DNA from: Mayamaea pseudoterrestris | Taxonomy: Eukaryota > Bacillariophyta > Bacillariophyceae > Sellaphorales > Sellaphoraceae | NCBI GenBank assembly: GCA_027923505.1 | Contig: BROI01000032.1 | Location: forward strand, 124,001-188,000 | DNA length: 64,000 bases | Reading direction: 5' to 3' | Shown: positions 1-64,000 of the stretch, piece by piece | How positions within the stretch are numbered: position 1 is the stretch's first letter | Layout: each line of letters begins with the position of its first letter | The notes under the pieces: generated by a model | The model's input: the letters and a program-made list of their open reading frames with translations, nothing else | What the model was told of the DNA's origin: nothing | Database searches by the model: none | Made by a program: the position numbers and the translations under genes

Positions 1-1995
1 CAATCACGTACCCACTTCGTCGGCCGAATGAAACGGTGATGCTGGAGGAGGTCGAAGGATTGGAACTTGTAATAGTTGCTCCTCTTGGAACTGTCCACTC
101 GTACGTGTAATCCGATAGGTCGCTCTCCAGTGTGAAGACAACTCCAGACTCCGCTTGGTCCACGACAGTCGGGCCCGTGAGACGTCCGAATGGCTTGTTA
201 TATATGCGGACAAAGTCAACATTCATTTGTTGAGGGAACACAGTAGAGCTGTCGGGGCTTCCGGGCCAATTTCCTCCCACGGCAAGGTTGAGCAAAAGGT
301 AGAAGCGCTCGTTGAATGGCCAGTTGTGCGGATCAGTGTCGTCTGGCGTCTTTTCAGAGTATTGAGCGCCATCCAAAAACCACCTTATTCGGTCCTCTTC
401 CCAATATACTGCGTAGTTGTGGTACTGGCTGTAAAATGTGTCGTCGTTGGGGAGCTGAATCTGCGTACCAGTGTTCGAATTGTTTGGCCACAAGTCGCCG
501 TAGTGGATGGTGCCATGGACAACGCCCGCTTCTCGCCCGACATTCTCCATTACGTCGATCTCTCCAGATTGAGGCCATTTTCCATAACCTGCAGAAGAAA
601 TGAATGAAATGTTGGTGAGAAAAAGTTGCTGATTCTAGTTGCTTCAAAGCGACTGGCTCCCAGTCACTTACTTTCATCAGTCGACAGCGCCCAGAATGCC
701 GGCCACATTCCGTTTCCTTGAGGAATCTGAATGGATGCTTCAACATAACCGTAACGGAAATCCTTTAAACCCTTAGATGAAAGTCGTGCGGATGTGTAAA
801 CGCCGTTGTCGTTGCGCGCTTCAATTGTCAGCTTTCCGTCGGAAACAACTGCATTCTCAGACTGGTATTTTTGCCACTCGGCATTACCCCAGCCGCACAG
901 CCCAATGTCGCATCCATCGCCGTTCTGGTAACCCCAGTTGGCCGTATCGACCGCATTTCCGTTAAACTCGTCCTGCCACATGAGCGAGGGGCAAACGTCG
1001 TCGTCTGCCGCAGCCATTACGCCCTGCTCGTCGTCCGTCTCATCATCGTCGCCTGCATCGTACACGACTTCCTCCGGTTGCACCACTGGTTTGTCTTCAG
1101 GTTGAGCAGCGGGTTGAGCTTCAGGTACATCTGCTGCTTGACACTCCGAAGCTTTGCAGCCACGTCCACAAACGGCAGGGAACTCGCTGCTCACAAAGTC
1201 GCAAGCACTGCCTTCGTCCATTCCCGTCGTGTCCATTTTGTACTGCATTCGGTCCCTGCAACTATACGCACCAGCATCGTCCGTGACGAGTGTTGCCAAC
1301 ACATTGTTGGTGCAAGTGCTTGGGCATCCGCAGTTGCCAACGCGGCGGTTGCAGACGCTCGCATCGCAGCTTCCACACACGGCCGGGAACTCTTGACCAA
1401 CCAGCATGCAGGCTTGCGGTTCGTCCAAGCCCAATCTGCCCATAAGATTGGTGATAGCCTCGAGACAAGTTGTTCCTTGATCATCTGTCGTGCGGCTCAA
1501 AACTGAGGTGGTGCAGGTGGAGCATCCGCAGGTAATTTGGCCCGTCAAGTCAAAGGATGACGACTGCGACACAATCGCTTGCTCAGAACTCTTCTTGTGA
1601 GAAATGGCAATCAAGGCAATGATCAAAGCAAGTGCCAGTGGAACAAGAATGGCGATCAACAGGTTGACAGTCGTGATTCTCTTGCGGGCGAGCGGCTTTT
1701 CCAAGACAACTTCCGTGGATGGTTCAGTGATCGTGTTTGCATCCTGAAGGTAGGCGGCGCCCTCCTTCTCGTCCGCGGCAGCTGCTTCACCACTTGGGAC
1801 TGCGAGAGACTCGGAAGGGGAGGTCGCAAAGTCATTCTTTGATCTGATTTCGTCTTGCTTGATGGACTCGTTGTAAGTGGCGCCCTTTGGTTGGGATTCA
1901 GCGTCGCGTGGACTTTCAATCTCGAGGGATGACATGGCGACGCTGGAGCTTGGATCTTGGTCCTCTTGGCTTGAAATGTTGGCAACAATAGTCAT
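1..1995 (-). CDS. Membrane-anchored GH16 beta-glucanase with two cysteine-rich modules (3' end outside window)
   Basis: Likely a beta-1,3-glucanase/laminarinase-type hydrolase at the cell surface or in the secretory system; chrysolaminarin or wall glucan is the likely substrate (inference). Exon 1 is 672-1995 and exon 2 is 1-588. The 83-nt intron 589-671 begins GTAAGT and ends CTGCAG. The residues joined across it (WALSTDES/YGKWPQSGEID) read as continuous GH16 sequence. I use the ATG at 1995; the frame is open upstream but only to a TTG. Residues about 1-108 are acidic and disordered, 109-132 form one TM helix, and about 150-285 hold two copies of a Cys module (CxCxxC...EFPxxCGxCxxxxC). The GH16 domain starts near residue 330. 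The catalytic signature GEIDVMEN lies at 450-457, with E451 and E456 as nucleophile and acid/base by family knowledge. After the fold, sequence resembling an Ig/PKD-like domain runs off the edge. The shared Cys module links it to the gene at 3897. Confidence 0.9.
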
Positions 1996-2564
1996 GATGG
2001 CCGACAAAAGATCGTTCTCGTTTCACTGGTTCAGAGGCGACTTGGCAAATTTGTGAGGCACGTCGGGGTTGACAAACGAGTGAGTATAATGCCAGTGAAC
2101 CGGTGTTTTGTTCTGTGATAGGATCAAGCAACTCCGATGGGGTTAACAACAGTTCGGAGTCTTCAAATTCAATATATGCTCAATGACTATGTAAATGGTG
2201 CCAAAGACTCTTCTAGGTTCACGGATGTCTCCTCTCTTCCATCAAGATCAAGATGCAAAAGCAACGCACATACAAGAAACGAGCCGCTGCCACGAACCCT
2301 GCGCCATGGGAGAAACGATTTTTTGAATTCATGCAGCATCTGACTGGACACACGTTCCCCAACGGATGTCAACGAAGCATGCCGTTCGTTCAGCGACGTA
2401 TTTAGCCAGTCCTGACGCCAGTTTAGAGGTGCGCCGGTCATTGTGACAGTGCCGGTAACGCACTGGTCCTCTTTGGTTCTGCATCGCGCGGAAATGAAGT
2501 AGCAATGCGGCTACCTTAAGTGCGTATGATACATGCTAATATTTCACTATTTCCAATGTCCCGC
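1996..2564. other. Intergenic gap between the glucanase start and the thaumatin-like gene
   Basis: It should hold the glucanase promoter (minus strand) and the 3' end of the thaumatin-like gene. The small open frames here show no recognisable domain or composition bias. I see no RNA gene or repeat. Confidence 0.5.
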
Positions 2565-3512
2565 TCACAAAAACACTACCGGTAGTAGAACAGAAAGAGC
2601 GCTCAGCGCCACCAGGAATGGTCCATTCCAGACGCCCGTTCCTTTGCTCTCCGGCAGCCACTGCAGCGACGTTCCTTCTCCATTTGGACAAAGCGTCACG
2701 TAGTACTCGGAACCGCTGGAGATCTTTTGCGACAAGGTCATGTTAGCTTCGTAGTCAATTCCAAGGCACGTATAGTCGGAATTCACTTGGTCAAACGCGT
2801 AGGTATACGCGCGTTGACATGAACGCTTGAAGGTATCCGCAAAGGAAAACGAGGGGCAGGTTTCCGCCGTGCCGTAAATGCCTTGACAACAAAACTCATC
2901 CTCTTGGAACACGTCACACGCACTCCGGCATCCAACCAATTGTCCTTTGGTGCCAAACATTTGTAGCTCCGCTGGACATATATAGTTGAGATCATTCTGA
3001 CAGCCCGCCCAGGTGCAATAGTCTCTCGTTCCTGGCATGCTTTGAAAGGTTCCGTTCACTGGTGCCACTTGAATGGGAATATTGTAGCCATTGACGAGCG
3101 TCACCGAGTAAAAGTCGACGCCGCTGCCTTGATTGTCGAGTCGCAAATCAACAAATGTGACTGGCGACACTGGAAATTCTCCAAGACAATTCATCCAATT
3201 TTCTCCGCATCTACCCGTTTCGCACATTTCGCCCCATTCTTGACACTGCGTGCGTCCCCAGAAGCGTCCGCTCCAGCCAAATGGAAGAGCGACGGAATCG
3301 TTCTTTTGAGCGTCCAATCGCAAACCTCCATTGTTGATGAGTTTCTGTCCTTGGTTTTGAACAATGCCAATGTAGATTGTCTCATTGCATTGGTTTACAA
3401 ATGTTACCGAGTGAGCAATTGAATGTAGAGGTAGAAGGCAGAAAAGAATTAGCAACAGCGACGGCATTGTTCGGATCTGCATGGGCACTGAGTGTAAAGT
3501 GGAAGCTGCCAT
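2565..3512 (-). CDS. Thaumatin-like (PR-5 family) secreted protein
   Basis: 315 residues in one exon. A hydrophobic stretch (MPSLLLILFCLLPLHSIAHS) ending near residue 35 is a signal peptide, so either the ATG at 3512 or the one at 3467 could be the true start. The mature part begins VTFVNQCNETIYIG, the usual thaumatin opening. It has about 16 cysteines as in the family, and the family pattern DFYSVTLVNGYNIPIQV with the core Asp. Near the C-terminus it has the TYAFD...YTC pattern, matching the plant SYAFDDPTSTFTC signature. The last about 20 residues are hydrophobic, which fits a GPI-anchor signal or a tail anchor. Family members bind or cut beta-1,3-glucans or act in defence; the neighbouring GH16 gene makes a glucan link tempting but unproven. 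The two genes are on the same strand. Confidence 0.9.
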   Translation of the reverse strand: MAASTLHSVPMQIRTMPSLLLILFCLLPLHSIAHSVTFVNQCNETIYIGIVQNQGQKLINNGGLRLDAQKNDSVALPFGWSGRFWGRTQCQEWGEMCETGRCGENWMNCLGEFPVSPVTFVDLRLDNQGSGVDFYSVTLVNGYNIPIQVAPVNGTFQSMPGTRDYCTWAGCQNDLNYICPAELQMFGTKGQLVGCRSACDVFQEDEFCCQGIYGTAETCPSFSFADTFKRSCQRAYTYAFDQVNSDYTCLGIDYEANMTLSQKISSGSEYYVTLCPNGEGTSLQWLPESKGTGVWNGPFLVALSALSVLLPVVFL

Positions 3513-3896
3513 TGCCAGTTAGGAGGTTAAACCGTGAGCTGTTCGTCTTCTGTATGGTCTGCTCAAACTTGACCTTTCGCTTCCGAGAAACAGTATGTAT
3601 GGATCGTTGAGCCGTCGGATCGACTCTTGTCAATGGAAGTCGACAAAACTTTTGATGCGCGAGTTGGGTTTGTTACCGTCATAGCGGTACTCACAACAAC
3701 GACACGGTCCCGAGTTCACTTTCTCGCCGCAAAACGTCCCGCGAATTGCACATCTTCGGCGAGTAGACCCTGAAACGACACGACTAGAATGAGATAATCA
3801 TACACAACGTTTGCGACATCAATTTCATATCAACCAAACTAGCCCCAATTTCAACTAAACAAGCAAACCAAGCGCTCAGACCACTAGCTATTAGCT
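3513..3896. promoter_or_regulatory. Divergent promoter region, thaumatin-like gene / Cys-rich gene
   Basis: 384 bp separate two divergently transcribed secreted-protein genes, so both promoters must lie here. No clear TATA box or conserved operator stands out by eye. Confidence 0.4.
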
Positions 3897-4421
3897 ATGA
3901 TGCGTCGAGTTGTGACTTTCCTTTTCATTGCGATACTTTCGTCCACGGCCTGGGCGCAGCAAGAGGCATCGATCGCATTGCAAGCAAGCGTTCACATGCA
4001 GCAACAGGAACATCGTGAGTTAATTCTCTCCAACAACTGCTTCTGCAACTCTTGCACAAAGTCCGTTCTCAGAACCAAGACTGGCGACGACAAGAGTTAC
4101 TCTTGCAAACAGCGCATTGCCTATCTCATTGGTGACCAAGGAGAGTCAGAGTATAATGCTTGCGTCCAAGTTGCGGGTGTTGAATTTCCTGATGAATGTG
4201 GCGCGTGCGATCCATCAAAGTGTAGCATGGAAGAAGTATCAGTCAACACTTGCGCAAGGCGAGCGATTCAAATGTGCGGCTGCAGTAGATACCTTGGAGG
4301 GAATACCAACTGCTTTCGTAGCCAAGCAAAAAAGCTTTGCAACGTCCCCGCTAGTGACAAGTCCACGTATCTGGACGAGCTCATGGCCAACGTGCAGAAA
4401 CGATGCACGCGGCGATTGTAA
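3897..4421 (+). CDS. Small secreted cysteine-rich protein sharing the GH16 gene's Cys module
   Basis: 174 residues in one exon, with an ATG preceded by the UTR-like sequence TTAGCT. An N-terminal signal peptide (VVTFLFIAILSSTAWAQ) ends near residue 21. Residues about 45-105 repeat the module seen twice in the GH16 protein: NCFCNSCTKSVL, a central Cys, then EFPDECGACDPSKC. A second part (about 110-174) has six more cysteines and a basic end. The function is unknown. The module could be a carbohydrate-binding or wall-association domain because in the neighbour it is tethered to a glucanase, but that is inference. Confidence 0.85.
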   Translation: MMRRVVTFLFIAILSSTAWAQQEASIALQASVHMQQQEHRELILSNNCFCNSCTKSVLRTKTGDDKSYSCKQRIAYLIGDQGESEYNACVQVAGVEFPDECGACDPSKCSMEEVSVNTCARRAIQMCGCSRYLGGNTNCFRSQAKKLCNVPASDKSTYLDELMANVQKRCTRRL

Positions 4422-4556
4422 TGTGCGATGATGCGGTAGAGAGCAAGTACCAATCCGCACATATGCGGCAGTGCAGTCTAATGTTTAAAATCTAATCTAC
4501 CGTTGTAAATTACTGTTCGTGTATTGTATCGTATAAGAAAACTCACTTGTCCATTC

Positions 4557-5909
4557 TCATAATGTCGTTTCCGGCCGCACAAGAGTGTTGCCTGTATACT
4601 CGCCCGCAACAATTAAGAGTGCCACAATGATCATTTGCATAAATTGTTGTTTCCCAAGAAAGGTTTCTCCAGCCAAGAGAGTCGTCAATCCTTGAAAGCC
4701 AATAGAGCCACTGACAAGCACAATCGTCGCAGGGACTTGCACAATTGATTGGGGCCGATCGAAGCGATGCGACCAAACGTTTGACAAAGCAAACACCACG
4801 GCAGCAGCAAGAAATATTCCAAAATTTGGACGAATAAACTTACTGGCGGCAAATGTAGTACCAAATCCGATTCCAAACAGCAGCATGGTCCATATGGAGT
4901 CGCGATAGCTGACTTGAAACGCGACCACGAGCGCCAAGCTCAACAAAGGTACAAAGAATGCTAGCCACGCGGGATGCATGGGCTCGCTTGGTACTTCCGT
5001 CGTTGGCAAGTCGGCAATTGATGATACGAACAACACGCCCAGCCAGCTTCCCATGACGAGCTGCAGAAGCGTCACCAAACCTTTGGCGAGATGTCCAATC
5101 CCTCGAGTGACTCGTTGGCCGACAATCTCTGCTAGTCCAAGCGATACTGTATAGCCCGGCAGAGGGATTGCGACACTGCTTAACGTGACAATAGTGACAT
5201 TAACTTGAGGATAAATGAGCTTGACAGATGTTGCCAGCACGGCTGGGACAAAGGCGCAAGCCGCATTAGTCCAAAGCAACACGTGTGATGGCAGGTACTT
5301 TCCGGATAAGGTTAAGATGCACCAGCAAATTGCGCCGCCAATGCTAGCCAGCAAGGTATCCCACCAAGATCCGCCCAGTAAGACGGCCAGCCCCGCCGAC
5401 GAGCCTATAAAGCCAAAGACGGAGACCAAGTAAACATTGTACGGATCCGGCGACGCTTGAATTTCTGGTAGCTTGCAGACAATCGCATCTTCCACCGATA
5501 CCTTATGCTTGAGTATATCTTTCGCAAGCTCTGAGAGTAGCATGAGCTTGTGCAGGTGCATGCCTTCGGGCGCCTTGACCATGACAGTCGTAGGCAGAGT
5601 ATTTTCATCGTCGTTGGGCCAGACGGACGCGATTAACTCATTGTTCGTGATGAAGAAATTTCCCTTGTAGCAGTTTGTATGTTCCACAAGCTTCTCCAAG
5701 AAGCCTTCGACTCGCGTTCCAGAGCTTCCATACAAGAGAGCAGCTTGACCAAACTTTAAGGAAAAGCGGATGACGGCTGCTATTGAGAGTTCTTGATTCT
5801 GGCGATTGTTTTCGTCAAGCAATGAGTTCGCTGTCGGCGCCTATTCCTGCTGTTGCTGCATTATTTCTACACTATGATCATATTCAGAGAGACTTCTCTC
5901 TAGATCCAT
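4557..5909 (-). CDS. ThrE-family (DUF1212) multi-pass transporter; 5' end needs a proposed short intron
   Basis: Family ThrE proteins export threonine/serine in bacteria; eukaryotic homologues are poorly known. The N-terminal soluble ThrE region (IRFSLKFGQAALLYGSSGTRVEG) is followed by about ten hydrophobic segments in two blocks, the usual ThrE plus ThrE_2 arrangement. The long open frame 4557-5822 has no ATG before about residue 81, which would delete the conserved start of the domain. In the same frame an ATG at 5909 opens a coding-like stretch that meets a TAG at 5843-5841. A 72-nt intron (5799-5870, GTAGAA...CGCCAG) would remove the stop, keep frame and give 426 residues. The donor is weak and the acceptor lacks a pyrimidine tract, so this model is tentative. 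The family call itself is firm. Confidence 0.75.
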
Positions 5910-6410
5910 TGGAGCTAAATTGCGAAAATTGACGCTATCTACATCGTTTTCCGAGAGTGGATGAGGGTTGGACGACGAGGATGAGACGACTTTTTCAAAG
6001 TCTAACTTCCTCTCTTCTACTCTCCAAATCTCCTCCAGTCAAAGCAATAGTGATGTTTCATCAGGAGGCACAAAAGCAAAAAAAGTGTATTCTAAGAGAC
6101 ATCCAACCAAAACCAATAACTCAATTTCATAGTCCTGAAGATTATTATGACAATATTGCTTGAGGATCTCAACTTAAATCATCTTATTAGAGTATCGTAC
6201 TACCGGAGTACCAGTCCACTCAGCTATCTTATTTATCTGCAGATAGGAGTTGCATCTAATCCAATGCATTTGCCTACATCTAGCAGATATAATAAACCTC
6301 ACACTTGCTATTTTCCCTTCATCTGCATTCCTATAAACGCAACATATAGATCGACCATTCCCTCCAGCTAGCTGACAGTCAATGGGGCTGTTCTCCTTCC
6401 CGCCCATTCC
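5910..6410. other. AT-rich intergenic gap
   Basis: This holds the ThrE gene promoter and the 3' region of the phosphatase gene. It is more AT-rich than its surroundings. I see no coding sequence, RNA gene or repeat that I can support. Confidence 0.5.
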
Positions 6411-7613
6411 CTACAAGCACCCGGCGAGATACTCGGGAGCATTGTCAATCAACTTTTGACACTCAAACTTGGCCGCGAGTACCGTCCGAACATCTGGCAC
6501 AGGCTTGCCGTCAACCTCGTGCAGATTGGTGCGCAAAAAACGCTCAAGTTTCATGAGTTCCTTGTCGTGCGGACTGTCAAACCAAGATTCAATTGGAATG
6601 CCATTGTCGACCTGATACCCAAACGCATGCGGCGAGTTGTCGACCAATACTGTCTGCGACAAATCGCGACCGAGGACGTTGAGGTCCTTTAAAAAGTTGC
6701 CTTCGACGGAGAGGCACGACTCTCGAAAGAGACGATGATGAAAGTACTTGTTTTCTGTAGAAAATATGAGAAATAATGGATACGCATTACGTGAGACAAT
6801 GTCGCTAATTAATCGGACAAGAGTCAAGGCACCGTCAAAAAGTCGTTAACACGCACCGGGATCAATTCGATCCAATAATTGATCCGCGTACACTTTCTGA
6901 CTTGCAGTAAAGATGACGACTTCATATTGCCCGCAAATGGAGTCGAGAAATCTGCTCAAATAGGGACGCAGCTTGACATGGACACTGTACTCGACACCAT
7001 GGAACACAACGTCGAACAAAAAGTCGGCATCTACAATCGGTTCAACCGTGCAATGCACAAGCGTCTCGTCGAGATCGAGAACCAAAGTTATCTTGTCATG
7101 CATCGTCTTGGGCGGCAAAGTGATGGGAGGGAGCAAATGGCTCACGCGCGAGTAGGGAGGAAGCGACTTGATAAATTGCCATGGGTTGAACTCCTCCTCG
7201 TCCGGCGACTCATTCTCCTCGAGTCCTTGTAGCGACTCGACGTCTTCCATGGAGTCTTCGAGTGAGTTGGGACTCTCCTTCATGGTACTTAGAGAAGTTG
7301 GCTCAGTATCATTGTTCTTGAGCTCTGCGTCAATGCTACTATCATCGCTGCCGAGCTCGCTGCGGCGAGGACTGTCAGGATGATGGTCAACGTGAAGCCC
7401 AGGACTAAAGAGGACGTCAGTAATATCATCACTAGCAATGGGCTGTCGCGGAGGGTGCAACGGAGATAGCGTAGTATCGTTTCCAGTACTGCCGCGCATA
7501 GGACTCTTGCCGCCTCGAGGGCGTTTGATCGAAGCGATGGGACTGCGTGCACATTGCAGGGACGACCGAGGAGGCGTCTTGTCCACCGCTTCGATTGACG
7601 AGGCCTTTGTCAT
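6411..7613 (-). CDS. FCP1/SCP-like CTD phosphatase (NIF domain)
   Basis: 366 residues from two exons: 6857-7613 and 6411-6754. The 102-nt intron 6755-6856 runs GTGCGT...CTACAG, and the joined codons read DPENKYFHHR, typical of the family. Residues 1-160 are Ser/Pro/acid-rich and disordered. The catalytic DLDETLVH motif (D180, D182) opens the phosphatase domain. HHRLFRESC and then LVDNSPHAFGYQVDNGIPI, which hold the second half of the active site, follow in exon 2. Members such as SCP1, Dullard and FCP1 remove phosphate from Ser in the RNA polymerase II CTD or from other regulators. Which subgroup this belongs to cannot be told by eye; the lack of a BRCT domain argues against true FCP1. Confidence 0.92.
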
Positions 7614-8049
7614 GGCAAGACCGAACAGCTAGCAAGTAATCTATAAAAAGGTAGATCAATCGAGGTATCAAATCTCGATAATCGAGGACTGCAGCGGAAC
7701 GACTGAGCTGCAGCAGCTGATGGATGAGGTGATCAGATGACTGTTTGTTGGAGCCCTGCGATGCATTTTGATGGTCCTTCGTCCGCCGAGTCTCGACACT
7801 CAAAAGAAGACAGTAGAAGGTATCTCCACGCCGGGCCAGCATTTCGCGTGTCATTGTTTAGGGCTTCGGTGCTTACTTAAGGTTTGTACTGAATCGCGTC
7901 AGTTTCTTGACATGTCGCAGCGGGTCATACTAACGAAGAATCTGACGCGCAGGCGCGCGGCCGAAAATTTGGAACAAAATGCAGACCCATCATCTCCGTC
8001 ACACTTCGATAAGCGCTTGAATTGGTTGCCTTATCCTACCTCTACCATC
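7614..8049. promoter_or_regulatory. Divergent promoter region, phosphatase / secreted protein
   Basis: The two genes start on opposite strands 436 bp apart. The frame of the downstream gene stays open leftward to 7768, but that extension has no domain and would put the signal peptide in mid-protein, so I treat it as untranslated. Confidence 0.4.
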
Positions 8050-8625
8050 ATGCCGCACTTTCTATCAATTGTAGTCATTTACTTGACGGCTGCGATGGCC
8101 AATACCCTCGATGTTTCGACTGCTACAGCTCAAGATTTGTTACATTCACGTCGTAGCCTCATGCAAGTCGATTTTGACTCCATCTGCGGCGATCTCCTTT
8201 CCATCTTTAGTAACAGATGCAACTGCGGAAATGCACAACAAGTCGAGAGTGGCGATACTATCGATTGCGACAATGGAAAGCTGACTGCTCATGCGGAGTT
8301 TGAAGACTACAAAATTACGAGCATGGAAATTTGCGATCAGGAACACAGTGGCACGATTTGTACGACAATTTACTACGCAAGCGCCATTGCAGTCCATTGT
8401 GAACTAGCGTTTAACGGCCAACAATGCGAGAGCTGTTTTGTATGCGATGCAAACGATTTGCTTGGACTTCGAGTCAGCTGCGACACCGTGCTTCCTGCAA
8501 TAACGACGGATGGATGCCAAGTTGCCTCCACTTTTTTGCACCTTGACTCAGGAACTAAGCAATTAAGTACAGTGGTAGGAATCGTGTGGGCTTGTCTACT
8601 CTCAAGTATATGGATTCTGATGTAA
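8050..8625 (+). CDS. Secreted cysteine-rich protein with hydrophobic C-terminus
   Basis: 191 residues. I chose the ATG at 8050 because a signal peptide follows at once (MPHFLSIVVIYLTAAMA). The mature part carries about 14 cysteines in close pairs (RCNCGN, CESCFVC) and ends in a hydrophobic stretch (VVGIVWACLLSSIWILM), consistent with a GPI-attachment signal. It does not share the module of the genes at 1-1995 and 3897. I do not recognise the family. A surface-anchored role is inferred only from the two hydrophobic ends. Confidence 0.7.
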   Translation: MPHFLSIVVIYLTAAMANTLDVSTATAQDLLHSRRSLMQVDFDSICGDLLSIFSNRCNCGNAQQVESGDTIDCDNGKLTAHAEFEDYKITSMEICDQEHSGTICTTIYYASAIAVHCELAFNGQQCESCFVCDANDLLGLRVSCDTVLPAITTDGCQVASTFLHLDSGTKQLSTVVGIVWACLLSSIWILM

Positions 8626-9589
8626 TATAAGCCGATGAAGCGACGGCGACTCGCGGTCCTCGAGACTCGAGACGAGAGCCAAGACGATTGGGAATTGAAT
8701 ATTGACACATTGACACCATCACCGCCGACTTGGACGGTTCTTTAAAGTTTCAAACTGAGTTTATATATTATATCAAAGTTCTATTGTTAGCAATATATTC
8801 GTACGAAGACGTGCTACTGGGGGAGCATGAGTGCGCGATAAAGTGGATTAGTTGGCGCGCTTGCAGCAGCAGTCCTTCGTCGTACGCGCAATTTTTGTAC
8901 AGCACATATATTGAGTGTCGTTTCAGATACAGGTATCATCATAAATCACACACCGCCTTTTCGACAATTATAAATAATCCGAACGACCAATGCACAATAA
9001 AATGGTGTTGGTCACCGTACGAGCATAGCTTCTGTTTTGTCGCAGGAGGGCGCGCATTCAAGCATTCAAGCATTAACAATTGACACACAGCAACAGCCAC
9101 TCGCCGCCAGCAAGGTCAGACAAATTGTGCCTCACAACTACTTATTGATATGGCATTGTGAAGCCGTGGCGCTCACAATCACTCATTGACCAGCTGCTCA
9201 CTCGAGCAAGCAATATCATCAGCTCCTTCATGCAGCATTGGATCATGTCGTGCGAGAGACACGCAAACGCATCGTTAAAGGGAGGTCTTGGGGCAGTAAT
9301 CTTTATTGAATAGCCATGTCCACACGCGATCACAAGCGATAAAAATTATCTTGAATATACGTCATGTGCTCCGAAAACTGACTGATCAACGGACAATCAT
9401 CAGTCATATGGGCGACCTCTACCGAAGAATGCAACGACCCGCGGCGCCCACAACGCTCAACGCGATCCCAGCACCAAACCCGAGCGATTACGATGCTCAC
9501 AAATCACTTCCGCATATAAAGCCACTCACGATCAAAGTTTACAGCGACCTTTTGATCCGAAGAGTATTCTAACTTCATAAACTTGAACC
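8626..9589. other. Long intergenic gap (964 bp)
   Basis: Several open frames of 63-117 codons occur on both strands, but none shows a domain or coding-like composition. A TATAAA lies near 9514-9519, about 75 bp before the next gene's ATG, and may be its TATA box. I see nothing else supportable. Confidence 0.4.
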
Positions 9590-10360
9590 ATGGCAACCAT
9601 GACAATGACTGGAACAAGCACGACAACGATAAATACAATGCGCAATGCGAGCAATCGCTGGAAGGACAGCAGTCAAATGCTTCGCGAACCGGCCTGCACT
9701 GACTGTACCTTAAAGGCGCCGCGGCGGCGACCTTCTTTATATCGCGAAAGTAGCAGCAGTGAGAATGACCTTGACGACGACGACGACGATGATGACAGCC
9801 TTACATTGACCACAAGTCCCGTTGCGGATTCTATATCGACAATAGACTCTGATGGATTCAACGAAAGCTTAAAGGTCTGCAACTTTTTCGAGCGAGCCTC
9901 GAGGTCCGAACTGCGACCCAGACGGACAATCGACGGACTGTCATTGTCGGGTCACAAGTCGGACAGCTTTCTATTCGTTTCGCAGCCATTACTTCCGGAG
10001 AACAAGCACCTGCGAAGACATATTCGTTTTGCTCCCTCTGTTGAGGAGCGACAGTACGCTGTCACTCATGGGGACAATCCCAGTTGCTCTGGCCCTTGTG
10101 CATTGACACTGGACTGGGAACATTCAGGGTCAAGAAGAATCTCCTATAACGACGTGCTACTGCGAAATCGCCGCGCTGTGAGGCAACTCAGCGCGGGCGA
10201 GCGACGCCAGCGGCTGTTACAAGCAAGTGCCATGAGTAGGGACGAGATGCACATGCTTGACTTGCAGTTCGTTTCCGAGCGAGTAGAGTCACTGCAAAAG
10301 GAGCTCTCTGGTCTGACATTGGACTCCAAGAGGCTGACAAAGTGGCCGAAAGCTATGTAA
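9590..10360 (+). CDS. Hypothetical Asp-rich protein with an RVxF-like motif
   Basis: 256 residues in one exon, ATG in the context AACCATGGCA. The N-terminal half is Ser/Thr-rich with a run of eight Asp near residue 65. The second half is the ordered-looking part. It contains RHIRFAPSVEERQY, whose IRF core resembles the RVxF docking motif of protein phosphatase 1 partners. This is followed by a small Cys pair (CSGPC) and a basic helix (LRNRRAVRQLSAGERRQRLL). I do not recognise the family; a PP1-regulator role is only a hypothesis. Confidence 0.6.
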   Translation: MATMTMTGTSTTTINTMRNASNRWKDSSQMLREPACTDCTLKAPRRRPSLYRESSSSENDLDDDDDDDDSLTLTTSPVADSISTIDSDGFNESLKVCNFFERASRSELRPRRTIDGLSLSGHKSDSFLFVSQPLLPENKHLRRHIRFAPSVEERQYAVTHGDNPSCSGPCALTLDWEHSGSRRISYNDVLLRNRRAVRQLSAGERRQRLLQASAMSRDEMHMLDLQFVSERVESLQKELSGLTLDSKRLTKWPKAM

Positions 10361-10449
10361 ATATGAATATTTAGTCATATAAATAATGTAAACTACTTTT
10401 CTTTGTAAGCTATGTTTAATTATCGCTTGATGATTCTTCATGTGGCCCA

Positions 10450-11871
10450 CTACCGAAATACGAAGCGCTCCTTCTCAATATCCGCACTGGAAATGAGTGG
10501 TATGTCAAGTTGCACTACCTTGATTTTAAGCTCATCTTCAACTGCAGCAACGCGACTGACCGTCACCTTCACCTTGTCGCCCACCTTGTAGTCTTCCAAC
10601 GCCTGAAAGAGGTCTGCTTCCGTGTTGACAACAACGTTTCCAATCTTGGTAATCACATCGCCAAGCTCCATGAGACCATCCTCGCTACGCCGTGTTCCTC
10701 GAAGGCCAGCCAGTGCGGCCGGCGAGCCATCTGGCACACCAAGAACAAGCACTCCATTTGAAATACCCAATGCACTGGCTTGCACTGATCCAAGCAGCGT
10801 GATTCCCAACATTGGTCGGACGATTGTTCCGTCCTTGATCAACTTTTCAACAATCGACCGTACAGTGTCAATCGGAATTGCAAAGCCTATACCAGCACTG
10901 GCTCCAGACGGTGAGTAGATTGCTGTATTCATTCCAATCAGCTTTCCACTGGAATCCAGTAACGCACCACCCGAGTTGCCAGGATTGATGGAAGCATCCG
11001 TTTGCAGGACGCCGCTAATGGGCCGACCACTTGGGCTCGTCACAACGCGGCCTGTTCCGCTAATGATTCCAGCCGTGAGCGTGTGATCCAAGCCAAAGGG
11101 ATTTCCAATAGCAAAGGCTTGCTGACCCACCTTAATGTCTCGTGAAGTTCCAAGCTTGATCGGCTTGAGTAAATTGCGGGGAGCATCAATCTTGAGGACG
11201 GCAACGTCCTTTGTTGGATCGACGCCGACCACTCGCGCCGTGTAGACAAAGCGTGAGTTTGTGGATGTTCCTGGCCGCATGGACGTGAATGACGGCGAGC
11301 CATTGGGCGATGACGGTAAACACCCATTCGTTGCCGAAGACGAAGATTGCTTCAAGGATCCTGGCGATAGCGTCAAGGCAGGATCGCACTTTGCGTTGCT
11401 AATAATGGCAACCTGCGCTGACCGAGCGTTTCGAACGACGTGAAAGTTTGTCACAATATGGCCCTCCGTGTCCCATACAAAACCGCTTCCAGCTCCCAAG
11501 GGGATTTCAGTAATGTCGGCGCTAAAGTCGTCTCGTCGTGATGTAAAGGTATCAATGAAAACAACGGAAGGTGCCGTACGTTCAAAGATGGAAATGCGAG
11601 TGCTTTCGTCTCGATTCAAAAAGGCGTTTGCAGGATCAGATGCTATGCCAGAGGCAAGGAATGTTGTAAGTGCTAATAATTTTCGACGGGAAGCATCGTT
11701 GTAGTCGTCTTGCTCGGACGACTGGACTCTGGTCGAACTCGAGCGTGACAAGAAAGATTTCCAAAGATCTTGCTGGATATTTCTGCCGGATGGCGCAAAC
11801 GCCGTCGCAAATTTGAGCGAGCAGATGATAAAGGCTAGAGAGCAGAACTTGTTAAAGTAGTTTCGCGTCAT
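10450..11871 (-). CDS. Deg/HtrA serine protease, thylakoid-lumen type (PDZ-containing)
   Basis: 473 residues from the ATG at 11871; an upstream in-frame codon at 11961 would bury the signal peptide. The targeting is layered. A signal peptide ends in FATAFAP (ASAFAP-like), then comes a transit region, then SRRKLLALTTFLASGIASDPANA, a twin-arginine lumen signal. The trypsin-like domain has His144 (TNFHVV), Asp222 (KDVAVLKID) and Ser300 (NPGNSGG), with one C-terminal PDZ domain (about 370-455). By homology with plant Deg1 it would degrade damaged photosystem proteins in the thylakoid lumen. A Ser/Pro-rich insertion of about 50 residues sits between the catalytic His and Asp (about 163-210), where plant Deg1 is short; no good splice sites bound it. 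Confidence 0.93.
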   Translation of the reverse strand: MTRNYFNKFCSLAFIICSLKFATAFAPSGRNIQQDLWKSFLSRSSSTRVQSSEQDDYNDASRRKLLALTTFLASGIASDPANAFLNRDESTRISIFERTAPSVVFIDTFTSRRDDFSADITEIPLGAGSGFVWDTEGHIVTNFHVVRNARSAQVAIISNAKCDPALTLSPGSLKQSSSSATNGCLPSSPNGSPSFTSMRPGTSTNSRFVYTARVVGVDPTKDVAVLKIDAPRNLLKPIKLGTSRDIKVGQQAFAIGNPFGLDHTLTAGIISGTGRVVTSPSGRPISGVLQTDASINPGNSGGALLDSSGKLIGMNTAIYSPSGASAGIGFAIPIDTVRSIVEKLIKDGTIVRPMLGITLLGSVQASALGISNGVLVLGVPDGSPAALAGLRGTRRSEDGLMELGDVITKIGNVVVNTEADLFQALEDYKVGDKVKVTVSRVAAVEDELKIKVVQLDIPLISSADIEKERFVFR

Positions 11872-12219
11872 TTGTGCATGTCCAGCGCCTGTAAGGCGGA
11901 TTAGCAGCGAAGAATGATGATGTCGAATGATCACCATGATGGTCGTCGCTCGAGCGATCAAGCGAAAAAGTAGAAGTAGTGTCGCTCCGTTATCTGGAGA
12001 TGACGTGGAAGGTGCAGGTTAGCTATCCGACAATATTTTGATTACCTACGACATCAAGTATGCAAAATAAATAGTCGTCCATCTATGAGCAATTTTCATG
12101 AGTGTGATGTTGTGAAAACCGGAATGCAAATCGCTCGTCTCGTTGTTGCAGAAAAATTCTTCAGCTAAGTGTTTGAGCCAGGACAATGTTAGAACCAGAG
12201 CTACCGGTAGTTCCCTTTT
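11872..12219. other. Intergenic gap
   Basis: Upstream region of the Deg gene and downstream region of the sterol-desaturase-like gene. The palindrome TACCGGTA lies at 12202-12209. No other feature is seen. Confidence 0.4.
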
Positions 12220-12963
12220 CTATGCACTCTCGCAGCTAGTAAAGTATGATATCCAATCATCTCTCCAGGCTTTCATTCTGTCGTCAATCCAATCCAAATT
12301 CCAAATGGGCGCCGCATAGTTGCGCGTGACGGCCGTATGATGCACGCGATGGCTCCTTGCCGACACAAAGCAGAGAGGTTCAAGGTAGTCACCCAATCGC
12401 TCCATGGCTGGCGTGTGATCCAACAAGCTGAGAACTGACACAATGTTAATGGCCGTCTGGAGCTCTAGCGTCGTTGGGCGTGTCAGGGCTGTCCCAGGGA
12501 AGAATGGAAGTAGATAAGACGCGACATAATCAACTGGGCTGACAGCATTGGACGCCGATGGTGGAATGAATTCCTTGTATCTGTGATGGAACGCATGAAA
12601 CTTGTACCAGCCTGGTCGTGTGTGCATGGCCTTGTGCAGTTGATAGTAACCAATCGAGTGCAAAATGATAATGATAAGGATTCGCATTGGTGAATGAATA
12701 GTGTACTGTTCATCGTCGCCATCCTTCCTGCAGAGTATCACTGCAGTGATCATGTAAATGGGAAGTCCGAGCAGTATATGGTTAATGACATTGTAGGCAA
12801 CGCCTTCCAAGTAGACTCGTCGACCGTTTGCTTGCTTTGCGAAAAGCTCCCGAATGGTGCGGATGGACAAAAGGTCGAGCACCGCCGTCAGCGTAATGGT
12901 CGCGATCGCCATATTCATGGCACTTTGGAGCGCTGAAAGACAAGGATTCGCGTCGGCTGCCAT
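12220..12963 (-). CDS. Fatty acid hydroxylase / sterol desaturase family membrane enzyme
   Basis: 247 residues; the first true ATG is at 12963. It has four to five hydrophobic segments and the three His clusters of this di-iron family: HKAMH, then HAFHHRYK, then HRVHH near the C-terminus. Members act on sterol intermediates, sphingoid bases or fatty acids in the ER. Length and spacing fit the short family branch. The substrate cannot be read from the sequence. The gene is divergent from the next one with only 174 bp between the chosen starts. Confidence 0.88.
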   Translation of the reverse strand: MAADANPCLSALQSAMNMAIATITLTAVLDLLSIRTIRELFAKQANGRRVYLEGVAYNVINHILLGLPIYMITAVILCRKDGDDEQYTIHSPMRILIIIILHSIGYYQLHKAMHTRPGWYKFHAFHHRYKEFIPPSASNAVSPVDYVASYLLPFFPGTALTRPTTLELQTAINIVSVLSLLDHTPAMERLGDYLEPLCFVSARSHRVHHTAVTRNYAAPIWNLDWIDDRMKAWRDDWISYFTSCESA

Positions 12964-13137
12964 GGTAACGAACAACAAAAGATGCGGAAGGAATCATCCA
13001 TCAATTTTATTAGAGAATGCCGAGCTTGCGACGTTCGAAAGTTGAGAAGCATTTCAGTCGTAGCGCGACTCAACTGGGTTTCGATTTCGTTCCGCGCCGA
13101 ACACGTCACGCGCTCGCCCATCCATCACGACAAACGA
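12964..13137. promoter_or_regulatory. Compact divergent promoter, sterol-desaturase-like / ADP-ribosylglycohydrolase-like genes
   Basis: 174 bp between two ATGs on opposite strands. The plus-strand frame is open back to an ATG at 12982, but using it would leave only 18 bp for two promoters, so the later ATG is preferred. Confidence 0.4.
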
Positions 13138-14511
13138 ATGAAGCAGCATGATGAGCAACAGGAGATGGTCTTTGCGGCTCGTAGTCAGCGCAAAGGATTG
13201 CTGGTAAAGAGCCACAGCTCAGCAAGAAATAGAATTGTTAACTTTCGTACTTTGATGATTGTCGGACTCCTCGGTGGTGTTTCATTATTCGCTTTGTATC
13301 TGGGGTCGTCATCTTCGAGACCAAAAGCAACGCGCTCGTCTCGCGCACATTCCGCCAGTATAAATAGTAACGACGTCACCATGCCAGTGAACAAGCAAGT
13401 TCTCGAGCTCCGTCTTCGCAATGCCTTGTGGAGCTACTTTGCGGGAGATGCTTTGGCGGCTCCGACACATTGGTTCTACGGCGGGCCGCGGCAGGTGAAA
13501 CAGTACTACAATGGACTCATTTCCGACTATACGAAACCTTCTTATACCCTACAAGGTAGTATAATGAATAAGAGCAACTTAAATGGTGGTGGGCGCTCGA
13601 GCGGGAGCTCTTCCTCAAACGAAAAGAATATCATTGGCGACGTGATCAACCATGGCAAGGCATCACTCTGGGATCCATCGAAGGAGATTCACTATCACGC
13701 CACACTGGCAGCGGGCGAAAACACGCTCGAAGTGCAGCTTGCCCGCGTTCTAATGAAGTCCATTGTCGCCACGGACGGACAGTTTGATGCCGATCACTTT
13801 CGACAGGCATACATTACATTCATGACGACGGCTGGGTCGCATAACGACGCGTACGCGAGCACTTGCCATCGCATGTTTTTCAAAAATCTTGTGGCTGGCA
13901 AGGACCCAAAAAATTGTCCCGACAATGACATGCATAATGTGGATACGATTGACGGTCTTGTCTTGCCGACCATTGTTAGTCTAAGCATGGTTGGAAGGGT
14001 ATTGGGGAACGAGAAAAGTGATGCTGCTGCAGCATTGGAACAAGCCGCTCAAGCGGCTGCCGACTGCGTCGGCGTTACACGAAACAGTCGCGTCGTCTTG
14101 GAAGGAGCAGCACGCGCTTGGAGCCGACTTGTAATTGAAACTGTGACTGGCAATCAACCACTAGGTGCTGCGGTGCAGCAGACGGCGTCTTCGCTAAACT
14201 ACAGAGCTCCTGTCGCGCGGGACGATGAAATGACAGCCTGCTACTTGAATTCCGCCTTTCCGTCATTGCTGAACAGTTTATTCAAGTACTCGTCGGAAAA
14301 GACTGCGACTTGTAGCCAAGTTTGGAGTGCCTTGCTGCAGAATGCAAATACCGGAGGGGAAAATGTGCATCGCGGCAGCTGCCTGGGAGCCGTGCTCGGT
14401 GGTTTAGTCAATGAAGAGGTCTTGCAGAATAGCAAGCTTGCAATGGGTTTGCATGACCATGCCATTTTGGAGTCGGAGATTGACGAATTTGTCAAAGTTG
14501 CCATGCAGTAA
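13138..14511 (+). CDS. Membrane-anchored ADP-ribosylglycohydrolase-family protein
   Basis: 457 residues from the ATG at 13138. A single TM helix (about 41-58, LMIVGLLGGVSLFALYLG) makes it a type II membrane protein. The catalytic-type domain starts with LRNALWSYFAGDALAAPTHW, resembling the GDALGAPTE start of ADP-ribosylglycohydrolases. It ends with GENVHRGSCLGAVLGG, the second metal-site region of the family. The family removes ADP-ribose from Arg or Ser or acts on related substrates. Here the acidic metal ligands are partly changed (GDALAAP is kept; the usual later DD pair is not obvious), so activity is uncertain. The gene ends about 230 bp before the satellite block. Confidence 0.8.
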   Translation: MKQHDEQQEMVFAARSQRKGLLVKSHSSARNRIVNFRTLMIVGLLGGVSLFALYLGSSSSRPKATRSSRAHSASINSNDVTMPVNKQVLELRLRNALWSYFAGDALAAPTHWFYGGPRQVKQYYNGLISDYTKPSYTLQGSIMNKSNLNGGGRSSGSSSSNEKNIIGDVINHGKASLWDPSKEIHYHATLAAGENTLEVQLARVLMKSIVATDGQFDADHFRQAYITFMTTAGSHNDAYASTCHRMFFKNLVAGKDPKNCPDNDMHNVDTIDGLVLPTIVSLSMVGRVLGNEKSDAAAALEQAAQAAADCVGVTRNSRVVLEGAARAWSRLVIETVTGNQPLGAAVQQTASSLNYRAPVARDDEMTACYLNSAFPSLLNSLFKYSSEKTATCSQVWSALLQNANTGGENVHRGSCLGAVLGGLVNEEVLQNSKLAMGLHDHAILESEIDEFVKVAMQ

Positions 14512-14739
14512 ATGTATGCAATTTTACATTACGTGACCCAAAAGAACTATTTATTACAAAAACTGACCTGACGATTTATGGCGCGCTGCCCCACCCCTTG
14601 CCTGTCACTGCTGTAGAGTGTTATAGTATAATAATGACAATGCTGCTGCTCCTACTCCAGATGCGACTAGTAGGAATGTGCAGTACTACCAAATAGAGCA
14701 CATCAACACCAATTTGTGTTGCAGGGAATGGCTTCATGG
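14512..14739. other. Left flank of the satellite block
   Basis: Unique sequence after the stop codon. The last about 60 bp may hold a badly decayed monomer, since phrases similar to the repeat (GCAGGGAATGGC) appear, but I cannot align it with confidence. Confidence 0.4.
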
Positions 14740-17700
14740 ATGTGTACTGCACACACTTTCCTTGCAGTACCCTGACATCCACACGCCCCTACAGCAAGCC
14801 ATGTATACCCCCAAATAACACCAGAATGGTGCCAACATCATTGCTCAGGCTGCGCTACAAGAAGGTATACCTGGCTGGTGTCTTCGGGGACTGCAGTGTG
14901 ATTGATGACAACTTGCCACCAGTCTCAGCCGGCAGATGACTTGACATTCAAACGCCCCTACAGCAGGCCATGTTTACACTCAAATTCCACCAGAATGGTG
15001 CCAACATCATTATGCAGGCTGCGCTACAAGATGGTAGGTTTGGCTGGTGTCTCAGGGGATGGCAATGTATTTGATGACAACTTGTCACCAATCTCAGCCG
15101 GCAGTTGCCGTGACATCCAAACGCCCCCACAGAAAGTCATGTAGGTGCCCACAGTACACCAGAATGGTGCCAACATCATAATTAAGGCTGCGCTACAAGA
15201 TGGTAGGCTTGGCTGGTGTCTCCGGGGATGGCAATGTATTTGGTGACAACTTGTCACCAGTCTCAGCCCGCAGATGCCATGACATTCAAACGCCCCTACA
15301 GCAAGCCCTGTAGGTGCCCAAATTACACCAAAATGGTGCCAACATCATTATTCTGGCTGCGCTACAAGATGTTAGGCTTGGCTGGTGTCTCCAGGGATGG
15401 CAATGTATTTGGTGACAACTTGTCACCAGTCTCAACCCACAGATGCCGTGTCATTCAAATGCCACTACGGCAAGCCATGTAGGTGCCCAAATTACAACAG
15501 AATGGTGACAACGTCATTATTCCGGCTGCGCTACATGATGGTAGGGTTGGATGGTATCGCGGGGGATGGTGATGTATTTGGTGACAACTTGTCACCAGTC
15601 TCAACCCACAGATGCCATGACATTCAATTGCCCCTACAGCAAGCTCTGTAAGTGCCCAAATTACACCAGATTGGTGCCAACATCAGTATTCAGGCTGAGC
15701 TACAAGATGGTAGGCTTGGCTGCTGTCTCAGGGGCGTCTTAGTGGATGGCAATGTATTTGGTGACAACTTGTCAACAATCTCTGCCTGCAGATGCCATGA
15801 CATTCAAACGCCCCTACAGCAAGCCCTGTAGGTGCCCAAATTACACCAGAATGGTGCCAACATCATTATTCAGGCTGCGCTACAAGATGGTAGGCTTGGC
15901 TGGTGTCTCCGGGGATGGCAATGTATTTGGTGACAACTTGTCATCAGTCTCAGCCCACAGATGCCGTGACATTCAAACGCCCCTACAGCAAGCCCTGTAG
16001 GTGCCCAAATTACACCAGAATGGTGCCAACATCAATATTCAGGCTGCGCTACAAGATGGTAGGCTTGGCTGGTGTCTCAGGGGATGGCAATGTATTTGGG
16101 GACAACTTGTCACCAGTCTCAGCACCCAGATGCCATGACATTCAAACGCCCCTACAGCAAGCCCTGTAGGTGCCCAAATTACAACAGAATGGTGCCAACA
16201 TCGTTACACCGGCTGCGCTACAAGATGGTGGGCTTGGCTGGTGTCTCTGGGGATGGCAATGTATTTGGTGACAACTTGTCACCAGTCTCAGCCCACAGAT
16301 GCCATGACATTCAAACGCCCCTACAGCAAGCCCTGTAGATGTCCAAATTACACCAGAATAGTGCCAACATCATTATTCCGGCTGCACTACAAGATGGTAG
16401 GTTTGGCTGGTGTCTCAGGGGATGGCAATGTATTTGGTGACAACTTGTCACCAGTCTCAGCCCACAGATGTTGTGACATTCAAACGCCCCTACAGCAAAC
16501 CATGTAGGTGCCCAAATTACACCAGAATGGTGGCAACATTATTATTCAGGCTGCGCTACAAGAAAGTAGGCTTGGCTGGTGTCTCAGGGGATGGCAATGT
16601 ATTTGGTGACAACTTGTCACCAGTCTCAGCCCGCAGATGCCATGACATTCAAACGCCCCTACAGCAAGCCCTGTAAGTGCCCAAATTACACCAGAATGGT
16701 GCCAACATCATTATACCGGCTGCGCTACAAGATGGTGGGCTTGGCTGGTGTCTCCGTGGATGGCAATGTATTTGGTGACAACTTGTCTCCAGTCTCAGCC
16801 CACAGATGCCGTGACATTCAAATGCCCCTACAGCAAGCCCTGTAGATGCCCAAATTACACCAGAATGGTGCCAACATCATTATTCTGGCTGCGCTACAAG
16901 ATGGTAGGCTTGGCTGGTGTCTCAGGGGATGGCAATGTATTTGGTGACAACTTGTCACCAGTCTCAGCCAACAGATGCCGTGACATTCAAACGCCCCTAC
17001 AGCAAGCCCTGTAGGTGCCCAAATTACACCAGAATGGTGCCAACATCATTATTCAGGCTGCGCTACAAGATGGTATGCTTGGCTGGTGTCTCAGGGGATG
17101 GCAATGTATTTGGTGACAACTTGTCACCAGTCTCAGCCCGCAGATGCCATGACATTCAAACGCCCCTACAGCAAGCCCTGTAGGTGCGCAAATAACACCA
17201 GAATGGTGCCAACATCATTATTCTGGCTGCGCTACAAGATGGTAGGCTTGTCGGGTGTCTCCAGGGATGGCAATGTATTTGGTGACAACTTGTCACCAGT
17301 CTCAGCCCGCAGATGCCGTGACATTCAATCGCCCCTACAGCAAGCCCTGTAGGTGCCCAAATAACACCAGAATGGTGCCAACATCATTATTCCGGCTGCG
17401 CTACAAGATGGTAGGCTTGTCTGGTGTCTCAGGGGATGGCAATGTATTTGGTGACAACTTGTCACCAGTCTCAGCCCACAGATGCCATGACATTCAAACG
17501 CCCCTACAGCAAGCCCTGTAGGTGCCCAAATAACACCTGAATGGTGCCAACATCATTATGCAGACTGCGCTACAAGATGGTAGGCTTGGATGGTGTCTCC
17601 GGGGATGGCAATGTATTTGGTGACAACTTGTCACCAGTCTCAGCACAGAGATGATGTGACATTCAATCGCCCCTACAGCAAGCCCTGTATGTGCCCAAAT

Positions 17701-20080
17701 TACACCAGAATGGTGCCAACATCATTATTCAAGCTGCGCTACAAGATGGTAGGCTTGGCTGGTGTCTCAGGGGATGGCAATGTATTTGGTGACAACTTGT
17801 CACCAGTCTCAGCACGCAGATGCCATGACATTCAATTGCCCCTACAGCAAGCCCTGTAGGTGCCCAAATTACACCAGAATGGTGCCAACATCATTATTGA
17901 GGCTGCACTACAAGATGGTAGGCTTGGTTGGTGTCTCCGGGGATGGCAATGTATTTGGTGACAACTTGTCACCAGTCTCAGCCTGCAGATGCCGTGACAT
18001 CCAATCGCCCCTACAGCAAGCCCTGTATGTGCCCAAATTACACCAGAATGGTGCCAACATCATTATTCAAGCTGCGCTACAAGATGGTAGGCTTGGCTGG
18101 TGTCTCCAGGGATGGCAATGTATTTGGTGACAACTTGTCACCAGTCTCAGCACGCAGATGCCATGACATTCAATCGCCCCTACAGCAAGCCCTGTAGGTG
18201 CCCAAATAACACCAGAATGGTGCCAACATCATTATTCCGGCTGCGCTACAAGATGGTAGGCTTGTCTGGTGTCTCAGGGGATGGCAATGTATTTGGTGAC
18301 AACTTGTCACCAGTCTCAGCCCACAGATGCCATACATTCAAACGCCCCGACAGCAAGCCCTGTAGGTGCGCAAATTACACCAGAATGGTGCCAACATTAT
18401 TCAGGCTGCGCTACAAGATGGTGGGCTTGGCTGGTGTCTAAGGGGATGGCAATGTATCTGGTGACAACTTGTCACCAGTCTCAGCCCACAGATGCCGCGA
18501 AATTCAAACGCCCCTACAGCAAGCCCTGTAAGTGCCCAAATTAAACCAAAAAGGTGCCAACATCATTATTCAGGCTGCGCTACAAGATGGTAGGCTTGGC
18601 TGGTGTCTCGGGGCATGGCAATGTATTTGGTGACAACTTGTCACCAATCTCTGCCTGCCGATGCCATCACATTCAAACGCCCCTACAGCAAGCCCTGTAG
18701 GTGCCCAAATTACACCAGAATGGTGCCAACATAATTAATCAGACTGCGCTACAAGATGGTGGGCTTGGCTGGTGTCTAAGGGGATGGCAATGTATTTGGT
18801 GACAACTTGTCACCAATCTCTGCCTGCAGATGCCATGACATTCAAACGCCCCTACAGCAAGCCCTGTAGGTGCCCAAATTACAACAGAATGGTGCCAACA
18901 TCATTAATCAAATGCGCTACAAGATGGTAGGCTTGGCTGGTGTCTCCGGGGATGGCAATGTATTTGGTGACAACTAGTCACCAATCTCTGCCTGCAGATG
19001 CCATGACATTCAATCACCCCTACAGCAAGCCCTGTAAGTGCCCAAATTACACCAAAAAGGTGCCAACATCATTATTCAGGCTGCGCTACAAGATGGTAGG
19101 CTTGGCTGGTGTCTCAGGGCATGGCAATGTATTTGGTGACAACTTGTCACCAGTCTCAGCCAGCAGATGCCATGACATTCAAACGCCCCCACAGAAAGCC
19201 CTGTCGGTGCCCAAATTACAACAGAATGGTGCCAACATCATTAATCAGGCTGCGCTACAAGATGGTAGGCTTGGCTGGTGTCTCAGGGGATGGCAATGTA
19301 TTTGGTGACAACTTGTCACCAATCTCTGACTGCAGATGCCATGACATTCAATCACCCCTACAGCAAGCCCTGTAGGTGCCCAAATTACACCAGAATGGTG
19401 CCAACATCATTATATAGGCTGCGCTACAAGATGGTAGACTTGGCTGTTGTCTCAGGGGATGGCAATGTATTTGGTGACAACTTGTCACCAGTCTCAGCCC
19501 ACAGATGCCGGGACATTTAAATGCCCCTACAGGAAGCCCTGTATGTGCCCAAATTACAACAAAATGGTGCCAACATCATTATTCAGGCTGCGCTACAAGA
19601 TGGTAGGCTTGGCTGGTGTCTCAGGGGATGGCAATGTATTTGGTTACAACTTGTCATTAATCTCTGCCCGCAGATGCCATGACATTCAAATGCCCCTACA
19701 GCAAGCCCTTTAGGTGCCCAAATTACAACAAAATGGTGCCAACATCATTATTCAGGCTGCGCTACAAGATGGTAGGCTTGGCTGGTGTCTCCAGGGATGG
19801 CAATGTATTTGGTGACAACTTGTCACCAATCTCTGCCTGCAGATGCCATGACATTCAATCACCCCTACAGCAAGCCCTGTAGGTGCCCAAATTACACCAG
19901 AATGGTGCCAACATCATTATTCAGGCTGCGCTACAAGATGGTGGGCTTGGCTGGTGTCTCAGGGGATGGCAATGTATTTGGTGACAACTTGTCACCAATC
20001 TCTGCCTGCAGATGCCATGACATTCAAACGCCCCTACAGCAAGCCCTGTAGGTGCCCAAATAACACCAGAATGGTGCCAA

Positions 20081-20105
20081 ACACACAACATCCATTCCAT
20101 GCAAT
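20081..20105. other. 25-bp insertion inside a satellite monomer
   Basis: Between TGGTGCCAA and CATCATTAT, which are adjacent in other copies, this copy has 25 extra bases rich in A and C. There is no clear target-site duplication. Confidence 0.75.
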
Positions 20106-21240
20106 CATCATTATATAGGCTGCGCTACAAGATGGTAGGCTTGGCTGGTGTCTCAGGGGATGGCAATGTATTTGGTGACAACTTGTCATCAGTCCTCAGC
20201 CTGCAGATGCCATGACATTCAAACGCCCCCACAGAAAGCCCTGTAGGTGCCCATATTACACCAGAATGGTGCCAACATCATTATTCAGGCTGCGCTACAA
20301 GATGGTAGGCTTGGCTGGTGTCTCAGGGGATGGCAATGTTTTTGGTGACAACTTGTCACCAGTCTCAGCCCGCAGATGCCGTGACATTCAAACGCCCCTA
20401 CAGCAAGCCCTGTAGGTGCCCAAATTACACCAGAATGGTGCCAACATCATTATTCAGGCTGTGCTACAAGATGGTAGGCTTGGCTGGTGTCTCAGGGGAT
20501 GGCAATGTATTTGGTGACAACTTGTCACCAGTCTCTGCCTGCAGATGCCATGACATTCAAACGCCCCTACAGCAAGCCCTGTAGGTGCCCAAATTACACC
20601 AGAATGGTGCCAACATCATTCTCCAGGCTGCGCTACTAGATGGTAGTCTTGGCTGGTGTCTCCGGGGATGGCAATGTATTTGGTAACAACTTGTCACCAA
20701 TCTCCGTTGCCGTGGCCCACAGCAAGCCCTGTGGTCACCAGAATGGTGCCAACATCATTATTCAGGCTGCGCTACAAGATAGTAGGTTTGGCTGGTGTCT
20801 CAGGGCATGGCAATGTGATTGGTGACAACTTGTCACCAATCTCTGCCTGCAAATGCCATGACATTCAATCACCCCTACAGCAAGCCCTGTAGGTGCCCAA
20901 ATTACACCAGAATGGTGCCAACATCATTATTCAGGCTGCGCTACAAGATGGTAGGCTTGGCTGGTGTCTCAGGGGATGGCAATGTATTTGGTGACAACTT
21001 GTCACCAGTCTCAGCCCGCAGATGCCATGACATTCAAACGCCCCTACAGCAAGCCCTCTAGGTGCCCAAATTACACCAGAATGGTGCCAACATCATTATC
21101 TCGGCTGCGCTACAAGATGGTAGTCTTGGCTGGTGTCTCCGGGGATGGCAATGCATTTGGTAACAACTTGTCACCAATCTCAGCCTGCAGATGCCATGAC
21201 ATTCAAACGCCCCTACAGCAAGCCCTGTAGGAGCTCAAAT

Positions 21241-21635
21241 TACACCAGAATGGTGCCAACATCATTATTCTGGCTGCGCTACAAGATGTAAGGCTTGGCT
21301 GGTTTCTCCAGGGATGGCAATGTATTTGGTGACAACTTGTCACCAGTCTCAGCACGCAGATGCTGTGACATTTAAACGCCCCTACAGCAAGCCCTGTAGG
21401 TGCCCACAGTACACCAGAATAACATCATTATTCCGGCTGCGCTACAAGATAGTAGGTTTGGCTGGTGTCTCAGGGCATGGCAATGTGATTGGTGACAACT
21501 TGTCAACAGTCTCAGTCCATAGATGCCGTGACATCTAGACGCCCCTACAGCAAGCCCTGTAGGTGCCCAAATTACACCAGAATGGTGCCACATCATTATT
21601 CAGGCTGCGCTACAAGATGGTAGGCCTGGCGGGTG
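21241..21635. repeat. Higher-order duplicated block, first copy
   Basis: This run of just over two variant monomers includes a copy lacking about 7 bp (ACCAGAATAACATCATT) and others with TGTGATTGG and GACATCTAGACG. It recurs almost base for base at about 22586-22980, at a constant offset of 1345 bp, close to eight monomers. Confidence 0.85.
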
Positions 21636-22585
21636 TCTCAGGGGATGGCAATGTATTTGGTGACAACTTGTCACCAGTCTCAGCCAGCAGATGCCATGAC
21701 ATTCAAACGCCCCCACAGAAAGCCCTGTAGGTGCCCATATTACACCAGAATGGTGCCAACATCATTATTCAGGCTGTGCTACAAGATGGTAGGCTTGGCT
21801 GGTGTCTCAAGGGATGGCAATGTATTTGGTGACAACTTGTCACCAGTCTCAGCCCACAGATGCCGTGACATTCAAACGCCCCTACAGCAAGCCCTGTAGG
21901 TGCCCAAATTACACCAGAATGGTGCCAACATCATTATTCCGGCTGCGCTACAAGATGGTAGGCTTGGCGGGTGTCTCCAGGGATGGCAATGTATTTGGTG
22001 ACAACTTGTCACCAATCTCTGCCTGCAAATGCCATGACATCTATACGCCCCTACAGCAAGCCCTGTAGGTGCCCAAATTACACCAAAATGGTGCCAACAT
22101 CATTATTCAGGCTGCGCTACAAGATGGTAGGCTTGGCTGTTGTCTCAGGGGATGGCAATGTTTTTGGTGACAACTTGTCATCATTCTCAGCCAGCAGATG
22201 CCATGACATTCAAACGCCCCTACAGCATGCCCTCTAGGTGCCCAAATTACACCAGAATGGTGCCAACATCATTATCTCGGCTGCGCTACAAGATGGTAGT
22301 CTTGGCTGGTGTCTCCGGGGATGGCAATGCATTTGGTAACAACTTGTCACCAATCTCAGCCTGCAGATGCCATGACATTCAAACGCCCCTACAGCAAGCC
22401 CTGTAGGTGCTCAAATTACACCAGAATGGTGCCAACATCATTCTCCAGGCTGCGCTACTAGATGGTAGTCTTGGCTGGTGTCTCCGGGGATGGCAATGCA
22501 TTTGGTAACAACTTGTCACCAATCTCAGCCGGCAGTTGCCGTGACATCCAAACGCCCCCACAGCAAGCCCTGTAGGTGCCCACAG

Positions 22586-22980
22586 TACACCAGAATGGTG
22601 CCAACATCATTATTCTGGCTGCGCTACAAGATGTAAGGCTTGGCTGGTGTCTCCAGGGATGGCAATGTATTTGGTGACAACTTGTCACCAGTCTCAGCAC
22701 GCAGATGCTGTGACATTTAAACGCCCCTACAGCAAGCCCTGTAGGTGCCCACAGTACACCAGAATAACATCATTATTCCGGCTGCGCTACGAGATAGTAG
22801 GTTTGGCTGGTGTCTCAGGGCATGGCAATGTGATTGGTGACAACTTGTCACCAGTCTCAGTCCATAGATGCCGTGACATCTAGACGCCCCTACAGCAAGC
22901 CCTGTAGGTGCCCAAATTACACCAGAATGGTGCCACATCATTATTCAGGCTGCGCTACAAGATGGTAGGCTTGGCGGGTG
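22586..22980. repeat. Higher-order duplicated block, second copy
   Basis: Second copy of the variant block at 21241-21635, shifted by 1345 bp, with few single-base differences. It shows recent duplication of a roughly eight-monomer segment inside the array. Confidence 0.85.
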
Positions 22981-25660
22981 TCTCCGGGGATGGCAATGTA
23001 TTTGGTGACAACTTATCATCAGTCTCAGCCCACAGATGCCATGACATTCAAACGCCCCAACAGCAAGCCCTGTAGGTGCCCAAATTACACCAGAAGGTGC
23101 CAACATCATTATTCCGGCTGCGCTACAAGATGGTAGGCTTGTCTGTTGTCTCAGGGGATGGCAATGTTTTTGGTGACAACTTGTCACCAGTCTCAGCCCG
23201 CAGATGCCATGACATTCAAACGCCCCTACAGCAAGCCCTGTAGGTGCACAAATTACACCAGAATGGTGCCAACATCATTATCTCGGCTGCGCTACAAGAT
23301 GGTAGTCTTGGCTGGTGTCTCCGGGGATGGCAATGCATTTGGTGACAACTTGTCACCAATCTCAGCCGTCAGTTGCCGTGACATCCAAACGCCCCCACAG
23401 CAAGCCCTGTAGGTGCCCACAGTACACCAGAATGGTGCCAACATCATTATTCACAGTCAGGCTGCGCTCCAAGATGGTAGGCTTGGCTGGTGTCTCCAGG
23501 GATGGCAATGTATTTGGTGACAACTTGTCACCAGTCTCAGCACGCAGATGCTGTGACATTTTAACACCCCTACAGCAATCCCTGTAGGTGCCCACAGTAC
23601 ACCAGAATGGTGCCAACATCATTATTCCGGCTGCGCTACAAGATGATAGGCTTGGCTGGTGTCTCAGGGGATGGCAATGTTTTTGGTGACAACTTGTCAC
23701 CAGTCTCAGCCCGCAGATGCCATGACATTCAAACGCCCCAACAGCAAGCCCTGTAGGTACCCAAATTACACCAGAATGGTGCCAACATCATTATCTCGGC
23801 CGCGCTACAAGATGGTGGGCTTGGCTGGTGTCACAGGGCATGACAATGTATTTGGTGACAACTTGTCACCAGTCTCAGCCCACAGATGCCGGGACATTTA
23901 AATGCCCCTACAGGAAGCCCTGTAGGTACCCAAATTACACCAAAATGGTGCCAACATCATTATTCCGGCTGCGCTACAAGATGGTAGGCTTGGCTGGTGT
24001 CTCAGGGGATGGCAATGTATTTGGTGACAACTTGTCACCAGTCTCAGCCCACAGATGCTGTGACATTCAAACACCCCTACAGCAAGCCCTGTAGGTGCCC
24101 AAATTACAACCGAATGGTACCAACATTGTTATTCCTGCTGCGCTACAAGATGGTTGGCTTGGCTGGTGTCTCCGGGGATGGCAATGTATTTGGTGACAAC
24201 TTGTCACCAGTCTCAGCACGCAGATGCCGTGACAATCAAACACCCCTACAGCATGCCCTGTAGGTGCCCAATTAACACCAGAATGGTGTTAACATCATTA
24301 TTCAAGCTGTGTTACAAGATAGTATGCATGGCTGGTGTGTCCGGGGATGGCAATGTGATTGGTGACATCTTGTCACCAATCTCAGCCCATGTATGCCGTG
24401 ACATTCACTTGCCCCTACAGCAAGCCCTGTAGGTGCCCAAATTACACCAGAATGGTGCCAACATCATTATTCAGGCTGCGCTACAAGATGGTAGGCTTGG
24501 CGGGTGTCTCAGGGGATGGCAATGTATTTGGTGACAACTTGTCATCAGTCTCAGCCCGCAGATGCCATGACATTCAAACGCCCCAACAGCCAGCCCTGTA
24601 GGTGCACAAATTACACCAGAATGGTGCCAACATCATTATTCCGGCTGCGCTACAAGATGGTAGGCTTGGATGGTGTCTCAGGGGCTGGCAATGTATTTGG
24701 TGACAACTTGTCACCAGACTCAGCCCGCAGATGCCGTGACATTCAAACGCCCCTACAGCAAGCCCTGTAGGTGCCCAAATTACACCAGAATGGTGTTAAC
24801 ATCATTATTCAGGCTGCGCTACAAGATGGTAGGCTTGGATGGTGTCTCAGGGGCTGGCAATGTATTTGGTGACAACTTGTCACCAATCTCAGCCCACAGA
24901 TGCCATGACATTCAAACGCCCCTACAGCAAGCTCTGTAGGTGCCCAAATTACACCAGAATGGTGCCAACATCATTATACCGGCTGCGCTACAAGATGGTG
25001 GGCTTGGCGGATGTCTCCGGGGATGGCAATGTATTTGGTGACAACTTGTCACCAGTCTCAGCCCACAAATGCCGTGACATTCAAACGCCCCTACAGCAAG
25101 CCCTGTAGATGCCCAAATTACACCAGAATGGTTCCAACATCATTATTCCGGCTGCGCTACAAGATGGTAGGTTTGGCTGGTGTCTACGGGGATGGCAATG
25201 TGATTGGTGACAACTTGTCACCAGTCTCAGCCAGCTAATGCCGTGACATTCAAACGCCCCTACAGCAAGCTCTGTAGGTGCTTAAATCACACCAGAATGG
25301 TGCCAACATCATAATTCAGGCTGCGCTACAAGTTGGTAGGCTTGGCGGGTGTCTCAAGGGATGGCTATGTATGTGGTGACAACTTGTCACCAGTCTCAGC
25401 CCACAGATGCCATGACATTCAAACGCCCCTACAGCAAGCCCTGTAGGTGCCCAAATTACACCAGAATGGTGCCAACATCATTTTTTAGGCTGCGCTACAA
25501 GATGGTAGGCTTGGCGGATGTCTCAGGGGATGGCAATGTATTTGGTGACAACTTGTCACCAGACTCATCCCAAAGATGCTGTGACATTCAAACGCCCCCA
25601 CAGCAAGCCCTGTAGGTGCCCAATTAACACCAGAATGATGCAAACATCATTAATCCGGGT

Positions 25661-26440
25661 GTAGCTAACCTTGGGGACACATATGCAGTAAGATTGGTGC
25701 ATAACATTCACTCTTAGCTCACGTGTAGCATCAGTTTTTTTGGGAGGGCAAAGAATCACACAATAACCAGCTACACGGTGCTACAGTGTGTGGCCTTCAA
25801 TGAATACCCCAAATAGTATTGTTCCATGAATTCTGTTCTGGCTATGCTTGGGGACATGTATTCAGTGAGATTGGTGCATAGCAATCATTTTCAGCTCACA
25901 TGTAGCATCAGTTGTTTGGTAGGGCAAAGATCCACACAGTAACCAGCTCCATGGTGCCACATGTGTGGCCTTCAACAACTACCCTTTATAGTCTTGTTCC
26001 ATGAATTTTGTTCTGGCTATGCTTGGGGACACATATGCAGTGAAATTTTGGTGCATAACATTCACTCTTAGCTCATGTGTAGCATCAGTTGTGTGGGAGG
26101 GCAAAGATCCACACAGTAACCAGCTACATGGTGCTACAGTGTGTGGCCTACAATGACTACCTCCAATAGTATTGTTCCATGAATTCTGTTCTGGTTATGC
26201 TTGGGGACATGTATTTGGTGAGATTGGTGCATAGCAATCATTTTCAGCTCACATGTAGCATCAGTTGTTTGGAAGGGCAAAGATCCACACAGTAACCAGC
26301 TACACGGTGCTACAGTGTGTGACCTTCAATGACTACCCCCAATAGTCTTGTTCCGTTAATTTTGTTCTGGCTATGCTTGGGGACAAGTATATGGTGAGAT
26401 TGGTGCATAGCAATCATTTTCAGCTCACATGTAGCATCAG
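25661..26440. repeat. Second satellite family, 176-177-bp monomers in A-B-A-B-B' order
   Basis: The phrase TTGGGGACA recurs at 25671, 25848, 26023, 26201 and 26377, spacing 175-178 bp. Copies 1 and 3 share CATATGCAGT and CATAACATTCACTCTTAGC (type A). Copies 2, 4 and 5 share GCATAGCAATCATTTTCAGC (type B), so the higher-order unit is a dimer of about 352 bp. Copy 5 is cut short where 169-bp-type sequence resumes. The phrase GGGGACATGTATTTGGTGA resembles the 169-bp monomer's GGGGATGGCAATGTATTTGGTGA, which suggests common origin, but the 19-bp dyad is absent. Confidence 0.92.
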
Positions 26441-26885
26441 TTGTTTGTTGGTGAGACCTTCTCACCAGTCTCAGCCAGCAGATGCCTTGACATTAAAGTG
26501 CCCATACATCAAGCCAAGTAGGTGCCCAAATCACAGCAGAAGGGTGCCAACATCATTATTCAGGCTGCACTACAATATGGTATGCCTGGTTAATGGCTCG
26601 GTAGACTGCTATGTGATTGGTGACAATATGTCACCAGTCTCAGCCTGCAAATGCCTTGACCTACAAATGTCCTTACAACACCATACAACAAGATATGTAT
26701 TCACCTAGCTCACACCAGAATGGTGCCAATACATAATTCAGTCTGTGCAGCAAGATGGTATGACTGGTTAATGTCTCGGTAGACTGCAATGTGATTGGTG
26801 ACAAGTTATAACCCGTCTCAGCCCGCTGATGCCATAAAATTTGAATGCCAATACATCGAACCATGTATACACCCAAATTACATAT
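26441..26885. repeat. Decayed copies of the 169-bp monomer (right edge)
   Basis: About two and a half diverged monomers. Dyad positions are 26449-26467 (TGGTGAGACCTTCTCACCA) and 26618-26636 (TGGTGACAATATGTCACCA), both still with 8-bp matching arms. A third near 26794 is degraded. The CCTACAG/CTGTAGG stem is lost here. Confidence 0.9.
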
Positions 26886-26936
26886 GAATGCATCTCTCAA
26901 TGTGTTTGAGCAGTAGTACACATTGAGAGTGCATTC
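26886..26936. repeat. Strong hairpin at the right satellite boundary
   Basis: The left arm 26886-26905 (GAATGCATCTCTCAATGTGT) pairs with the right arm 26918-26936. There is a single bulged T and a 12-nt loop. It stands between the last decayed monomer and unique sequence. It could be a small foldback element, a transcript end or a small-RNA precursor; nothing in the sequence decides. Confidence 0.85.
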
Positions 26937-27246
26937 TTACACAGCTTTCCTGTTGCTAAAGGTACCACATACTTTTCAGCTCATAGTCGGAACTGGTTGA
27001 ATCGTGTGCTTGCATGCATCGCAATCAAGCGCCTCTGGCGAGCTCTGATTGGTGGAAATTAAACTTGAAGTGACCTCGAAAATGTCAACGTTGCAAAAAT
27101 GACCTCGTGGCGCAAGCAGACGTTGCCCAAGGCGGAGCCAAATTCTCCGAGCACCGCACGCAACGCACACAAAACCAATCGAACCACATCTCAGGCAAGC
27201 AGCAAGCGATTTCTCTATCAATTTCATTCCTCGACTTGTGCTATCC
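26937..27246. other. Unique sequence between satellite block and next gene
   Basis: 310 bp that should contain the promoter of the gene starting at 27247. The opposite-strand open frame reaching in from that gene shows no domain and is a shadow. No repeat is seen. Confidence 0.4.
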
Positions 27247-28473
27247 ATGACCATGACAGCAAATAATAAGATCACCGCAGCCGCCGTTCTTTCTCTTGTC
27301 ATGCTGAGCAGTACAATAGCATCCGGACAAGAAACTGGATCTTTAGCTGGCTCCTGCCAGCTCACCTCCGAGTCCGTTTCCTCCTTCCACGCTCTCTTTC
27401 ACGCCGACTCTGTCTGTGATCGCAACGCCTATACTGATTTCAAGAATTCTTTGAATCGCGGTGCCAAGCATCGAAGCTTCAAGGAGAGCGGAGATCATGC
27501 TTCCGTTCCGAATGAGCGCACGCGCGTTTGCCCCCGCGTCGTCAAGGATCTTGGGAGCGCCACGACTGGGACAGTCTATGGTTACGATACCACCTGGTTT
27601 CTGAAAAATGAAGCATCGACTCCAGTAGTTGTTGCTCTTGTCAAGGATGGCGTCGAGTATAGTGGAGTCAATGACAAGATTTCTCCGCCGCAGGCGGACG
27701 CCAACGCCATTGTGCAACCAGGCGGCACCAAGGTGATTCACACGTTCGAGGGACACGTTTTTTCGGTCCGCAGCATGCACGAGGACGGATCGACTGGCAA
27801 TGTATTGCTGCAGCATCGCGCTGGACTGATACCAGTTGGAACGCACGCGCAGCAGCTGGCGTGTCCCTCCACAGACCCTGAACCAGTGATTGAAGTGCAG
27901 ACTCCGGCGACTCCATCCAGTCCGAGCGAAGTCAAGATTGTCACGCACCCCGACTTTGCCCGCGTACCCGTCAAGCAGTTCAAGCAATGCAACATGCTGG
28001 AACTGGGTTTTCGCAACCAAGCCAATTGTCCATTGCACGCCTACTGGGTACATCCGAACACTTGCCAGGAGCGATTCACCTACCATTTGGGAACCAACCA
28101 TCAGGCTGCCGACTATCAGTGGGATTGGGACAGTGCCACCAAGTTTGAAGCCACCTTTGTGGGTCATCAGTTTGTCTTTCGCAGCGCCTTTTCGGCGCAG
28201 GAGGTGGATCGAGTGACAATACTACCGACAGTTGTTACCGACTGTCCCGACGTTGGTGAACAAGTCTACGAAGCAACGTATGGTTTGAATGTTGTGGAAC
28301 GTGTCTTGGGTTTGGAAGGCATCAACGTTACTCGACAGGAAGATGAGTTTGTCGTGGACGGTGCGAGTGGAATCTGGAGCAAGGATATGTTCGACGGTCT
28401 TCTCGGCGATAAGCAGAATGCGACAGCGGCATCGATGATGTACGCAAGTGTAGGAAGCATGCTATCTTTTTAA
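27247..28473 (+). CDS. Secreted protein with two VHL-like beta domains
   Basis: 408 residues from the first ATG, at 27247. A signal peptide (about 1-28, AAAVLSLVMLSSTIASGQ) leads into a Cys-containing N-terminal region. Two stretches, about 115-200 and 242-327, each resemble the von Hippel-Lindau beta domain: a strand with an aromatic or hydrophobic start, then near the end TFEGHVFSVR in the first and TFVGHQFVFR in the second. These match VHL's TYxGHxWxFR pattern. In animals VHL recognises hydroxyproline inside the cell; a secreted pair of such domains must do something else, perhaps binding modified wall or matrix proteins (speculation). The C-terminal 80 residues are unremarkable. Confidence 0.75.
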   Translation: MTMTANNKITAAAVLSLVMLSSTIASGQETGSLAGSCQLTSESVSSFHALFHADSVCDRNAYTDFKNSLNRGAKHRSFKESGDHASVPNERTRVCPRVVKDLGSATTGTVYGYDTTWFLKNEASTPVVVALVKDGVEYSGVNDKISPPQADANAIVQPGGTKVIHTFEGHVFSVRSMHEDGSTGNVLLQHRAGLIPVGTHAQQLACPSTDPEPVIEVQTPATPSSPSEVKIVTHPDFARVPVKQFKQCNMLELGFRNQANCPLHAYWVHPNTCQERFTYHLGTNHQAADYQWDWDSATKFEATFVGHQFVFRSAFSAQEVDRVTILPTVVTDCPDVGEQVYEATYGLNVVERVLGLEGINVTRQEDEFVVDGASGIWSKDMFDGLLGDKQNATAASMMYASVGSMLSF

Positions 28474-28714
28474 GGAGAAGCAAGGGTGTGAAAGGATGAC
28501 TGTTGCCGCCGGCTTTACTTTTCGATTTTGAGGAACAATCTATGAATATTAATTACACATTTTACATGAAACCCATACTATACATTGGCTCGTTAATTAG
28601 AAAAGCAAAAGATGCACAACTAGCCCGCGCAACGTACACCGCGAGCGTTCGCAATCTGGCAATATTTACTCATAGTCCTCGTCTAACATAAGGCCATCCG
28701 CAGTGCTTTCATCA

Positions 28715-30508
28715 TCATCGGTTCAAATCATCGTATTGTAATGACTCGTCTGTGATATACGATTCAAGCCATGGCAACTGTACGCAAGCTTGATCAGCCC
28801 TTTCACACCAGGTCTGCAATTGTTCGATACTGGGAACTTCCATTTCTACAGCATGATCGTTGATGTATGATTCAAGGACTTCCTTTAACAACGGCACCGT
28901 CAGTATCCATCCAGCCAAATCTTTCGGAGTTCCACTATTCGCTGCCTCTCGCAACGCGCTAGCAGCCTCAATTGAACCATCACATATTTCAACAATGATT
29001 TCATCCACCGACTGCACTTGCGCAAACTCAACCCACACCCGACAGACCTCTTCATCGAGTGCAAGCGCTTCACTGATATCGCTTGGGCTTTCATTGGCAA
29101 GCTCGCGCCAATTATGGACTTCGCACTTGTCCTGGAGCAGCTTGACCCAATCCTTTGCCACGTAAATTGGCGGATGCGCGGCAACACAGGCTTCAAGTTC
29201 CTCCACGTCAAGTTCACTTGGCGTCTCGACAGCCCACGGAACCATTCCTGTCCGCACCGCTGAAGTCGACAACATCTTATTTTGTCCGACCACCTGCATT
29301 TCTTCCATGGCTAGCTCGACCGAAGCAATCGCTTCAGCCGCTCGAGTCCACTCATCGTTCTCTGTGTCACCGGCTGCTCTACTCTTGGCTGCCGCAGCCG
29401 CATCTTTTTGTCGCAAGTTCTCTCTCGCCTTGGCAGACAATTGTTCTTTGCGACGGCGCAAAAAGCTCCAATCCAAGTCGGGCTGCAGCTGCTTCATTGC
29501 TGCCGCTACGCTTGGCGTGCCGTTTTCGCAGTCGTAGTGATACATGAGACTCCAGAGCACTCGTGGCGATAAGAGAGCCATATTCTCGGGTCGAAGCGCG
29601 TCAGCATGAGAAGTATGAATGCTGGCCAATGCAGAAGAAAGAGCCGCCTTTTCCAAGTAGTCCACCGTCTCGCTGTATTCGCCTCGTCCCTGCATACCCT
29701 TGTCAAAGGTGACTTGCAGCGTCTTTTCTTCCCAAAACTGGTCGGAATCACCACTTGCATGGACAAGCGCAAACTCGTACTTGTTTGCCGTAATGGCAGC
29801 CAAGCGAGCCGTCGCCTTGTTTTGTTCGTAGGCATCATTGACAGCCTGCTTCCATCCAGTCCTCATAAGCTGCGCCTGCTTTGTTCGAGCGCCACTCGTC
29901 GCCGAGGTCAAGAAGGAAACGGATGACTCCAAGGCGTCGCCGCCAGTGTGCGGTGCTGCAGGCTGCTTTTTGCTCGTGCTGGCTTGTCTTGGACGGCTGC
30001 GAGGCGAAACAACAGCGCCATCGGCAAGTCTGTATCCAGTAGTTGCTGCGCCAGTGAACCGTGGCTTCTTGTTTGGACTAGAGCTGGTCGAAACCTTCTT
30101 CGTTTTCGCTGATATTTTTGCATTTTCAACTTCGTCTTGTCTCGCTATCGCTTCCTTGAAGCCTGTTGTTGCCTTTTGTGCAGCAGCTCGCTTGGGCGCC
30201 GCTCGGCCAGGACTCTTCGCGGGTGGGGCGGCTGCTGCCGTAGCACTGCGCTGGATCGTGACAGTGACGCTCTGCTGCGACTGGATTCCAGCCTCTTGTA
30301 ACGTTTTACTGGTTGAATGCTCCAAAAGTTGGGAGGGAAAGCCGGTTCGCAGCTCCACCGTGCCATTCGATTTGCTCTTTGGTCTCTTCTCATCAATCAA
30401 CGTTTGTGCTTGCTCGTACAGATCGGCGACTGTAGAAGACGGATCCATCGTCACAACCTGCTTTCGGCCGTCCATGACAAGGCGTAGAGTAAATTGTGAT
30501 GATGACAT
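28715..30508 (-). CDS. Ubiquitin-like-domain protein, otherwise unknown
   Basis: 597 residues in one exon. Residues about 5-90 look like a UBX-like/ubiquitin-like fold. The run FTLRLVMDGRKQVVTMDPSS, then a RTGFPSQLL turn and the closing QSVTVTIQ strand, resemble the N-terminal domain of OTU1/YOD1 and NPL4. Residues 95-200 are Ala/Lys/Ser-rich and disordered with basic clusters (possible nuclear localisation). The rest is helical and unrecognised, starting near KYEFALVHASGDSDQFWEEK. A link to the ubiquitin/p97 system is suggested only by the N-terminal domain. No OTU catalytic domain follows. Confidence 0.75.
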   Translation of the reverse strand: MSSSQFTLRLVMDGRKQVVTMDPSSTVADLYEQAQTLIDEKRPKSKSNGTVELRTGFPSQLLEHSTSKTLQEAGIQSQQSVTVTIQRSATAAAAPPAKSPGRAAPKRAAAQKATTGFKEAIARQDEVENAKISAKTKKVSTSSSPNKKPRFTGAATTGYRLADGAVVSPRSRPRQASTSKKQPAAPHTGGDALESSVSFLTSATSGARTKQAQLMRTGWKQAVNDAYEQNKATARLAAITANKYEFALVHASGDSDQFWEEKTLQVTFDKGMQGRGEYSETVDYLEKAALSSALASIHTSHADALRPENMALLSPRVLWSLMYHYDCENGTPSVAAAMKQLQPDLDWSFLRRRKEQLSAKARENLRQKDAAAAAKSRAAGDTENDEWTRAAEAIASVELAMEEMQVVGQNKMLSTSAVRTGMVPWAVETPSELDVEELEACVAAHPPIYVAKDWVKLLQDKCEVHNWRELANESPSDISEALALDEEVCRVWVEFAQVQSVDEIIVEICDGSIEAASALREAANSGTPKDLAGWILTVPLLKEVLESYINDHAVEMEVPSIEQLQTWCERADQACVQLPWLESYITDESLQYDDLNR

Positions 30509-30873
30509 GTTACAATGTTACAAGATGGATGGTAAATGTACTGGCAATGTGAGCGAAGCTTCTCCGGCGCCGCTCGCGGTGGATTTCTCATCGCAAAATC
30601 TTTGTCGATGAACATGTCTCACCGGTTCTCGATGGCTCTGTAGTTTTCCGATCGGACTTGACAGTGAAGGCAAATGCAAAAAACCAAGGACAACATAGCA
30701 GACGAAATTTGCAATTGTAGTACCTCGCACGTTGTTTTATTTGTGTATGTCTAGCTATATGAATGGTTTGCAATAATCACGACATGGGTTGCGCCTTCTG
30801 TCCGAAATGCTGCAACGAAAAGCTACACTGGCAACAGAGCGGTTTGTAGTGTAACCTCCCAATTGCTTTACCT
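30509..30873. other. Intergenic gap
   Basis: Promoter region of the ubiquitin-like gene and 3' region of the amine-oxidase gene, both on the minus strand. No other feature is seen. Confidence 0.4.
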
Positions 30874-33492
30874 TCACAAAGTGCGCGGTTTCTTGATGCT
30901 TCGTCCAAAGCGAGTTTTGTTTGCATTTTGTCGTTTGGGTGTGGCAAAAATTGTTCGGACTTTGCGCCCAGATCGGGTGGTTGTTAAAAGATGTGCCTTT
31001 CGCATGAGAGGAACAGCATCCAAGGATGGCTTGTTAGATGCCGGGGCACTTTTTGGCGTGGCATTGCTTCCAGTTGATCGGCGACTGGGTGTCAGCTTTG
31101 TGGAAGCACTTTCCGTGCCGTCTTCCTTCGCAATCCAACGTTTCCAAACCGATGACGTTGAAGGTCTGGTTTTTCGCATAGCAGCAGTGAGACTCTGGAC
31201 GCGCTTCTTGACTTGTGAAATCGACCAGTGAGTGTTGGTGCTGTGTACAGGAAGGACTTTGCTTTGCAGATATTCATAATCGCGACCGTAGCTTCCCATT
31301 CCCCGCATGATCTGTTCGTTTTCAGAAGCTATCGTATCAGACTCCAAAAGGTATGTGGGCTGCATCATATCATCGTCAGTCTCGTTAATAATTAGAGTGC
31401 TTCGCTGGCTGCGTCGCGACACTTTCGCTCCGTCGCCAACAGCCGCAGCATCCCAATCGGGTACAAATGTGACTGTGGCTGCTCCGCGACGCCGATGCGG
31501 CCGATGGCCTGCTGTTCGACTTGACGACACTGTTTGACTGTCCCTCCGAGGTGGCCTAGCTGTATCACTTTCCATGCCATTCGATCTTGGCACCAAGGGA
31601 AAGGTGCGTTCATATAAATCGTCATCGCGAAACTCCAAGTTGTCATTCGCTTCCGGAAAGAGGGCGCAATCCAGGCGATAGGCCTCTCGTATTCCTGATA
31701 AGAAAGCTCCATGGATTGTGCTCGGGTGGTATGGCGTTGTATGCTCACCTGCAAACATGAGTACAGGTACAGAACCCGTATGATCCATAATCGGATCACT
31801 CATCGCTCGATATTCCATCGGCCCATCGATTCCAGGCGGAACATACGAGAAACTCATTAGCGAGTATTGCTCCTTCCCCCATCGAGTGACTCTGTAGTCA
31901 ACCACAGGAGCGACATTGTTGCCGCACATTGTTTTGAGCCGATGCAAGCAATCATCGACAATCTCTTTATCTGTCCATTCTTGTATGTCTCTCGCAAAGT
32001 CTCCCCCGTACATGAATATCAGTATCGGCTGTCCCGTATATTTGTGTCCGTTCAATACAAGATAAGCTCGATCGTTCGCGGCCAAGCCCAAAAAGTCTGA
32101 ATCTTGCCAAAACACACGAGAAAAGCTCAAAATGCACTTGTTGAGCAAGCCATTCCCTAGACGCTGTATGGCATGCTGCTTTGCCAGAGGCAGTGGAGGA
32201 TCAAAAGTAATTGACGAAGATTTCAAAATGCCCAAGGGCAGCGTGCAAACGACAGCATGCGCCTCCAGCACCGTCCCATTCTCCAACGTGACGCGCACCA
32301 TTGTTTCCTTGACACCCTTTTCTTTTTTGGAGTTTCCGCTACCACGTTGAGGTGGTTCAGTGGCCGCATTAATTGTATATCGGTCGACTGCAAGTTTGGA
32401 TCGCGTTGACCGACGCGCTCCTGCGGCAACGCCACGGATGCGGTGGGATAAGCGAGATGGTTGTGTAGTAATCGAGGATTTTATATTGGAGCGCTGGAGA
32501 GTATTTCTATGCAAATTTTGGTGCGCTTGTCGAGCCCCGTTTGAAGTTGTTCGTAAAGGAGTAGCATTGTTGGATGTTGGAGCTATCTCCGTCGTTTCTA
32601 ATGGCGGATGCACCACATGAATGTGTTTGACGGGCGCATCGTAAAGTATGTCCAGCGGTTCCGCAAGCGAGTCCATGACAGCCTTCCATGATTTCTGAAC
32701 GGCGACATGGTCCCCATCAAAGCCATACTGCTCATCATCATTCCATTTATAGCCAAGTCGGTCGAAGCTCGCACCGCATGAAACCTCCAAGTTGGCTTGA
32801 TGCCATTGCAGCAAGGTCGACGGAGAAACGTTCTTTTCATCGCAAACTGCGCGAAACATTTTTCCAAATGATAATCTATGACTTTCGTTGTCACCTTGTT
32901 CAGTTATTCTAGCAAACGCAATGTCCAAACATTCATTAAAGAGAGCTGAAACCCTGTCGTCTTCGCGAGGATCAACGGGCCATCCGCTGCTATTCAAAAG
33001 AAGGCAGTCGCTGACAGGTTGCACTGCAATGCCCATTTCTTCCAACAGCAACGCCACTGGATTTTCCAAGGTTCCATGAATCAACGCACCTCCCAAATCA
33101 ACATCGGTATGCGCATGCAAGTCTCCTTCGCTGCTTGCGTGTTGCGGCTTGATCCGAATGCTGCTTCCGTTCAATCGTCCGCCAACGCGCTGACGAGCCT
33201 CCACCACAAGTACCTTGTAGTTGCGATGCTGCAGCTCGCGAGCGCAGGCGAGACCCGACATGCCAGCACCAATGACAATGACAGATGTTCGAGTATGATG
33301 ATGATTGTTGTTACTACTTGAAGGGTGGGACGAAACTGTTGATGCAATTACCGACGCTGCAGCTGATGGCTGCACCTCCTGCAAATCGTCCTCCTGTTCG
33401 ACTTCTGCCTCGACGGCGTTGGAAGCGAATGATGCATTCATGCCATCCAATTCATGTAAATCTGAGATGGATAGAGACTCTGGAAGTATCAT
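30874..33492 (-). CDS. LSD1-like FAD-dependent amine oxidase
   Basis: 872 residues in one exon. After an acidic N-terminus, the FAD fold opens at about 70 (VIVIGAGMSGLACARELQ...VVEARQRVGGR). The flavin-contacting lysine of the family fits K in RLGNGLLNKCILSFSRVFW near residue 450. The C-terminal FAD motif FAGEHTTPYHPSTIHGAFLS lies near 580 and closely follows LSD1's [20 protein letters not shown]. There is no SWIRM domain before the FAD fold and no obvious tower insertion. A basic loop (about 350-385) interrupts the substrate part, and a basic Ser-rich tail of about 250 residues ends in nuclear-type signals. Histone H3K4 demethylase or polyamine oxidase are the alternatives; the tail and the LSD1-like motifs favour a chromatin role. 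Confidence 0.88.
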   Translation of the reverse strand: MILPESLSISDLHELDGMNASFASNAVEAEVEQEDDLQEVQPSAAASVIASTVSSHPSSSNNNHHHTRTSVIVIGAGMSGLACARELQHRNYKVLVVEARQRVGGRLNGSSIRIKPQHASSEGDLHAHTDVDLGGALIHGTLENPVALLLEEMGIAVQPVSDCLLLNSSGWPVDPREDDRVSALFNECLDIAFARITEQGDNESHRLSFGKMFRAVCDEKNVSPSTLLQWHQANLEVSCGASFDRLGYKWNDDEQYGFDGDHVAVQKSWKAVMDSLAEPLDILYDAPVKHIHVVHPPLETTEIAPTSNNATPLRTTSNGARQAHQNLHRNTLQRSNIKSSITTQPSRLSHRIRGVAAGARRSTRSKLAVDRYTINAATEPPQRGSGNSKKEKGVKETMVRVTLENGTVLEAHAVVCTLPLGILKSSSITFDPPLPLAKQHAIQRLGNGLLNKCILSFSRVFWQDSDFLGLAANDRAYLVLNGHKYTGQPILIFMYGGDFARDIQEWTDKEIVDDCLHRLKTMCGNNVAPVVDYRVTRWGKEQYSLMSFSYVPPGIDGPMEYRAMSDPIMDHTGSVPVLMFAGEHTTPYHPSTIHGAFLSGIREAYRLDCALFPEANDNLEFRDDDLYERTFPLVPRSNGMESDTARPPRRDSQTVSSSRTAGHRPHRRRGAATVTFVPDWDAAAVGDGAKVSRRSQRSTLIINETDDDMMQPTYLLESDTIASENEQIMRGMGSYGRDYEYLQSKVLPVHSTNTHWSISQVKKRVQSLTAAMRKTRPSTSSVWKRWIAKEDGTESASTKLTPSRRSTGSNATPKSAPASNKPSLDAVPLMRKAHLLTTTRSGRKVRTIFATPKRQNANKTRFGRSIKKPRTL

Positions 33493-33834
33493 GCCAAGGA
33501 CAATTGCTATGTTCTGATGATTGCCAATAATTATGAAGGAGCTGATGGATGACTAACAATCACAACTCGTCGCATGGATTGGCACAAACTCGTGACTGCA
33601 GAAACGTTTCAGTCACTAAAACGACGTCGAAGGATGTTGCTATGGATCAAACCATGCCAAAGCTATAGACCTTACCTATTTACACAACATTTGTTTTATG
33701 GAATCTTACCCAATACATTTATGATCAATAGCTTCGCACAATACCAATTGCATCCACCGGTTCAATAGTTCCGCACAACCAAAAATAAAACGCTTTACAG
33801 TTAGACAATTCCATGGAAAACCCCCTTTCTTGGT
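33493..33834. other. Intergenic gap
   Basis: Upstream region of the amine-oxidase gene and 3' region of the four-TM gene. No feature seen. Confidence 0.4.
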
Positions 33835-34940
33835 TTACCACCACTTCCACCACCCTTGTTTCTTGTCCTGCACATTCTCGCCTGTCACTACGTCGGCGGG
33901 TGCATCCTTCCCTGCCTCCTCGTCAAGGCCTACGCCAATTTCTTGAATCGGCAAACCTAATCCAGCATTGCTGTCGTGTGGTTCTTCGTCGCCTGCCGCA
34001 TGGGTGGAACTTTCTTCCACATTGTCATTGTCGCGATTTATAGATTTAAATTCTTCGTCTTTCGCCGCAACGTTTTCTGCTGTCGCAACTTTTTCCGTGG
34101 GCGGCATGGCGCTCATTGGCTTGACGCGGACCAGGCAGAATGCCGTCAACAGGCAAAACAGCATTCCCGCAACGGTGAGTCCACCTCCAAAGCTTATTTT
34201 GCAGTGAAAGTCATACTGACAGATATCACTCGCAAATGAAATAAAGACAAGCCCCTGGAATAGCGTTGCTAATACAAAGCAGGCAGCCAACAGACCCAAC
34301 GATGTCTTGTCAATGGTGGCGCAGCTCAATGCCAAGACGGGTGAAACTCCCAGAATCAACGTGATGATCGTAAAGAAGGCGAACGCTCTGCCAGTCTTGT
34401 ACTTTGCATCCATGATATCCTTTTCATAGGCGCTCCATGCCGTGCAGTGTAGCTTTCTATCGGTAAGGTTGCCTTCGATAAAATGCTCCTGCCTCCAGAG
34501 CAGTCCCCACGGGTCGCCATCAACCGTCAAAAAGTTGCATCCGCCAACCCCCGCAATGGAGAAGATGCAGGCGATAATAGCAAGAAACACCGCGCGTGCA
34601 GCTTTCTTGCCCTGTGGGTAGACGCTGCATGAAAAGGAGAATCTGCGAGTCAGTCAGAATGAACAAAACCGAGGCAACATTGAGACTAGCACACTCACCA
34701 GGGCCCTCGGCAATCGCAGCAATCCCTCACATTTTTAACGGGTTGCTCATTGATATTTGGTGCATCCTCGTGAGTGACTTCCTTGTGCGTATCATCGTCA
34801 GCGGGCTCTTGGGTTCCGGTAGGCTCCGTCTCCTGCTCTTGAACCGTTGCGGGAGCGCTCGCAACACTACCCGTGTCAGTCATGTTGCTTTGTTTTCGTT
34901 GATCACTGTCAAAATCAATTGGTAAGGGAGGCCCATACAT
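33835..34940 (-). CDS. Four-TM membrane protein with acidic cytosolic tails
   Basis: 343 residues from two exons: 34699-34940 and 33835-34624. The 74-nt intron 34625-34698 runs GTGAGT...ATGCAG, the joined sequence reads CRGPCVYPQGKKAARAVFLA, and the lengths add to a whole number of codons. The N-terminal about 80 residues are acidic with a small Cys cluster (CCDC). Four hydrophobic helices follow, with a Cys-containing loop between the first and second (CNFLTVDGDPWG...LHC). The C-terminal 90 residues are acidic and end in GWWKWW. The layout recalls MARVEL or tetraspan proteins, but there is no family signature I can name. Confidence 0.75.
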
Positions 34941-35227
34941 TGTGACAGTAGTTGAGCATGGTATCAATCCTTATCAGATCGTCGTTCAATGTCTTCCGAA
35001 GATGATCCGCGCATGGACCGAACGCCGGCGGTTCTCATCCGTGACATCATTGACTGCTACGTTCCGATAAGTCTGGTTCTATAACAATAGTCTGAGCAAG
35101 ACAAGATGATCTATAGACTATGTACTTTACAAAAATTATGGTAGACCCGTCACCCGACATGCAGGCACTAGCAGCAGCGTATGCTGACCAGCCTTGCCAT
35201 GATGGTGTAGCTTGATGTGTCTGTCTA

Positions 35228-35803
35228 CTACTCGACCAACGGGTCGCACAATGCTGCATTCGGATTACGATATAGCTGACACATGTATAGCTTTCCATTC
35301 TCTTCTTGTGCAAGAGCAACGCCGACTTCAATATAGCTTTCCGACAAGAGCCTTGCTCGTTGCTTTGGCTCGGCCAAGACGCTCGCAAAGAGCTCCGACA
35401 CGGAACGACCGGCGCAAATGTTTTCTCCCGCGACGGAGCTCTTTAGTAGCTGCTCCAGCTCATGTATCGATTGAAACCATGGTTTGACTTGTCCGCTCTC
35501 GGCCATGGCGTCTGCTTCCATGCGAGCAAACGTTTCCAGTGACTTGCAAATTGTGAGAGCGCTTCGACCGCGGCGGACTCGCTCGTCGTTGATCATAAAC
35601 GTTAATTCTGATGCTAGCGCCTGGAGTTCAAGTGCATTGAGTTGCTTTATATGACATTCGTTGGTTGGGGATACTGGAATAGAGCTTGCTGCGTCTGCAT
35701 GGGAAGCGTCTGCGTCCACCACAGTCATTAGAGGTTCGTTGTTTGATTCGGCGGATGGATTCATTGGTCGGCATCTAGAGACCGGAGTGGTTAGAATCAT
35801 CAT
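35228..35803 (-). CDS. CAP/SCP-domain protein (YkwD type)
   Basis: 191 residues. Residues about 70-185 carry the short CAP fold: MINDERVRRGRSALTICKSL, then the AGENICAGRS signature, then LLSESYIEVGVALAQEENGK ending in YMCQLYR. These match the GENI and (I/V)GVA motifs of bacterial YkwD-like and PR-1 proteins. No clear signal peptide precedes it, which is unusual for a family that is mostly secreted; an upstream exon may be missing. The start could be any of the Met codons at 35803, 35800 or 35764. Confidence 0.8.
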   Translation of the reverse strand: MMILTTPVSRCRPMNPSAESNNEPLMTVVDADASHADAASSIPVSPTNECHIKQLNALELQALASELTFMINDERVRRGRSALTICKSLETFARMEADAMAESGQVKPWFQSIHELEQLLKSSVAGENICAGRSVSELFASVLAEPKQRARLLSESYIEVGVALAQEENGKLYMCQLYRNPNAALCDPLVE

Positions 35804-36144
35804 TGCTTGCTAGCGTGTCTATAGGCTTGTTTGTTCTGTCGGATGCGGGTCCGGGACGCTTATTGACCAAATCTGTAATCGAAAATACGAAAGTCAACTT
35901 TCTTTGTGGGCAGATCGCAGCGTTTTGACATGGTCGTCGGCGAGCTCTTGCTCGACTCCGTCCAGTGTCTCTGCGATACTCCGACTAATGAAGAATCTGA
36001 TTGGCTCCTTACTCCAAAATCCACGTCAGCGTTCGTCGGAGGCGCGCGCGTTCCGTTTCCAATGTGTGACTGCGTGATGGCCATGGAGATTCGTGGATGA
36101 TCCATCGGGACCTGTGCAATAATCAGATTCCTTTCACGCATGCA
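35804..36144. promoter_or_regulatory. Divergent promoter region, CAP protein / fibrillin
   Basis: 341 bp between divergent genes. A 93-codon minus-strand frame at 35860-36141 shows no domain and I cannot support it as an exon. No clear motif is seen. Confidence 0.35.
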
Positions 36145-36998
36145 ATGTTCTTGAGAATTCTGATATTGTGGTCTCTCCTCGGGTTTTTGGCATGCACGCA
36201 GGCATTATTTGTTCCCGGCAGGTCGTCGTCGAAGTATGGGCACCGGCAGGTTGTTCGTCGCCATGGCGATGATCGAGCAGCAGCTGGTAGACGGCTTTTA
36301 TACAATGGCTCGCTAAGCAAACTATATGCGTTCTCATGGTTCAACGAAATTGTCGCGAATTTGAGCACAGCAGAGCCTGTCTCATTAGAACGCACCGTAC
36401 TCAAACAGGAGCTGATTGATCTTTGTCGGCGCGAAAAAGTGTCGAGAAGTGACGTCGAGGCTGCTATTCAAAAGCTAGCAGTAGTCTCTCCTACTAAAGA
36501 CCCAGCAAGCAATGACTTGATACAGAAGGAATGGAAGTTGTGAGTGATAGTTGTCCATAGAACAGGCGGCGTCAAAATGTCGTATGGATGCCTATGGCAT
36601 GCAGTGTACAGTACTCACATTCCAATGTTTTGACTCAACGATAAACTAATCACAACAGACTTTGGACGACGGAGAAGGAGATCAACGTTTTCTATGACTG
36701 GAATGTTGCAGCTGACGTTACCCAAACTATTTTAGATTCTTCTTTGGTGAATGCCATTGAATTCAAGAATGGAGGGAGCTTGATTGTGAGGGGCTCTCGG
36801 TCGGCTAGCGAATTCAATCCATTGCGCTCCGACTTTGCATTTACTGCAGCGACGCTTGATTTTGGCGTCAAGTTTCTTCCTGTGTTGCAGCTGCCTCCGC
36901 TTGGCAAGGGTTGGTTCGATGCGATTTATCTGGATGATGAGCTACGTGTTGACACAAACAGTCGCAACGATATCGTCATTTTGACGGCAGACAAATAA
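36145..36998 (+). CDS. Plastid PAP/fibrillin-family protein
   Basis: 244 residues from exons 36145-36539 and 36659-36998. The 119-nt intron runs GTGAGT...AACAG, and the joined codons give EWKLLWTTEKEINVFYDW, matching the W.LxYTTE opening of PAP_fibrillin domains. The start at 36145 gives a signal peptide (MFLRILILWSLLGFLACTQA) followed by LFVPG, an imperfect ASAFAP-type plastid site. The domain ends with LGKGWFDAIYLDDELRVDTN, resembling the fibrillin end motif (GxWxxxYLDxxLRIxRG). Fibrillins bind lipids in plastoglobules and thylakoids. The upstream ATG at 36097 is possible but would delay the signal peptide. Confidence 0.88.
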
Positions 36999-37282
36999 GC
37001 TTCTACGCCGCTGCGAATGCAATGGATAGAAAGATCAGAATCTTTTTGTGCGCATTAACTGAGATGCGAACGAGTGCGCTGGACGTCTCGGTTGTCATGA
37101 TGATCAACTGTTGACCGTCGATGGGGCGAGCGTTGATTGAGAACCTTCTATTAGGGTCATGCTACAATGCAATTGCTTCAACTTTTCATTTATAAAAGTG
37201 TTGCTTAGTGCCTCTACGCTTTTCGTTGTAGTGCTGGTTTCCAGTGCATGTAGTCGAACATAATAGACATCAAACGATGCGT
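36999..37282. other. Convergent 3' gap
   Basis: 284 bp between the ends of the fibrillin and desaturase genes. It should hold both polyadenylation regions; no other feature seen. Confidence 0.4.
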
Positions 37283-38769
37283 TTACATCTTGCCCGACAG
37301 CGGGTTGTCAAGCCAGTGCTCGCCGGAACCGGCAGCATGCATGTACTTTAACGTCGATATGAGGTTCTGGTGTACCCATGGGTAGTACACGTATCGGACC
37401 CCGTGCTTGGCGCATATTTCTCGCACCTTTGGCGCAATGAAGGGATACCAACCGGAGCTCATGCGTGGAAATAGATGATGTTCCACTTGAAAGTTGAGTC
37501 CACCGGTGAAGCATCCCGAGATAAAACCACCATACGTACAAGATGTTTCAACTTGTGACTTGAACCAGCAGACGGGTTCGTTGGTCTTGCGAGTATCCGC
37601 TGTAGGATCGCGATCGGAATGCTCAAAGTTGTGTGACAAACTAAACAGGACGGCCAATGCCAAACTCTCGGAAACTCCCATGAGCATAATCTGTCCAAAC
37701 GTTTTCCAGCTCAGTCCGGAGTTAACGAAGGGGACAACTATGTTGGTGACAATGTATAGAATGCGCAATGCCGTCGCATATTTGCGTCGGCTCTTGATAA
37801 AGTCATTTTCCATTTGAATGCCAACAAACTCAGCTCCTCGTTGTCGCAAGTCCAAAACTTGTGGGTTAAAGACGGACGAAACCCAGTATCCCGACAAGAC
37901 AATGGCGTAAAAGAATGCCTGGAAGCGATGAAACCACTTGCGCGCTGGGTGACCGATGGGGTAGTCGTTGAAGAGTAGCATGGGCTCGGCTCCAAACGAA
38001 TCGGGATCCTTGGTCGCATGGTTTGTGTAGGAATGATGCGTCCAGTGCTGCTCCATCCAGAGCCATTTGCTGCCACCAATAAAGTCGGCGCCTAAACCAA
38101 ACATGTCGTTCACCCATGGCTTTTTGGAGCAAGCGCCATGGTTGGCATCGTGCTGTACGTTCATGCCGATCAATGCCTGCGAGACGCCGTAGATGATAGC
38201 CAACGTCCAAGTCGTCTTTTGCGTCCAAAGATACTGAAGGTAAAAGAAGATTCCAACGTAGGCAAAGGCCCTGAAGAACCAACCGTAAGTTCCAAATTCT
38301 TTGCCTCGTCGTACAATCTTGAAGACTTCCTTCTTCATTTCGCGCTCAAAGGGAGTGTCAAACTTGTACCTGCGACGAGAAAGAGTAGCGAATTTAGACT
38401 GAGCGGAAGCCATAGAGAGCACTACAGAGCACCCTAGTCGTTATAGACTTACTCGGACTGAAAGTCAGTCACTTTGCCAACACGCTTCATCTTCTCCAAA
38501 TGCTTTTCGGTATGATACGCATGAATCATCTTGTACTGAATCGTCACATCGTTTCCGCCAAAGAGCTGAATCGTTTCACCTCCCGGATGGTCAAACTTGC
38601 TAATGTCGTAAACGACTCCATCAATGCAAATCTCCGTCGTTTTCAGCTGGCTCAAGGGAACAATGCGCTCCTCCGAGACGGCTCGCTGCGTCGTGTCATT
38701 TGTGTCAAAGGTTGCAGCTGAGACTTGTTCTGCCTTGCGATGGCGGAGCTTGTCAGCGTCAGGCGGCAT
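37283..38769 (-). CDS. Front-end acyl-lipid delta-5 desaturase with cytochrome b5 domain
   Basis: 467 residues from exons 38453-38769 and 37283-38369. The 83-nt intron runs GTAAGT...GTCGCAG. The protein start MPPDADKLRHRK and the intron-spanning EYKFDTPFERE match the Phaeodactylum delta-5 desaturase PTD5 (start MAPDADKLRQRQ, 469 residues) closely, as I recall that protein. Exon 1 encodes a cytochrome b5 domain with the heme motif HPGGE. Exon 2 has the three His boxes HDANH, HWTHH and QVEHH; the Gln in the third box marks front-end desaturases. It would convert 20:3(n-6)/20:4(n-3) to arachidonic acid/EPA in the ER. Delta-5 over delta-6 specificity rests on that similarity, not on a residue I can read. 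Confidence 0.95.
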
Positions 38770-39155
38770 GGTGTTGGTTGTAGTAGTAGTGGTCGTTTAG
38801 TAAGAATGGATAAAGCTAACGTTTCGGATAGACTCGTAGTAGTCGAAAATGGCCAATGGCGGAAAGATTACGTGGCCTCGCAGAAAGACGTGCGAGCGGC
38901 AGGCAGCTTGAACGACCGATGACCGAATCGAGAAACCGCGATGACGACGACTCTTTCGCGTCTGCACGTCATTCAAGTATGTCGTAACGGTACACAAATC
39001 ACTAAAATTGGCGTCCGCACGTCAGTCGAAGATGTCGCACCGATAATGGCAAATTTTCTGCATCACCATGGGTGATCGTCCACCAAATCCAAAAGAATTG
39101 ACTTGCATTATCACTATTTGTACGTGATTCATCCTAGCCACGCCGAGAAAAAATC
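38770..39155. promoter_or_regulatory. Divergent promoter region, desaturase / twin-CX9C gene
   Basis: 386 bp between two ATGs on opposite strands. No TATA box or repeated operator stands out. Confidence 0.4.
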
Positions 39156-39383
39156 ATGGGAAACAAGACTTCAATACCTGAACCAATTCCCTTCTGCGAA
39201 AATTGCCAGAAAAGTACACAAAAAGACTTGCCGATGGACGACTCCGTTAACAGTAACGCTTGTTTAAACAGCTACAATGCGGTGGAAGAATGCATGAAGA
39301 ATCATCAAGGACAGATTGCACCTTGTTCCAAAGTATGGCAATTGTTCAAGCAGTGTCGCGACGAGCAAATGGATACATTATAG
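39156..39383 (+). CDS. Twin-CX9C (CHCH) small mitochondrial protein
   Basis: 75 residues. Cysteines 36 and 46 form one CX9C motif and 57 and 67 the second, in a helix-turn-helix pattern. Two more cysteines (14, 17) precede them. Such proteins are imported into the mitochondrial intermembrane space by Mia40/Erv1 oxidative folding and serve respiratory-complex assembly; diatom import may differ in detail. The exact member (COX19-, CMC- or NDUFS5-like) cannot be told by eye. The start MGNKTS would also fit N-myristoylation. Confidence 0.85.
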   Translation: MGNKTSIPEPIPFCENCQKSTQKDLPMDDSVNSNACLNSYNAVEECMKNHQGQIAPCSKVWQLFKQCRDEQMDTL

Positions 39384-39692
39384 TTTACAGCATCCACCAT
39401 GCATGCCGTTAGCTACCGGTACATGGGGTACATGCACAGATCTTGTTCGATTGATAAAGACACCGCATGCTGGAAATACCGTAACATATACACGAAATGG
39501 CATGGTCAAGATTCAGACGCAAAGGCAAAGGCAATATTGGGCTGCCGACGACGAATACACCTCGAACGGTGCCAAAGGATTGTTCACGAGGGTCACGACA
39601 ACGTGCTTCTGGAACATTTGGTATAATCTAGTAATTGCTGTTCGGTACAACCAGTATAAAGCAGCATTAGTTGATAGTTTACTCAGTAGCTT
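39384..39692. other. Convergent 3' gap
   Basis: 309 bp between two gene ends. The palindrome TACCGGTA lies at 39414-39421. The open frames running in from the left are out of frame with the gene and show no domain. Confidence 0.4.
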
Positions 39693-41783
39693 TTATTTCA
39701 ACAGGAAGCTATAGACACTATTCTCCACCTGAACAGCTGATACGCCGACCGAGTGAGCGACAAACTCAATGAGCAACTTCTTCCGCGGGTCTACAGGCGG
39801 TTGAATGTCGTGTACCGTGGAACAACCGTTCAAAGGTACGCCAGCCACCAAACGGCATGGCTGAATGGCTGCAGCGCCCAAACTGTCCGATAGCTCAGAA
39901 TGTTCGCCGTCTGCTGACTTTGCAGCTCTTGAATTATCCTTGAGAAGGAGATTGGCAAGCGCAGGCGAGTAAGTGTCCTCGTCAGCCAACACCATGTTCT
40001 CCATAAATTCAACATAGGAGTCCAGTCTTGAGCCATTTCCAAGCCAGTGGAGCTGCTCTGGATTGCTTGGAATAACGCGATCCTCGGTCACAAGACCTCG
40101 CCCAGGCCTGCTAAAGGTCCATTTGCGCCAGCTTGGGTCCAAGAAACATGCAATAGCAATGAGCGCAGCTGCATCTTCTAATCGAAGTATTTGGTCAGGA
40201 GAAAGCGGTGGTCCACTGACAGTATCCTTGTCGCGTCCTTTCTGGGGCTGCTCTGTATTTTGCTCCTCGTCCTCTTGTTTCAGCGGCATTAATCCCACCA
40301 GAACCAAGCATCGATGTAGCACCGCTTGACTCAAACCCGTGTCAGCAATCATTTGAGCGAGTACATGCGCAAGACTTTTCGCTGTGATCATGCGCAATCT
40401 GTGTTGTTTACGCTCCCGATACATTAAATCAGGTTCCGCCTTTAATTGACAGACTGCCGCCAAAAGCGATGCAACGTGCTCCAGTTTGGTGATAGACAGT
40501 GGCCGCGAGAGTTCAAAAAAGTATTGCATCGGCTTGAGTGCATGCTGCTGCTTTTCAGTAAGCAACCCAAAGGCATTTAGCAATGGCAAACTACCACTTT
40601 TGATCCAATGACAAACTTGACTGCATGTCACGCCTGCTCGATAGACGGACAACCAAAGCAAGCCGGCAGCCAACGTCATGGAAGGCTTGCATGCGGGTTG
40701 TAGTACAATATCTGTAGAAGTCTTTAATTTGCGAGATGTATGAACGAGAACGACGTGCTTCACTTTATTTTCGCTTGGCCGTGGTCGTCGGTGTCGTCGT
40801 TTCAAGGGTAGGTCGGTTGGATCATCGGCATCTTCTTCGTCGTCATCGTCATCATCATTGTCGGATTCATCCGACGAGGCTCCAATGGCAGAGTCACTGT
40901 CGCTGTCATCGCTTGCATCATCCTTCGCGTAGCTGGTGTCTACTAGCGACGCCTGCGACGAGGGAGCTGCATCGGGTCGTGCCCTCTTTCCAGATGCGGA
41001 TTTAGTTAAAGATTCGTTGCTTCTCGAACGACCATTGCTATCATTCGCATTATCAAAATCAGTTTCGTCCGGGACTTCCACCTTTAGTGCCGCTGCCTGC
41101 TCCTTCATTTCAGTCCGAACCTTTTTCAGGGCGTGATACGACAAGGTCTTGTGAATCATGGCTTGATGCGACGGATGGCAGAGGAAGGAATCGCGCAAGG
41201 AAAAGCGAACGTGCGGAAACAATGCCGCGTATTGCTCCGCTCCCGCTTGCCATGCGAGCAAGTAGTCTTGCCACAGTGTTCGAAGCAGTTTGTGAGCAAG
41301 CTTTCGTTTCCGAGCATCCTCCTTCCAATGCAAAAGTTCAAGGAGTCGTTCCATGCTGTGAAACAGCACAGTCTGAAACGCAGTAATGCACGCTTCCAAG
41401 TCGGGAAGCGGCACTGACTGATCCAGACTCTCCAGCATTTCCTGGCGTTGCCGCTTCGCCTCCTCCGACTCGACGTTATGAACATTACCACTCGATTTCA
41501 TTTTCGGCCGCTTGAGCAATCGAATGCTACCATGCGTCTTGGCAGCCAGACCCACAACCTCCTCGTAATCCATAGCCTGCGACTGCGATGGCTGCGACTC
41601 TATGTGACAGTTTGTGCAGACTTGGCGATCGGTTGTGTCGTCCACGTAAAAGTCGGTTCCCTGACAAAATTGGCAAAAGAATGAGCTTGGTTGGGATGCC
41701 GATACAAAGTCTCCCTGCGATGAGTTGAAAATGGATTGCGAAAGAGGCTCTTCATCGTCATCGTCCTGCCAAAAGAATGACAT
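39693..41783 (-). CDS. TAF1B/Rrn7-like RNA polymerase I initiation factor
   Basis: 696 residues in one exon. The N-terminal zinc ribbon FCQFCQGTDFYVDD...QVCTNCHIESQ (C37, C40, C56, C59) has the form of the Rrn7/TAF1B ribbon, the TFIIB-like subunit of the Pol I core factor. Next come the helical cyclin-like regions, split by a long Asp/Ser-rich acidic stretch (about 245-345). A second helical part (LAAGLLWLSVYRAGVTCSQV) looks like the cyclin-fold repeat of the family. It would recruit Pol I to the rDNA promoter in the nucleolus. The acidic insertion is larger than in most TAF1B proteins. Confidence 0.8.
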   Translation of the reverse strand: MSFFWQDDDDEEPLSQSIFNSSQGDFVSASQPSSFFCQFCQGTDFYVDDTTDRQVCTNCHIESQPSQSQAMDYEEVVGLAAKTHGSIRLLKRPKMKSSGNVHNVESEEAKRQRQEMLESLDQSVPLPDLEACITAFQTVLFHSMERLLELLHWKEDARKRKLAHKLLRTLWQDYLLAWQAGAEQYAALFPHVRFSLRDSFLCHPSHQAMIHKTLSYHALKKVRTEMKEQAAALKVEVPDETDFDNANDSNGRSRSNESLTKSASGKRARPDAAPSSQASLVDTSYAKDDASDDSDSDSAIGASSDESDNDDDDDDEEDADDPTDLPLKRRHRRPRPSENKVKHVVLVHTSRKLKTSTDIVLQPACKPSMTLAAGLLWLSVYRAGVTCSQVCHWIKSGSLPLLNAFGLLTEKQQHALKPMQYFFELSRPLSITKLEHVASLLAAVCQLKAEPDLMYRERKQHRLRMITAKSLAHVLAQMIADTGLSQAVLHRCLVLVGLMPLKQEDEEQNTEQPQKGRDKDTVSGPPLSPDQILRLEDAAALIAIACFLDPSWRKWTFSRPGRGLVTEDRVIPSNPEQLHWLGNGSRLDSYVEFMENMVLADEDTYSPALANLLLKDNSRAAKSADGEHSELSDSLGAAAIQPCRLVAGVPLNGCSTVHDIQPPVDPRKKLLIEFVAHSVGVSAVQVENSVYSFLLK

Positions 41784-42020
41784 AGTGGTATTATATTCCT
41801 CTTCGTAGTTGAGTGAATTGAATAAATGTAGTAGAGAGAGTAGAAGCTTTGTTTCTGCTTTGCAAAGTCCATCGTGATGGTTTCGTGGTCGCGGCTGTGA
41901 TTATCGCAGCGGTACACATTTCTGTCCGACCACGACTCATTTTCTGATCCATCCGTCTTGCAACATCTCGTTCACTTTTTCGATGGCCGATCATCAGCAT
42001 CACCACGCGACAACAACAAC
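41784..42020. promoter_or_regulatory. Divergent promoter, TAF1B-like / SET-JmjC genes
   Basis: 237 bp between divergent ATGs. The plus-strand frame is open back to a TTG at 41958 but has no ATG there, so 42021 is used. Confidence 0.4.
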
Positions 42021-45000
42021 ATGACTGTACCTACGCACAATAGCAGCAGAAGCAATTCACTAGTCGAACGATGTGACAGTGAAACACGGGGCCGTCACTT
42101 GAGAGCCATCAAACGCATTGACCGAGGCCGCCTCCTCTGGTGCGAGCGACCCTTGCTGTGCCTGCAGAGTCGAGACAATTTACGCCACGCCTTTGTCTGC
42201 TCGTACTGTCATGCCTTTATGGGTGGACCTAATGTCGCAATGAGTAAGAGATTTGCTGACGTAAAAGCTGAAACGAATACTGCTGTGACGGATGATGCAA
42301 ATGGAAATGACAATCATCAATACGATGCGGACTCTTCTCGATCATTTCACTACATTCCTTGTCGACACAAGTGCGGACATTACTACTGTTCCGATGATTG
42401 CGAAGAGAAGGCTTGGATGTTGCATCATTTCGTCTTTTGCACGGGGCGGTTTGACACGCTGGAGCATCCAATTGTTGTGTTCAAGCAGTGGGCCGTTGCA
42501 AGCAACGAAATTCTCTTGTTGGCAGCCGAATGGTGGGTTGCCCAGCATGTGACAAGCATGGCTGCTGCGGCTGCTGCATCCGGCGAAGAGTCGTACTACG
42601 GTGTCGATGGAGCTGGTGCGGACGATGCCAACAGCGACGAGAATTCTCCTTGGCGACGAAGACCAACCGACTACAGTGACTTCTCAATGGTGCCATGGTG
42701 GGATGTAGAGACTGCGCCGCTTCGAGCGCAGCCAGGAGGCTTTATCGAAGCAGCAGCCTTGGAGACGACACTGCGAGAGCTTTGTGAGACTGCTGCGAAA
42801 CTTTTGAATGAGGTTTTTGACGCATACAATCGTGACAACCAAAGTCAAAAGGATGCATTTCAATGTGTCATCCCTCCCATTTCGGCCTTGGACATTGCCA
42901 AGCGAGTTGGTTCCTTCTCGCAGAACGCCATGGGAATTAGGCAGAGGCATCCATTGTGTCGGGACGTGTTTGAGCGAAGTTTCAGGGAGCAGTGGCATGA
43001 CGAGATTGTGGCGGCGCTGGCGGAAGCTGACTTTATCGGGGATGGCAGTGGTGAGAATGGATGTTGCAATGATGATGACGAGACTGAAGAAAAGGACAAA
43101 GCAAGCGGCAATTCACGCGATGAGGCGGAAACAATGAACGACGGGATCTTACCATCAGCGAAGTCGAATGACGCCAGCCACATTGCACCGGACGAATGGG
43201 ATTACTCGGTCGATGAGATTGCAGCCTTCCTGTCGCGTCTCTTTGTCGATGAGGACGGAACTGTCCGCGACGTTGATCAGCAAAGTAATGATGAAGAAGA
43301 CGGGCAAGAGCGAGATGCGACTGGTGACGATCTAGATTATATCTTTTCTCCTTTGGATGGAACGGCCATGTATTCACTCATTTGCAAAATGAACCATTCT
43401 TGCGATCCAAACGTCATTGTCTTGTACAAGCGTACGGCGTACGGTTCCAGTCATCCGCTGACGGCGTTCGCCGTAGCGTTAAAGCCCATCGAAGCAAATG
43501 AAGAGCTGACTATATCGTACATTGACAAAAGTGAACCACTCGCTACACGTCAAGAGTCTTTAGCCAATTACGGCTTTAGTTGTCGTTGCACAAAATGCGA
43601 AGCTGAGACACTTGGAGAGATGCTTGACAAGGAGCAGGTTGCTGATCCCACTGATGATTTGTTCGGTGAACGAGATAGTGACGAGGATAATTCAGATTAT
43701 GATAAAGTTGGTGACGACGTTGATGATACGACATCAGAGGCCAAACTTGAACAAATTGCTGCACAACTCGACACCCGAGCTAACCACTGCAAACTGGGAT
43801 CAATGCCTCTGCATAAGTTTGCACGGGCGTTTTCGTATGCGATCTCATGCGCTAGAAAACTTTCAAAGTCTGTCGATGATGCAACAATCTGCCATCTTTT
43901 GGATAGTCTTGTCATGGGGCTCGAAATGAAGGACTTTTGCCTATGTGAAATTGTCGGCAATGACTTAGAGCAGCAATTGTACGCAACGTTGCGAAGAAAT
44001 AAGTCATGGCCTAGCTCAATGCACAGAGAAGCATATTGGTGTGCCGTACTTGGGAGTGCGATTGGATCTGCGCATAATTGCCAATTCCTAGAAGCTTTGT
44101 CCTTTCTCGACAAAGGCATCATTCTCGGGCTACCATGCGACAGCACCCAGCTACGTGAGCTTTATCGCTACGTTGAGTTGCATGCATGTCAAATGGCTCA
44201 AGGCCCTTGCCTCCTGTTTCGCAACAATATCGTAAGCAACTTTAGCATGCCGCTACACAAGGAGCTTTTGCTGGAGAAGGGGCTGTCAAAGCCGCTACAT
44301 AATCCGATAGCGGAGCGAAATGAAAGCATGTCTTTTGAAGCTTTTCATAATGAATTTGCAATGAATCAAAAAGCTGTGGTCATGCGAGACTTTGCCGGCA
44401 GCTGGAGGGCCACAGAGAAATGGCGCAACCTGGGATGGTTGGCTCACGTTCATGGTGGACGACTCGTCCCAGTGGAGCTCGGGTCGATGCTCGCCGGGAC
44501 CATGAAGGAAGAAATGCTTACCTTTCGACAATTCATTAAGAAATATATGATCGACGAAAAATCGAAGAGAATCTGGAGCTTGGATGATGCAGTGGACCCG
44601 TTGTCCCACGTTGCTTACGTTGCTCAGCATCCGCTTCTGAACCAGATTACGTCGCTCAAAGATGACTTGGATATGTCTCCGAGTATTATCGGTCCTTCCG
44701 GACCGACGCATGTGTATTTATGGATTGGAACTGGTGGAACTCGAACTCCTCTGCATTTCGACAGCTACGACAACCTGTTCGTCCAGTTAGTGGGCGCCAA
44801 GTACGTTCGCCTGTATAGTGCGAACGAGACGTCAAAACTCTACGTGAACAAACAATGTGCATATGGATTACAGGGCAACATGAGCGACGTTGACTGTGAA
44901 CGTGAAGATTTTGACAAGCATCCTTTGGCAAGAGAGGCAGCGTTCGAGGAAGTGTTGCTTCTCCCTGGTGACGCCTTGTTCATCCCAGCTCGGACTTGGC

Positions 45001-45050
45001 ACTACGTGCGGTCGTTGACCACATCCATCAGCGTAAATTACTGGTTCTAA
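42021..45050 (+). CDS. SET-MYND (SMYD-like) methyltransferase fused to a JmjC/cupin-8 oxygenase
   Basis: 1009 residues in one exon from the ATG at 42021. The N-terminus has the SMYD layout: an early SET strand (GRHLRAIKRIDRGRLLWCERP), a MYND-like zinc region (CSYC, then CRHKCGHYYCSDDC...HHFVFC), and the main SET part near 450-520. That part holds NHSCDPN (from residue 458), ANEELTISYID and a post-SET Cys cluster (YGFSCRCTKC). A TPR-like helical stretch follows. Residues about 780-1009 are a JMJD5-like JmjC/cupin-8 domain: TPLHFDSYDNLFVQLVGAKY with iron ligands H912 and D914, and PARTWHYVRSLTTSISVNYW with H994. Each half looks catalytically complete. The two activities (lysine methylation; 2-oxoglutarate hydroxylation or demethylation) in one chain are unusual. 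Targets are unknown. Confidence 0.88.
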   Translation: MTVPTHNSSRSNSLVERCDSETRGRHLRAIKRIDRGRLLWCERPLLCLQSRDNLRHAFVCSYCHAFMGGPNVAMSKRFADVKAETNTAVTDDANGNDNHQYDADSSRSFHYIPCRHKCGHYYCSDDCEEKAWMLHHFVFCTGRFDTLEHPIVVFKQWAVASNEILLLAAEWWVAQHVTSMAAAAAASGEESYYGVDGAGADDANSDENSPWRRRPTDYSDFSMVPWWDVETAPLRAQPGGFIEAAALETTLRELCETAAKLLNEVFDAYNRDNQSQKDAFQCVIPPISALDIAKRVGSFSQNAMGIRQRHPLCRDVFERSFREQWHDEIVAALAEADFIGDGSGENGCCNDDDETEEKDKASGNSRDEAETMNDGILPSAKSNDASHIAPDEWDYSVDEIAAFLSRLFVDEDGTVRDVDQQSNDEEDGQERDATGDDLDYIFSPLDGTAMYSLICKMNHSCDPNVIVLYKRTAYGSSHPLTAFAVALKPIEANEELTISYIDKSEPLATRQESLANYGFSCRCTKCEAETLGEMLDKEQVADPTDDLFGERDSDEDNSDYDKVGDDVDDTTSEAKLEQIAAQLDTRANHCKLGSMPLHKFARAFSYAISCARKLSKSVDDATICHLLDSLVMGLEMKDFCLCEIVGNDLEQQLYATLRRNKSWPSSMHREAYWCAVLGSAIGSAHNCQFLEALSFLDKGIILGLPCDSTQLRELYRYVELHACQMAQGPCLLFRNNIVSNFSMPLHKELLLEKGLSKPLHNPIAERNESMSFEAFHNEFAMNQKAVVMRDFAGSWRATEKWRNLGWLAHVHGGRLVPVELGSMLAGTMKEEMLTFRQFIKKYMIDEKSKRIWSLDDAVDPLSHVAYVAQHPLLNQITSLKDDLDMSPSIIGPSGPTHVYLWIGTGGTRTPLHFDSYDNLFVQLVGAKYVRLYSANETSKLYVNKQCAYGLQGNMSDVDCEREDFDKHPLAREAAFEEVLLLPGDALFIPARTWHYVRSLTTSISVNYWF

Positions 45051-45147
45051 TCGCATATAAAAATAATTTGGTCAACAATAGTTGCTATTGTTATTGCTTA
45101 TGCTTCAATAGCCAAACCGTAGACACATGATAAGTTTTCAAAGGCTT

Positions 45148-46233
45148 TTAGCCAACCACACGAGGCACAATAAGTGTTTGATGCTCGGTCAAAAAGTCAC
45201 ACCACTCTTGATACGCCTCCTTGGGAATGTAGTCGAGCGGCGTAAAGTTGCGATTGTCGGAAATGAGCAAAAAGTCGGGGCAAGCTTCCAAAATCATGGT
45301 AACGACATCGAAATTGGGTCGTCCCGTCCAGCACGAATCATGGAGTGGGGTTCGACCACTGTCACAAACCACCTTCAAGTCGAGTTTGGCCGTATGCAGC
45401 AAGAAGGACATGATATCCGTGCATCCTCTGCGAGCCGCCGTGTGGAGAATGCTTTCATGGAAGCGGTTGCAGCACTGCAAGTTACGTCCTTCATCATGGA
45501 ACCGTTGCATGGTGGCGAGATCGTTGGTGCGCACCGCCGTCATCAACGCCACGTCGTAGCTGGAAATCATCTCTGGAGTTACCTTTAGAAAGTAGGACTC
45601 CAAAAGCGTCTTGTACGAGCGTGGCTCAACCTTGTTTATTCCGTTGGCAGCAAGCAGCTCCTGCAGCAAGTCCTTGGGGCGCTGGGTGTTGGTCACACTT
45701 GCAGCCTTTGGCTTGTCTTGATGCACAATCACCATGCGAGAGTGATTCTTTGGGCCAAGCTTTTCTGCACTTTCACTCTTGTAGATCAAGTTTTGAATGG
45801 CTTCATTTCGGCCGTGCTGCGCAAGGTCGCCGTCGGAATGATTCCTGGAAAGAAATTGACGCATCGCATCCGAAATAAAAATGCCGCCTCCAACCTTCTT
45901 GGTCGCCACTGGAACATGCAGAGTCGTATGCACGGACCTCGGTGTTGGCTGATGATTCATGGCAGTTGCTGCGCTTGGTTTAGCGGCAACGAATGATGCA
46001 TCGCCCTGCTTGTTGGTGGATTCTTTCACGACATGATTCATCTCGGACATGGAAAAGTCGCAATCTGTTTCACTCTCATCTGCAATGCTTGACCCATCAT
46101 CAGACTCATCATCGCTGTCTTCATCGTTGCCTTCAAAGTCGGTGGAAGGTTGACTTGTCAAGAGCTCATCGACGTGTGCCATCCAATTTGGCGATGGCTT
46201 GTCGGTGGAGGTAGGCTGCTGATTCATCGTCAT
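45148..46233 (-). CDS. Ankyrin-repeat protein with acidic N-terminus
   Basis: 361 residues. Residues about 35-65 are Asp/Ser-rich. Ankyrin-type helices run from about 225 to 335: DVALMTAVRTNDLATMQRFH, then ESILHTAARRGCTDIMSFLL, then GRTPLHDSCWTGRPNFDVVT and FTPLDYI. This type of sequence, an ankyrin block after GGGIFISDAMRQFLSR, looks like a stramenopile family of unknown role. It converges with the SET-JmjC gene, 97 bp apart. Confidence 0.8.
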   Translation of the reverse strand: MTMNQQPTSTDKPSPNWMAHVDELLTSQPSTDFEGNDEDSDDESDDGSSIADESETDCDFSMSEMNHVVKESTNKQGDASFVAAKPSAATAMNHQPTPRSVHTTLHVPVATKKVGGGIFISDAMRQFLSRNHSDGDLAQHGRNEAIQNLIYKSESAEKLGPKNHSRMVIVHQDKPKAASVTNTQRPKDLLQELLAANGINKVEPRSYKTLLESYFLKVTPEMISSYDVALMTAVRTNDLATMQRFHDEGRNLQCCNRFHESILHTAARRGCTDIMSFLLHTAKLDLKVVCDSGRTPLHDSCWTGRPNFDVVTMILEACPDFLLISDNRNFTPLDYIPKEAYQEWCDFLTEHQTLIVPRVVG

Positions 46234-46693
46234 GTAGTCGTCTATCGGTAGCTGCAGCTTAATGCTCCAATTCTAAAATTATGAATGCATGTCTTTTGTT
46301 TCCCATCATGCTGCTGCTGCTGCTTCAGAAACATGATGTGGTTTTCCGAATTAGTCAACGCCAAGTTGCTGTTGGTCGTCGCCGTGTTCGATGAAACTGT
46401 GACTGACCGTGACAAAAATGATGTCACTGCGTGACCACGCGCGTCGCTGTGCCGTGGCACTCGTGTTGACGAGTCAAGGTTGGTCTTGCATCAAGTACGC
46501 ATGTAATACTAGCATATACTATCCGTAATGTGGTTTTGATAGCTAGCTTAATTATTATCAAACTGCTATGCAAAAATGTAGTCTGAACTGAGCATATGCT
46601 CTAACACTATGCAGCATGCGCGATTCGCCGCATCCTCGACTCATGGTACACTCTTATTTCAAACTCAAACGTGCAATTAAATGCAACCTACTT
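46234..46693. other. Intergenic gap
   Basis: This holds the ankyrin gene promoter and the 3' end of the next gene. It contains a short CTG triplet run near 46308-46322 and an inverted repeat TTTGATA...TATCAAA near 46533-46562. No gene is supported. Confidence 0.4.
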
Positions 46694-49600
46694 CTACGCC
46701 TCCTTTGCCTTTGCAGCAAGTCGGCTGCTGCGACGAGTTGCGCTTGACTCCGACATGCGACTGGTGCGAGAGCTTTTGGAGTGTGCGTCACTCGCTTCCG
46801 ACGCGTTGGATCCACGACGAACGCTGCGAGAGCCAGCGTCGCTTGCATCTGCTGCCGATGCATTTGATCCACGGCGGCCGCTTCGACGCGGACCCAACGT
46901 CTCAACGACTGAAGGTTCCGCATTGCTGGCGTTGCGGCGTGCAGCACTGCGCGGGGCGCCTGAACGAGGCAATGGTGGCCGTCCGCTCGCGTCCTCGCTC
47001 AGGTCCTCCCCTTGATCACTTTGCCCCGTTTCCGTGGTTCTTCGACGAGTCGTTGACGACCCCTTGGGTTTTGGTGTAAGCCTCTTTCGCTTTTTACGCT
47101 TGCCCGTATGAGGAGCCGACTTCGCCGGAGACTCTTCGGTGGCAGCAATAATGTCGTTTTTCGATTCTGCATCTTCTTGTTCCACCGCCCCATCTGATTC
47201 TTCTGTTTCGTAAAAGCCTTGTTTAGTCATCTCCTTGTCAATGTTCAATGGGCGATTTACTTTTCGCTTCCGCGCACTCCGACGAACACTAGATTGAGGC
47301 GATTGAGCTGCCTGGTCTCCAGTACTGGACTCATCATCGGCTGACTGCTCTCCAACAGAGCTTCTCGGTTGCAAAAAGGCTTCTCGGGCCATCGTCTCTC
47401 CAAAATTTTCGACAGGTGTATCCTCGTAGATAGGCGGTAGAATCGCAACGCCTGGTTCATACTCGTCGGCTGCGCGAATCGATAAGCTCGGGGTGTCGCC
47501 TTGAATAGTACTCGGCGTTGCACTCAAGGATGAAGGTGCAAAAGGACTAGACATGTCAATATTGCGACCAGTCTGCGATGATCGAGGTGAAGAATATGGA
47601 CTTGGCTGGTCATCTCCAACCGCAAAGGCATTCTCAACGGGTTGTTGGACGGCAACTTCAGCGCTAAAGTGCACTACAGGAGCAGCGTCTCGTGTGACTC
47701 GCGACGTCGCGTCACTGCTGCTTTCCCGAGATTCTCCCGAACCTTCGATGATCTCCTCTTGAAGACAAGGAGCTCCGGCTATTTCGTCGTGTTCAACAAC
47801 ATCATGATCGCGCGGTGCAGTCGAGCCGTGAGCACCATGAGCATGTTGTGGATTTTCCAGATCTTGCCCCGAAGGGTGTTCATCTGGACCTTCGTCATCC
47901 AACTGGAGGTGAGGAGCAGATTCAACAGAGTTAAAATGATCTTGCGCAGCAACAGCATGCTCATGCAGAGAAGTAGAGCCATGTGAAGCTAAGGAAGCAT
48001 CTTGTACGGACGATTCATGGCGTACTACTCTGTCGTCCAACTCCGAATCTTCCCCTTCCGACGTTGCCTCGTCCGCAGCACTCATGGCATCCGAAAGTTG
48101 ATACTGTTCACGCACGTGGTCGTGAGGCTGCTCTCCACTAGGTTCAGCTGGTTGTTCTCGTTGTACAAGGTCGTCATCCTCCTCGGTGTGTTCCCCTTGA
48201 GATGCACCGCCATCATACCCATCAGGTTCCGCGGAAGAGGCATCACTTCTACCAGAACGATGACGTCGAGTTCTCCACTCATTAATGCGACGACGTTCTT
48301 CATTATCCGTGGCATCCGCATCATATCCAGCCATGGTAGCTTCAACTGCTGACTGCTGCCTTACTTCTTTCCGCGGGAGCTCGTCTTCGCCCTCGGAAAT
48401 TTGTGACTCCTCCGCAAAATAGGCCTCGTCACCCGCGACAGCCTCAACTTGAGGAACGTAAGCTTGAACCTGAGCCTGTAAGTGAATTCCCTCACTCCTT
48501 TCAAGCCTGTTGACCTCGTCATCTGCGCTCTGATCGCCAGCCTGCTCATTGCCCCGAGTGCTTTGCTCGTCGATGTTTACTGCGTCGACATCGACGTCAC
48601 CAATCCTTTGATCGCCCTCCTGCCTTAAACCATGCGTGTTTTGCTCGTCAAGGCTCACTGCGTCGACAACGTCATCGTCGTCGTCGTCCAAGCTCTGTTC
48701 ACTTGACTGATTACTGTCCTGCGTGCTTTGCTCATCAAGCTTCACTTCGACAACATCATTGTCTGTGCTCAGTTCGTCAGCCTGCGTTCTGGCATGCGTG
48801 TGTCGTTCGTCAAGGTCAACTGCTTCGACAAATGAAATCTGCCCATCGGCCACTTCTTCATCTGTGCTTTCTTCGCTAGAAGTTTCTTCATCGTATCCCA
48901 CGCCGGCGGATGAATCAGATTTTCCGCGCCTGTCGGGTGCAGCTTCTGCATCAAAAAATTCTTCGTCCTGGTCTGCTTCTTCGCCATCGGTGGTCGACGA
49001 GTCGTGGTCACCAAAATCATAATAATCATGAACTGCTTCCGCGTCGTAGAAGTGGTCTTTTTCTTCGACAGTGTCATTAGCACTGGGCTCGAGCTCGTCC
49101 GCAATTTCGGCAACAGCTTCCTCGCCATCGGAGCTCGTTTCTTCCTGCTCGTCACTCGTGCCATCGCTCAGTTCAACGACGCGTTGCGAGTCAGGCGAGG
49201 CAACGTCCTGTTCGCTTGAATTTTCATGCTCAAATGGCTCCTCACTTTCGGTACCCGTTTCACTATCCATCGCATCGTCCGTTTCATCGTGATCAGCCAT
49301 CGCCGCGCCCGCACCGTCATCCATTGTTTCAGGCATCTTATCCATCACCAAGCCATCCGTCGCAAACTCTAGCTGCACGACGTCCGGTGCATCTGGTTCC
49401 AAGGACAAACTCTCAGACAATGGAAGCGCTTCCTTGTCAATTGCCGCCTCATCATCTCCCAACAACATCGAAAACAGACGTTTGTAGTCCAACATGTTGC
49501 TATTCTCTGCCAACGTACGAGTAGGAACAGGAGGCGGTTCAATTGCCAGAAGGTTGCGCATCCATGCCAATTGCTGCTCCGGCGACTCCAAAAGTAAATT

Positions 49601-51074
49601 AGCCGGCACAGGCATGAAACGCGAGTAAGTCATCAAAACAGTTTCTTTCCATGGCCTGGCAGCGATCAAGTGCAAAAGAGCTTGGCGACAATTCAACTGA
49701 ATAAACGGCTTGACATCTGCAAGATCCGCACGTTCGACTATGTCATACAATCCCCTGTACAAACTGGCAAACTCGAGGAAGCCACGATCGCCGGAAAAGA
49801 GATTGAACTTGTAAAACAAAGAGTCGAGAACTGGCATCCCAGCGTTGTAGAAAACTTTTCCATTGTAAACGAGATAATTGAAAAGGCGCTCGAATAAGGA
49901 CTGCACAATGTCATCAGAGACACCTCGTAATTCGCCCACCTGCCGCGACAAGCATACTGCTTGATCAAAACAATCTTGAGTCAAAAGTCGTTTTATTTGT
50001 ATAATCACAGGTTGAAACGGTTGCAAAATGTAATGGGCGTTCTCGGGCAAGTGCGTATGGTGCGTCATCTCGCTAAAGTCGTCAATCGCGGTGGAGTCCG
50101 CCTTGAGTTGGCGCAACACTTGACCAGCACAAGTCGGCGGAACCAGGAGCTGACAAGCTTGCAAGACCTTTTCACGTTCAAGGTCGCAATCATCGCCCAA
50201 AAATTGTTCCGCTAAATAGCTCCGAAAGAGCTTCGGCGAGAGGAAGGAAGTCTTGGCGCAAAGCTCCATAGTGGTGCTGCATACGTCAAAATAGCCATGC
50301 ATGTTAGTATGCAATAGCGCGCAAACTCGACAAATGCAAGTAGGGCAACACTTACTCAAAGTCATAATGTTCAATGGAAGAGATTATTGTCTCCCAAGTA
50401 AGCCATTGCGGCGACTCGTAATGACCGAGAAACAAGTCAATCCAAAAGATTGACAAGATGGGCTCAAAGTTTGCAACCAAAGGCTCAAACGCTCGAAGCA
50501 AGCTTAAAATCGCATTTCTGCATTCGTCATAGGTTTCAAAATACTTGTAAAGCGCTTCAACGACGACGAGTGCCATGTAAACCTTCCACGCAGTCGTCGT
50601 TTCATCCTGCGACGGATATCCAATCAAAATGCGACGCTTCTTGCGAAGGACGGGCGGCTGGCGAGGGCGACGGTCGTAAAACTGAAGAGGCAGCGTCAAG
50701 AACCCAATCAAGGTTTTGAAATCAACTGGGAAATTTTTGAGCTGGTAGCGATCAAAGAGCGGAAGAAAAGCTTTGGAATGCAGCGAGATGCGCTCAAAGG
50801 CAGCGGAAAGCGCTTCTTGAACATCGTCAAGCGAGGTAAATATACCAAGCTGAGATACTCCATGCAGTAACTGAATCATGGAAGCTGCAACTACTTCTTC
50901 CTTTGCAATTTGTAGATGCACTATGCGCTTCTTGGCTTCAAGTTTCACAACTGCATCGTTGAAATCGATCTGATCAATGTTTTCGAGTGGCTCGAGCAAG
51001 CCATCCGTGAGTTTAGCCAGTGCCACTCGGAATTCCGCGACTTGCTCCTCCATGGACTCGATAGGAAGAGCCAT
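46694..51074 (-). CDS. Very large acidic repeat-containing protein of unknown function
   Basis: 1433 residues from exons 50356-51074 and 46694-50276. The 79-nt intron 50277-50355 runs GTAAGT...TATGCAG; the joined codons read HYDFDTTMELCAKT and the lengths sum to whole codons. I use the ATG at 51074 (MALPIESMEEQVAEFR); an earlier in-frame ATG at 51287 lacks coding character. Residues 1-540 are an ordered, helical part without a motif I recognise. About 560-1200 are extremely Asp/Glu/Ser-rich. Four to five imperfect repeats of about 28 residues lie near 720-815, centred on VKLDEQST / VSLDEQNT / VNIDEQST. The C-terminus turns basic (GKRKKRKRLTPKPK) with a repeated RRGSNAS motif, suggesting a nuclear or nucleolar protein with charge-segregated disorder. 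No function is assigned. Confidence 0.8.
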
Positions 51075-51342
51075 ACTAAAGTATATTGAAACGCAATGGA
51101 ACCTCAAGCAAAGAATATCCAAGTGTTGCGGCAGCGCCTTCGCATGTGTGTGATCATTGTGGCATCGTGGAGCGCGAATCGATGGTTCCGCTTGGCGCCA
51201 AAAAGTCGTCATTAACGATGCGACGCGATCACGTTTCGGTGAACCGACGGTCTTTCTTCCACTTGACCATGGGCCATTCGTTTTCATGCGCCCATTTTCG
51301 ACACCTTTACGTGAAGATTCTGTAGTTACATATAGTACAAGA
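51075..51342. promoter_or_regulatory. Divergent promoter, acidic protein / cysteinyl-tRNA synthetase
   Basis: 268 bp between ATGs on opposite strands. An AT-rich TACATATAGTAC stretch lies about 15 bp before the synthetase ATG; no operator is evident. Confidence 0.4.
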
Positions 51343-53339
51343 ATGTCCAGCTCTCACATGCCTCCCTGGGAAAAGCCTGATCCTCCAGTTGTCCTTCACG
51401 ATCCTCAATTGAAGGTGCTTAACTCACTGACCCGCGAGAAAGACCATTTCATTACCATGGACGGAACAAGCCGCGTTACGTGGTACATGTAAGTGCAAAC
51501 GAGCATGTATGGGTCATATATGAAAGCAGCTCAGGCTGACTTTGCCGGATTGTCGCCTATACTTGCAGGTGCGGACCGACCGTGTACGCTCCCAGCCATA
51601 TGGGTCATGCTCGAACCTACCTTTGCATGGACATTCTTCGACGCATATTGCAAGACTACTTTCGCTACGATGTCACGCTCATTATGAATATTACCGACAT
51701 TGACGACAAGATTATCGATCGGTCCGCTGAACAAAAGATTCATCACTTGGAACTCAGCCGGCGGTTTGAGCAAGAGTATCACAAGGACATGCAGGATCTT
51801 GGAGTATTACCGCCAAGTTGCTTGACTCGAGTGACGGAATATATTCCAGAGATTGTTGATTATATTCAGCGAATCGCTGACAAGGGTCTGGCGTATGAAA
51901 GCAATGGGAGTGTTTACTTTCATGTCCATGCCTTTGAGCAGGCGCCTCACATGCACTACTGCAAACTTGCACCGGAACAAATTTTGAACGCGGAACTCCT
52001 AGCCGAAGGTGAAGGGAAGCTAACGCAAGAGTTTGTTAGTGACAAAAAGTCACCGCGAGACTTTGCACTTTGGAAAAAGAGCAAGGAGGGCGAGCCATCA
52101 TGGGAATCGCCATGGGGACCTGGACGACCCGGTTGGCACATTGAGTGCTCTGTCATGGCATCTGATGTACTTGATCGAGTGTTTGGAATCAAACGGATGG
52201 ATATTCACTCGGGAGGCGTCGATTTAAAGTTTCCGCACCATGACAATGAAATGGCGCAGGCCGAAGCCGAATGTGGTGAGACGCAGTGGGTCAACTACTT
52301 TATTCACACGGGCCACTTGCATATCAAGGGATTGAAAATGTCCAAGTCCTTGAAGAACTTTATCACGATCCAACAGGCCCTAGAAATCAATAGCGCGCGC
52401 CAAATTCGAATGCTCTTTCTCTTGCACAAGTACAATACGCAAATGGACTATGGTGACAACACAATGCAACACGCGCTTGAAACGGAGAAACGCTTTGTTG
52501 AATTCTTTCACAATGCCAAGGCTTGTCTCCGCCAACATTGTATGCAAGCGTCGCAGAAATGGGACGCGGAAGCTGTCGCGTTGGAAAAGACACTTCGGGA
52601 ATTAATGACCAAGGTTGACGTTGCAATGCGAGATGATTTTGACACACCAACGGTTCTGTCGATACTGACCGACCTTGTGAAAGCGACCAATGTGTACATG
52701 GAAGGCACTGCTGTCGTTGGATTGGTGGTACGGAACGTGGCGAGCTACATTACAAGGATATTCAAAGTCTTTGGTTTGATTTTGGACGAGTCAATCGGCT
52801 TTGGCTCGGCTGATTGTGGGAACTTAGGCGCCAACCGAGAAGATATCTTGCAACCAGTGTTGGATGCACTCATGGACTTTCGTTCCTCTGTGCGCGATAA
52901 AGCACGACGCAAAGATGTTGGCGCTGTGCTCGACGAATGCGATCGATTTCGAGACAATGTGCTTCCACCGATTGGTATTCGATTAGAGGACAAGGCCGAC
53001 GCATCTGTATGGAAGTTGGCTGATCCAGAAGAGCTTATTCGCGAGATGGAGCAACGGCAAGCCGAAGCCGAACGGAAAGCGGAAGAGAAAGCAAAAAAAG
53101 CCGAGGAAGCTGCAAAGAAGGAAGCGCTGAATCGAATGAGTCCCGAGGACTATATGAAGCAGCTGGCGTTAGACGACGGGACGACATTAATGTATTCAAA
53201 GTTTGACGAAGAGGGTCTTCCGACACACGACGATGCCGGCGAGCCTCTGAATAAGAATCAGTGCAAAAAGGCACAAAAGCTGTTCAAGACACAGCAGGCA
53301 AAGCATGAGAAGTATATAAAGGCGAATGGACACGGATAA
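51343..53339 (+). CDS. Cysteinyl-tRNA synthetase, cytosolic type
   Basis: 638 residues from exons 51343-51488 and 51569-53339. The 80-nt intron runs GTAAGT...TTGCAG, and joining gives WYMCGPTVYAPSHMGHARTY, the class I HIGH region with a zinc-ligand Cys. The KMSKS motif is exact (LKMSKSLKNF). Zinc-site residues continue in GWHIECSVMA and FPHHDNE. There is no organelle presequence. The C-terminus carries a Lys/Glu/Ala-rich helix (ERKAEEKAKKAEEAAKKE) and a basic tail, as in eukaryotic cytosolic enzymes. It charges tRNA-Cys. Confidence 0.97.
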
Positions 53340-53444
53340 TCTTGCGATCGAATTAAGTCCATTTTATTAACAGTGAACATATCGAGTGGTTAATTATCAT
53401 ACGTGGCGTCTCGTCGCCTCAATCGCCAATATCTTTTCGCAAAA

Positions 53445-55105
<1,661 letters not shown>

Positions 55106-55567
55106 TCAATCGTCGTGGTACATGGAGACTCGTCGCTTCGTCGGGCCCGCAGGTGATTCACCATAGTCACAGTGCAGCTCCTCCATTGCGACGAGCAGTT
55201 CGACAGAGGCTTCCACCTCGTCCAGTGTCTCGGAGTCTGCGCGGGGATAACTGACCCGCCGGCATCGTTTCAGTGCTTGGTTAGAGTTGGGAGAGGAGGA
55301 GGCTGATGGCGGGCAGGAACTTGTCATTTCGCCTCCATCAGTCACTGACGTCAAGGTGTATGTAGTAGACGGGTAAGAAGTACCATTGTCGTCCGAGATA
55401 TCGTCGGCGCTGGAGGCAATCGCAGCCAGGACAGCCGGCCGGAGTAACTGAAAGTGAGTTTCCCCGCACCGACGCTGGTATCGACGACTCTTTGGCTGTG
55501 ACGACGTTGAATCATCCGGAGCATCTTCCATTAATCGATCATTTGTTGGAGTATGACAAGTCTTCAT
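55106..55567 (-). CDS. Hypothetical Ser/Asp-rich protein
   Basis: 153 residues from the first ATG, at 55567. The frame is open further upstream to 55690 without an ATG, so an earlier exon may exist. The sequence is Ser/Thr/Asp-rich and mostly disordered, with small basic patches (KSRRYQRR, LKRCRRVSYP). A helix follows near the end (DEVEASVELLVAMEELHCDY), and the last residues are TKRRVSMYHDD. Basic-plus-Ser sites suggest kinase targets. No family is recognised. Confidence 0.5.
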   Translation of the reverse strand: MKTCHTPTNDRLMEDAPDDSTSSQPKSRRYQRRCGETHFQLLRPAVLAAIASSADDISDDNGTSYPSTTYTLTSVTDGGEMTSSCPPSASSSPNSNQALKRCRRVSYPRADSETLDEVEASVELLVAMEELHCDYGESPAGPTKRRVSMYHDD

Positions 55568-56146
55568 GACTCGCGGAGTCGGGTGTCTGACTGACGAATC
55601 TGGGATTGTTACAGCTAAGAGTTGAGCGATACTCGTGTCAACGAAATGAAACGGATTCTCGTGCGTGAGATGTGACTGATCTCCTTTCAATGCACTGGCA
55701 AAAGATCTTCACTTCCTCTGGCCACACTCTAGTCAACTACTAGTAGTGGAAGACGGGATGGAGTTGTCTTGGTTGTGGAGAGGGACGAATTCGCTGCTGG
55801 TGAAGGGAGGATGGAAGCCGCTTCTGGTTGAGTCTTCCGCATGTCGCGCGTCGACGCACGCGCGACGAGGACGTTTCTGATAGGCTAAACGAAACTGGAA
55901 ACTACGGAACAAAGAGCAGATGCAGGTGTACCGTTCGGCAGCAGACGCAAGTAAAAGATCGATGCTTATTCGTCAGTTTGAGTATTCATCAATGGTGTCT
56001 TGCTTCCATGGATCGTGCGTCGAAGAACAGTGAGGAACAAAACAAACAAGTGCTGCAGACGTCTCGGCATTTCTATTACCGCACATGGCTTTCTGTCGTC
56101 ACCTTATGTCGGCGCTTGATGAACGAGCTCCCGATACATATGGCAT
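55568..56146. promoter_or_regulatory. Divergent promoter region with a possible upstream exon
   Basis: 579 bp between divergent genes. A 143-codon plus-strand frame at 55828-56259 has no domain and runs into the next gene in another frame; I do not call it. Confidence 0.3.
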
Positions 56147-57010
56147 ATGTCAAGTCGTGTCCCGGTGATAATGAAGATTCATCCTCACAAAATCTGGCCA
56201 GCCCTCAACTTCCCGTTTCGAAATCGCGCGACAAAAATATCGAACATGAACTTCTATAGCACCGCCATGGCACTCAACAACATTGGCGTAAAGCTGCTCC
56301 AGCATCATCAAGTCTCCGCTGCTATTGAGACTCTGCAAGAGGCGATTGGAGTAATGAAGAACGTCGTTGATGAGTCAGGCGCTGCGCCAGCGGCAACGGC
56401 ACTGCCGGAGGAAGGTAATTTACTCCGTGCTTCAGCTCGACTCACGGAAGCAATGGCTCATCCTGTCGATAGTGATCTCGTCGTTGACGTCCTTTGTCTT
56501 GACTTGAACGGTTTGGCTGTGCCAGATCGCAAAACGCTTTCGCAGCCCCAATCGTTAGTATTCCGACCGATCCTCATGGACTGCTTCTGCGCCAACTGCT
56601 CCAATGTGTCGGAAAAACCTTTTCATTCAAGCAACCCGATCATGGAGAGCAGCATTATTCTCTACAACCTTGGAGTTGCTAGTCTCCTAGCTGCAAAGCT
56701 TCAGGTTGCCAAGAAGGATGCCGAAAAGGCAAAATGTCTTGCCAATGCCGCGCGATTGCTGGAGCTTGCGTTCACCCTCATCTCGAGACTCTCAGCAGAG
56801 CCTTGCAAGGATCGATCAGTGCCAGTTATCCTCTTCCTACAGCTTGGCCTCTACATGACTTCGTGCATTGCTCATACGTTACGCGAGCAAGGTCAGTTCC
56901 AAGCAACTAATACAGCGTTGGCTCGCATGTCGCTCATTGTGGAAGCCCTGGCAAGTATAGGCATTGATATATTTGGAGGCAAATCTACTCTTGCTGCATC
57001 TGCTGCTTAA
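56147..57010 (+). CDS. TPR-like helical protein, function unknown
   Basis: 287 residues from 56147, or 254 from the ATG at 56246, where the conserved-looking part begins (MNFYSTAMALNNIGVKLLQH). This first helix pair (ALNNIGVKLLQHHQVSAAIETLQEAI) has the TPR spacing. Later helices (IILYNLGVASLLAAKLQ; AARLLELAFTLI; QLGLYMTSCIAHTLREQGQF) suggest a TPR-type superhelix. Repeated proteins of this style are, to my knowledge, common in diatom genomes, without assigned roles. Confidence 0.65.
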   Translation: MSSRVPVIMKIHPHKIWPALNFPFRNRATKISNMNFYSTAMALNNIGVKLLQHHQVSAAIETLQEAIGVMKNVVDESGAAPAATALPEEGNLLRASARLTEAMAHPVDSDLVVDVLCLDLNGLAVPDRKTLSQPQSLVFRPILMDCFCANCSNVSEKPFHSSNPIMESSIILYNLGVASLLAAKLQVAKKDAEKAKCLANAARLLELAFTLISRLSAEPCKDRSVPVILFLQLGLYMTSCIAHTLREQGQFQATNTALARMSLIVEALASIGIDIFGGKSTLAASAA

Positions 57011-57282
57011 AGCAACGGATGTAACGGCAGTTAGTCAATGGAGTTGACGCGATCAGCTTCACAGTCTGCCACACTGACCACATCTAATACATTAAAGTTT
57101 TGAATTTTATACATATATTGCTTAGAAAGGTCTGTTAAATGCAACACATATTAGAACATGCATGGAGCTGCAGCTAGTGATATCAGCAGCGTACTCGTAC
57201 AAGATGCAACATGACAAGCACAATTCATCTAATGGATCCTCGGCATTATACGCTTCAAACTTTTCCATAAAACAATCGGCCT
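57011..57282. other. Convergent 3' gap
   Basis: 272 bp between gene ends. An AATTTTATACATATATT stretch near 57102-57118 is probably part of a polyadenylation region. Nothing else seen. Confidence 0.35.
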
Positions 57283-58368
57283 CTACTCTTCCGCCACATT
57301 CTCCGCATCCGTTGTGACCGTCGACACCGTCATGCCCGAGTCCCAAGCTTCCGAAGATCGAGTACTGCCACGCTCGTCAGCATCTTCAATGATTTCCTTG
57401 TTGATGCTCTGCTGGTTCGAATTCATGCCAGCCCCAATGCTCTTGTCCAATGGTTCGCACAAGCGGGCTAGCGTTCGACGAGTAAACTGCTGGATGCGGG
57501 TATCATCCTCAAAGTCTTCAAAGGCTGCCGCAAGCACTCGCACGCATCCATTCTTGACCAAGACTGGGGCAAAGTCTGGCCAACTACTGGCATTGTCCAA
57601 GGACCACGCGGCCCACTCTTGCAAGTCGCGGCAGCGTGGGTAGCGCTTCATGGCGGCAACAATCGGACCGACTCCATCCAACGTCACAACCAGTCGCTTG
57701 GTATTCGACTCGCTCCTCAGCACCAAATTCAAAATGGCTCCAATCGCGCAGCGCTGCACGTCTTCCACACCTTCAAAGTTGACCATGGCCGCCAAGACAG
57801 TTTCGAGTGCACCCACTTGGACGCACGCATCGCAAAAGGCGACCGACTCCAAACCCGCCGACCCCGCATTTTGAATCGCTCGGCAACCCTGACGCTGAAT
57901 CTTGGTATTCTTCCACCACTTCTTGAGAACTTGGACAATGAGCAAATGACCGCCAAAGATGAACAAGTCATGACGACTCTTGTTGGCCTGCGTTGCATCG
58001 TGGAGAATGCACAAATCGGCCAGCTGCGACAAGGCATTCTTGACAATGCGGCGGTCATCGGAAAGCAAGTCTTGCGTCAAGAGTTTCGGAACGAGCTCAA
58101 GGTTTGAATGATCACGAGGCGGAGTCGCCTTCCATTTCATCATGGTTGCTTGTTGTAAAGTTGCTATTTGCTTTTGCAGTGCAAAAGAATCCAACTCAAT
58201 GCACGCAGCGATGGCGAGTGAAATTTGTGCGTGAAGTGCATGCTTACCGTTCGTGGAAGTGTCCACGCTAGGATGATTGAGCGAAATGGCCAAGCACCTT
58301 CGGTACTGGTCGCGTTCCATCACGTCATGACGCAGTTGGAAGGTGCAGCGTGATGATGACGCGTACAT
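57283..58368 (-). CDS. Armadillo-type helical repeat protein
   Basis: 361 residues in one exon. Helical repeats of about 42 residues from about 95 to 310 have the ARM pattern, for example GCRAIQNAGSAGLESVAFCD, VGALETVLAAMVNFEGVEDV, GAILNLVLRSESNTKRLVVT, GVGPIVAAMKRYPRCRDLQE and AAWSLDNASSWPDFAPVLVK. The tail (about 320-361) is acidic and Ser/Thr-rich. Such ARM proteins bind partners; the sequence gives no specific role. Confidence 0.8.
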   Translation of the reverse strand: MYASSSRCTFQLRHDVMERDQYRRCLAISLNHPSVDTSTNGKHALHAQISLAIAACIELDSFALQKQIATLQQATMMKWKATPPRDHSNLELVPKLLTQDLLSDDRRIVKNALSQLADLCILHDATQANKSRHDLFIFGGHLLIVQVLKKWWKNTKIQRQGCRAIQNAGSAGLESVAFCDACVQVGALETVLAAMVNFEGVEDVQRCAIGAILNLVLRSESNTKRLVVTLDGVGPIVAAMKRYPRCRDLQEWAAWSLDNASSWPDFAPVLVKNGCVRVLAAAFEDFEDDTRIQQFTRRTLARLCEPLDKSIGAGMNSNQQSINKEIIEDADERGSTRSSEAWDSGMTVSTVTTDAENVAEE

Positions 58369-58729
58369 GAGTTGACTTCATTGTTGCACCTCTATCAGTT
58401 GATGCTTGGACCGTACACGTGAACGAGCTTGCCTCAAATTACGAGCGGCTGCATGATGAAGCTCGCTTGCGACACATCAACGGATGCATACAAATTGTCT
58501 TTTCTAACTAATTCATACATACTATTGTAATCGGGGATTGCTCTACGGTTGCATGTTGCTGGATGCGAGCAATCTACAACCGCCGTTTCCATCGCACTCA
58601 CAGTTTCGGCGCGTACGTCACAGCGCGGTTGAACATCATCGTTTTTTCGACGTACCGACCGACCATGAACCATGACCGTGCATTGCCGAGACGCCGAGAC
58701 TCACAGCCAAGCAACGCGCTCACTTTACA
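58369..58729. promoter_or_regulatory. Divergent promoter region, ARM protein / plastid membrane protein
   Basis: 361 bp between divergent ATGs. A 79-codon minus-strand frame has no domain. No clear motif. Confidence 0.35.
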
Positions 58730-59523
58730 ATGCGGAATCCATTTCTTACTCTAATTCTGCTTGCTGGCACTGTACATGTTAGTTGCTTTACGATCAATCA
58801 GCCTCGCTTGGCGTTAAAATCGACTGCTTCAAACCATCGATTTGCATCGAATAGCGTGCACCGCCAAAGCGACATAATTTCCACAAAATCAGCAACCTAC
58901 AGGAGAAGAGAAAGCGCACTGTTTGCATCCCTAGATGTCGATACGATTGCACTTGTCGTTGGTCAAGAGAACTATGGACTAGCCGCCGTTTGTCTCGGCG
59001 AAGCAATATGGTCCTTTGCGCAAGCCCCGTCGCTCTCGCAAATCAAGCTCTTGCTGCCAGGCGTGCTTGCGGCACTTGTACTTGGATTCGTATCTGGTCC
59101 AATGGTAACAAGTGGAGATGCGGGTTCCATTGGGACGGGTTTGTGGATTGCGACGGCGGTGTCCATTGCCTTGGGGGCCAGCTATGTGACGCGGTGAGTA
59201 TAGAGTATATATATTGTCTCTTTGGGCTAGAAAGAAATGACTCTTTGGTCTCACATAGCATTTCTCGGTACATTTACACATGCAGACTTCTGTCACCAGT
59301 CGGTGATTCTTCAAAAGAGATTGCCGCACTCGGTTTGCTGGTATCAGTCGCCGGTTTCTTTTCCTTTGGTCAAAACCTTATCGTCGATGGCTTTGTCACA
59401 CTGCCAAACATTCCACTACCCAGTCTGTTACCAATGCCGGATGGTGATGGTGGAGTGGACTATGAAGCCATTATGAGCATAAAGAATTCGGCGACGGATG
59501 CAGCGGCTGTGACGGCGGAGTGA
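58730..59523 (+). CDS. Plastid-targeted membrane protein of unknown function
   Basis: 233 residues from exons 58730-59193 and 59286-59523. The 92-nt intron runs GTGAGT...CATGCAG and the joined codons give YVTRLLSPVGD. The signal peptide (MRNPFLTLILLAGTVHVSC) is followed at once by FTINQP, the Phe-at-plus-one plastid pattern. After a Ser/Arg-rich transit region come three to four hydrophobic helices (LLLPGVLAALVLGFVSGPMV; GSIGTGLWIATAVSIALGAS; EIAALGLLVSVAGFFSFGQN). The last part has FVTLPNIPLPSLLPMPDGDG. No family recognised. Confidence 0.75.
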
Positions 59524-60044
59524 ACAAACTTCCGTAGCTGTGAGCAATCACATCGGCACACTTATCTCTAAAAACAATATAGCCGAAATAAACAAGTTAT
59601 AATGAGTAACTCGAACTAGCACTTAGAAAGGCCGATGCTTAATGTACGTACTGGGACGTGAGCAAATCAGCTACGAACGTGCGGCACAATAATATTGACC
59701 GCCCCGTTTGTTTCTGAAGGCTGTATGTGCTTGGCCGCAATGGATGAGCCATTGCATCTGAGGAGCTTTTCGGTAACCGTCTTGCAACCAGTATGAAATA
59801 GATAAGCCGAATGCCAGTATTGGTACCGGTAGCTAGTATATACTATGCTAACAAAAACTTCGAGGGGAGCACAGAAGCAATACCGGTAGGATGTCATTCG
59901 GAATAAAAAAAAATGGCGCGCTCGTTTCCGCACTCGTCACAACTCGACGTCACTGATTCATCAAACATCATCCAACACCAACACCAACACCATCACCATA
60001 TTGCTACCTCGAGTCGTCGTCGCCTTGCGCACATCAATAACAGA
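59524..60044. other. Intergenic gap and 5' leader with AC-rich repeat
   Basis: Two TACCGGTA palindromes lie at 59824-59831 and 59881-59888. A short run of CAACAC/CATCAC units near 59970-60000 precedes the rubredoxin gene; it is open in frame but reads only His/Gln. The real start is taken at 60045. Confidence 0.4.
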
Positions 60045-60445
60045 ATGGCCAAGCCACTCATAACGTTGCTGTTCGCTGCCTTCTTGTGCCTTTCGGCAAG
60101 CTCGTTTGCAGTTCTGCCTCAAACAGCACTACAACAACGAAATGCGATTGCAACTAGAGCATTTCTCTTTGGACCACCAAAGGACGATGGATCACCAGGT
60201 GGTATGTGGATGGAGATGCTATGAGTTTATGCCCTGTTTCTGTGTAACTCATCTTCGTCCTTTGCTCTAAACCAGACTATGTCTGCAAGGACTGCGGATA
60301 TGTCTTTACGAAGGGACCAAAAGCATGGGCTGCGCTTCCAGACAACTATGGGTGTCCGCCATGTGGTGCTCCAAAGCGCAGGTTCAACAAAGTACCGAAA
60401 GGTTCTGCTTCTGGCAAGATGGATGTGAAGAAAAAGTGGTTCTGA
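60045..60445 (+). CDS. Plastid rubredoxin
   Basis: 108 residues from exons 60045-60201 and 60276-60445. The 74-nt intron runs GTATGT...ACCAG and joins GSPGDYVCKDCGYVF. The start at 60045 yields a signal peptide (AKPLITLLFAAFLCLSA) with SSFAVLP, an ASAFAP-like plastid site. The iron site is formed by CKDC and CPPCGAPK with the usual spacing and the YGCPPCG turn. Unlike the plant/algal thylakoid rubredoxin RBD1, no C-terminal TM helix follows; the protein ends in a basic tail (GKMDVKKKWF). It is a small electron carrier, perhaps in photosystem assembly, by analogy. Confidence 0.92.
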
Positions 60446-60637
60446 GACGTCACATTCAACTAGTAAATTATTCACTTTTCCTTTTTCTTATAATCGTATC
60501 CGCTAGAGTTTTGCTCAATCTTATACTTCTTTAAAAAAATTAGTCGTCTAAACTGTCCTTGTGTTCTAGGCCGTATACTTTATAAGAATCGATTCGTTGG
60601 AGGACAAATAAGTCGCAATGCAGCAGCCTGAGCATGC

Positions 60638-61925
60638 TCACTTCGATGCTTCCGCAACTGCTCGAATGGCTTCCAAATTCTTCAGCTCGTCCGGAACGTA
60701 ATGTTTTTCAAATACCAATGGAAAGGGAGTATCGTAGCCGCAAACTCGTCGAATCGGTGCCTCTAGGTTCCAAAAGCAGCTTTCTTGAATGGACGCTACA
60801 ATCTCCGCTCCAAACCCACATGTAATCGGAGCCTCGTGGCTCACGACAAGCTTGCCAGTCTTCAAAACAGACTTTTCAATAGTTTCCTTGTCCCACGGTA
60901 GAATGGTTTGAAGGTCTATGAGCTCACACTCGATTCCATAACGGTCCTTGGCCAAGTCGCAAGCGCTCTGCAACACTCGCAGCTGACCACCCCACCCAAC
61001 AACGGTAACATCTCCACCTTGTCGCATAATGTGTGCCTTTCCTAGCTCCGTCATGTAATCGCCGGTTGGAACTTGTTCGACGGAAGCGCGATACAATGCC
61101 TTGGGCTCCAAAAAGATGACTGGATCCTTGGAACGAATTGACGACAAAAGCAGTCCCTTGCCCGCGATGGGCCCTCGTGGCATGACAACAGTTAGTCCAG
61201 GCGTGTGCGCAAGATAAGCTTCTGGACTTTGTGAGTGGTAATGCCCTCCGTGGCCGACGGCACCGCAAGCTGATTATGGAAAAACATCAAATTGTGAGCT
61301 GTCAAGTCGGAAAGAAGCGTTGTAGTCGATTGAATTATGCAAACTTACGAGCGCGAAGTGTAACGCCTCCAGCATTCCATTGGTTTCCAGATCGATACCG
61401 AAACTTGGCAAGCTAAAGCAAGAAAAAGTTTTCACTTACGTGAGCACAATGCACCTTCATCATGTGTAACGTGTCACAATCCTTTTGCATTGTCGTCCTT
61501 ACCTCATTGACAATCTGGTCCATTGCTGGAAAAATGTAATCTGCAAACTGTATCTCGCCAATAGCCGTTCCTCCTGTTGCGGCGTAACCAATGGCAAAGC
61601 CAGCAATACCATTCTCCGAAAGAGGCGTGTTGAAAATGCGGTCCGTTCCAAACTCTTCGCGTAGATTCTGCGAGCATCGAAACACTCCGCCAAATGCAAC
61701 GTCTTCTCCAAAGACAATGGCTGTTGGATCTGTCTCTAATGCAATTGACATGGCTTCGTTGATAGCGGTGAAGAAATTCATCGATTTTGTTTCGTGTCGA
61801 GGCGTCGATGAGGAAACGTCGTTTTGCTGCAACTGTGTTACCGATGCGCTAGAGAATGTGCGCTTCGGCGGAAAGCAAGTAATGCGATCATGGTGACGAG
61901 CAGAGGACTTGATGAAGCGTTGCAT
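60638..61925 (-). CDS. BCKDHB: Branched-chain 2-oxoacid dehydrogenase E1 beta subunit, mitochondrial
   Basis: 372 residues from three exons: 61503-61925, 61349-61412 and 60638-61269. Introns are 61413-61502 (90 nt, GTAAGG...CTTTAG) and 61270-61348 (79 nt, GTAAGT...ATCAG). The lengths add to whole codons. Joined sequence reads [16 protein letters not shown]...[20 protein letters not shown], matching the human E1-beta order. The N-terminus ([20 protein letters not shown]) is a basic mitochondrial presequence. Motifs [16 protein letters not shown] and [12 protein letters not shown] are characteristic of the branched-chain rather than the pyruvate enzyme. With E1-alpha it decarboxylates the 2-oxoacids of Leu, Ile and Val. 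Confidence 0.96.
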
Positions 61926-62210
61926 GGCCTGGTTATAAGGTCAAAGGCAGGCAGAATGAGTATAGTGTCACGAGGATTGTTCTGTCATGGTGATGTCGTT
62001 TTGTCGATTCCGAACTTCTTGCTGGAGTGCCGCTGCGATCGCACAATGAATCATGAATTTGTGTGACGATCATCATGAAAACTGCGACGTTCCTTCCGTT
62101 GAGCGAGTTTGCGCGCTGGCGCGGTCTCGAATCGCCGAGGATGGAGGGACTTTTCGACTTTCGAGTGAGGGAATTGGTTGCCTCCATCATCGCTGCACGC
62201 CATTTCAACC
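61926..62210. promoter_or_regulatory. Divergent promoter, BCKDHB / TPR gene
   Basis: 285 bp between ATGs on opposite strands. No clear motif. Confidence 0.35.
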
Positions 62211-64000
62211 ATGGCGAACGTTTCCGCAGTGTCAGCAACGGCGACACAACCGTCGGAAGGGTTTGTGGCAGTTCCAGAAGAAAGTGAACTCTGTCTATTA
62301 TGCCTCGACTATCTGCGAGACTTGCGAAGATCCTATCCACCCCAAACACTTCGAAGCGTGGAAGGCTTACACGCTGACTATCTTACAGTCGCTTGCTGGG
62401 CTCTCAGTCGGGCCTTTGCGGCTCCGGAACAATTGACTGCTGTACATGGGAATGATCCGTTCTTGGACTCGGCAAACATCGCGTCCTTGGCTGGAGATAT
62501 TGACTTGAACAGCGGAGGACCAATTGTACTGTCTTCGCTGCGGTCCATGGAGGATGAGCTCATCTCAAAGGAGAACTTGCCGTCGGAAGATGCCGACCAA
62601 AAGAAGGACGACGACGATGTATTTAATTTGTACGAGTACGATGACGCGCATGCCAGCAATTCGCATCGATTCTTTACGCTCTCCGGAATGGCCAGTGGAC
62701 AGTCTCTGTCGGGACCGCTCACGCTGGGCGAGCTTGTTGCGGCTGGACTATCCGGCCTAGGAGCACGGTCTCGTCTGGATGCGGAACGGGCAATGATTCA
62801 GTCACCCATGTTTCAGCAATTTGTACAGGCAGTCAAGGAACGGGGATTTTTTAGCGAGGATGATCTTGCCGCTGGTCAAGATCAAGGCAAGCTCTATGAG
62901 CAGCGCTTTAGGAAAGTGGCAGCAAAATTTCGAACCAAGCTAGCTAACAAGGCGCAAGCGGAAGGCGTTGGAGACTGGAATGCCGCAATGGCAGCAGAAT
63001 ATCAGCGGCAGCAACGTAAATTGAAACTACAGGCGGTGATGGGGCGAATGGATTTGCCGGGAATAGAGACACAATCTGACTTGATGCTCGAAGTAACGGA
63101 TTTACCGACTCCAACTTCATACAGAACCAGGAAGCAATTTGAGCTATCACCAGTTGCATCTCGCAAAGATGCAACTTCAGATGGCGCTTCCGTGTCGGAA
63201 ATATTAACGAGCGAAAATCCGCACGATGCGGACGAAGCCGAACGATACAAGAACCAAGGCAATGGCCACATGCAGCGAAAAGAATACACACTAGCAGCCG
63301 AGTGCTACACAAAAGCACTCAAGATCTCACCAACTGGGGCCAATTCGCATGTCTATTTTAGTAATCGAGCGGCAGCACTTGTCAGTATGAAAATGTTCCA
63401 AGAAGCAATTTTAGATTCTGAACGCAGCCTTGCGCTGAAGCCTGATTATGGCAAGGCACACGCTCGATTGGGGTTGACTCACTTTTTGCTTGGCAACTAC
63501 CGACAAGCCATGGAAGCATATACAGTTGCTCTCAAGTACGAACCAGACAACAAGGGCAGTAAAGCTTACCTCGAAAAATCTGCTAAACGTCTTGCCGAAG
63601 TGGGCGAGGCTACAGCAATAAACTCTGAACCGAGCTTTTCCATCGTAAGTGAATGGGAAAAGACCTCTACAAACAAATTAGCAATAAAGACGGAACACGA
63701 TGATCATTCGAAATCCGGTGATGAAAGGGATGCCGAAAAGTACAAGGCCAAAGGGAACGCGCTCATGGCAAGTCGAGAATATGAGCTATCTGTTGCTGCC
63801 TACACCAAAGCAATTGCACTTTCAAGCAATGGTCCGCAATCTCATGTATACTATTCGAATCGAGCGGCGGCGCTGTGCTATCTGGAACGCTACTTGGAAG
63901 CGGAGGAAGATTCTTTAAAGTCCCTTTCCTTGAACCCTTCTTACGGAAAAGCACATGCTCGCCTCGGCCTCAGTCGATTCTTCATGCACGATTATGCTGG
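62211..64000 (+). CDS. SGT-like TPR co-chaperone protein (3' end outside window)
   Basis: At least 596 residues in one open frame from the ATG at 62211 (MANVSAVSATATQ). The first 60 residues (LCLLCLDYLRDLRRSYP...VEGLHADYLTVACWALSRAF) resemble the N-terminal dimerisation domain of small glutamine-rich TPR proteins. After a Leu-rich middle, two TPR blocks follow: DADEAERYKNQGNGHMQRKE onward (from about 343) and RDAEKYKAKGNALMASREYE onward (from about 508). Each starts with the SGT-type AExxKxxGN helix and is followed by VYFSNRAAA / VYYSNRAAA and GKAHARLGL. Such TPRs bind the EEVD tails of Hsp70/Hsp90. Two separate blocks make this longer than standard SGT. Confidence 0.85.
   Translation, partial: MANVSAVSATATQPSEGFVAVPEESELCLLCLDYLRDLRRSYPPQTLRSVEGLHADYLTVACWALSRAFAAPEQLTAVHGNDPFLDSANIASLAGDIDLNSGGPIVLSSLRSMEDELISKENLPSEDADQKKDDDDVFNLYEYDDAHASNSHRFFTLSGMASGQSLSGPLTLGELVAAGLSGLGARSRLDAERAMIQSPMFQQFVQAVKERGFFSEDDLAAGQDQGKLYEQRFRKVAAKFRTKLANKAQAEGVGDWNAAMAAEYQRQQRKLKLQAVMGRMDLPGIETQSDLMLEVTDLPTPTSYRTRKQFELSPVASRKDATSDGASVSEILTSENPHDADEAERYKNQGNGHMQRKEYTLAAECYTKALKISPTGANSHVYFSNRAAALVSMKMFQEAILDSERSLALKPDYGKAHARLGLTHFLLGNYRQAMEAYTVALKYEPDNKGSKAYLEKSAKRLAEVGEATAINSEPSFSIVSEWEKTSTNKLAIKTEHDDHSKSGDERDAEKYKAKGNALMASREYELSVAAYTKAIALSSNGPQSHVYYSNRAAALCYLERYLEAEEDSLKSLSLNPSYGKAHARLGLSRFFMHDYA

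Follow-up and report, generated by a model that had tools for sequence, protein, structure and literature searches.

A near-invariant 19-bp palindrome in a dispersed 169-bp satellite of a diatom-like alga is a candidate recognition site for a host protein

In a 169-bp satellite, the monomer was found to vary least over a 19-bp dyad, in particular over its 12 bp GACAACTTGTCA, and variants of this dyad occur in single copies yet do not become common. A near-invariant palindrome amid a drifting repeat suggests that it is read by a putative protein. From the sequence, we lean towards the dyad being a site of sequence-specific recognition in a dispersed satellite, most likely read by a putative nuclear protein of the host that is dimeric or has two domains. 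The best reading appears to be a putative protein-binding box common to dispersed satellites, which would be similar to the CENP-B box or the Meloidogyne box in its working; its sequence is not that of a CENP-B box.

The window, i.e., the whole stretch of 64,000 nt that was analyzed, contains a head-to-tail array of 64 monomers on the forward strand (14773–25652; TRF and dyad scan), each with one dyad. On the same strand a degenerate left edge precedes it (14714–14772), as the profile-HMM cluster starts at 14714 and the TRF array at 14773. Scanning 14701–25700 showed the dyad TGGTGACAACTTGTCACCA to be exact in 46 of the 64 monomers, which is the very number that the original prediction had put forward as approximate. 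Most of the other copies had been expected to differ at one position, and this is the case for 15 of the 18 (two have 2 mismatches and one has 3). As the palindrome is odd with a central C, the opposite strand of this site reads TGGTGACAAGTTGTCACCA. The first exact copy (15241–15259) is followed directly on its 3′ side by GTCTCA (15260–15265, forward strand), the asymmetric part of a module that is common to a second satellite of 347 bp, and the last exact dyad of the main array is at 25543–25561. Successive dyads are spaced by exactly 169 bp in 51 of 63 intervals and by 139 to 194 bp in the other 12. On both strands of the whole window we found 131 matches with at most three mismatches, whereas 100 shuffles that preserve dinucleotides average 0.04.

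Beyond the array end, an unrelated 176-bp tandem repeat (25670–26447, forward strand, 4.4 copies by TRF) lies between the main array and a cluster of outlying, diverged 169-bp monomers detected by the HMM (26445–26888, forward strand). No dyad with arms of at least 7 bp and a spacer of at most 8 bp was found in the consensus unit of the 176-bp repeat. The outlying monomers carry the variant dyads TGGTGAGACCTTCTCACCA (26449–26467) and TGGTGACAATATGTCACCA (26618–26636), and the last of them a degenerate dyad (26796–26814). In TGGTGAGACCTTCTCACCA one pair is changed on both arms and still complementary, and the pair adjacent to the center is broken. TRF also gives a period of 338 bp, and a dimeric higher-order repeat was therefore considered. 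It was rejected, as the similarity of monomer neighbors is alike at even and odd distances (0.902 to 0.912 in the window, and likewise in the C1 610-kb array); thus, no dimer order is shown in either array. In the C1 947-kb array, even distances score slightly higher at some lags.

The original prediction had proposed comparing the dyad with its flanks. In the window, the difference from consensus per site is 0.018 in the dyad and 0.059 in the rest, which makes the dyad the slowest of 169 rotations. For a wider sample we started from 581 HMM hits, of which 498 cover at least 150 of the 169 columns, and after dropping 12 copies that had served as sampling anchors 486 monomers were left. Here the per-site difference has a mean of 0.012 (median 0.010) in the dyad and a mean of 0.095 (median 0.040) in 140 columns outside it. 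The dyad again ranks first of 169 among 19-bp stretches for low variation. Values below 0.03 are also seen in many other columns. When 19 outside columns were drawn at random 100,000 times, no draw was as low as the dyad mean, also with columns above 0.15 left out. With the local consensus as reference, the rest of the monomer varies more than the dyad in all 21 sources with at least five monomers, and the dyad consensus is identical across them. CpG does not cause the contrast, as the rest still differs at 0.085 once CpG columns are removed. Variation reaches 0.35 to 0.40 in the three columns immediately 5′ of the dyad, which gives a sharp boundary, and diversity does not rise smoothly with distance from the dyad. 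The sampled loci were located via the dyad or a close variant, and arrays without a dyad would therefore be missed.

The allele spectrum points in the same direction. None of the 44 dyad alleles is present in 11 or more copies, as opposed to 97 of the 393 outside alleles (singletons versus common alleles, Fisher P = 1e-7; some singletons may be assembly errors). Equal rates in dyad and flanks, which would have spoken against the original prediction, are not seen for variants that have spread. The mode of array homogenization can also produce such low dyad diversity.

The 19-mer had been proposed to be sought elsewhere in the genome as well, and its exact sequence occurs there 7,561 times, on 28 or more of the 41 contigs. 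The satellite is found in at least 54 places, at least 50 kb apart, on at least 28 of the 41 contigs, with up to six on one contig; the lists of places are lower bounds, and 13 contigs have no listed place. We estimate ∼9,100 copies, corresponding to 1.5 Mb, which is 5 percent of the genome. Fucoxanthin-chlorophyll proteins are present in the host, which is probably a diatom. Arrays that were seen whole or almost whole measure about 6 to 26 kb and have a base composition of ∼50 percent GC. A search with the T-centered dyad gave 53 places on 23 contigs. With so many places, the 19-mer is not the mark of a single centromere on each chromosome. Collections of viral and prokaryotic sequences contain it in 2 and 26 stretches, respectively, in a single copy each and with no sign of arrays. 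Our search of the diatom-satellite literature found no satellite resembling the 169-bp repeat, which is no proof of its absence from print, and the Replitron literature gave nothing relevant.

The palindromes of the 347-bp satellite are built on a core almost identical to that of the 169-bp dyad, ACAA-S-TTGT (or TTAT), and are followed by GTCTCA. This sharing had not been foreseen in the original prediction and speaks in favor of it. The unit of the 347-bp satellite consists of two halves, beta and gamma, that align with each other (z 7.2), whereas their alignment to the 169-bp monomer is poor (z 2.2 and 0.6). The pattern CAACTTGTT-N(4-16)-GTCTCA gave 134 matches versus 1 in the reversed control, and CAAGTTGT-N(3-16)-GTCTCA gave 481 versus 2. 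When further families were sought through the core with a following A or G, there were only 19 matches (control: 8), most of which were variant forms of the 169-bp dyad. Other satellites of 176 to 180 bp at these places lack the module in their TRF units. Among 132 windows of the beta half, the palindrome has the lowest variation (0.021 vs. 0.091; 43 monomers). In the gamma half it ranks third of 138 (0.061 vs. 0.107; 45 monomers); the constraint here is modest, as the core varies at 0.074 and only 9 of the 45 copies have the exact consensus palindrome. Of the general marks of a shared box, occurrence in otherwise unalignable satellites is seen for the core with GTCTCA, in the 347-bp satellite and with differing arms, and lower variability than in the remainder of the monomer is seen for the 169-bp dyad. 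As the arms are not alike between the two satellites, a single protein would need to read mainly the core.

A palindrome could also be retained for its structure, as a DNA cruciform or hairpin or as an RNA hairpin, as has been proposed for dyad-rich centromeres. All four single strands that we folded gave clean hairpins (energies of −7.5 to −12.8 kcal/mol, with z from −3.0 to −7.0), and the palindrome persists while the arms differ between satellites; between the beta and gamma halves, two arm pairs differ and are complementary in both. The different arms of the 347-bp satellite suggested compensatory covariation, which is mostly contradicted by one-sided changes. In the 169-bp family, 91 arm changes are one-sided and 4 are double, of which 1 is compensated. 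The corresponding one-sided and double changes are 12 and 3 in beta and 64 and 1 in gamma, so that one-sided changes are the commoner in all three monomer types. Double changes slightly exceed the expectation from independence in two of them, with 4 versus 0.55 predicted in the 169-bp family and 3 versus 0.39 in beta, where 2 of the 3 are compensated. Among 18 gamma copies chosen for an odd 3′ arm we counted 38 one-sided and 2 double changes, none of them compensated, with the 5′ arm unchanged in 13, and on contig C26 one whole array is homogenized for a one-sided change. The arm sequence itself is nearly invariant in the 169-bp family, beyond what a structure needs. No known structured RNA was matched in the window by Rfam at gathering scores, and a tRNA search found none. 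With mostly one-sided arm changes, sequence recognition fits better than selection for a hairpin, and we regard the structural explanation as unlikely.

We find it similarly improbable that the dyad is a signal for recombination or amplification, at which arrays break, switch or get copied, so that monomers without a dyad are not multiplied. Such a signal would account for dyad variants that fail to spread. In Meloidogyne, transitions from satellite to satellite are described exactly at the shared Box 1 (PMC3694981), and in our window the 176-bp repeat switches to the 169-bp satellite at 26445, just 5′ of a dyad. However, the phase of array edges is not fixed: of 40 edges, 7 coincide with the dyad or precede it by one base, versus ∼4.7 expected (3 of the 40 are at a gap or near the end of a fetched stretch), and the smooth rise in diversity that conversion tracts starting at the dyad would give is missing. 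The scattered phases of the same 40 edges led us to reject a rolling-circle transposon (Helitron-like, with a 3′ hairpin) and transposon ends. A neutral origin, with the dyad as a young or chance trait of the founding monomer and its low diversity as an accident of homogenization, is in line with the frequency of inverted repeats in satellites and with the many other slow columns. It is disfavored by the agreement of all 21 sources, the random-column draws, the frequency spectrum and the second satellite with the same module, and we consider it very unlikely.

The original prediction had compared the repeat to primate alpha satellite, where CENP-B binds, and had proposed a site for a dimeric protein. 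This is supported in part: the constraint on the dyad agrees with such a site, whereas its sequence is not that of the CENP-B box and the location is unlike that of alpha satellite. The best match to the 17-bp CENP-B box YTTCGTTGGAARCGGGA is 10/17 in the 169-bp consensus, which 269 of 300 shuffles equal, 10/17 in beta, 12/17 in gamma (18 of 300 shuffles are as good) and 9/17 in the dyad itself. The CENP-B box proper is thus absent, and the match in the 169-bp monomer is at chance level. A genome search with PF03221 (CENP-B-type Tc5/pogo), a profile that also matched in none of the 14 control genomes and may therefore miss such proteins, found no match. TGACA/TGTCA, half-sites that the original prediction had likened to TALE-homeodomain sites, are present in the 169-bp dyad and absent from the beta and gamma palindromes. 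TALE binding can therefore not explain the shared module; Homeobox_KN (TALE) has five matches above cut-off in the genome.

With separate arrays on at least 28 of the 41 contigs, the analogy to alpha satellite could hold for location only if the chromosomes were poly- or holocentric. The arrays would then be units of such a centromere and the dyad a box for a centromere protein, as in repeat-based holocentromeres. The dispersal and the size of the arrays would suit this; in Rhynchospora breviuscula, Tyba arrays average ∼18 kb with a spacing of ∼370 kb (PMC10954556), and the holocentromeres of Meloidogyne are reported to consist of divergent tandem repeats with a common 19-bp box (Despot-Slade 2021, as cited in PMC9673304). 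Against it, the centromeres of the diatom Phaeodactylum are described as short, AT-rich and non-repetitive (PMC7082073), unlike the arrays here with their ∼50 percent GC, and the 13 contigs mentioned above lack a listed array. We hold such a centromere to be highly improbable. The same low probability applies to a broader scheme, in which each chromosome would have many small satellite centromere units and one palindrome-reading protein would recruit centromere or silencing machinery to two unrelated satellites via ACAA-S-TTGT and GTCTCA, as an independent CENP-B-like system in a photosynthetic stramenopile.

Returning to recognition by a host protein, one protein may bind both satellites, with contacts in the core and GTCTCA. 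Monomers with an intact box may be favored in the copying, homogenization or retention of arrays, for example if the bound protein were to order nucleosomes, silence the array or aid replication. Mammals and root-knot nematodes already provide examples of boxes common to unrelated satellites; were the dyad of this diatom-like alga another, such a solution would also have appeared in a very remote lineage. It would offer a direct handle on whether satellites spread through a short motif read by host proteins, and with a genome of only 30 Mb both pull-down and ChIP are practical. Should no protein bind, the frequency spectrum still raises the question why monomers with a broken dyad fail to multiply.

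Among the closest known systems, primate alpha satellite likewise has one box per ∼170 bp monomer. The CENP-B box, a different sequence of 17 bp, is largely confined to every second monomer and lies in a single region of each chromosome, whereas the dyad is present in every sampled monomer type and its arrays are dispersed. The Tyba repeat of Rhynchospora has a length of 172 bp. It resembles the 169-bp satellite in its dispersed arrays of a ∼170 bp repeat, tens of kb at most where seen; association with CENH3 was shown there, and a conserved palindrome is unmentioned in the available text (PMC10954556). Short dyads and non-B DNA at centromeres share with our satellite a dyad symmetry that is able to fold as hairpins (PMC8997354, PMC13081366), but here the arm sequence and not symmetry alone is constrained, and compensation is mostly missing. 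Another stramenopile, the oomycete Phytophthora parasitica, has the satellites PpSat1 and PpSat2 in arrays; their lengths are different (PpSat2 143 bp), and the paper mentions no dyad, hairpin or palindrome (PMC7290008). The CENP-B box is protein-binding and is found in unrelated satellites of different mammals (PMC8997354). The Box 1 of Meloidogyne is similar to the CENP-B box, whereas the dyad is a perfect palindrome without this resemblance and its host is an alga. Both systems nevertheless have a short conserved box in otherwise divergent satellites, with the box as a domain of low variability in the monomer, and the Meloidogyne satellites form arrays on all chromosomes (PMC3694981, PMC9673304).

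The 169-bp tandem array extends from 14773 to 25652 in the window as delimited by tandem-repeat detection, and occupies the intergenic gap between the end of an ADP-ribosylglycohydrolase gene (14511) and the start of an unnamed open frame (27238). Scanning for the 19-bp dyad, whose 9-bp arms surround one C, gave 64 copies, of which 46 are exact, 15 have one mismatch, 2 have two and 1 has three, in agreement with the earlier count by eye of about 46 intact dyads. The dyad-to-dyad spacing is exactly 169 bp in 51 of 63 intervals. Both window strands together hold 131 dyad matches, compared with a mean of 0.04 in the shuffled window. A 176-bp repeat (25670–26447) lies between the main array and more diverged 169-bp monomers (26445–26888). 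This repeat is unrelated to the 169-bp satellite and also abuts it on contig C15 (stretch L046, 9–705). Directly after the last degenerate monomer there is an inverted repeat, CTCTCAATGTGT ... ACACATTGAGAG (26892–26938). Elsewhere in the window, a SET domain and a Cupin_8/JmjC-type domain share one frame (41958–45050), and several encoded proteins have a signal-like N-terminal stretch with an AFAP motif. The window corresponds to positions 124001–188000 of contig C32, and the best match of a nearby exon on that contig was to fucoxanthin chlorophyll a/c proteins (E 2e-44). In the assembly (30,627,229 bases, 41 contigs) the chlorophyll-binding family is matched 53 times, always above the cut-off. 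The host is probably a diatom.

The 19-mer was also found elsewhere in the genome, with 7,561 exact copies (3,872 and 3,689 by strand) against 0 for the reversed control. As 403 of 486 sampled monomers carry the exact dyad, we estimate the satellite at ∼9,100 monomers, or 1.5 Mb and 5 percent of the genome. The T-centre version of the dyad occurs 53 times on 23 contigs. Pooling these matches with variants assigned to this satellite from their letters (among the matches listed) and the arrays on C1 and C32 gave at least 54 places at least 50 kb apart, on at least 28 of the 41 contigs. Thus, the satellite is dispersed and not limited to a single region per chromosome. The genome sequence examined directly, ∼0.3 Mb, included C1 arrays of ∼25.5, 5.9 and 12.7 kb and a further one at 638–640 kb reaching a run of N; opposite-orientation monomers border some of them. 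Two array edges (C1 ∼670797 and L044 ∼381) have an identical 40-base flank, followed by a monomer of an older type whose palindrome is longer, GATTGGTGACAACTTGTCACCAATC, and which adjoins opposite-orientation monomers. Single copies of the 19-mer are present in 26 prokaryotic stretches (L086–L111), several from Rhodoferax and Polaromonas and three from one Bacteroidales bin.

For the analysis of constraint, monomers were gathered by profile HMM rather than by the dyad, yielding 581 hits from 23 sources, 498 of them spanning at least 150 of the 169 columns. The sampled loci had first been located by matches to the dyad or to its version with a central T, so we discarded 12 copies that matched the latter exactly and kept 486 monomers. 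Divergence from the consensus was 0.012 on average in the dyad (median 0.010) and 0.095 in the 140 outside columns (median 0.040), or 0.041 in the 116 outside columns below 0.15. In 100,000 random draws of 19 columns from outside the dyad, a mean as low as the dyad's never came up. When each source was compared with its own consensus, the dyad varied less than the rest of the monomer in all 21 sources with at least five monomers (two sources with two monomers each were left out), and its consensus was identical in all 21. A lower rate in the dyad is the outcome that the original prediction had named as support. Among monomers with over 15 percent divergence, the dyad still stood at 0.064 against 0.218 and ranked 2 of 169. 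The longest stretch without any allele in more than 7 copies was GACAACTTGTCA. Slow columns are also seen outside the dyad, for example AATG (-7 to -4, counted from the dyad) and TCTC (21 to 24). Columns -3, -2 and -1 vary at 0.36, 0.40 and 0.40. The sharp edges of the conserved stretch disfavour a conversion tract as the cause, and CpG does not account for the low dyad variation. Single-copy alleles numbered 0.84 per column in the dyad and 0.34 outside, whereas alleles in at least 11 copies made up 0 of 44 and 97 of 393, respectively (Fisher 1e-7 for singletons against common alleles). Mutations, or assembly errors, arise freely in the dyad without spreading. Since dyad singletons are plentiful and common dyad alleles are lacking, we read this spectrum as selection against the spread of broken-box monomers.

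A second, 347-bp satellite was located on C1 (679–683 kb), C18, C19, C22 and C26. Each of its halves bears one palindrome, GCACATTCAACAA-C-TTGTTGAATGTGC in beta and GCAGATCCAACAA-G-TTATTGGATCTGC in gamma. ACAA-S-TT is common to these two palindromes and the 169-bp dyad; the beta core agrees with it fully (ACAACTTGT), and the gamma core has an A at the point where one pair is broken in the consensus. GTCTCA starts 3 bases past the end of the 27-mer in beta and gamma and 0 bases past the dyad in the 169-bp monomer. Beta and gamma align with z 7.2, but with the 169-bp monomer at only z 2.2 and 0.6. Searches for the core plus GTCTCA gave 134 matches vs 1 and 481 vs 2 in controls, and an A/G variant of this module gave 19 vs 8. 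Of 132 windows in beta, the one with the palindrome varies least; in gamma, where constraint is modest, it ranks 3 of 138. A third satellite of ∼172 to 181 bp adjoins 169-bp arrays without a strong dyad (C1 604960–606895 and 607843–608853; L031 943–1459; L032 1–525). No such dyad was found in the 172 to 181 bp tandem repeats adjoining the arrays; thus unit length alone does not account for the module. On C22 (∼651.8–653.4 kb; L048 208–1834), a short 169-bp array has flanks on both sides resembling the 347-bp satellite.

Because the sequence is fixed in every sampled array and recurs in a second satellite, the best explanation appears to be that a protein reads the dyad, making it a candidate binding box, a view we hold with modest conviction. 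Its palindromy suggests a dimeric binder, and GTCTCA lends the site a direction. A binder that ordered nucleosomes, silenced the array or aided its replication would in each case favour box-bearing monomers.

Preservation of the palindrome as a structure is unlikely. The dyad single strands form good folds, and double arm changes slightly exceed expectation in the 169-bp family (4, of which 1 compensated; 0.55 expected) and beta (3, 2 compensated; 0.39 expected), an excess that counts against the binding-box reading but is based on 7 cells. However, arm changes are predominantly one-sided, with 91 such changes in the 169-bp family, 12 in beta and 64 in gamma, where 1 double change, compensated, compares with 1.38 expected. 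Eighteen gamma copies selected for odd 3′ arms had 38 one-sided and 2 double changes, 0 compensated. The 169-bp monomer also has two weaker inverted repeats, CCTACAG-CAAGCC-CTGTAGG (57–75 from the dyad start), which varies among subfamilies, and CACCA-GAA-TGGTG (86–98). We give an equally small chance to the dyad being a signal for amplification or recombination. That it is neutral seems quite improbable, and that the arrays are centromere units marginally more so.

The TALE binding suggested for the 169-bp dyad from its half-sites would leave the second satellite uncovered. On the host side, five Homeobox_KN (TALE) genes are candidates for the 169-bp dyad. Two equal-scoring Homeobox_KN matches 29 kb apart on C9 (824838 and 853987) are perhaps a duplicated TALE gene.

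The dispersed layout of the 169-bp satellite is like that of Tyba holocentromeres (PMC10954556), but recorded diatom centromeres are short and AT-rich (PMC7082073). The parallel with CENP-B in the original prediction would hold for the mode of working as a satellite box (PMC8997354) and fails for the sequence, as the dyad is not a CENP-B box. The dyad would likewise work as do the boxes common to divergent satellites in Meloidogyne (PMC3694981; PMC9673304).
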